IMG/VR virus record: IMGVR_UViG_3300036791_000307
Location: 1 to 31,990 of that record
DNA from: a virus
Length of the DNA: 31,990 nt
Direction: 5' to 3' (one strand)
Shown: positions 1 to 31,990 of the stretch, one piece after another
How the letters are laid out: every line of letters begins with the position of its first letter
Numbering within the stretch: position 1 is the first letter of the stretch
Notes under the pieces: generated by a model
Databases searched by the model: none
What the model saw: only the letters and a program-made list of their open reading frames with translations
What the model was told of the DNA's origin: nothing
Made by a program: the position numbers and the translations under genes

Positions 1-1716
1 CACGGCGAGCGCGGTTGCATAGATGTATGACGTTAATGTCGGAGATGTGGACCTGATCTTGACGTTGCGCGTCAAATTGATCACTTCCGCCTGGGTTGGC
101 GAAGTGCCGGAATGAAAATAGACCGGACTGATTGCCAGCGACAATGCCGATGAAGTGGCATTGCTGGCGAGGTTCAGCGCTTCCGACTCGGTGACCGTCT
201 TGCTGGTTGATGCAATCGCGATTTCATCGCCACTCAACCATCCGGTATCAGTGTCCACATTTGCCGAAGCGGGCAACGAGGATGCGACGTAGATGCCAGC
301 GTTGGAATAAATGAAATTCTGGGTCGCGTCGCCGGTATAGGAAGTGGTGCCGGCTGCGGAACAGGCGGCGATCATCATGTAGTTAGTGGCGACGCCGGAT
401 GAAACCTTGCCGACAATCTGACAGATATAGCCGCCGCCCGATGGCGTGATCGAGCTACTAGTCGCCGTGCCATTGCCAACAGCGGTGCAGGCACCGATGG
501 TACCGAGGTTCAAGTCAATGTCGGCAAAGAAGCCATTGGTCGGCGGTACCGTATTGACGCTTCCTGCGATCAGCCGAACAAATCGATTGTGGGTGCCGCT
601 GCCCCCCTTGAGCCAGACAGTACAGACCACCGTCGTCGCGGTGTTGTTCGTTCCCTGCGCATAGGTAAAGTGTGGTGATGTCGCTACTGTGTCCACGATG
701 GTAGTGCCGCGAACCTCAATGCCGGTCGCGTCGGGCGCCGCGAGCAAGGTTTGGGTGACTGCCGAGGGAGTAAAGCTGCCGAGCGCCATCGGCGGAACGC
801 CAAAATCCGTCGTCAGCTTGCAGGAAACGACGTTCTTGCCGCTGGTGCGCGACAGGCCATAGGCATTGAGCGCCGAATTGTCGTTCGCGATCAGGCCAAA
901 ATCGCCGCTCAGTGAGTTTTGCACGAATTCAAGAACAGCGGTCGAGTTGCGCGGAATCGGGGTGCCGCTGCTGCCGATGTTCAACGTGCCATTTGCCCAG
1001 ACGTTGAGATCGCCATTGATGCGCAGCACATAATTGGTGGCTGCCGCCGTGCCGTAATTCAGCGTTCCCTGACTGCCGATATGGATGCCGCCGCCTGCCG
1101 CACTGGTCGAATTCAGGACACCAGAACCGTAAGCCGTCGTCGCGGTCTGATCCATCGTGACCGTGCGCGCCGTCACCGTCGCGGCTGCGGTCCATTCGCC
1201 GCAAATATACATATCATCGGTAGCGGCTGGCGTCGCTGTCGCCGTGGTGCGCAACGCGCGGGTCCAATCGGTCGTGGTGGCACTATTGCATTGCAGCGTG
1301 AGCGAACCGACGCCGCTGCCGCAAGTCGCCTTCAGCGTCCAGTTGCCGGCAACACCGTCACCGGTCACCGTCGCGCCGAACTTGAAGAATACCGGCGAGG
1401 TCGCGCTATCGGCAGATGGCGGCATGTCGCTGAGATTGACCGTGCAACTGGTCTGCAACACGGCTGCCTTGTAGATGCCAACCGTCAGCGTGACGTTAGG
1501 TGATGCCACCGCGTTCTTGAGCCATAACAGCACGCCATCGATCACGTCGGCAGCGGTAATCGTGAATGTGCTGGATGTGATGGTGGCATTGTTGGCGCAG
1601 GCTACGGTGGTCGCGCTGCGGATCAACGCTGTGGCACCCGCACCGGTCTCCGACAAGGCAAAGGCGGTCGCGCCCGTTATCGATCCGTTGCCGTTGCAAA
1701 CCAGCGCGCGAGTCAT
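1..1716 (-). CDS. Large tail/receptor-binding protein, partial at the left edge (G8-like plus lectin-like domains)
   Basis: The minus strand is open from an ATG at 1716 to the window edge, giving about 572 residues with the C-terminus missing. The N-terminal third is Thr/Ala/Ser-rich with beta-type alternation. About 220-260 residues in is a stretch around LNVWANGTLNIGSSGTPI, and near the edge is WLSGDEIAIASTSKTVTESE; both resemble G8-type beta-solenoid proteins. Between them, a stretch with TVWLKGGSGTHNRFVRL and later GGGYICQIVGK resembles concanavalin-A-like carbohydrate-binding inserts of phage tail proteins. The gene follows three small tail-type genes in the same direction, so a virion adhesin or depolymerase role is likely. 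Domain names come from memory of family patterns; the open frame is seen directly. Confidence 0.75.
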   Translation of the reverse strand, partial: MTRALVCNGNGSITGATAFALSETGAGATALIRSATTVACANNATITSSTFTITAADVIDGVLLWLKNAVASPNVTLTVGIYKAAVLQTSCTVNLSDMPPSADSATSPVFFKFGATVTGDGVAGNWTLKATCGSGVGSLTLQCNSATTTDWTRALRTTATATPAATDDMYICGEWTAAATVTARTVTMDQTATTAYGSGVLNSTSAAGGGIHIGSQGTLNYGTAAATNYVLRINGDLNVWANGTLNIGSSGTPIPRNSTAVLEFVQNSLSGDFGLIANDNSALNAYGLSRTSGKNVVSCKLTTDFGVPPMALGSFTPSAVTQTLLAAPDATGIEVRGTTIVDTVATSPHFTYAQGTNNTATTVVCTVWLKGGSGTHNRFVRLIAGSVNTVPPTNGFFADIDLNLGTIGACTAVGNGTATSSSITPSGGGYICQIVGKVSSGVATNYMMIAACSAAGTTSYTGDATQNFIYSNAGIYVASSLPASANVDTDTGWLSGDEIAIASTSKTVTESEALNLASNATSSALSLAISPVYFHSGTSPTQAEVINLTRNVKIRSTSPTLTSYIYATALAV

Positions 1717-2106
1717 TTACTTGAACACTTTCATCGGTGTGCCATTGAACCAGTAAGTAACACCACCGGTCGGCGCTGCCCCGTTCTTGACGCCCTGGTA
1801 GGGCAGCCCATTGAACCAGTTGCCGAGATCATTGGGAACGCTAGTCGATGGCGGTATGACGGGCGGCGGTGCAACCGTCGTGATCGGCACCAGAAAATAG
1901 CTGCCCGTGGAAGGATCAAACACCGCCAAAGCCTGACGCGCGACGGTCAGAGAAATCGGCACGGTCGAGAGATCGATACCGATGAAGGTATCGGCGTTTT
2001 TAGTGGTGACGCTGACGCCGTTGATCCCACTTACCAGGCGCGGGAATTGCGGTGAGACCTTGAGTTGGATGGTCCGCGTTGTGACCTGGGAAAACGCTAT
2101 TGTCAT
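1717..2106 (-). CDS. Small virion protein, third member of a tandem paralogous family
   Basis: A 129-residue protein whose ATG overlaps the stop of the preceding gene (ATGA at 2103-2106), so translation is probably coupled. The N-terminal half carries the module also seen in the next two upstream genes: a VSPQFP turn, a GINGVSV segment, then AVFDPSTGSYFLVP. The second half is Pro-rich (VAPPPVIPPS) followed by two copies of a short WFNG element (GNWFNGLPYQG and TYWFNGTPMK). It ends immediately before the large adhesin. No named family is recognised. A structural or adaptor role in the tail is inferred from position. Confidence 0.7.
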   Translation of the reverse strand: MTIAFSQVTTRTIQLKVSPQFPRLVSGINGVSVTTKNADTFIGIDLSTVPISLTVARQALAVFDPSTGSYFLVPITTVAPPPVIPPSTSVPNDLGNWFNGLPYQGVKNGAAPTGGVTYWFNGTPMKVFK

Positions 2107-2921
2107 ATCGAGGGCCAGCCACCAACGAACTTTTGCGGCACCGCGCCGGCAAACGTCGCAACGCCGAAATCCGCCGTCAGGGCATTGCCAGACAGCGCGC
2201 CAACAGCCCCGGTGAAAGACACATAGGGGACCATGATTCCGTTAAGCACGGGGATGCCGCCGATATTGCCAGTGGGATTGGCAGCGGCAATGCCATTCCA
2301 GCCTGATCCGACCTGTGATCCCTTGACTGGCTTGAACCAGATGTTTCTGACATTGAGATCGACCGCGACGCCGATCACGTCACCGTTGATCATGCTGCCG
2401 ATATGGCAAAGACTGTCGCTGCCATTGGTGAAAATGCTGCCGGACTGATAGCAGGCAACACCGCTCGCGCCGTTTGCCGTCAAGGCGCTGTAGGCCGTGC
2501 CTATCGTTGCAACACCAAAGCTCCAACCGCTGTCGAGATTGGTGGTGACTTGGATTTCGAAATAAAACCGTCCCGCCGACTGAGCGGAAGCGACGGGAAT
2601 CGTGACGCCCTGGTCGGCAACGTTGCTATTGTTGGTGGCAGTCACGTTGGCGTTTGAAACCGTGACGTTGTGCGCGGTGGTGCTGTCCCATATCGCCGGC
2701 ACAGCGGACAGATTGGCCGGCACCAGCACGAACTGACTGGTGTTGGTATCGAAGGTCAGGATGAAATGACCGTCTTGCGGGGTATAGGGATCGACCACCC
2801 CGAACTGGTTGTAATCGAGCTGCACCATCCAGTTGCCGGCCTGCTTGGTGACATCGAGGCCAGGGCCAGGGCGGACTTGTTCGGGAAATTGCGGGAAAAC
2901 CTTGACCTTGATGCCGCTCAT
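2103..2921 (-). CDS. Tail protein with SPRY/concanavalin-like domain, second paralogue of the tandem family
   Basis: A 272-residue protein beginning MSGIKVKVFPQFPEQV. Residues 1-70 match the paralogous module: VFPQFP, GLDV, GNWMVQLDY, PYTPQDGHFILTFDTN, LVPA. From about residue 110, the segment RFYFEIQVTTNLDSGWSFGVA and a later GDVIGVAVDLNVRNIWFKP have the strand pattern of SPRY-type lectin-like domains, which bind proteins or glycans. The gene is coupled on both sides through ATGA overlaps (2918-2921 and 2103-2106). A role as a host-recognition or decoration protein of the tail is inferred. The SPRY assignment rests on motif shape and is moderately sure. Confidence 0.75.
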   Translation of the reverse strand: MSGIKVKVFPQFPEQVRPGPGLDVTKQAGNWMVQLDYNQFGVVDPYTPQDGHFILTFDTNTSQFVLVPANLSAVPAIWDSTTAHNVTVSNANVTATNNSNVADQGVTIPVASAQSAGRFYFEIQVTTNLDSGWSFGVATIGTAYSALTANGASGVACYQSGSIFTNGSDSLCHIGSMINGDVIGVAVDLNVRNIWFKPVKGSQVGSGWNGIAAANPTGNIGGIPVLNGIMVPYVSFTGAVGALSGNALTADFGVATFAGAVPQKFVGGWPSI

Positions 2922-3139
2922 GCGAATGACGTTGCCGGTGCCAAGAAGTATCGGTTGAGATTGGCGTCATAAACCAGAATGTAGTGGGTCTCCAACGGAG
3001 TGTAGGGAAATTGCAGCGCCAGGCCGGAATAGTCCATGCTGATGGTCCAGTTGCCGTTCTGATCCTGCACCTGAATTCCCTTGGTGCCGATCACCCGGCC
3101 AGGGAATTTCGGGATGGTGACAAGTCTTAAATCTCTCAT
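2918..3139 (-). CDS. Small virion protein, first and minimal paralogue of the tandem family
   Basis: A 73-residue protein made only of the shared module: VTIPKFPGRVIGTKGI, GNWTISMDY, FPYTPLETHYILVYDANLNRYFLAPA. The next gene carries the same module plus a SPRY-like domain, and the one after carries it plus Pro-rich and WFNG elements. Start and stop overlap the neighbours by four bases (ATGA at 3136-3139 and 2918-2921). The function is unknown. The module may be a docking or oligomerisation unit for tail appendages, which is inference. Confidence 0.7.
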   Translation of the reverse strand: MRDLRLVTIPKFPGRVIGTKGIQVQDQNGNWTISMDYSGLALQFPYTPLETHYILVYDANLNRYFLAPATSFA

Positions 3140-3540
3140 TGCGTATCGATTCCCTCAGTGACATTGACCCTGCCGATGATCAGTTGCGCGGTGCGGGTGT
3201 CCTGGCTGATGCGGGCGCCGATCTGATAGGCGCCAAACGGCAACGACGCCATTCGGTCAGCGATGAAAAGCCATTGCAAGGTGCCAACATCCGGCAGCGT
3301 GATGGTGCCGTCATCGGTCGAGCCGGTCAGCACCACGCCATAACCATAACCGTAAAGCGGTCCCCAATCGTAATAGCCGGGAATGAAGGGACCGGATTGG
3401 CGTGATGGCAATCGCGTCACGGTCAGCGTGACCCGGCACAATGAGATATCGATGGCCTCGCCAGTATCCTCATCGGTCAACAGAACGGTTTCGCTCCAAT
3501 CGGCCCGGTTGGATGCGTCGGGGAAAAAGCCGCCATACAT
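3136..3540 (-). CDS. Hypothetical structural protein
   Basis: A 134-residue protein with alternating hydrophobic residues and a Tyr/Gly-rich central loop (PGYYDWGPLYGYGYG), followed by strands such as GTLQWLFIADRMASLPFGAY. It resembles small beta-sandwich virion proteins but is not recognised. The ATG at 3540 lies only two bases after the stop of the homing endonuclease gene, and no clear Shine-Dalgarno precedes it. This suggests that the endonuclease insertion displaced its native leader. The downstream gene is coupled by ATGA. Confidence 0.65.
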   Translation of the reverse strand: MYGGFFPDASNRADWSETVLLTDEDTGEAIDISLCRVTLTVTRLPSRQSGPFIPGYYDWGPLYGYGYGVVLTGSTDDGTITLPDVGTLQWLFIADRMASLPFGAYQIGARISQDTRTAQLIIGRVNVTEGIDTQ

Positions 3541-3542
3541 GG

Positions 3543-4070
3543 CTATGCTACGAGTTTTCCAGGGTTTGCAAATTCATCGTGAAGCTGCGCGCGCAATCTG
3601 TTGGCATGCTTCGCAGCCTGACCGAGGCAAATAAAATGTTTGATGACGTGCTCTCCTCCACCAAATCCGACGGATACGCGCCAACGCCATGAATCACGCC
3701 ACTTCACTCGAAATACGCACTTGATCCCTGTCTTGTTGCGGCTACTAAGGCGCCTGTTTTGATTGTTTTGCGCAGAGGTCGCGAGACGTAGATTGCAGAG
3801 GCGATTATCGGCACGATTGCCGTTGATGTGATCGATTTCGCCACTCGGTTCCTCTCCATAATAGAATGCCCAAGCAATCCGATGGACAGAATAAATCTTG
3901 CCGCAAAGGCTTACCTGCCGGTAACCGATGTTGTTTGTATAACCTGCCTCCTGTCCCGCCACGCGGTTTCTCCTTGGAACCCGCAAAATCAATCGGCCAT
4001 TATTTGGGTCAATCGAGAAAACTTCTCGCAAGGTTTTCAGCGGTGGCAAAATGACTTTGATATATCTCAT
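3543..4070 (-). CDS. HNH homing endonuclease with C-terminal AP2-type DNA-binding domain
   Basis: A 175-residue protein. The segment SVHRIAWAFYYGEEPSGEIDHINGN, then NRLCNLRLATSAQNNQNR, is the classic HNH_3 homing-nuclease pattern (catalytic His in the IDHINGN block). After NKTGIKCVF comes a WRVSVGFGG stretch and ICLGQAAKHANRLRAQLHDEF, typical of the AP2 DNA-binding domain fused to such phage nucleases. The gene sits alone between a tail fibre and a small virion gene, four bases after the fibre stop, as expected of a free-standing selfish gene. Residue similarity is clear; target specificity cannot be read from the sequence. Confidence 0.9.
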   Translation of the reverse strand: MRYIKVILPPLKTLREVFSIDPNNGRLILRVPRRNRVAGQEAGYTNNIGYRQVSLCGKIYSVHRIAWAFYYGEEPSGEIDHINGNRADNRLCNLRLATSAQNNQNRRLSSRNKTGIKCVFRVKWRDSWRWRVSVGFGGGEHVIKHFICLGQAAKHANRLRAQLHDEFANPGKLVA

Positions 4071-4074
4071 CTTT

Positions 4075-5061
4075 TTACAACTTAAGGTACACAGTGATCA
4101 GCATCGCAGGGCTGACGATATCAAACGCCGTGCTGCCTCCGGTGAAAGTCGTTAAGTTATCGTTAGCGACGCCGGGCACCGAACCAACGGTGAGGCCGGT
4201 CGCCGAGGCACCGGTTGTTGACCCCGCAAGACTTACAGCAACAGCGGTGCCGCCGCCTGCTGCTGTATATACTCCGCTCGCCAGGGTATAGGAGTGTGCA
4301 TGGGTAGGATCATGAGTGTAAACGTTATGCTGGTGCGCCGGCAGGTTTGCGGTGGCAAGCAGGCGTTGCCCGGCACCGGCCTGTGATCCCAGCGTTATGG
4401 CGTTGCCCTTGGTGAAGGTGACGCCCGCCAGCAAGCCGACATTGCTGTTGCCCATGTCGGCAAGCCCCATCAGATCGCGGGCGCGACCATCCGGCAAAGC
4501 GATTTGCTTGTTGGCGGCCCAATCGGCGGCAGCGTTGGCGCCGCGACCGCCTGGCGTCACCGCAAGCGTCAAATCCACCAGCCATAGAAAATTGAACAAG
4601 GCCTGTGCGCTAGGATCGGCCAATTCGGTGGCGCCGGAAACCGCGTTACCGATGGTCTTGCCATTGCAGCGAACAAAGCCGGTGAGGATCGCATTGTCAT
4701 AGCGGAATTTGATATCGCCGGTTTGCAGGACAGTTGTCGGATCGACTGCGCCGCCGCCACCACCACCGCCACCGGTCGAGGGACCGATCACCTGTAAATT
4801 ATCGGCAACGAATTTGACGACGCCTAGCTTGTCCTGCAACCGGACCTTGATTTGCCCATCGGCCAAAAAGAATTGCGGCAGGCGCCCGGCACTATCCAAC
4901 GTGATCGGATTGGGCAGCGCAATCGAAAGCGCCGTGTCCTGAAAGGCGTTTTGCGGCGTGCTTACTGTCCCCGCTTGAATTAGATAAAGCTGACCCCCTG
5001 ATAATGGGTTTCCAAATTCATCCAGTTGTTGAGTGAGGGAAAGTGGAATTGTCCCGGCCAT
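4075..5061 (-). CDS. Tail fibre with N-terminal virion-binding domain, polyglycine hinge and collar-like tip
   Basis: A 328-residue protein. Residues 1-90 (LDEFGNPLSGGQLYLIQAGT, then DSAGRLPQFFLADG) look like the conserved head- or tail-attachment domain of podoviral fibres. Residues 97-104 are eight glycines in a row, acting as a flexible hinge. The C-terminal half has ALPDGRARDLMGLADMG and an AHQHNVYTHDPTHAHS histidine stretch, features of phage tail-collar or fibre-tip domains that form trimers. It follows the ejection genes. A receptor-binding role is inferred from architecture. Confidence 0.85.
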   Translation of the reverse strand: MAGTIPLSLTQQLDEFGNPLSGGQLYLIQAGTVSTPQNAFQDTALSIALPNPITLDSAGRLPQFFLADGQIKVRLQDKLGVVKFVADNLQVIGPSTGGGGGGGGAVDPTTVLQTGDIKFRYDNAILTGFVRCNGKTIGNAVSGATELADPSAQALFNFLWLVDLTLAVTPGGRGANAAADWAANKQIALPDGRARDLMGLADMGNSNVGLLAGVTFTKGNAITLGSQAGAGQRLLATANLPAHQHNVYTHDPTHAHSYTLASGVYTAAGGGTAVAVSLAGSTTGASATGLTVGSVPGVANDNLTTFTGGSTAFDIVSPAMLITVYLKL

Positions 5062-5070
5062 TATACAACC

Positions 5071-7194
5071 CTATTGTGTCTCACGACCGCCAAGTACGGT
5101 GCCATATACCAACGCACGCGCGAGATTGAGTTCGCGGCTTCCCCCGCGCGGACTTGCTGCAATCTTCTGCAACATATCCGCCGATTTCGGATCGGTAAGA
5201 ATGTTGGCGAGTTGCGTCATGTTTCTTCCCGTACGCCACTCGTTGAATTTGTCATTGATCGGCTTCAAAACTTCCCATGGCCTGGTCATTGCAGAGACCG
5301 CCGTCTTTGCCGCCGTTCCCGGCTGAAACTCCCGCATCGCTTCGATATTGTAAGCCGTCTTCGAACCAACATTCTGCCGGGTACCGGTTGCCTCCATGAT
5401 ATCCAGCAGGCGGTTAAACCCGTTCCAGCGGTCGGCGCCATTCGGCAATGCTTCAACGGCGGCCTGCAAATTGGTGCGTTGTTGCGGATTGCCTGCAACC
5501 GCTGCCCTGAATTTGGCGCCACTGGCCTGATTGGGACCGGTCTGCAGATCACGCGCCGCCGAATTGTAGGCTGTTTCCAGATAATTACGGACCAGATCAG
5601 ACGCTGCTTTTGGGCTTTTGTTGGCAACCGCACCGATAGCTTCCGTGACTTCCGGATGGCTGTCAGCAAGCGGCTCACGGGCAAATACCTTGCCGATCGC
5701 CTGCCTGGTTCCAAGGTCCTTGTCGGCCAGTTGGCCTAGCAAACGCTCCCTGAGCGGATTGACATATTTCTGGCTGATATCCTCAAAACGCTGCTGTCCC
5801 TTCTGTAAATTAGGACTCGCATTGATCATTCGCGATTGAAGATCGTTCAGCGATTCGAGAATAACCTTTCCTTGTTCTTTGGTAATGGCATCCTGCCCGC
5901 TCTGCGGCATGTCCATCTTTTCACGGACATACTTGCGGGCACGATCCAGATTGCCAATATCGGTAATCAGTTGTTCCGGAACGGCAGGCCTGCCGGGAAT
6001 CGTATCATAGATGGTCCCGGCCGGAGTCTGGCGCGCGACACGCTGAGCAGGCACGGCTGCCTGCGCCGGTCTTTCAACCAGCAGATTGCGGAATTCAGAT
6101 AGTGGACCGCGAAGAACACCGGTTTTATCGTTGGCAATTGCCTGATCGATATTATCAACGACGGCCTTGATTTCCGGATGAGGCACTACATCTGTTTTCG
6201 CCGCTTGATAGTAGGGATCGACGGCCTGGGTTCGTGCTTTCTCCACATCCCGCATCGTAGCTTCGGCCGAACGCCCGACTTCGGGGCCTATGTTGGAAGG
6301 CGCCGGCATTGTACCGGGGGATATTTCGCCAGTACCCGCCTTGACCGCTTGTTCTATCTGTTGTGGACGCTGCCCGAAGAACTGCCGCATTTGCGCCGCC
6401 GTCTGTGGCGCGGCTTCTAGTTGGCGCATGGTATCCGCAAGCACCGGCTGCCCAGTAACCTGGCTCAGAGCTTCCGGCCAAGTCAGATCGACACCGCGGG
6501 CGGTGGCGTCCTGCATTAATTTTCCGGCATCATTGATGTGGGTCGATGTGATGCCGGCCAGTCCCTTTTCGAGGACAGAAGTGCCTGCCAGCTTGCGCGC
6601 GGCACCTACGGCACTACTTCCCGCCAACGCACCTCCAAGCTGTGCAATTCCCTCGTAGGGCGTGCCCTCTGCAAGCTTGCGGCCAACTTCGCTGCCAACA
6701 GCCGGAACAGCAATCCGCGCCAATCGTGTAAAAAGACCACCTCCACCACCTGCCGCACCAGCGGCCAGTTCCCCGGCGGTTTGTGTCAATTTTTCTGGAA
6801 AATCCTTCGGCGTATAGCGCGGCTCGCCGCCGTAGCTTGTCTCGTAAGATTTGCGAAAGTCTTCCGCTGTCGGGTAGTATTTCTCGATAAGATTGGGTTC
6901 ACGTTGCAACGGCGGAGCGCCAGTTTTCTCGCGATAGATATCCTGTAACTGATGCAAACCTTCAACGGCGGTCCGCGGCGCAGCAAGAGTTCCCATCACC
7001 GCGCCGGTGATACCTTCCTCTGCCGAATGATAAAGCCCTTTGATACGGTCCATCACCGAGCGTTGCGGCGGTGCCATCGGACCGAGCTTGGAGGCTATAT
7101 CGTTGACCGTTTCCTGCTGCTGGTCAGGTGTCAGTTTCAGAAATGAGTCATCCACCGTGACCGAACGGCCATCGTTTAGCGTAATCGACGCCAT
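5071..7194 (-). CDS. Large internal virion/ejection protein
   Basis: A 707-residue protein starting MASITLNDGRSVTVDDSFL; the ATG shares one base with the previous stop (TGATG at 7192-7196). A hydrophobic Ala/Gly-rich segment at about residues 140-200 (ELAAGAAGGGGGLFTRLARIAVPAVGS and on) could insert into membranes, followed by long helical, Gln-rich regions. This layout, plus its place as the last of four consecutive ejection-type genes, fits proteins expelled into the host envelope during DNA entry (P22 gp16/gp20 analogues). Sequence identity to P22 proteins is not obvious, so the function is by context. Confidence 0.7.
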   Translation of the reverse strand: MASITLNDGRSVTVDDSFLKLTPDQQQETVNDIASKLGPMAPPQRSVMDRIKGLYHSAEEGITGAVMGTLAAPRTAVEGLHQLQDIYREKTGAPPLQREPNLIEKYYPTAEDFRKSYETSYGGEPRYTPKDFPEKLTQTAGELAAGAAGGGGGLFTRLARIAVPAVGSEVGRKLAEGTPYEGIAQLGGALAGSSAVGAARKLAGTSVLEKGLAGITSTHINDAGKLMQDATARGVDLTWPEALSQVTGQPVLADTMRQLEAAPQTAAQMRQFFGQRPQQIEQAVKAGTGEISPGTMPAPSNIGPEVGRSAEATMRDVEKARTQAVDPYYQAAKTDVVPHPEIKAVVDNIDQAIANDKTGVLRGPLSEFRNLLVERPAQAAVPAQRVARQTPAGTIYDTIPGRPAVPEQLITDIGNLDRARKYVREKMDMPQSGQDAITKEQGKVILESLNDLQSRMINASPNLQKGQQRFEDISQKYVNPLRERLLGQLADKDLGTRQAIGKVFAREPLADSHPEVTEAIGAVANKSPKAASDLVRNYLETAYNSAARDLQTGPNQASGAKFRAAVAGNPQQRTNLQAAVEALPNGADRWNGFNRLLDIMEATGTRQNVGSKTAYNIEAMREFQPGTAAKTAVSAMTRPWEVLKPINDKFNEWRTGRNMTQLANILTDPKSADMLQKIAASPRGGSRELNLARALVYGTVLGGRETQ

Positions 7195-8606
7195 CAGGGA
7201 TTGACCTTAAAGCCGACGTTGTTCTTGGCAGTGCCTTCCGAGGTCGGCATGGCAAAACCAGGGACCTTGCTGAAATCAAGCGGATGACTTTCGGCCCATT
7301 GGCTCATATGCTCCATGGCGTTGATATCGAGCCTTCCATCATGGGCAGCAGCGTATTTGTTCAATTCTCTTGCGTAGTCTACCTTGCGGTCTTCCATTAG
7401 CCGCATGAAGCCGATGATCTTGCGATTGCCTTCCGGTGAATTAGTTGAATTAAAGGTGCTGTCGCGGATAATCTTGGCATCGTTATTGGAAATTTGCGGT
7501 CCCAAACCGCTGGCGGTACCGCCCGCATCCATGATCGCCCGGTTCTGCAATTTCTGGAATAGTTCGGTCGGCGACGCCTTGTCGGCATCAACAAGACCCA
7601 ACTGCACACCCGCCCGCTGTGCCGCCAGGATGAACGGCGTGCCCGTACCACTGACAAAACCCGGCTGGCTCATTGCGCGTTCGGCAACATCCAGCGTCGC
7701 TTTGACGGTAGGCACCTTCATTGCGGCCTTGAGAGCATCCGAATGAATTTCGGCGAGAGTTCCACCCATTGCCTCGTCGTATTTTTTCTGACCAGGCAAA
7801 ATATTAACGTTAGTAGCCTGCGATTTCCGCAAATCCTTTTCCATCGCATACAATTGCGGATCGTCACGCATCGCCTTCAAGGTCGCGATCTTGTCGGTTG
7901 GCTTGGCATTATCAAATGCCCGCTTCAATAATTCCTTTGCGACTTCCTTTGATGCGGCGGGAAGATTCGGATCAGCTGCGGCAGCAAGGTATTTCGGAAT
8001 GTTGTTGGGATCGGTTAACCGGCTTGCCGGTGTTGTTGCCTCTTCTTCCTCCCTGGGGGCCGTGCCCGCAGGAACGCCGGGAATCGGTGCCGCAGCAGGA
8101 ATGCCAGCGGGAATAGGTGCCGCGACAGCAGCGCCAGATGGGGCGCCGGTTGGGATGCCAGATGGAACAGCAGCCGCAACGCCAGGAATGGCAGAGGCCG
8201 GCACACCCTGCGGTGCTCCGGCAGGACTGGGAAACGGGGATGCGGCATCAGTCGGGACAACGGGCGGTATTGGCCGCGGCGTTGCGGCTGCTGCTGGAGG
8301 CGCCCCACCTAATCCCTGCACTGCCTGAGTAAACCTGTTTGAAGCCGCCAGTTCCCGCGCCTGTTTCTTCTGTTCTTCCGATAGCCCAAGAAATGCCAAC
8401 GTCGATCTCAAGTCACCTGTGCCGGCAACTTGAGCCGCTGCCTGCTGATAGCTGATGTTGCCGGACGCCAAATCTTGGCCGAGATTGGCAAGGGCTTGCT
8501 GGTTCCGTGCCTCGCGAGCAACATTGCCGAGATTGGCCAGTGGCGAGAAATCAACGCCGCCAGAGAAGGCTGCAGGCATCGGGAACGAGGTCGGATTGAT
8601 GGCCAT
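7194..8606 (-). CDS. Internal virion/ejection protein with Pro/Ala-rich linker
   Basis: A 470-residue protein. The N-terminus (MAINPTSFPMPAAFSGGVDFSPLANLGN) closely parallels the start of the next upstream gene product (MAIAPIPFPNQQAFSSFDFGPLARLG), suggesting a shared N-terminal targeting or packaging signal. Residues about 100-190 are a low-complexity Pro/Ala/Gly linker, then an acidic EEEEATTP patch, then a helical C-terminal domain. It lies between the lysozyme-like virion protein and the large ejection protein, with a one-base overlap into the latter. A DNA-ejection role is inferred. Confidence 0.7.
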   Translation of the reverse strand: MAINPTSFPMPAAFSGGVDFSPLANLGNVAREARNQQALANLGQDLASGNISYQQAAAQVAGTGDLRSTLAFLGLSEEQKKQARELAASNRFTQAVQGLGGAPPAAAATPRPIPPVVPTDAASPFPSPAGAPQGVPASAIPGVAAAVPSGIPTGAPSGAAVAAPIPAGIPAAAPIPGVPAGTAPREEEEATTPASRLTDPNNIPKYLAAAADPNLPAASKEVAKELLKRAFDNAKPTDKIATLKAMRDDPQLYAMEKDLRKSQATNVNILPGQKKYDEAMGGTLAEIHSDALKAAMKVPTVKATLDVAERAMSQPGFVSGTGTPFILAAQRAGVQLGLVDADKASPTELFQKLQNRAIMDAGGTASGLGPQISNNDAKIIRDSTFNSTNSPEGNRKIIGFMRLMEDRKVDYARELNKYAAAHDGRLDINAMEHMSQWAESHPLDFSKVPGFAMPTSEGTAKNNVGFKVNP

Positions 8607-8608
8607 GT

Positions 8609-9292
8609 CTATTGCCCCGTATAAAATCCAATGCCGGGAATACCCCGGCCGATGTCGGAATATCGGGCTGAAAGTTGATTGGCGGCTGGCTTGAGATAGC
8701 CGGAGGCAAAGACACGCGCCGCCTCTTCCGGCGTCTTGGCGTTTTGTAGATTCTTCATCACATCGGCATATTGCGCATTACCGATCTCGCCCTTGAGCCG
8801 GCCGGCGACAAATCGTGTCTGCTCAAGCGGATCGTGCCAGACACCCGGAACCTCACGATTCCGCAAGTGCGCAGCCATTTGATTGTATTCGTCGCCACCT
8901 TCCTGGAACAGACCATGAGCGTAGTGGGCCTCGCCGCTGTAGCGCGGCTGATCGGCAACCCGCGAAGTCGGATCAAAGGCACTTTCCTTGCCGACATTAT
9001 AGAGAATGCCTGCAATGGCATTGTCGGAGAAGCCTTGCGCCCTCAATTCATTGGTGACCGTTTTAGCGACATCCTGATTGTTGTAGGAAGAACGTGAGAC
9101 CGTTGACGGTGTATAGGCCGATGCGGCGCTATCGGTAACAGGCGCCGTGCTGTCAGGGGGCGCCTGCGCAAGATTAGCCAGCATTTGGTTTTGCTGGCCC
9201 TGCTGTCCGATCTGGCCAAGCCTGGCCAGTGGTCCGAAATCAAAACTGCTGAAGGCCTGCTGATTCGGGAACGGGATCGGTGCGATCGCCAT
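8609..9292 (-). CDS. Virion-associated lysozyme-type protein (phage tail lysozyme domain)
   Basis: A 227-residue protein from the ATG at 9292; a start 15 bases upstream is possible, but the product beginning MAIAPIPFP matches its neighbour's N-terminus. From about residue 70, the stretch VTNELRAQGFSDNAIAGIL followed by NVGKESAFDPTS and AHGLFQEGG matches the Phage_lysozyme2 fold, with the Glu of GKESAF as probable catalytic acid. Such proteins open the peptidoglycan locally during genome injection. The stop of the preceding gene lies one base upstream of this ATG (bases 9294-9296). Confidence 0.85.
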   Translation of the reverse strand: MAIAPIPFPNQQAFSSFDFGPLARLGQIGQQGQQNQMLANLAQAPPDSTAPVTDSAASAYTPSTVSRSSYNNQDVAKTVTNELRAQGFSDNAIAGILYNVGKESAFDPTSRVADQPRYSGEAHYAHGLFQEGGDEYNQMAAHLRNREVPGVWHDPLEQTRFVAGRLKGEIGNAQYADVMKNLQNAKTPEEAARVFASGYLKPAANQLSARYSDIGRGIPGIGFYTGQ

Positions 9293-9293
9293 T

Positions 9294-10145
9294 TCAGAAT
9301 CCCACACCGTAATCGGCGGCGGTCAGACCGGGAAGCGGATTGGCAGAGCTGCCGCCATAGGCATTTGTAAACGGATTTCCCATTCCATAGGCCGGGTTAT
9401 TGCCTGCCAGTGTTCCGAGCAGCGATGAGCCGCCGCCGCTTCCGCCGCCGAACAGCGATCCGCCGAACGGATTGCCGCCAAGTCCGAGAGTGGCGAGCGA
9501 CAAACCGGCACCGAGCAAATTCTTGGCGCCCGCAGCTTCACCGGCTGCCTGCAGATTGTTGGCGCCAACAGTGGTGCCCATGACATTGCCATAGACGCCG
9601 GCCTGGTTGGTCCCGTAGTTTTGCGCCAGATTGGCGAGCGCATCGTATTGCTGGGTCTGCCCGGTGGCGGCGGCTCCGGTGACGCTGGCCCCCAAATTGG
9701 TGCCTGCCAGCAGATTTTTGACGTAATCCTGATAGGCGTTGCCGGTCACACCGGTCGAAGCCATCAGCGCCGCAATATCAGCGTTGCCACTGGCGCCCAT
9801 GCCGCCTGCCGCCTCCTGCCGCTGCACCGCCTGTAACGCACTGTCAAGCTGCGCCTTGTAACCGGGAGTTTGCATGAAGTTTTGCTGCGCCGCCGCCACC
9901 TGTTCCGGCGTGCCGACGCCGAGCGCAGCCATGTAGTTCGGCGCGCCGCTGGAAAGCGTTTGCCCTAGTTGCGCCAGCGGCGCGTAAGCCGAAACGCCCT
10001 GATTGATGGCGCCAGTGCCGGTGTTATAGGCCGAGGTTAGCGCGGTGTTGGCTTGGCCCTGATATTGATTGGCGGCAGCAATGTCCTTTTGCGCCGCTTC
10101 CTTTTCGGCGCCACCGCCGAACAGATCGGAAAGGAAACTTGCCAT
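9294..10145 (-). CDS. Internal virion/DNA-injection protein, Gly/Ala-rich
   Basis: A 283-residue protein starting MASFLSDLFGGGAEKEAAQKD. Central helical Gln/Ala-rich region; the C-terminal third (LGAGLSLATLGLGGNPFGGSL and on) is glycine-rich and hydrophobic, suited to membrane or tail-channel passage. The opening resembles P22 gp7-type injection proteins and many alphaproteobacterial phage virion proteins. First gene of the ejection block, just downstream of a terminator-like hairpin. The function is inferred from composition and order. Confidence 0.7.
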   Translation of the reverse strand: MASFLSDLFGGGAEKEAAQKDIAAANQYQGQANTALTSAYNTGTGAINQGVSAYAPLAQLGQTLSSGAPNYMAALGVGTPEQVAAAQQNFMQTPGYKAQLDSALQAVQRQEAAGGMGASGNADIAALMASTGVTGNAYQDYVKNLLAGTNLGASVTGAAATGQTQQYDALANLAQNYGTNQAGVYGNVMGTTVGANNLQAAGEAAGAKNLLGAGLSLATLGLGGNPFGGSLFGGGSGGGSSLLGTLAGNNPAYGMGNPFTNAYGGSSANPLPGLTAADYGVGF

Positions 10146-10161
10146 CGGTGCGCCTCACATC

Positions 10162-10185
10162 AAAACGGCGCCCGCAAAGGCGCCG
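10162..10185 (-). terminator. Probable rho-independent terminator (minus strand)
   Basis: Perfect 7-bp stem CGGCGCC/GGCGCCG with a six-base loop (10166-10185), followed on the minus strand by TTTT. It lies between the 58-residue gene and the ejection block and could attenuate late transcription. The U-tract is short, so partial termination is more likely than complete. Confidence 0.6.
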
Positions 10186-10213
10186 TGAAGATTTCTGTTC
10201 TCACAATTTGCCG

Positions 10214-10390
10214 TCAGGAAGCATCGCGCCTGAAAGGCGCGACTTTGCCGTCATCGCCATTTGATTTCTGTTGCTGGAATTGCTGGGCCATGGCCGCAAT
10301 GACCGGGCCAACATCCTTGTAGGGTTGCGTCGCAAGCATATCGACAATCTTGCTCCAAACAGTCTCGTCAAATTCGATTTTGAGGATCAT
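10214..10390 (-). CDS. Small hypothetical protein (58 aa)
   Basis: Translation from the ATG at 10390 gives 58 residues beginning MILKIEFDETVWSKIVDML, with a Gln-rich middle (MAQQFQQQKSN) and basic end, stopping at a TGA at 10214. The ATG overlaps the stop of the preceding gene (ATGA at 10387-10390), a strong sign of coupled translation. Probably one or two helices. It fills the gap before the terminator. Function unknown; small genes between tail fibre and ejection genes are common in this phage type. Confidence 0.65.
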   Translation of the reverse strand: MILKIEFDETVWSKIVDMLATQPYKDVGPVIAAMAQQFQQQKSNGDDGKVAPFRRDAS

Positions 10391-10656
10391 GGCTGCATCT
10401 TGTAAAGGTAGGATTTCTGGGTCGGCGACCCAGAATCAAAGGTGAACAGCATCTGCACAATCGCGTCGTGCGCGTTGGTCACATCCTGCTTGGTAATATC
10501 CGAGCGAATCTGGTTCGGGTTACCGGCGAAGTACCGATCGATCAGCGTTGGGTCTTGATCAATCTGATCGTTCTGCGTGCGCAGGGTCTGCATCATCTGC
10601 ACGAAACCTACGATGTTCTGCGAGTAGGTGTTCATGAAAGTAGTCGGGTTACTCAT
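10387..10656 (-). CDS. Hypothetical small virion-region protein
   Basis: An 89-residue protein (MSNPTTFMNTYSQNIVGFV and on), predicted mostly helical and Gln/Asp-rich, with no recognised motif. Coupled to both neighbours by four-base ATGA overlaps (10653-10656 and 10387-10390). The phase and tight packing support a real gene. A structural accessory or chaperone for the preceding fibre is possible but unsupported. Confidence 0.65.
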   Translation of the reverse strand: MSNPTTFMNTYSQNIVGFVQMMQTLRTQNDQIDQDPTLIDRYFAGNPNQIRSDITKQDVTNAHDAIVQMLFTFDSGSPTQKSYLYKMQP

Positions 10657-12341
10657 ACCAGTTGGACCTTTCTCAGTGTTCCGGCTGCATTATAGCAGAG
10701 CCAGGTATTGCCGCCGCTGGTGTCATTGATCAAACCCCAGGTGCCAGATGGCAGATCACCCACGACAGGAGCGCCCGCCTTCTGAAACCCATCAACTGCG
10801 ATAATCCGAATCGTGCCTGTGCCACCTGCCTGCGAGCCAATGTTGAAAATGTTGCTGTGAGGATTCCAGTCGAGAACGGCGCGTTCATAGTTGGTCGTAC
10901 CGGCGACACCGTTTTGCATATTGTAGATGTGCAATCCATTTGCCCCGGTGGCATTACCGACCTGGGTATTGGTATTCATCGACCAGACGGCACTGTGAGT
11001 GACGTTAAAGTCCAAGTTAAGGTTGAACCCACTTCCATCACTTATGGCGCAGGTGTAGCTGAAAGCCGTCGAAGAGGGACCGGAATATCCGCCAATCCAA
11101 ACGTTGTAGTTTGAAATACCAGTGACACTCGAACCACTATTGGTGCCGATAAATATATTTTTGTGCGTGCTTGTTCCAGCCGTAGCACCCAAAGAAAAAC
11201 CAGCTCCAATACCAATAGCAATATTACTGTCAGAGACACCGCCACCATTGCCGATATTGGAGAGGGAGGCAGCACCAATAGCGATTGTGCCCTGTGCCTG
11301 GGTTGTATTGCCCATAGTATTATAGCCGATCGCGAAGTTGTCCGAATTGGGACCAACACCGCCATGACCCAATTGACTCAACGCGTAGGTTCCGAGCGCT
11401 ACGTTATTGTAGTCCGACTGCGTGGACTGCAAAGCAAAGCTGCCGACCCCCACGTTCTGGTACGCGTTCGTTACGCTCGACAAGCAAAAATCACCCGTTC
11501 CGAAATTAGCGTACCCAGTCAGGGTCTTGTTGCCAGCATTGCCTTCGAACCAGTTATTGCCACTCGCATTCGGGATCGTGAAAATCGCCGGAACACCATT
11601 CAAATTATACGCGCTATTCATTGCTCCGGTATGGCCGACGCCCAGAACGTAGTTGGTATCATCCCAGAAGAAACTGGCGTTGTCCTGACCAAGGTTGCCA
11701 CCGGCATCGATGAACAGCACCGATCCCGGCGTACCACTGATAACCGCGCCACCGATCGCCATGCCACCACCACCGCCAGCAGGCGTGGCCCAAGTACCGT
11801 CACCACGCCAGAAGGTTGTGCTGGAAGCGCCAATAGAGGAATTCAGGTGTGAAATCGCAAGATTGCCGATGATGTCATTGGCAAGATCGACAGCGGAAAA
11901 TGTCGGAGGGCCACTGGCATTACCATGCAATAACGTCGTCGCGGTGCCAAGCGAGCCAAGAACCTTGATATCGTTGCCACCAGCACCGAGCACGATATCA
12001 TTCAGCGTCAACGCGCCACCAGTATTGGTAACGGTGCCGCCAGCATGCGTATCGACATACTGCTTTGTCGCCGTCCCCAGCGCAGTGGTTGGATCAGCCG
12101 CAAGAATAAGCGGGCCGGTCAATGTGCCACCGGCAAGATCGAGCGCCTTCGACCAGCCGAGATTTTTTCGCCCGTAAGTCGATCCGTCGTTCGGCGCTTC
12201 GGGAATACCGCCGCCACCGCCGCCGCCGCCGCCGGCGTTGATCAGGCGTTCGATGGTTTTCAGCTTTTCATACCAGATCGGATCAATCAAATTGTCCCTG
12301 GTTTGAATGGCGACGTTCTGGGCCGGTAATGTGACTGTCAC
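10653..12341 (-). CDS. Long tail fibre with polyglycine hinge and trimeric-adhesin head-type repeats
   Basis: A 562-residue protein starting with GTG at 12341 that overlaps the previous stop (GTGA). Residues 37-45 are nine glycines. Residues about 71-97 (LAGGTLTGPLILAADP, then GTATKQYVD) are the common tail-fibre repeat. From about residue 310 come repeated NVALGTYAL, NFAIGYNTM, TIAIGAASL and NIAIGIGAG units, the pattern of left-handed beta-roll head repeats in YadA-type trimeric adhesins. The C-terminus (LPSGTWGLINDTSGG) is a typical fibre end. Adhesion to the host surface is inferred. Confidence 0.85.
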   Translation of the reverse strand: MTVTLPAQNVAIQTRDNLIDPIWYEKLKTIERLINAGGGGGGGGGIPEAPNDGSTYGRKNLGWSKALDLAGGTLTGPLILAADPTTALGTATKQYVDTHAGGTVTNTGGALTLNDIVLGAGGNDIKVLGSLGTATTLLHGNASGPPTFSAVDLANDIIGNLAISHLNSSIGASSTTFWRGDGTWATPAGGGGGMAIGGAVISGTPGSVLFIDAGGNLGQDNASFFWDDTNYVLGVGHTGAMNSAYNLNGVPAIFTIPNASGNNWFEGNAGNKTLTGYANFGTGDFCLSSVTNAYQNVGVGSFALQSTQSDYNNVALGTYALSQLGHGGVGPNSDNFAIGYNTMGNTTQAQGTIAIGAASLSNIGNGGGVSDSNIAIGIGAGFSLGATAGTSTHKNIFIGTNSGSSVTGISNYNVWIGGYSGPSSTAFSYTCAISDGSGFNLNLDFNVTHSAVWSMNTNTQVGNATGANGLHIYNMQNGVAGTTNYERAVLDWNPHSNIFNIGSQAGGTGTIRIIAVDGFQKAGAPVVGDLPSGTWGLINDTSGGNTWLCYNAAGTLRKVQLV

Positions 12342-13738
12342 CGCAGCACATCCGAAAGCATGTCGGCACCCATGAAAGCAAAGTTGAGACCGGCTGATTC
12401 ATCGAAGCGCCAGCGCACGCCTTCGATCTGTGCCTGCCCCCAGATCGAGGCCCTGGCGCGTCGGGTGGTGATCGATTGCATGCCCACCGGCACTGCCCTC
12501 GGATTGCCCCAGGATTGCCCGCCGTTGCGCGACATCGAGATTTCCACCATGGCATTGGTTTCGTCGGGATCATGGCCCAGCGCGCTTGACACACCTTTGG
12601 TCATGTAGAGTTCGATCGAATTGATCCTGACCGAGCGCGGAAACGCGCCGATCGGGCCGGTCTCGATCCGCATTCGCAACGGACTGCCAGCTTCATTGCG
12701 CACCCTGCCGTCAAGCTTCAGCAGCGATGCCGTCAAAGTATCGCCGCACAGCCAGTTGCCGAACACATTGATCGGCTGATAGCCGCGCCACCAAGTTTGC
12801 AAATAGGATTGCCGTTCATGCCACGACTGCAGGGTGGTGTCGTATTCCCAGCACCATGTCGGAGATTGCACCACCACCATGCCGTGACCGCGAGACACAT
12901 AGACACCGACTGATATCTTGGTCTTGTCCGGCTCTGCCTCGATTAGAATGTCGAGATCGGGGACCGAGATCGGCGTCGGGGTGTAAGTGGTCAGGGTCGA
13001 AACCTTGTTGTCATCGCCAATGAAGAAAATTCCCTTGCCCCAGCCATCCTCGTTGCCGGCAATCGCCGAAGGGCCGGGAATACCGCGCCAGATCGTCGAG
13101 ATATAGGAGAACGGATAGCCGGTCGAATTGACCGGTGGTCCCCACACTTCGAGGGTGTTGGCGCCAGCCAGCAACAATTGACCATTACCGAGCGGGATCG
13201 GTCGATACAGCGCATCCGCCTTGCTTTGCGCAGTAGCAAAATTGATTGAATTGATGTTGGTTGAATTGACATCCGAGGCACGTGTGGTGCCGTCACCATA
13301 AGTAAACAGGAAAAATCCACTCATGAACACGACGCTATCCGGAGAGCCGACAACACCGCCCGGATAGTTGGCAACCCCGGTGCCGCTGACGACAACAAAG
13401 GCGCCAAGCCCCGGCGAAACAATGACGACATCCGGCGGCGTATTCTGGTTGGCAGCACACCAGCAGAATTGCGTGCCGGGAATACTCCCGGTTTGGGCTG
13501 TGCCTGCACCGCCGGATGAAGTCCAGGTATAAACCGTGGTGCCAAACACGCCATAGAACAGGCCAGCCGCGAATACGCCACCGCGATAGGTGCCGCTGGG
13601 CACAGTCCCCCATACCGAAAGTCCCGGCACCCGCCAATAGGCGTTGGGCTTGCCGGCGCTTTGTGCCAAAGGCTCAGGATAGCAATTGATCAGCCTGCCG
13701 CCCGCAACCTGCGGCGCCTGGCCCGGCGTGGTCAGCAT
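12338..13738 (-). CDS. P22 gp10-like packaged-DNA stabilisation (tail accessory) protein
   Basis: A 466-residue protein, similar in length to P22 gp10 (about 470). It opens with a LINCYPEPL motif after a short loop and has repeated beta-propeller-like strands. Near the end a segment like ISMSRNGGQSWGN plus VRWRF matches the C-terminal pattern of the phage stabilisation family. It plugs the portal after packaging and links head to tail. It follows the gp4-like gene, as in P22. The ATG at 13738 lacks a good ribosome site: a strong GAGGAGG lies about 28 bases upstream and is cut off by an in-frame TAG, so the true start is uncertain. Confidence 0.8.
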   Translation of the reverse strand: MLTTPGQAPQVAGGRLINCYPEPLAQSAGKPNAYWRVPGLSVWGTVPSGTYRGGVFAAGLFYGVFGTTVYTWTSSGGAGTAQTGSIPGTQFCWCAANQNTPPDVVIVSPGLGAFVVVSGTGVANYPGGVVGSPDSVVFMSGFFLFTYGDGTTRASDVNSTNINSINFATAQSKADALYRPIPLGNGQLLLAGANTLEVWGPPVNSTGYPFSYISTIWRGIPGPSAIAGNEDGWGKGIFFIGDDNKVSTLTTYTPTPISVPDLDILIEAEPDKTKISVGVYVSRGHGMVVVQSPTWCWEYDTTLQSWHERQSYLQTWWRGYQPINVFGNWLCGDTLTASLLKLDGRVRNEAGSPLRMRIETGPIGAFPRSVRINSIELYMTKGVSSALGHDPDETNAMVEISMSRNGGQSWGNPRAVPVGMQSITTRRARASIWGQAQIEGVRWRFDESAGLNFAFMGADMLSDVLR

Positions 13739-13775
13739 CGGAAAGGGATGTCGGTAATTTGCCTACCTCCTCAAA

Positions 13776-14120
13776 TTAGAAATAATAGGCCACAAGCGGT
13801 TCATAGGTCGGCGTCTGCGCCACCAGATAACGCAGGCGCCGTTCCAGCGGTTCAACCATGCTGCCGTAATCAAGCGGCACGTTGGAAAACGCCGACGACG
13901 CCCGTGCTGCCGTCAACGAGGCGATGCATTCATAGGCAAAATCAGGAATTTGATCGCGGTCGCCGATGTAAAGGATTTTCTGGGTTTCGGCCAGCGTGGC
14001 ATCGAGTGCGTCGGAAATGGTGTCGTGCTCGACCGCTCCCAGGCTTTCGCCAGGCACCCACTTGCCGAGGTCCGACGCTGCCTTGTTGATGACCTGTTCT
14101 GAGGTGTAGGTGGTCGGCAT
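13776..14120 (-). CDS. P22 gp4-like head-completion/tail adaptor protein
   Basis: A 114-residue, mostly helical protein. The pattern VINKAASDLGKWVPGESL, then a second helix DALDATLAETQKI, then an Ala-rich helix and a final RRLRYLV stretch resembles the portal-binding gp4/gp6-type adaptor family that closes the filled head. It sits directly before the gp10-like gene as in P22. A strong ribosome site (GGAGGGG three bases before the ATG) is present, and two copies of the bulged hairpin lie 26 bases upstream. Homology is inferred from helix pattern and order. Confidence 0.65.
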   Translation of the reverse strand: MPTTYTSEQVINKAASDLGKWVPGESLGAVEHDTISDALDATLAETQKILYIGDRDQIPDFAYECIASLTAARASSAFSNVPLDYGSMVEPLERRLRYLVAQTPTYEPLVAYYF

Positions 14121-14145
14121 TTACCCCTCCAAAAACAAAGAGCTG

Positions 14146-14185
14146 GGTATCGCAAACGCGAACCTGGGTATCGCAAACGCGAACC
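14146..14185 (-). repeat. Two tandem copies of the bulged-base hairpin element
   Basis: Plus-strand copies GGTATCGCAAACGCGAACC at 14146-14164 and 14167-14185 (21-bp period). Each folds as GGT-(A)-TCGC / GCGA-ACC with a four-base loop. They belong to the same family as 16220-16240 and 22579-22746 and lie in the gap just upstream of the gp4-like gene's ribosome site. Function unknown; RNA regulation or a REP-type mobile repeat are options. Confidence 0.8.
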
Positions 14186-14190
14186 TGGGA

Positions 14191-14424
14191 TTACCGGCTC
14201 TTGGCTTCGTGCTTGGCTTCATGCTTTTCGTCGGGATGCGGCTTGGCCGAATCAACGTCGGTCGGCTTGCTGCATTCAAAAAATCGATTGCGCTGCAACC
14301 GTTTCAGAATCGGTTCCTCCACTTCGACTTCTTCGGCCTTGCCGTCATAAAAGGTATGACCGAAGATTTCGACCATTTTGCTGTCGCCCTTCGGCGCGTG
14401 ATAGGTCACAGAGAGCTTTTTCAA
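14191..14424 (-). CDS. Small hypothetical head-region protein with charged tail
   Basis: The best start is a TTG at 14424, because a full GGAGG (14430-14434) sits five bases before it; starts further upstream (ATG 14466, TTG 14475) have no ribosome site. The 77-residue product begins LKKLSVTYHAPKGDSKMVEIFG and includes GKAEEVEVEEPILKRLQRNRFF, followed by a C-terminal His/Glu/Lys repeat (DEKHEAKHEAKSR). It resembles small proteins next to capsid genes in many phages, but no family is named. Two hairpin repeats follow its stop. Confidence 0.65.
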   Translation of the reverse strand: MKKLSVTYHAPKGDSKMVEIFGHTFYDGKAEEVEVEEPILKRLQRNRFFECSKPTDVDSAKPHPDEKHEAKHEAKSR

Positions 14425-14479
14425 CGGAACCTCCGATAGGTGAGTATTCTTTACGCTTTGTTTCATATGGAACAATTGC

Positions 14480-14908
14480 TTATGGATCGGCGATGAAGCC
14501 CTCCAGGTAGAAATTGGTGATGGCGCCCGCCACCGCCGTGGTCGGCGCCGCCGTGACCGTCATCAGGATTTCGGTGTCGGTGCTGTATTTGAAGTAAGCC
14601 GCGCCAGCCGCCAATGCACTGACCGTGCCACCGGGCGACCTTCCAACCGTCGAGTTCGCCACCAGCCGCGCCGGGGTAGCCGAATCGCCGATCGAGAACG
14701 TCATTGCCGCGCCGCTGTCCAGCGTCGGGATGGTGGCGTTGATGCCGGTGACGGTAAAGCCTCTCGGCACGAAGCCGAGCGAGACCACGTTGTTCAGGGT
14801 CAGGTCCGTGGTGACGACGGAAAGCGAGGCCGAGCCGAACACTTTACGGGTGCGAGCGAAGCCTTGTGAACCAGCCAACGGCTGGCTCCACAATTTGCGA
14901 GGTGCCAT
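14480..14908 (-). CDS. Probable capsid-associated (decoration-type) protein
   Basis: A 142-residue beta-rich protein from the ATG at 14908, preceded by AGGGAT; an upstream ATG at 14956 would add 16 residues but overlaps the terminator. Ala/Thr/Val-rich strands (GFVPRGFTVTGINATIPTL, GAAYFKYSTDTEILMTVTA) suggest a small jelly-roll or beta-sandwich. It follows the capsid gene after a terminator, a typical position for head decoration or fibre-like proteins. Function by position only. Confidence 0.65.
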   Translation of the reverse strand: MAPRKLWSQPLAGSQGFARTRKVFGSASLSVVTTDLTLNNVVSLGFVPRGFTVTGINATIPTLDSGAAMTFSIGDSATPARLVANSTVGRSPGGTVSALAAGAAYFKYSTDTEILMTVTAAPTTAVAGAITNFYLEGFIADP

Positions 14909-14945
14909 TGTTGTGATCCCTATGGTTAAAGGACGGTTGGGTTGA

Positions 14946-14979
14946 GGAAAAAACAAAAAGGCCCGGCTTGCGCCGGGCC
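14946..14979 (-). terminator. Rho-independent terminator after the capsid gene
   Basis: Eight-bp GC-rich stem GGCCCGGC/GCCGGGCC at 14960-14979, followed on the minus strand by TTTTTGTTTTTT. It starts eight bases beyond the capsid stop. Canonical terminator shape; it would lower expression of genes downstream of the major capsid protein. Confidence 0.85.
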
Positions 14980-14986
14980 GTCTGAC

Positions 14987-16189
14987 TTAGCTGGGTTGCC
15001 CACCGGGAGGTGCGGCGACGAAACCTGTCACCATGCCCCAGTCAACGAGATCGCCGGCAGTAGCGCCAACCACCGTCTGCGGTGCCTTGGCGATCTTGCC
15101 GACGCCATACTGCACTTCAATGCCGAGACCGGTGACAAACTCATAATCACCGTCCTCCAATGAAGTCGGGCGCGGCATCTGGCCCATCGCGTAAGCGAGT
15201 GCCGCCTGACCGCAGAGAAAGAACGGTTCGACATCGACGCTTGCAACACCGGCACCCTTGTAGATCAGCCGCGAGGTAATTTCGGGGATGTTCTTGTAGA
15301 GAATACCGTCATAGAGCAAGGCGCCGCCGGTGAAGATCGGATTCGATTTGGTTGCATTGGTCTCACGGGCACGGGCGTCGCGGTTGGCCTGGTACATGGT
15401 CGGATCGGCCTGCAACGAAGCAAAGGCACGATCGCCGAGGAAACACACATACATTTCCTCGTCCAGTTCCTCCATTTCCCATGGCGTGATCTTCGGCCTG
15501 CCGTTGTAGTTGCCGGGAATGTTGGGATCATACCCGGTTTGCTTGGCCTGCATTTTACACAGCGAGCCGATCGCCGCCGACATCTGGTCATCGGTGGCGT
15601 CGAGAGTGGCAATCGCGGTTGCGAATGTGGTGGAATAGTTCGCCAGCGTGTTGCCGAACACCACACGATCGGAATTCGCGGTGACCCAGGAGTTTTGCTG
15701 TGCCGTGGTCGAGAGGCTCCACTTCACGCCATTGACGCGATTGCCGGGCGCGGTGAAGCGGTTGGGCTGGATCGAGGCGGTCGGGATCGCCAGCAGACCA
15801 TCAACCAGATCGTCGCGGATGATGCGGCGCGACCAGCCGCGCAACAGATTGCGCGCGGTGGAGCGAACATCGAACGAACTTTCCTTGTTGACGGCGCGGG
15901 TATTGGCGACGGCGTTTCTTCCCCAGTCCGCCCAGATCGGAAAGCCGTAGCTGTCCAGTTGTTCCTCACTGCCTCTTAGCGTACCGACACCGACACCCAG
16001 CCCGGTCATTTGATTGACCAGCGGCACGTTGATTTCCTTGCCGTTGGCTTCAAGGTCGGCCATCCGAACGATCACCGAGGTTGAGGTGTCGCCCATGAAG
16101 GGATCGAAACGACTACGCCTTAGAAAGTCCGAAATAACCTGCCTTCTGAATTTGATGAGTTCATTGTTGACATGATTACTGGTGAACAT
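14987..16189 (-). CDS. Major capsid protein, N4 gp56 family type
   Basis: A 400-residue protein. The segment SVIVRMADLEANGKEINVPLV, then GTLRGSEEQLDSYGF and a DWGRNAV block, matches the start of the N4-gp56 / Phage_capsid_3 family, an HK97-fold coat protein. The helical middle (RNLLRGWSRRIIRDDLVDGLL) and C-terminal beta-rich part (LGIEVQYGVGKIAK) also fit. Flanked by scaffold and decoration-type genes. Good ribosome site (AGAGGTG), a family hairpin about 31 bases upstream and a strong terminator directly after, consistent with high expression. Confidence 0.88.
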   Translation of the reverse strand: MFTSNHVNNELIKFRRQVISDFLRRSRFDPFMGDTSTSVIVRMADLEANGKEINVPLVNQMTGLGVGVGTLRGSEEQLDSYGFPIWADWGRNAVANTRAVNKESSFDVRSTARNLLRGWSRRIIRDDLVDGLLAIPTASIQPNRFTAPGNRVNGVKWSLSTTAQQNSWVTANSDRVVFGNTLANYSTTFATAIATLDATDDQMSAAIGSLCKMQAKQTGYDPNIPGNYNGRPKITPWEMEELDEEMYVCFLGDRAFASLQADPTMYQANRDARARETNATKSNPIFTGGALLYDGILYKNIPEITSRLIYKGAGVASVDVEPFFLCGQAALAYAMGQMPRPTSLEDGDYEFVTGLGIEVQYGVGKIAKAPQTVVGATAGDLVDWGMVTGFVAAPPGGQPS

Positions 16190-16219
16190 GGCCGTACACC
16201 TCTACGGGTGCGCGGCGCA

Positions 16220-16240
16220 GGTATTTGCAACAGCAAAACC
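16220..16240 (-). repeat. Single copy of the bulged-base hairpin element
   Basis: The stem is GGT-(A)-TTTGC paired with GCAAA-ACC around an AACA loop (plus-strand reading). It lies exactly between the scaffold stop and the capsid leader. Relative to the 14146 and 22579 copies the inner stem has changed on both sides, which preserves pairing. In the transcript (minus) direction the bulged base is a U near the 3' side. Confidence 0.8.
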
Positions 16241-17071
16241 CTAAGAGCGCCGCTTGGCTGATACGGCTGCCCGAAACAAAGCTTCGTCTGAGGCTTCGGT
16301 GATACCCTCATCCCCGCCCGCCGCTCCGATATCGGATAGCGATGGCAACGTGGGGACTTTCGATTGTGTGACCGGCGCGCGATTGATCATTGATCCGCTC
16401 GCCGCCGCCTGACCCTTGAGAGCCTCAAGCGCCTGTTTGAGAAAATCAGGGTTCTTGAGCGCTTCCTGCAACGTGCGCTGATTGTACTGTTCGAGATCGC
16501 CGCCAATGGTGTTGAGGGTTTCCCGTTCGACAAACCATCGGGTAATGAGGCCGTAGGGATCGGGGTGCCTCAATGCGGCTTCGTGCAGAGCTTTGGCGTT
16601 CGGATCGCCTGCCCATAGACCTTGCTGCAAGGCAGAGCGTGCCGCGTCGACTCGCTCCGGGCCGTAATGGCTTGCCGCGTATTGAGCACTTGCGTTCTCT
16701 CGCGTCAGTTGCAATTCGGCACGGATTTCGTTGAGTAGCGGCGAAACCTCCTGTTGCACAAAGGCAGAGGGGTTATCGAACACATCGAGCTTCTGTTGCG
16801 GTTGCGGTTTCGGCTGCACCTCAAAGGCGGCCAGCCGTGCCCGCAATTCATCCCGCTCCCGTTCCAATCGCCGCCTTGCTTCGCTTTCCTCGCGAAGTCG
16901 CGCCGAAGGAACCGGTGCCTCAACCTCCGGCTTCGGTTCGGTTTCCTGCTTTACTTCCGGCTTGGCATCCGGCCTGATTTCAGGATTTTCGAACCGATCC
17001 AGCGTTGGCGCGTCCAGCGCTTCTCGAAACAATGATACATCAGGTGCTTGACCTTGGGTGGTGTCACTCAA
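16241..17071 (-). CDS. Probable scaffolding protein
   Basis: A 276-residue protein. A TTG at 17071 is preferred because GGGGAG precedes it by seven bases and the product begins MSDTTQGQAPDVS; an ATG at 17089 has no ribosome site. Acidic Pro/Glu/Lys-rich N-terminus (about residues 35-55), then a charged coiled coil (RLREESEARRRLERERDELR), a helical middle and a basic C-terminus (AAVSAKRRS). A disordered acid part, coiled coil and basic end, located right before the capsid gene, is the hallmark of phage scaffolds that guide procapsid assembly. Confidence 0.8.
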   Translation of the reverse strand: MSDTTQGQAPDVSLFREALDAPTLDRFENPEIRPDAKPEVKQETEPKPEVEAPVPSARLREESEARRRLERERDELRARLAAFEVQPKPQPQQKLDVFDNPSAFVQQEVSPLLNEIRAELQLTRENASAQYAASHYGPERVDAARSALQQGLWAGDPNAKALHEAALRHPDPYGLITRWFVERETLNTIGGDLEQYNQRTLQEALKNPDFLKQALEALKGQAAASGSMINRAPVTQSKVPTLPSLSDIGAAGGDEGITEASDEALFRAAVSAKRRS

Positions 17072-17161
17072 TTGAAGTCTCCCCGGCATTGTCGTGAGCC
17101 GGCGACGTGGCCGCGATTTCGCTTACGGCGGGCGTGGCTGATCGATCCCCGGTCAACAGGG

Positions 17162-17210
17162 GCACATCGTTTCGGGATGTGAGGCGTGGTGCAGCGATTT
17201 CGTTCGCTGC
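17162..17210. repeat. Two short inverted repeats in the scaffold leader
   Basis: CACATC/GATGTG (17162-17180, seven-base loop) and GCAGCGA/TCGCTGC (17191-17210, six-base loop) lie in the 155-bp gap between the 56-residue gene and the scaffold start. No T-run follows either. They may fold in the scaffold leader; nothing else is seen in this gap. Confidence 0.45.
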
Positions 17211-17226
17211 CGACGATTACTTGCGA

Positions 17227-17397
17227 TTACTTTTCAGTAGTCGGATTGAAATTTTCGTAGTCGCGAAACTGATTCCAGTCCGGCAAAACCTTGTTGGTGG
17301 TCGGGCCTACATTGGGATGCTTGTGACCGAATTGCTCAACGGTCGGCGGCCCCTCAGCGGGTTTTGCTGGCGCGTCGGGCTTTTTCTCATTGGTCAT
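17227..17397 (-). CDS. Small hypothetical protein (56 aa)
   Basis: The ATG at 17397 is preceded by GGAG (the end of the portal gene, CAGGAGTAA). The product starts MTNEKKPDAPAKPAEGPP and ends YENFNPTTEK; stop TAA at 17227. Lys/Pro-rich and probably disordered at the N-terminus, with a PNVGPTTNKVLPDWNQF core. It lies between portal and scaffold, where small head-assembly proteins are often found. No family recognised; the ribosome site and tight spacing support it as a real gene. Confidence 0.6.
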   Translation of the reverse strand: MTNEKKPDAPAKPAEGPPTVEQFGHKHPNVGPTTNKVLPDWNQFRDYENFNPTTEK

Positions 17398-17401
17398 GGC
17401 A

Positions 17402-19510
17402 TTACTCCTGCCCCGGGATGGTCGGCATTCTCGGCACCCGGCTTTGCTGCGCTACGCCGGGCACAGTGGCGCGGTTTAAGTGTTGGTGCGCGGAATCGGT
17501 CAAGCGATCGGCGCTGCGATGGAAGTGATCCATGGCGCGGTCGATATTTTGATGCTGGCTGTCGGCAACCCGGTCGGCGCTGCGCTGGGCGTGCTCGCCC
17601 AACAACTGCAAGGGAGACAACAGCGCCTTGTGATACATGGTTTGCGCCGCAGCTCTTTTGTGCATGGCGGTGGCGTTGGTCTCGTTGATATCGGCGACCT
17701 GTTGCGCGGTCTGTAGCGGGGTTTGCGGCGGTGTCGGCATGCCTTGGGTTCGGGCCTTCGCCATGTTGAGCATGCTGCCGCTCTGGATTTTGCCGACTTC
17801 GGCTTGTTTCTTCTGGATATCGGCGGCCTTGTCCTGCATCACCAGTTCTTGCGCCTGTTGCTTGGCTGGGTCGGGCTGAGAAACCATGGCTTGCAGTTTC
17901 TTTTTCTCCGACAGCGGCAGCGAGGAAGCTTCGATGATCGCAGCCGGTGGCACCGGCACATTGTTCTGACTGAGCGCCATCAATAGGTCGAAGATATCGC
18001 CCATTACGGTCTCGTTGTCGGCGCCTTCGTCAATCTTGATTTCCACGTCGATATTGCCGAGCATGTTGACCAGCATCGGCAGTCCGAATTCGTTGAGTTG
18101 CACGCCATTGATCTGCATGAAGATCGCCTGTAGGGTCTGCGGATCGGTGGCAACCCGCAGCATGCGGTCGGCAGTCCAGAATTTTTGCGCCGCCAGCCAA
18201 CAGGCGCGGTAGCGTTCCAGTTTCCACATCCGGAAATTTTTCAAAAACGGTCCCAATTCCGCCAGCCCGGCCTGTTGCAGCATATTGGCGGCGCGGCCAC
18301 TGACGTTCTGGCCGAATTGCTGGATCAATTGCTGATTGGGACCGAAGCCGTCGATTTCAGTCTTGGCGTCGGTGTAATAATTGGTCTGTTGAATGAATTC
18401 CTGATCCGGCTGGATCACGTCGAGGTCTTTCTGATCGCCGCGATAGACCAGCACGCCATCGGGCCGCGCCGCTTCCCTGCGGGTGACTTCGACATCATCC
18501 ACCGCACCCTCTTTCAACCGGATTTGGCGCGTGTTCATGATGTGCATCGCCTTGGAGCGATGCTGGTTGATGGCGTCCTGCGGGCCGCGCAGCCTGCGGA
18601 TCAAGCCGTAATGATCGCCGTGAATGTCGATATAGGCGGCAAAGGCCTGGAATTTCGAGATCGATTGCCCGCGCTCGTTGACGAACGGACTATCGCCGCT
18701 CAAGAGTTCAACGACACCCGTGTGCAGGCACCATTTCCAGATTTGGCCTTCCTTGTACCAGTGATCGACCAGTCGAACGCGGTGATAGATATCAATCCAC
18801 ATCGGTTCTCTGTCGCTATCGAACGCGGTCCAGTAGCCGCCGTCGTTGTTGATCGACTGCCGAATCATGTCCTGGGTTTCGGGGAACGCGCTTTCCAGTT
18901 CGTCGGCGTCGGCCCATTTATAGACGCCGTGAAACCGCGTATCGTGGAAATCGTTCTTGGTCGAGCGCGGATCATAGAACCAGGTGCGGGGATCGACATA
19001 GGCAAAGGCCAGATCGGGGTCTTGCTTGTCGCCCTTTCTCAACACCAGTTCGGAAACCCCGATGCCGTGGATCAGAGCATCGCGACAACACTCCACTTCA
19101 AGGTCTTCAGCCATGGAAGCGTCGCAAATACTACGAATGACTTGCGTAGCCACTTCTGCACCTTGCTCTCCATTGGGTGTGTTGGGGTAGGCTTTGGGAT
19201 CGGTTCTCAATCGCCGGATGGTGCCCGAGAGAGAATCGATCTTTCGCCCCGTGCGATCGAAAGTGATGGCGGGCTGTTGCCGCCGTCTTAAAATCCGCAA
19301 TTGCTCCATGGTCCACTGATCGACGTGATAGTAACGCCAAGAGAGGCGTTGTTCATCGATCTCGCGGCCCTTGGCGTAGGCGTAATTTTCGAAGGCGCGT
19401 CGGCGCTTGACGATGGAAGGATAGGGGTTGCCGTTGTTGTCATAACCCAGCGGTGAGGTCGAGCCATCGCTGTACTGACCGAGGTTACCGGTGTCATCGA
19501 GGCTGATCAT
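17402..19510 (-). CDS. Portal protein, P22 type
   Basis: A 702-residue protein, close to the 725 of the P22 portal. The order YHVDQWTMEQLRILRRRQQP, then DRTGRKIDSLSGTIRR, a CRDALIHGIGVSELVLRKGD block, VDPRTWFYDPRSTKNDFHDTRF and a long helical barrel matches P22-like portals, the dodecameric ring through which DNA is packaged and ejected. The C-terminal 90 residues hold two copies of an R-S-A-D-R helix repeat (RSADRVADSQHQNIDRA and RSADRLTDSAHQHLNRA), likely a barrel extension. It lies downstream of the terminase. Confidence 0.88.
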   Translation of the reverse strand: MISLDDTGNLGQYSDGSTSPLGYDNNGNPYPSIVKRRRAFENYAYAKGREIDEQRLSWRYYHVDQWTMEQLRILRRRQQPAITFDRTGRKIDSLSGTIRRLRTDPKAYPNTPNGEQGAEVATQVIRSICDASMAEDLEVECCRDALIHGIGVSELVLRKGDKQDPDLAFAYVDPRTWFYDPRSTKNDFHDTRFHGVYKWADADELESAFPETQDMIRQSINNDGGYWTAFDSDREPMWIDIYHRVRLVDHWYKEGQIWKWCLHTGVVELLSGDSPFVNERGQSISKFQAFAAYIDIHGDHYGLIRRLRGPQDAINQHRSKAMHIMNTRQIRLKEGAVDDVEVTRREAARPDGVLVYRGDQKDLDVIQPDQEFIQQTNYYTDAKTEIDGFGPNQQLIQQFGQNVSGRAANMLQQAGLAELGPFLKNFRMWKLERYRACWLAAQKFWTADRMLRVATDPQTLQAIFMQINGVQLNEFGLPMLVNMLGNIDVEIKIDEGADNETVMGDIFDLLMALSQNNVPVPPAAIIEASSLPLSEKKKLQAMVSQPDPAKQQAQELVMQDKAADIQKKQAEVGKIQSGSMLNMAKARTQGMPTPPQTPLQTAQQVADINETNATAMHKRAAAQTMYHKALLSPLQLLGEHAQRSADRVADSQHQNIDRAMDHFHRSADRLTDSAHQHLNRATVPGVAQQSRVPRMPTIPGQE

Positions 19511-19735
19511 TTATTGAATCACTTTTGGATATATATTGATCCGATAGAGCAACCGTGCATTCCGGTTTTCAGTGAGATGCCTTTCATGTTTCTGTCGCAC
19601 ATTGCGATCGGCGGGACATGATCCATAGTCCGTTGGGCTGGTATAGCTCATTCCATATACTGATGGCTCGAAGTATGCCGTTACGAAAATCGGTTGCTGC
19701 AAAGTCTTGCGATTTCCGTGAAAGATCGTCTTCAT
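19511..19735 (-). CDS. Small hypothetical protein between terminase and portal
   Basis: A 74-residue basic protein starting MKTIFHGNRKTLQQPIF; the ATG overlaps the terminase stop (ATGA at 19732-19735) and the stop abuts the portal ATG. No motif recognised. Its composition (many Tyr, Arg, Asn) is somewhat unlike the neighbours. The neat fit between two large genes supports a real gene, but a non-coding gap cannot be excluded. Confidence 0.5.
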   Translation of the reverse strand: MKTIFHGNRKTLQQPIFVTAYFEPSVYGMSYTSPTDYGSCPADRNVRQKHERHLTENRNARLLYRINIYPKVIQ

Positions 19736-21993
19736 AGCGTCATGGCATCAACGAGCTTGGGTTTCTTTTCCCGATAGCCGTCGTCGGGCAACTGCGGAAT
19801 CGCATTCTTTTTCAACTTCGCTACCACCATGATATCGAGTAACTGACCAACCAGCCCGAGCGCGTCCACTTGATCATCATGCTTGGAAGCCGGGAAATTG
19901 AGAATCTCGGCGAGAAAATCACTGACCCAGTTGGCGTGCTTGGGATAATACAGGCCATCGAGTGCCATGCGGCCCTGCATACTGCGTGCCCGCACCGCCT
20001 TGTCGCCACGGGAGGAGAACGGGCGGCGGTTGACGTAAGCCCTTCGCTGCCGCATCCGCTTTTCAAGAAAAGGACCCACACCGCTCTTGATCTGGCCGGG
20101 TTCTTCCGCCCATTCCAACGGATGATATTTCAGAACCAGATCACAGAACGCATCGACCCAGACATCGCTCGTCGCCTGCCGGCGCCACACGTCGAGCAAA
20201 TACATATTGTTGAGGTGATCGACGCCGACCACGGCATGCACGGTGTAGTCGCCGCCGTCCTTGGTCACTGCATAGTCGGAAGCGCCGTACACTCTCAAGC
20301 TGGAAGGGTGCGGAATGATGTCCCTTGGCTTCAGCCATTCTTCCCTAAAGAAGTCGCCTTCATCCGGTGTCGGCGTTTGTTGATATAGCGCGGACCACAC
20401 GCGAGGTGGAGTCGTCTCACGAAGGCCAAGTAACTGCTGCCCGTAGCCATAATCATCATCTGTCCAGAGCGGTTCATCCAGGTCACGTCCCAGGGGATCG
20501 TTCGCTTTCGCGAGAGCAGGAAGCTCGATTGTCTCCCACGGTTCATGATTGAGCACCCTTCCAGCCAGATCGTCCTCATGCCAGCGTGTGTTATGGCTGC
20601 AATACCCGTTAGAGATGAAATTCTCGGTTCGCGAAATTTGGATATCAAATACATCTTCAACGCCGGCTGGAACGACCTCAACAACTTCATCACTCGTAAT
20701 GTTCAAGGTATGCAATGACATTCCGGAAATAATCGACTGTCTTGTGCTTGGTGCCACGGCCAACGGAGATATTGCATTCGTGACAAAGTAATCCCCTGAC
20801 TGCTCCTGTAGCGTAGCAATGATCGACGAACAGCTTTCCCTGCCATGGTCTGTAGCCTGTTGTTGCCGGTGGGCAGGCACAGATGGCACAAACTCCATTC
20901 TGTCGATCAAATATGACATCGTAATCATTCTGAGTGATGCCGTAACGATGTTTGAGATGCGCCTGACGGCCTGATTTGTAGTTGACCGAAGGCGCGCGAA
21001 TACCCCGCTCCCAACGATCCTTGTTGTAGTGCGACATGCAGAAGCCGCCGCACTTGGCCGGTCGCTTGCATCCTTCTCCCTTACAGATCGTTCCGCGCCA
21101 CTTGCCCCAGTGACCTTGAGGAGCCGGGCGCCCTTTTTCAGCGTATCCGTTCGCTGCCATTCCTGTACTCCGTCAATCTCCACGAGGAAGGGATGCCTCG
21201 CATTCGCTTTGACGGTAGTTCCAGATTTCGTCCTAATTGTGAATATGCTATCAGGACCTTGATTGGTCCAATTCAAAATAGTCTCTGCGACGATTTCTCT
21301 TGTATTGCGATCGTAAGAAGCAACTCGATCGCCGCGCCTGATATTGCGCAGCTCTTTCTCAGTTCCATCTGCCATCAGGACGCGCGTATCTCCCGTCAGG
21401 CACTGAATCAACACCTGCCGCGCGCCAGGGACCAGACGAGGCCTAAAGTCATTGAGATACCAATCCCATAGACGATCGCGAACCAGAAGCGAATCGGCGT
21501 CCTGCCTGGACCGAATGGGGTCATCGATCAAGCCATACAAGGCCCTGAAGCCGGCGATGCCGACATTGGCGCCGGCTGCGTAGTATTCACCACCGCTTTG
21601 CAGTGACCAGCGATTGGCAGCCTGGTTGTCATCGCTCAACTTGATTTCCAACAGAAGATCGTTGTCGGCAATGATATTCCTGACCCTGCGGCCCCAGCGT
21701 TCCGCCAGTTCCGTGGTGTGCGAAGCGGCGAGGATCAGCGCTTTGGGGTCTTGCGCCAATAACCACGGCGGAAACAATACCGAGGTATAAGTCGATTTCG
21801 CCGAGCCGGGCGGCATGAACAGAGCGAGGCGAAGGATATCGCCGCGCGCTACGGCTTCTAGCTTGTCAATGATCAAGCGATGATGCCGAGCCGGCTTGTA
21901 CCCGTTGAACTCGCACCAGAACGACAGCGACGACAGGATTTGCTCGCGCAACAGCAATTCTTGCGCGCAACCCTGCCGCCAATCGATGGTCAT
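19732..21993 (-). CDS. Terminase large subunit interrupted by an in-frame intein
   Basis: The precursor has 753 residues: N-extein 1-197, intein 198-468, C-extein 469-753. After splicing, TerL would have 482 residues, normal for P22-type terminases. ATPase: Walker A in MPPGSAKST (60-68), Walker B in LIDDP (155-159). Nuclease: YGASDYAVTKDGGDY with the first Asp at 573, and HDDQVDAL at 705-712. It cuts and pumps the phage DNA through the portal. The intein splits VLIQ from TRWHEDDLAGR, the conserved C-motif of the ATPase, so unspliced protein should be inactive. The start overlaps the upstream small gene (ATGA). Confidence 0.93.
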   Translation of the reverse strand: MTIDWRQGCAQELLLREQILSSLSFWCEFNGYKPARHHRLIIDKLEAVARGDILRLALFMPPGSAKSTYTSVLFPPWLLAQDPKALILAASHTTELAERWGRRVRNIIADNDLLLEIKLSDDNQAANRWSLQSGGEYYAAGANVGIAGFRALYGLIDDPIRSRQDADSLLVRDRLWDWYLNDFRPRLVPGARQVLIQCLTGDTRVLMADGTEKELRNIRRGDRVASYDRNTREIVAETILNWTNQGPDSIFTIRTKSGTTVKANARHPFLVEIDGVQEWQRTDTLKKGARLLKVTGASGAERSVREKDASDRPSAAASACRTTTRIVGSGVFARLRSTTNQAVRRISNIVTASLRMITMSYLIDRMEFVPSVPAHRQQQATDHGRESCSSIIATLQEQSGDYFVTNAISPLAVAPSTRQSIISGMSLHTLNITSDEVVEVVPAGVEDVFDIQISRTENFISNGYCSHNTRWHEDDLAGRVLNHEPWETIELPALAKANDPLGRDLDEPLWTDDDYGYGQQLLGLRETTPPRVWSALYQQTPTPDEGDFFREEWLKPRDIIPHPSSLRVYGASDYAVTKDGGDYTVHAVVGVDHLNNMYLLDVWRRQATSDVWVDAFCDLVLKYHPLEWAEEPGQIKSGVGPFLEKRMRQRRAYVNRRPFSSRGDKAVRARSMQGRMALDGLYYPKHANWVSDFLAEILNFPASKHDDQVDALGLVGQLLDIMVVAKLKKNAIPQLPDDGYREKKPKLVDAMTL
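20690..21160 (-). CDS. Endonuclease-VII-like nuclease nested out of frame inside the intein
   Basis: A 156-residue protein in the -1 frame relative to the intein. It has a CKGEGCKRPAKCGGFC zinc-type segment, then HLKHRYGITQNDYDVIFDRQ, GVCAICACPP, LFVDHCYATGAVRGLLCHEC and a final FRNVIAYLEHYE, the complete pattern of recombination endonuclease VII / HNH proteins. The ATG at 21160 has GGAG seven bases upstream; an in-frame TGA at 21173-21175 closes the frame above, and a TGA ends it at 20690. So it is built for separate translation, unlike ordinary intein endonucleases that are in frame. It probably serves as the homing nuclease of the intein, cutting intein-free terminase genes (inference). 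Confidence 0.88.
   Translation of the reverse strand: MAANGYAEKGRPAPQGHWGKWRGTICKGEGCKRPAKCGGFCMSHYNKDRWERGIRAPSVNYKSGRQAHLKHRYGITQNDYDVIFDRQNGVCAICACPPATTGYRPWQGKLFVDHCYATGAVRGLLCHECNISVGRGTKHKTVDYFRNVIAYLEHYE
21161..21175 (-). promoter_or_regulatory. Internal ribosome binding site and upstream stop for the nested nuclease
   Basis: Minus-strand order: TGA (21175-21173, in the nuclease frame), then CGGAG with GGAG at 21171-21168, a seven-base spacer, then ATG at 21160. In the intein frame the same bases code for DGVQEW. This site decides the nuclease start and argues against a fused or frameshifted product. Confidence 0.75.
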
Positions 21994-22190
21994 GTTTCCC
22001 GCTTGACCAGTTCGAAATATTCGTCATAGCGCTGTTTCAGCAATTCCACCGCGCGGTCCGGGTGAATGCCGTTCTCATCACAGAGTTCGACAAAAATCCC
22101 CGAAACAATGGTGATCGCCAACGCCACGGGAACGCGGTCGAGCGCGGCGTGGATGACGTCGATAATGGTCATTTCCTGATCAGTGGCCAT
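21990..22190 (-). CDS. Small hypothetical protein upstream of the terminase
   Basis: A 66-residue protein from the ATG at 22190 (AAGGG upstream): MATDQEMTIIDVIHAALDRV, then a short hydrophobic helix VALAITIVSGIFVEL and a C-terminal charged helix DRAVELLKQRYDEYFELVK. It overlaps the terminase start by ATGA (21990-21993), so coupled translation is likely. Longer versions of the frame upstream run into the zinc-ribbon gene and are not supported. Function unknown. Confidence 0.65.
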   Translation of the reverse strand: MATDQEMTIIDVIHAALDRVPVALAITIVSGIFVELCDENGIHPDRAVELLKQRYDEYFELVKRET

Positions 22191-22209
22191 AGAGACCCTT
22201 AATACGGCA

Positions 22210-22440
22210 TCAATGACTGTAGACACTTTTAATCCTGATCCGCTCCGCTGGCGTCGGCTTCCTGACGTGCCAGCCCCATTTATAAGAAGTGCGATAGGCC
22301 AACACGCCGACACCACCACACGGGCAGAACAGGTAATCGCCGCGATGCGGGCTTTGATCGCCGGGCGAGCGAACCTTGGCGATATACCGTTTACAGAACG
22401 GGCAATTCAGATTGTATTCGCTGATATCATTTTCGAGCAT
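22210..22440 (-). CDS. Small zinc-ribbon protein
   Basis: A 76-residue protein with two cysteine knuckles, CPFC (residues 13-16) and CPCG (about 39-42), separated by 22 residues, the spacing of a zinc ribbon. A C-terminal WGWHVRKPTPAERIRIK stretch is basic. It probably binds nucleic acid or acts as a structural adaptor. Located in the packaging operon just upstream of the small pre-terminase gene. Target unknown. Confidence 0.7.
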   Translation of the reverse strand: MLENDISEYNLNCPFCKRYIAKVRSPGDQSPHRGDYLFCPCGGVGVLAYRTSYKWGWHVRKPTPAERIRIKSVYSH

Positions 22441-22489
22441 GCGGTGATCTCAAGCCGTGCCCGTGGGCTTCTGACTGCACGGTGTCGCG

Positions 22490-22801
22490 TTACTGACCGA
22501 TCCCACTTCTGGCAAGTCCTTGCACCGCACCTTGGACTTGCAGCGCCTTTTTAGCGTGCGGGGGCGTGAACCAAAAATGGTATCGCAACGGCGAACCATG
22601 GTATCGCAACGGCGAACCATGGTATCGCAACGGCGAACCAGAGTTGCCCGCGTCAAAGAGGGCGGCCCAAGGTATTTGCAAGGGCAAAACCTGATGACGC
22701 GGGCTATCCCCGTGGTTGGTGCGGTACGGCATCGCAATTGCGAGCCGGAGGACCACGGGAATGTCGGGTACCGACCACCCTGGGGGCAGGTTGTCCGGCA
22801 C
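22490..22801 (-). CDS. Doubtful small CDS running through the hairpin repeats
   Basis: Opens with GTG at 22801 (AGGG seven bases upstream) and a natural-looking N-terminus MPDNLPPGWSVPDIP, a start seen in small phage proteins. Further on, the frame crosses the hairpin repeats and reads GSPLRYH three times, which looks like translated repeat DNA. Either a short gene invaded by the repeats or a chance frame. Apart from this and the hairpins, nothing is seen in the gap 22441-22896. Confidence 0.3.
   Translation of the reverse strand: MPDNLPPGWSVPDIPVVLRLAIAMPYRTNHGDSPRHQVLPLQIPWAALFDAGNSGSPLRYHGSPLRYHGSPLRYHFWFTPPHAKKALQVQGAVQGLARSGIGQ
22579..22746 (-). repeat. Cluster of five bulged-base hairpins
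   Basis: Three 21-bp tandem copies of GGTATCGCAACGGCGAACC (22579-22597, 22600-22618, 22621-22639), one TTTGC/GCAAA variant (22671-22691) and one GGC-(A)-TCGC-AATT-GCGA-GCC variant (22728-22746). The stem changes are compensatory (GGT/ACC to GGC/GCC; TCGC/GCGA to TTTGC/GCAAA) and the extra base is always kept. All copies have the same orientation as those at 14146 and 16220. Confidence 0.85.
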
Positions 22802-22896
22802 GCGAAAACCCTATGCCGTAATGATTACGCCGCCAAGAGGGTTGGCGAAATGGATTGGGGATAGGGGTGGATAAATCCAAAAGCCCAATCAGATCA

Positions 22897-23073
22897 TCAT
22901 TTTTGCTTCGCGGCCTTGATCTGAGTGTCAATCCAATCCCGCGCCTGACCGTAATTGCTGGCATAACCAACGATGATGCGATCAGGCAGTGAGCGAATAA
23001 TAATACCGGGATCGTTCGGCCCCGGCATCATGGAATAACCCTGGTAAATCTGATCCATCATTGGCTCCATCAT
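22897..23073 (-). CDS. Small hypothetical protein (58 aa)
   Basis: The start is the ATG at 23073, which overlaps the previous stop as ATGA and has GGGAGG close by; a second ATG follows directly. The product is Met-rich at first (MMEPMMDQIYQGYSMM), then has a compact domain with GIIIRSLPDRIIVGYASNY and a basic end. Similar short proteins with an RIIVGY-type strand occur near terminases, but no function is known. Confidence 0.6.
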   Translation of the reverse strand: MMEPMMDQIYQGYSMMPGPNDPGIIIRSLPDRIIVGYASNYGQARDWIDTQIKAAKQK

Positions 23074-23315
23074 TGGCCTCCCTGCTGCCGGCGATACCAA
23101 GTGCGTCGCGATACGCCCGCTTGCTTCCACGGTGGATCACCCTCGCGTTTGGGGCGGCCACGTCCTTTCTGATCAACACCGTCGCGGAGCGATTGCAGGC
23201 GTGAAGGCTTCGCAGCCATTTTACCCAACCATTCGGAACGAGACTGCACGCGAGCAGCGCGCGCCTCACGCAACGCCTTCACCTGAAGTTCTTTCGGCCC
23301 TAATTGTTGTGCCAT
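23070..23315 (-). CDS. Small basic protein with a resolvase-like helix-turn-helix
   Basis: An 81-residue, strongly basic protein starting MAQQLGPKELQVKALREAR. The C-terminal part GRPKREGDPPWKQAGVSRRTWYRRQQ reads like a helix-turn-helix of the resolvase/Hin type with a GRP hook. It lies between the small and large terminase genes, so it may bind DNA in packaging control (inference). The leader lacks a clear ribosome site and carries two tandem 12-bp repeats. Confidence 0.65.
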   Translation of the reverse strand: MAQQLGPKELQVKALREARAARVQSRSEWLGKMAAKPSRLQSLRDGVDQKGRGRPKREGDPPWKQAGVSRRTWYRRQQGGQ

Positions 23316-23583
23316 GATTTAAGTGCCAATTTCAGTGCCAAGGCGAAGTTTTATAGGAAGCGGCAGTCTTACGTGGCTTCGCTTTGCTACGCACACTGCT
23401 GCCGCCCTCAATGCCCCCGAACTTTCCGGGGATGGCGAAAATGTGGGGGGGTATGTAAAAATAAGCATGCTTCGGCCAAGGATTTTTCCCCTCCCCCGCC
23501 TGGTCAAGCCTTTGATTTACCTGGATATTCCTACAATCGACGAGCTAGACTGCAACATGCTGACGTTCGTTGACGTGTCGCAA
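23316..23583. other. 268-bp gap with tandem 12-bp repeats and a GC hairpin
   Basis: No convincing gene. Two tandem 12-mers (TTTAAGTGCCAA and TTTCAGTGCCAA, 23318-23341) abut the downstream gene start and could be an operator. A CCCCG/CGGGG hairpin lies at 23415-23431. On the minus strand TTGGCC, 16 bases, TACATA (near 23480-23455) could form a weak promoter. A G-rich run flanks it. Confidence 0.45.
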
Positions 23584-24057
23584 CTATTCGACGCGCGTTG
23601 CCGTACCATCAATGATGACGCCGACATCACTAGGTGACGCACCGCCCGCAATTGCCTCTAGCTGCGCTCTTGTGAGCGTTCGAGGGCTAATCGCGTGCGT
23701 ATGTTCAGTGTGGCGAACGTCGCGCCATTCGTCGGGCGCTGCATTCTTCAAAGCGAAGATCGATGCCGTGGTTTCGGCGCCTTTGCGGCTTCTGCCGAGC
23801 TTCAATTCCCACCAAAGCACGCGAGCTGCACGCGCACGAGAGCACGCTTCGGAGAATTCGCCATGGCATTTCCTCCACTCATAAACCGTATCGACGGCAA
23901 CGCCAATTACACCCGCGAATGCCGGAAGGCTTATCCCGAGATCACGCGCCTTCTCGATTACCAGATCACAGTATTCCGGGCGATATAGACTGGGCTGCCC
24001 GCGCAAGCGCGGATCGCGCAAATGCGCTGGAACCGTGGTCTGCTTAAAGGGTGCCAT
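23584..24057 (-). CDS. Terminase small subunit-like protein
   Basis: A 157-residue protein. Residues about 20-75 (YCDLVIEKARDLGISLPAF, then GVAVDTVYEWRKCHGEF, then CSRARAARVLWWE) form the helix-turn-helix plus helix seen in small terminase proteins that recognise the pac/cos site and start packaging. It ends with a disordered region. First packaging gene of the late operon, about 1.6 kb upstream of the large subunit. Its start overlaps the end of the preceding gene by 14 bases. Assignment is by pattern and order. Confidence 0.8.
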   Translation of the reverse strand: MAPFKQTTVPAHLRDPRLRGQPSLYRPEYCDLVIEKARDLGISLPAFAGVIGVAVDTVYEWRKCHGEFSEACSRARAARVLWWELKLGRSRKGAETTASIFALKNAAPDEWRDVRHTEHTHAISPRTLTRAQLEAIAGGASPSDVGVIIDGTATRVE

Positions 24058-24280
24058 TCAACTGCTCTCGCGCTGCGCTGAGGGTAAAGTTGGCTGCCAA
24101 TAAGGGAAACACGCGGCGGGTTCCGAAGGTGCGCACCAGCTGGTGCCATTCAGCTGGCAATTGTTGCAATAGAAATCCCCTGGTTTGCCGAGACAACCGC
24201 CAGTCCCAGGGCGCCTTGCGCAAGGCATCCCGGATCGCCGTAACCATTAGCTCGGAGTTATCCACAGAATTTATTTGCAT
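24044..24280 (-). CDS. Small hypothetical protein heading the late operon
   Basis: A 78-residue protein from the ATG at 24280: MQINSVDNSELMVTAIRDAL, then WDWRLSRQTRGFLLQQLP and a basic helical end. The frame is open further upstream, but that extension crosses the divergent promoter and the opposite gene, so the short version is preferred. The start codon lies next to a DnaA-box sequence. Overlaps the small terminase start. Function unknown; first minus-strand gene after the divergent control region. Confidence 0.55.
   Translation of the reverse strand: MQINSVDNSELMVTAIRDALRKAPWDWRLSRQTRGFLLQQLPAEWHQLVRTFGTRRVFPLLAANFTLSAAREQLNGTL
24258..24266 (+). promoter_or_regulatory. DnaA-box sequence TTATCCACA
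   Basis: Perfect match to the DnaA-box consensus, inside the first codons of the 78-residue gene and about 35 bases from the plus-strand promoter. Near matches occur at 28492-28500 (CTATCCACA) and 22866-22874 (minus strand). A single box may be chance. Confidence 0.4.
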
Positions 24281-24298
24281 CGGAGTAGTCTTTAGGGA

Positions 24299-24328
24299 TT
24301 GACACACTAGGAAATGACGCCCTATATT
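24299..24328 (+). promoter_or_regulatory. Sigma70-type promoter of the plus-strand operon
   Basis: TTGACA (24299-24304), 18-base spacer, TATATT (24323-24328), about 30 bases before the first plus-strand gene's ribosome site. The spacer carries CTAGGAAA, also present at the same place in the 26094 promoter, a candidate operator. Confidence 0.8.
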
Positions 24329-24361
24329 GCTCGTCCAATCAAGCACCGAGGGGAAATCACA

Positions 24362-24631
24362 ATGGCGAACTACAAGACAGGTGCCGAACGATACAACGAC
24401 CGCATGAGCAAAATTTGGGAAACAGCTAGGAAGATCGAACGCGAGCGCCTTGCAAGAGGCGAAGCGCCGAACCCCAGCCTGACCAACACGATGGATTGGT
24501 TCGTTGCAGAATGGGAACGGACACAAGGCTATAAGCCTGCCGCATTTCAGAAAGCAATCGCGTTGCAGCGAATTCAACGCGGCCAATCCATCCGGGAGAT
24601 TATCGAATCTCTGGTGAGCCAACGAATTTAG
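24362..24631 (+). CDS. Hypothetical protein, first gene of the plus-strand operon
   Basis: An 89-residue helical, charged protein (MANYKTGAERYNDRMSKIWETARKI and on). The ATG at 24362 follows an AGGGGAAATC leader; an upstream ATG at 24314 sits within the -10 region and is not used. No family recognised. Being expressed first from the strongest promoter suggests an early role, possibly DNA-binding (helix-rich, basic), which is inference. Confidence 0.7.
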   Translation: MANYKTGAERYNDRMSKIWETARKIERERLARGEAPNPSLTNTMDWFVAEWERTQGYKPAAFQKAIALQRIQRGQSIREIIESLVSQRI

Positions 24632-24640
24632 TTCCCAACA

Positions 24641-24726
24641 ACATCGCCTTATGCCCGGCTCCGAAAGGATACCGGGCTTAGGGCAGTAGAGGCGTTATCC
24701 CAGCGCTTCGCTTAAGGGGAAACCAA
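24641..24726 (+). promoter_or_regulatory. Structured leader with GAAA tetraloop, copy 1
   Basis: GCCCGG (24653-24658) pairs with CCGGGC (24672-24677); inside, CC-GAAA-GG forms the tip. It is followed by GGGCAGTAGAGG, a GC-rich stretch and the AAGGGGAAACC motif (24714-24724) before the ATG at 24727. It aligns in order with the leader at 25371-25459, with swapped stem pairs that keep the fold. Confidence 0.65.
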
Positions 24727-24891
24727 ATGACCGAGCAGCAAATTGAAAACCGCGTTGAACGCATGTTTGACGATCTCGACCGCCGTTACATGAACTCAAA
24801 TTCCATGACTGCAGACGAATACAAACGCCAGAGCAAGGCAATCGACCGCTGGGCGGATGAACAGTACCGCAAGCGTTATCCGCAATGGTGA
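24727..24891 (+). CDS. Small hypothetical protein (54 aa)
   Basis: The ATG at 24727 is two bases after the AAGGGGAAACC leader motif. The product is MTEQQIENRVERMFDDLDRR and on to KRYPQW: two charged amphipathic helices with no membrane segment. The stop overlaps the next start (GTGA at 24888-24891). Could be a small regulator or inhibitor of a host protein; nothing specific is recognised. Confidence 0.65.
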   Translation: MTEQQIENRVERMFDDLDRRYMNSNSMTADEYKRQSKAIDRWADEQYRKRYPQW

Positions 24892-24956
24892 TCGATTTTA
24901 CTCTATCGCTGGCGCTTGCATTCGCCGGCGCTTTCGTCATCGCAACCATGATCTAA
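24888..24956 (+). CDS. 22-residue single-pass membrane micropeptide
   Basis: The GTG at 24888 overlaps the stop of the preceding gene (GTGA), giving coupled translation. The whole product is one hydrophobic helix: about IDFTLSLALAFAGAFVIATM with a short start and an Ile end. Size and composition fit a membrane micropeptide (toxin-like, holin-like or superinfection modulator). The TAA (24954-24956) runs into the next AAGGGGAAACC leader. Real coding status is not proven by sequence alone. Confidence 0.5.
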   Translation: MIDFTLSLALAFAGAFVIATMI

Positions 24957-24968
24957 GGGGAAACCAAA

Positions 24969-25361
24969 ATGTGGAAAGTTACCGGACTTCTTTCTGATAA
25001 ATCTCGCCAGCTTTCAAAAGTCTATGGTCCGATGCCGGTCAAACATTGGGTAAAGGACGGAAAACGTCATCGCGTTAGCTCCAAGCCAACCAACGGTCTC
25101 AAGAAAATCGCTCGTGACAAGTCCGAGGATAGCCGTTTGGCCGTTGAATATGCCATCTGGCTTGCAGCGCGAGACGGAATCGCGCTGCCCGCGGGAACTT
25201 ATGGCAGAGCCGAGTTCGTTTATGTTGACGCCGTGAAGCAACTGCGCCCGTGCTTCGTTCGGTTCGGATCAGTCACCATTGAGTTGCCCAATTATGATTG
25301 GGTTCCTACCGATCCGGTTTGCGTAATCGTCGAGGACGAAGCTTTGCCGCTCGCTGCCTAA
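24969..25361 (+). CDS. Hypothetical protein (130 aa)
   Basis: The ATG at 24969 follows AAGGGGAAACC (24955-24965). Basic N-terminal half with HWVKDGKRHRVSSKPTNG, then a beta-rich C-terminal half (FVRFGSVTIELPNYDWVPTD). Probably a small mixed fold; no family recognised. Part of the promoter-led plus-strand operon. The next gene is separated by a folded leader. Confidence 0.7.
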   Translation: MWKVTGLLSDKSRQLSKVYGPMPVKHWVKDGKRHRVSSKPTNGLKKIARDKSEDSRLAVEYAIWLAARDGIALPAGTYGRAEFVYVDAVKQLRPCFVRFGSVTIELPNYDWVPTDPVCVIVEDEALPLAA

Positions 25362-25370
25362 ATCAACCAA

Positions 25371-25459
25371 AATCGCTTTATGCCGGGCGGTCGAAAGACC
25401 TACCCGGCATAGGGCATTGAGGGGTGGCATTCCGCCGCTTCCATTAAGGGGAAACCAAC
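25371..25459 (+). promoter_or_regulatory. Structured leader with GAAA tetraloop, copy 2
   Basis: TATGCCGGG (25379-25387) pairs perfectly with CCCGGCATA (25403-25411); inside, GGTC-GAAA-GACC (25389-25400) forms a tip with a GNRA-type loop. A second hairpin GGTGG-CATT-CCGCC follows (25423-25436), then AAGGGGAAACC (25446-25456) and the ATG at 25460. No T-run follows, so a regulatory RNA fold is more likely than a terminator. Confidence 0.7.
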
Positions 25460-25789
25460 ATGAACCATCATTATTCAAATCCGCGATTGCAAGCCGTTAT
25501 CGCCGATTGGCCGAGCGGCTCAAAGCGCGTGGAAGCACGTTTTTGGATCGAACAGACGCCAAAGGGCGAACGTGCTGTGCGGCAGACCAATGGCGCGGCA
25601 AAAAAACTAACCTATGCCCGCAAGATGCGGATTGTGGACGGCGATGATGGCCGCACTTATATCGCTGCGCTCACGACATACGGCCATATCACCATTCATC
25701 GCGGCGATATGAAATTCAACGAAGAATCGGTGTTCGAGCGCGATCCGGCCTATGCCGAGTTACGCGCCCTCTTTGATATGGAGGGCTAA
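25460..25789 (+). CDS. Hypothetical protein (109 aa)
   Basis: The ATG at 25460 lies just after the AAGGGGAAACC leader. MNHHYSNPRLQAVIADWPSG opens a compact beta-rich protein with RVEARFWIEQTPKGERAV and RTYIAALTTYGHITIHRGDM, ending FDMEG. It resembles small phage proteins without known function. Four bases separate its stop from the next ATG, so the two are probably co-translated. Confidence 0.7.
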   Translation: MNHHYSNPRLQAVIADWPSGSKRVEARFWIEQTPKGERAVRQTNGAAKKLTYARKMRIVDGDDGRTYIAALTTYGHITIHRGDMKFNEESVFERDPAYAELRALFDMEG

Positions 25790-25793
25790 AGCT

Positions 25794-26006
25794 ATGGCAA
25801 CTTTCACTCAAAGCCAGATCGATGCCCTTCGAACCGAATATTCCAGGATCAACAGCATCGATCCTTGCGGCGAAGCTTACCCGAAGATGATCAAGCTATT
25901 GAACGCCCTTAACCAAGAAAATCTGAAAAAACTTGCCGCGGCCAATATCAAATTCGTTTCCAGGTTGGCAGCCAATCGCGTTATCCGCGCCGCGAACGAT
26001 GTCTAA
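25794..26006 (+). CDS. Small helical hypothetical protein (70 aa)
   Basis: ATG at 25794 with GGAGG nine bases upstream (inside the previous gene's end). Product MATFTQSQIDALRTEYSRIN, then a Cys-containing loop and a helix ending AANRVIRAAND. This is the only plus-strand gene with a classical GGAGG rather than the AAGGGGAAACC leader. Followed by a strong terminator, so it ends the first transcription unit. Function unknown. Confidence 0.65.
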   Translation: MATFTQSQIDALRTEYSRINSIDPCGEAYPKMIKLLNALNQENLKKLAAANIKFVSRLAANRVIRAANDV

Positions 26007-26028
26007 TTTCGCCACGTTGATCTAAGGG

Positions 26029-26057
26029 AAAGCCCGGTTTCGTGCCGGGCTTTTTCT
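26029..26057 (+). terminator. Rho-independent terminator of the first plus-strand unit
   Basis: Nine-bp stem AAAGCCCGG (26029-26037) and CCGGGCTTT (26045-26053) with a seven-base loop, then TTTC. Just before it is CTAAGGGAAAG, a decayed form of the operon's leader motif. Confidence 0.88.
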
Positions 26058-26093
26058 TTCTCCGATTTTTCTCTTGAAAATATCTGAGGCATA

Positions 26094-26122
26094 TTGACCG
26101 CTAGGAAACCATTGCCTACATT
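26094..26122 (+). promoter_or_regulatory. Second sigma70-type promoter of the plus-strand region
   Basis: TTGACC (26094-26099), 17-base spacer with CTAGGAAA, TACATT (26117-26122). It drives the unknown gene at 26149, the recombinase and the helix-turn-helix gene. Same CTAGGAAA element and overall layout as the 24299 promoter. Confidence 0.75.
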
Positions 26123-26148
26123 GATTAGACCAACCAAGGGGAAACCAC

Positions 26149-26373
26149 ATGACACTTGAAGAAATCAAAGCTGCTGTTGACGCCGGCCTAAACGTCTATT
26201 GGTCGAATGTTGGCTATCGCGTCATCAAGGACCGCTTAGGCCGCTACCTGATCGGTTACGACATTGATGGGCCGCACGAAAATTACATCGGCCTGACGCA
26301 TCAAGATGGCATTACTCTTAATGGCAAGCCGGAAGAGTTCTTCGGCGCTAAAGCAATTAAGGGGAAACCATGA
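26149..26373 (+). CDS. Hypothetical protein (74 aa)
   Basis: The ATG at 26149 follows AAGGGGAAACC (26136-26146). [20 protein letters not shown] leads into a beta-rich core ([19 protein letters not shown]) resembling short phage proteins that read out as small SH3-like domains; the family is not certain. Its last codons contain the AAGGGGAAACC motif for the next gene, and its stop overlaps the recombinase ATG (ATGA at 26370-26373). Confidence 0.7.
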
Positions 26374-27017
26374 AACCTGCCATAACCTACATCCGCGTTT
26401 CGACGCAACGCCAAGGCAAGTCCGGGCTTGGGCTGGAAGCGCAACGCGCGGCAATTGTCCGTTTCTGCGAGGCGGAAAATTTCCACCTGGCTTCGGAATT
26501 TATCGAAGTGGAAACCGGCAAAGGCGCTGACGCTCTGGATCGTCGCCCACAATTGGCCGCCGCGCTGGCGGCTGCCAAGAAAGCTGCCTGTCCAGTCATC
26601 GTTGCCAAGCTTGACCGGCTTTCGCGTGATGTTGCTTTCATCGCCGGCCTGATGGCGCAACGGGTGCCATTCATCGTCACCGAATTGGGCGCCAATGCCG
26701 ACCCGTTCATGTTGCATATCTATGCCGCGCTCGCCGAACAAGAGCGGCGCATGATCTCGGCGCGCACCAGAGCGGCGCTGTCAGCAGCAAAGGCGCGTGG
26801 CGTCCAATTGGGTAACGCGGAACAAGCCCGATTGAACGCCAGCACCGCGCTTGCCTTTGCCGAATCGTTGCGGGGCGAAATAACTCCGATCGTCAATTTA
26901 TCGTCGCGGCGGATCGCGGCTCATCTCAATTCACGCGGCATCAAAACCAGCGGGGGCAAGGCGTGGCAATCCGCCACCGTGTTGCGACTGATCAGCCGAC
27001 TAAGGGAGTCAACATGA
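26370..27017 (+). CDS. Serine recombinase (resolvase/invertase type)
   Basis: A 215-residue protein. [22 protein letters not shown] places the catalytic Ser at residue 11, next to Arg9. [15 protein letters not shown] is the conserved R-L-S-R motif, and [19 protein letters not shown] is the linking helix. The C-terminal [22 protein letters not shown] is a recombinase-type helix-turn-helix. It cuts and rejoins DNA through a 5'-phosphoserine link. It is short for a large-type integrase; it may be a DNA invertase or resolvase, or this phage's own integration enzyme. Coupled to both neighbours by ATGA overlaps. Confidence 0.9.
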
Positions 27018-27223
27018 AACAAAAACAAATGACCGGCGCGCAAATGCAAACCGCACTGGACAAGATCGGCTTTAACCAGGTCGGCTTTGCCAAAACCATT
27101 GCAGTCAATGACCGCACTGTGCGGCTCTGGATTGCCGGAAAATGGCCGGTGCCGCGCGTGGTGGCGATGCTGCTTAATCTAATGATTAAGACACAATCCA
27201 CAGCAGCGGATTTGAAGCCTTGA
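27014..27223 (+). CDS. Small helix-turn-helix regulator
   Basis: A 69-residue protein whose ATG overlaps the recombinase stop (ATGA). [20 protein letters not shown] followed by [21 protein letters not shown] is a Cro/CI-type helix-turn-helix of the kind in small phage and plasmid repressors. AAGGGAG precedes it. Just after its stop a perfect palindrome CGTAATTATTACG (27224-27236) could be its operator. Likely regulates its own unit or the secreted-peptide gene (inference). Confidence 0.8.
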
Positions 27224-27236
27224 CGTAATTATTACG
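27224..27236. promoter_or_regulatory. 13-bp palindrome, candidate operator
   Basis: CGTAAT-T-ATTACG is perfectly symmetrical and AT-rich. It lies immediately after the helix-turn-helix gene and upstream of the secreted-peptide gene. A TTGACG overlaps its left side (27221-27226), so protein bound here could block a weak promoter. Confidence 0.5.
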
Positions 27237-27294
27237 AATAGGCTAAGGCTTGGGATGCGGCAATTTCGCCGCTATTTCCAAAAGGGGAAACCTG

Positions 27295-27429
27295 ATGCAA
27301 AAATTGTTCTTTGCCCTTGCTGCGCTGGCTTTGCTGGCAACCGCCATTCCGGCCAAGGCTGGTAACTGTACCACTAATTGCCAGCGCACTTTTAACGGTG
27401 GGCAAACCTGTAATACGCAATGCTGGTAA
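27295..27429 (+). CDS. Secreted small four-cysteine peptide
   Basis: A 44-residue product with AAGGGGAAACC three bases before the ATG. Residues 1-22 (MQKLFFALAALALLATAIPA, then KA) are a textbook signal peptide with an AKA cleavage site. The mature part is about 22 residues, GNCTTNCQRTFNGGQTCNTQ and then CW, with cysteines spaced C-x3-C-x9-C-x3-C. Two CxxxC pairs suggest a disulfide-bonded helical hairpin. It is placed next to a regulator and a terminator as its own unit. A bacteriocin, signal, or surface-exclusion role is possible; none is proven. Confidence 0.65.
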   Translation: MQKLFFALAALALLATAIPAKAGNCTTNCQRTFNGGQTCNTQCW

Positions 27430-27435
27430 GACCTT

Positions 27436-27465
27436 GAAAAAGGCGGTCCCGCTCCAAGGACCGCC
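27436..27465 (-). terminator. Rho-independent terminator for minus-strand transcripts
   Basis: Perfect 8-bp stem GGCGGTCC/GGACCGCC (27442-27465) followed on the minus strand by TTTTTC. It stops transcripts coming down from the recombination operon before they run against the plus-strand genes. Confidence 0.8.
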
Positions 27466-27493
27466 AGTCAAGGGAGAATGAACGCCAACAAGA

Positions 27494-27529
27494 GAAAAGC
27501 CCCGGCTGTGAAGGTCGGGGCTTTTCCGT
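27494..27529 (+). terminator. Rho-independent terminator after the peptide gene
   Basis: An 11-bp stem GAAAAGCCCCG (27494-27504) and CGGGGCTTTTC (27516-27526). The U-tract is inside the stem (TTTTC), so it may also work in the other direction. Confidence 0.7.
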
Positions 27530-27562
27530 CTCTGACAGCATCACTCCGCAAGGGGCGGCAGT

Positions 27563-27573
27563 AAGGGGAAACC
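27563..27573 (+). promoter_or_regulatory. Orphan copy of the AAGGGGAAACC leader motif
   Basis: Exact motif but no ATG/GTG/TTG start within reach and no plus-strand gene beyond it; the convergent minus-strand gene begins 67 bases on. Looks like the scar of a deleted gene cassette. Confidence 0.6.
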
Positions 27574-27639
27574 AAACAACTGCTCTTTCGGGGCGCGCGT
27601 CAAAAGACTACGCCAAACATCGTCCTTTTTGCCCCGATG

Positions 27640-28149
27640 TCAATTGCCTTTGGCGATCTCGGACCAGAATTGCCCCAGCCGATAGCCGGCGTCGCTCAGA
27701 ATTTCGATCGCCTTGGCTTTGCCGTGCCAGCGCGACCGGTACCCAAGGATTCCGCCAACCACCGCCAGCGGCGTGTCGAAACACGCGACGTGATCGGCGA
27801 CCAGGGCCGGGCGGGTTCCAATTCGGTCACGGGCGGCATGGTAGAGCCTGCGGTGATCGGCCTGGGCTTCCGACTTGGCCAACCCGCTCATCGATCCCGG
27901 ATCGAACGCCAATATCCGGTTCAAATCCACCGATCCCAGATGGCCCTGCAAGCCGCCAGCGAGCCAGTGCAAGCGATATTTTGAAAGGGCTGAATATTCT
28001 TCCGCGGAAATGTTTTTACGCACCCAGGCGCGCCCCAGCGCGTCATCAAGCATCGTAATTTTACGGGAAGATTTTGAGCGACCAACAATGGAGAAATAGG
28101 TTCCAGCGTGCTTCAAGCGTTCACTGGTTGGTCCTGCATTATCGTCCAT
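27640..28149 (-). CDS. Conserved-looking phage protein of unknown function (169 aa)
   Basis: The core reads KNISAEEYSALSKYRLHWLAG, then SVDLNRILAFDPGSMSGLAKS, a pattern I associate with unnamed phage proteins of rhizobia but cannot name. Helical, with several conserved His/Arg in the middle (AQADHRRLYHAARDRIG). Last gene of the minus-strand recombination operon. The start codon sits directly at the end of pentamer array A, whose GGCCAAGGC provides a ribosome-site-like AAGG. A regulator of late genes is a possibility by position only. Confidence 0.7.
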   Translation of the reverse strand: MDDNAGPTSERLKHAGTYFSIVGRSKSSRKITMLDDALGRAWVRKNISAEEYSALSKYRLHWLAGGLQGHLGSVDLNRILAFDPGSMSGLAKSEAQADHRRLYHAARDRIGTRPALVADHVACFDTPLAVVGGILGYRSRWHGKAKAIEILSDAGYRLGQFWSEIAKGN

Positions 28150-28207
28150 GCCTTGGCCTGCAAAGCAAAGCCTAGCCGCACGCTGCCCAGCATGGGCCTG
28201 CCGCAGT
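28148..28207 (-). repeat. Pentanucleotide array A
   Basis: Twelve plus-strand 5-mers in register (ATGCC, TTGGC, CTGCA, AAGCA, AAGCC, TAGCC and so on); eight of twelve fit NNGCN. In transcript sense this is a GGCNN leader ending at the ATG of the 169-residue gene. Weakest of the four arrays. Confidence 0.6.
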
Positions 28208-28590
28208 CCTAACTATTACTCCAGCTGCTCACTGTTCGCAATCCCTCGCGCGCGCGTAACCACTGAACCATGAACAGTTCCATCCGGGGAGGGAAAGCAA
28301 GAAAAGGGCTTTGCAATAGAAGAAAGGGAAAAGGAAGCGATGGGAGGGAGGGAAGCGAAGCGCGCTTCAGATAGCGCCGTAGCGAGCGAACCGACCGAAC
28401 CATCGCGTGGAGGGAAAGAAAGAATGCGCGCGCGCGAGCGATGATCTGCCTAATAAATATGAGATCAAGCAGCACGGTTGTTCAAACCCCGCTATCCACA
28501 GGTTGGAGTAATCAGTACTCCAACCCACAGGAATACCGATACTTGATTTGTCCCAAAGTAAGTATTGCTGACCAAGACAGGAATATTGAC
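28208..28590. other. Gene-free 380-bp region with polypurine tract and a 25-bp palindrome
   Basis: No supported gene. Purine-rich plus strand at about 28286-28360 (GGGAGGGAAAG-type words repeated) between two GCGCGCGCG blocks. A perfect inverted repeat GGTTGGAGTA/TACTCCAACC with a five-base loop at 28501-28525, beside a CTATCCACA. The palindrome has no T-run and could be an operator or a transcript stabiliser downstream of the 28591 gene. An origin is conceivable but unsupported. Confidence 0.5.
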
Positions 28591-29106
28591 TTAATTTTCA
28601 AGCCGCAGGGTGAGGTCATCAGCAGCAAGCGAGAAATTCGCCAGCGTCCCGATATCGTGCAACTCGTCGTTGGGGACAAAAAACGAATAGCGTTCGGGAC
28701 GCACCGATGTCCACCATTCCTCGCGCTTGCCTTCGCGCCCAAGCAACCATCCCACAAGTGTCACCTTGCTCTGATTGACGCGCGCCAGGATGTACGGCGC
28801 GTTGTCATGATCTTCGGGATGCAGGATCAGGCGACCATCCGGCCATTCGGTCGAGCGAACTTCATAGATCGGGTTGACATCCGGCGCGCTGTAATCGCCA
28901 ACGGAGCCGCACCAAAAATGATCCAAGTGCTTGGCAACAGCCATTTCAGCCAAGCATGAAATCACTTCCGATTGCCAAACATGATTGTAATCGTCCTCAT
29001 AGCCATAGCGACGCGCGGTGCCGAGCCTGAGATTTGAAATGCGCCGCATGGTTGCGATCTGCGTTGCGACGCAAATCTCCGACCATGTAAGCGTGACAGT
29101 GATCAT
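28591..29106 (-). CDS. Hypothetical protein with possible nuclease-like core (171 aa)
   Basis: ATG overlaps the previous stop (ATGA at 29103-29106). The helix VISCLAEMAVAKHLDHFW is followed by a D-rich loop and EVRSTEWPDGRLILHPED, then YILARVNQSKVTLVGWLLG. The order Glu helix, Asp, E-x-R, then strands is loosely like PD-(D/E)XK nucleases, with Arg where Lys is usual; this is a guess. Part of the recombination operon. Confidence 0.65.
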   Translation of the reverse strand: MITVTLTWSEICVATQIATMRRISNLRLGTARRYGYEDDYNHVWQSEVISCLAEMAVAKHLDHFWCGSVGDYSAPDVNPIYEVRSTEWPDGRLILHPEDHDNAPYILARVNQSKVTLVGWLLGREGKREEWWTSVRPERYSFFVPNDELHDIGTLANFSLAADDLTLRLEN

Positions 29107-29306
29107 GATTCGCGATCGACAACCTGAATGAAGCTATATTTCGGAATTTTTGCGGTTCGTTTGCCAGGTTCGAGAATGCTGCGGCGGATCGTTAGGGTTT
29201 TTTGCCGCAAACCGTCAACGATCGCTTGCGGATTGCTATTCACTTGCATCAATTCGACGGCATGATCTGAGCCGTGTTCGGTGACAAGAATGCTAAAACG
29301 CGCCAT
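29103..29306 (-). CDS. Small hypothetical protein (67 aa)
   Basis: MARFSILVTEHGSDHAVELM opens a small alpha/beta protein; basic, with RQKTLTIRRSI and a final strand YSFIQVVD. The ATG is the first codon after pentamer array B; GGCAAGGCA immediately precedes it, so the array itself supplies the AAGG ribosome site. Coupled to the next gene by ATGA. Function unknown. Confidence 0.65.
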   Translation of the reverse strand: MARFSILVTEHGSDHAVELMQVNSNPQAIVDGLRQKTLTIRRSILEPGKRTAKIPKYSFIQVVDRES

Positions 29307-29390
29307 TGCCTTGCCTCACCTTGGTTCGCGCTGCCCCGCCTAGCCTCGCCGTGCCACAGTAGGCCATGCCGAGCCTAGCGCGGCCTTGCG
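29306..29390 (-). repeat. Pentanucleotide array B
   Basis: Seventeen 5-mers in unbroken register from TTGCC at 29306 to TTGCG at 29390; 14 of 17 fit NNGCN and most are NNGCC. The left end touches the ATG of the 67-residue gene, and the right end runs over the last codons of the HNH-like gene. Confidence 0.8.
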
Positions 29391-29677
29391 CTGTAATGTA
29401 AACAAAGCGCCACCGGATCAATGCCGAAGCTCGCCCAAAATTCGGATTCTGACATTTGATGTTGCATGTCGTGATGGCGCTTGCACAAAGGCAGAACCCA
29501 TTTACTGTCGGACGATTTTTCGCCCATACCCGTCGGCAGCTTATCGTCGTTTATTGATCCGACGCGCAAATGAGCGGCTTCAACCGAAACATTATCGCCA
29601 CACAGGCAGCACGGTTGGCTGCGGATAAATTGCAAATGACGCTCGTTGTATTCGCGCGGTTTACGCTGTCGCAACAT
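29375..29677 (-). CDS. HNH-like protein of the DUF968/recombination-module type
   Basis: A 100-residue protein from the ATG at 29677 (GGGAG eight bases upstream). RSQPCCLCGDNVSVEAAHLRVG, then KWVLPLCKRHHDMQH gives two zinc-type Cys pairs and the AH...H...H pattern of HNH proteins found in recombination (NinG-like) modules. Probably a structure-specific nuclease acting on recombination intermediates. It overlaps the end of the homing endonuclease gene, and its C-terminus (SARPR) is encoded by array B. Confidence 0.8.
   Translation of the reverse strand: MLRQRKPREYNERHLQFIRSQPCCLCGDNVSVEAAHLRVGSINDDKLPTGMGEKSSDSKWVLPLCKRHHDMQHQMSESEFWASFGIDPVALCLHYSARPR

Positions 29678-31990: not shown

Follow-up and report, generated by a model that had tools for sequence, protein, structure and literature searches.

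A mobile terminase intein with an Endonuclease VII-like gene nested in a second reading frame

How does a single stretch of phage DNA encode both an intein and, in a different reading frame, a complete nuclease? The question is raised by the gene of the large terminase subunit, terL (19732..21993, minus strand), in a viral record of 31,990 nucleotides (IMGVR_UViG_3300036791_000307), the whole of which was analyzed and is called the window below. The gene is surrounded by those for the portal, capsid and head-closure proteins and for the terminase small subunit. Its product, a precursor of 753 aa, matches the Pfam families Terminase_6N/6C and Intein_splicing (1.7e-13 for the latter) and the NCBIfam models psiM2_ORF9, intein_Nterm and intein_Cterm. 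Residues 198–468 of the precursor form an intein of 271 aa (20590..21402, minus strand), which begins with C1 (CLTGDTRV) and ends with H270-N271 (NGYCSHN), followed by Thr at position +1. The insertion point is the VLIQ/TRWHED junction of TerL, which corresponds to the ATPase coupling C-motif site, TerL6-f, of Kelley et al. 2016 (PMC5050341). The same site is empty and intact in about 40 intein-free close relatives of this TerL. AlphaFold2 modeling, with input alignments that left out the rows from named phage records, predicted two ordered Hint subdomains (pLDDT >90 each), an N-terminal one (intein aa 1–100, 21103..21402, minus strand) and a C-terminal one with blocks F and G (aa 229–271, 20590..20718, minus strand). 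They are separated by a linker (aa 101–228, 20719..21102, minus strand; pLDDT ~48) without secondary structure and predicted to be disordered, which is the stop-free read-through of the nuclease gene. Among 82 inteins, C1, N67xxH70 and W82 are invariant in the N-terminal subdomain and V251, D253, T259, N261, F262 and N271 in the C-terminal one, while Foldseek matched the window intein to DnaB mini-inteins (E 6e-9). With the Hint fold, C1, NxxH70, N271 and Thr at +1, the insertion is a class-1-like intein.

The other reading, in frame +2 (equivalent to −1) of the intein, is a protein of 156 aa (20690..21160, minus strand) that ends with TGA at 20692-20690 and belongs to the Endonuclease_7 family (Pfam, 3.9e-18), with an HNH-like Endo VII motif. 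The intein frame is open throughout this ORF, which confirms the out-of-frame position given in the preliminary description of the locus. Profile comparison with the PDB solidly identified T4 endonuclease VII (6e-8) and also related Hpy99I, while the structural matches of Foldseek to both were weak (E 0.03-0.05). The catalytic core C91xxC94...D113H114xY116...R122...C126xxC129N130 (20771..20890, minus strand) contains columns invariant in 82 homologues, among them the four zinc Cys, D113, H114, R122 and N130, and it is preceded by an N-terminal zinc finger (C26, C31, C41, H44; 21029..21085, minus strand), (nearly) invariant in the same homologues, with weak matches to DUF5763 and Zf_WRKY19. Most members of the family exhibit DHxH; the window nuclease reads DHCY, with Tyr116 in place of the second catalytic His. 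As the H43T mutant of T4 endonuclease VII is inactive (PMC6083498), cutting by the window nuclease may be weak or absent. The AlphaFold2 model of the nuclease is folded from about residue 20, with aa 1–9 disordered (pLDDT <50). The first 18 codons (21107..21160, minus strand) are dual-coded according to the models and to conservation, specifying the end of the N-terminal Hint subdomain (WQRTDTLKKGARLLKV..) and the disordered N-terminus of the nuclease.

Is this layout peculiar to the window? We assembled 99 distinct inteins at this TerL site (the window and 98 others) by scans with whole TerL, nuclease and intein alignments, the sources being IMG/VR, prophages, and Gordonia and Mycobacterium phages. 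In 99/99 the nuclease lies in frame +2 and the intein frame is free of stops, and in-frame nucleases were found in 0/99 of these homologues from viral contigs, genomes and phage records. As most of the inteins were found through similarity to the window intein or nuclease, the census is biased; a less biased scan driven by whole TerL gave the same outcome. Each of the 44 insertions at the TRWHED site (the loci from the first scans, five named phages and the window) is a multiple of 3 in length and free of stops in the intein frame, and its nuclease lies in frame +2. The 98 inteins other than that of the window all reside in TerL, and in each of them the first residue is Cys, the last Asn and the +1 residue Thr. 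The family includes Gordonia phages Vivi2 and Angelicage, Mycobacterium phages Phlyer and Vincenzo, and phi1_186018, as well as loci in bacterial assemblies of Nonomuraea, Mycolicibacterium and Bradyrhizobium. The layout is present but unannotated in the named phages Phlyer, Chandler, Vivi2, Angelicage and Vincenzo. In the five named phage records inspected first the nested nuclease has no gene annotation of its own, and in the other phage matches the listed features are the terminase or the intein only.

These findings change several points of the preliminary description. Its statement that known inteins carry nucleases in frame or not at all is too strong, since the named phages Phlyer, Chandler, Vivi2, Angelicage and Vincenzo share the layout, and uniqueness of the layout to this locus is not supported, as all 99 inteins found at the site have it. 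It had also named a result that would speak against it, namely homologues with an in-frame nuclease and damage in the window copy only, and the homologues show nothing of the kind. The suggested recent capture of the nuclease gene has to be rejected, as the layout is common to inteins whose TerL exteins share only 24-36% identity. The nuclease ORF is intact in 97/99 members; nonsense mutations interrupt it in 2/99 (the group of L082-L084, and L170), and L035 has an internal deletion. All of these keep an intact splicing frame, so the nuclease can decay without loss of splicing. In Vincenzo (L089, 2399-2980) the nested nuclease contains an apparent duplication of the N-terminal zinc-finger segment, by which the intein is extended to 900 nt, a length again divisible by 3, with no stop in its frame.

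How might the nested gene be translated? In the window its ATG (21158..21160, minus strand) overlaps the TGG that encodes Trp82, an invariant residue of Hint, and is preceded by a TGA that closes the nuclease frame (21173..21175, minus strand); the upstream and terminal TGA codons are as first described. The same arrangement, a start codon overlapping the TGG of the invariant Trp behind an upstream in-frame stop, was found in 97/97 intact members, with ATG in 77 and GTG in 20, at intein nt 234-243. The base that makes this start codon is A or G in 87/87 clusters (80% identity), compared with 75.5±2.5 (maximum 83) after shuffling of synonymous Hint codons. The GGAG credited to the nuclease as its own ribosome-binding site is present 7 nt before the ATG (21168..21171, minus strand) as a possible Shine-Dalgarno sequence, but the family-wide Shine-Dalgarno signal does not clearly exceed that of synonymous shuffles (3.91 vs 3.70±0.12, ~1.8 sd, not significant). 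A ribosome-binding site of its own is thus plausible for the window nuclease, while internal initiation as the mechanism is left unproven by a signal only ~1.8 sd above the shuffles. Or perhaps the nuclease is made by programmed −1 frameshifting, as a fusion to the TerL N-extein and the N-terminal Hint subdomain? The weak family signal would agree with this, as would the −1-prone run CTG AAA AAG (LKKG), which some members including the window have close to where the overlap begins. However, the AAA AAG run is absent from many members, which have LRPG, LKPG or other sequences at this place, the fusion product would carry an unspliceable N-extein, and the start codon in the Trp codon is conserved beyond synonymous expectation. 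We therefore regard frameshifting as improbable and internal initiation as the better reading.

The pattern of relationships among exteins, Hint domains and nucleases argues for a mobile element. The intein DNA of the window is 95.6% identical to that of its relative L002, while the extein DNA is only 76-82% identical. The converse is seen between L002 and L003, with exteins 97% identical at the aa level and Hint domains only 44%, and between Angelicage and Vivi2, with exteins 99%, Hint domains 60% and nucleases 46% identical. In Mantel tests of 35 inteins, Hint similarity correlated with nuclease similarity (0.74, p 0.0005), while extein similarity correlated neither with Hint (0.05, p 0.32) nor with nuclease similarity (0.11, p 0.19). 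On the strength of these correlations and pairwise contrasts, the Hint domain and the nuclease travel as one unit, independently of the exteins, and such units have repeatedly replaced one another at a single site, as predicted by homing. The homing role itself is deduced from this mobility, because the Endonuclease_7 family also includes resolvases. T4 endonuclease VII resolves DNA junctions before packaging, and in Leptolyngbya phage LPP-2 a free-standing Endo VII relative adjoins terL; both facts would suit a nuclease that serves DNA packaging or junction resolution and for which the intein is a mere shelter. Against such a role, close intein-free relatives have no nuclease at the site, Hint and nuclease move jointly between divergent TerLs, and the independent replacements are what homing would produce; we consider it unlikely, and homing the better account of the mobility. 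The LPP-2 gene (L278, 2513-2893) has 4 nt in common with the end of terL, and the arrangement is possibly a picture of the state before capture.

Selection on the two frames is partitioned along the overlap: over approximately the first 18 nuclease codons only the Hint reading is conserved, and over all later codons only the nuclease reading. The preliminary description took EWQRTDTLKKGARLLKV, overlapped by about the first 17 nuclease codons, for a likely real Hint segment. The AlphaFold2 model, in which Hint is ordered to about residue 100, supports this, and conservation agrees, with a mean pairwise identity over the first 12 nuclease codons of 0.45 when read as Hint and 0.20 for the same codons read as nuclease, so that dual use of about 18 codons is well supported. 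From codon 19 on the nuclease-frame identity is 0.55 and the intein-frame identity 0.29, and the aa identity of the linker in the intein frame (0.292) is close to that after nuclease-synonymous shuffling (0.269). Substitutions peak at position 3 of the intein codons in the flanks and at position 3 of the nuclease codons in the overlap. The intein frame contains 0 stops, compared with 109.4±7.7 in nuclease-synonymous shuffles, while the third frame has the expected number (827 observed vs 850). Between the window and L002 there are 17 differences in the core, which cause 4 changes in the nuclease, where 11.8 were expected (none of 5000 simulations gave as few as 4), and 16 in the intein linker. 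Purifying selection on the window nuclease is thus evident in spite of Tyr116. This residue, together with the nonsense mutations and the deletion found beside intact inteins, could suggest that the ORF is a dead remnant, kept open by DNA composition or by the recency of its arrival, but the invariance of Cys4, D, H, R and N in 82 homologues, the intact ORF in nearly all members and the constraint between sequences as close as the window and L002 make this very unlikely. Finally, the idea that an assembly or frameshift error split a fused in-frame intein-nuclease can be dismissed, as the frame is identical in 99 distinct sequences, some of them from finished isolate genomes, and the insert length is always a multiple of 3. 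Nothing was found in favor of such an error, and damage to the window copy is likewise rejected as an explanation.

Taken together, the locus is very probably a mobile TerL intein with its homing endonuclease encoded not as a domain but by a gene of its own, which is nested in the intein and overlaps it. Initiation at the start of terL would yield a precursor containing the intein; the two Hint halves are predicted to fold around the disordered linker of ~128 residues, encoded by the nuclease DNA in the other frame, and would splice the precursor to TerL. Splicing in E. coli has been shown for the Chandler gp6 intein by Kelley et al. 2016 (PMC5050341), and by inspection this intein has the same layout as that of the window. 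Internal initiation at the ATG or GTG within the Hint Trp codon would give a free nuclease of ~150 aa with the Endo VII motif and the N-terminal zinc finger. We infer that this separately translated nuclease cuts intein-free terL across the TRWHED site, and repair of the cut gene would then copy intein and nuclease together. On this model the ~18 shared codons would serve Hint and the remainder the nuclease, and the intein frame of the latter would need only to avoid stops.

A second family of TerL inteins is probably an independent instance of the out-of-frame layout with a different nuclease. It is represented by an intein at the Walker B site (L017, 1727-2710; GRGAH^C...HN^CLLIDDP), in which frame +1 encodes an HNH nuclease (PF01844, 2e-4). 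All 9 distinct Walker B inteins (L017, L260-L263, L270, L272, L274 and L276, the last from Gordonia phage Clown) have the nuclease in frame +1, and their intein frames contain 0 stops, compared with 65.6±5.8 after shuffling. In several of them the nuclease starts at about nt 233-251 of the intein, near the homologous Hint position, though less regularly, and in one (L261) the nuclease frame is interrupted early by a stop. An intein of Synechococcus phage S-EIVl (L277) fits the Walker B pattern. A nuclease tree groups the nested nucleases (3 label changes vs 14 when shuffled), and to judge by this tree, which is blurred by long branches, they may have a single origin. Ordinary in-frame LAGLIDADG endonucleases were observed in inteins at the P-loop site in the same TerL group (L013, 3001-4563; L023, 1924-3300), and L013 and L017 each have two inteins in one TerL.

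Among known systems, the TerL6-f inteins of mycobacteriophages (Chandler gp6) share the TerL type, the C-motif site and the intein family with the window; the passages of Kelley et al. 2016 on the Chandler intein (PMC5050341) make no mention of an out-of-frame nuclease, and TerL1-b and -c inteins are the only ones for which cleavage by the homing endonuclease was examined there. Like the element described here, canonical bifunctional inteins (LAGLIDADG or in-frame HNH) combine Hint and a homing endonuclease in one mobile unit, but they encode the endonuclease domain in the Hint frame, unlike the frame +2 arrangement described here. The fractured genes of Dassa et al. (2009) are reportedly split inteins with a free-standing homing endonuclease gene between the halves; they too encode the endonuclease apart from the splicing domains, but as two ORFs, whereas terL and intein of the window form one ORF of 753 aa overlapped by the endonuclease gene. 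The closest parallel in layout is provided by the insertions of the ShiLan domain and Pacc40 gp60 (Arsenault et al. 2025, PMC11855218), which also have an out-of-frame HNH-type nuclease in a stop-free host frame and a disjunct distribution, but have no domain for intein splicing and are believed to remain part of the protein; the window insertion resembles them in its other-frame nuclease within an open insertion and differs in its complete Hint fold, which could remove it. With respect to the nuclease, F-CphI, which defines the DHHRN family of homing endonucleases with the Endo VII motif CxxC-DHxH-R-CxxCN (Fang et al. 2018, PMC6083498), has a similar catalytic motif and matches the window nuclease with 38% over ~97 aa; it is free-standing beside the intron-containing psbA (PMC6083498) and does not have the Tyr found in the window at the second His. 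The literature search found no paper on an intein with an out-of-frame nuclease, its reach not extending to a 2025 bioRxiv preprint on actinobacteriophage inteins (10.1101/2025.01.02.630785). PMC11855218 notes that overlapping frames are frequent in actinobacteriophages and cites that preprint for inteins of these phages with 'non-canonical architecture'; we give about even chances that it already reports this layout.

As a rule, a mobile intein has its endonuclease as one of its domains, and splicing sets both free together, which ties homing to splicing. Here, judging from the anatomy, splicing and nuclease are separate genes that share DNA, and nuclease dose and splicing could vary independently. 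One stop codon can remove the nuclease without harm to TerL, as in L082 and L170. The layout may also indicate a route by which mini-inteins gain endonucleases, as insertion in any frame suffices if the linker is free of stops, and in surveys that rely on in-frame domains such inteins will be mistaken for large mini-inteins. Together with the ShiLan insertion, the two TerL cases point to homing nucleases encoded out of frame as a strategy that phages use repeatedly. We lean, with considerable reservation, towards regarding frame-nested inteins as a distinct class, in which the endonuclease is a same-strand overlapping gene with its start embedded in the Trp/Tyr strand of Hint and the intein-frame reading is a disposable linker. 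This class would have arisen at least twice in TerL (at the coupling motif with an Endo VII nuclease in frame +2, and at Walker B with an HNH nuclease, PF01844, in frame +1) and would be widespread in phages and unannotated. Elsewhere in the window we observed a second, ordinary HNH endonuclease gene (29661-30386, minus strand; phrog_59, 1.6e-30) and perfect 21-bp tandem repeats at 22577-22640 (3.0 copies) and 14143-14189 (2.2 copies), the units of which are related.
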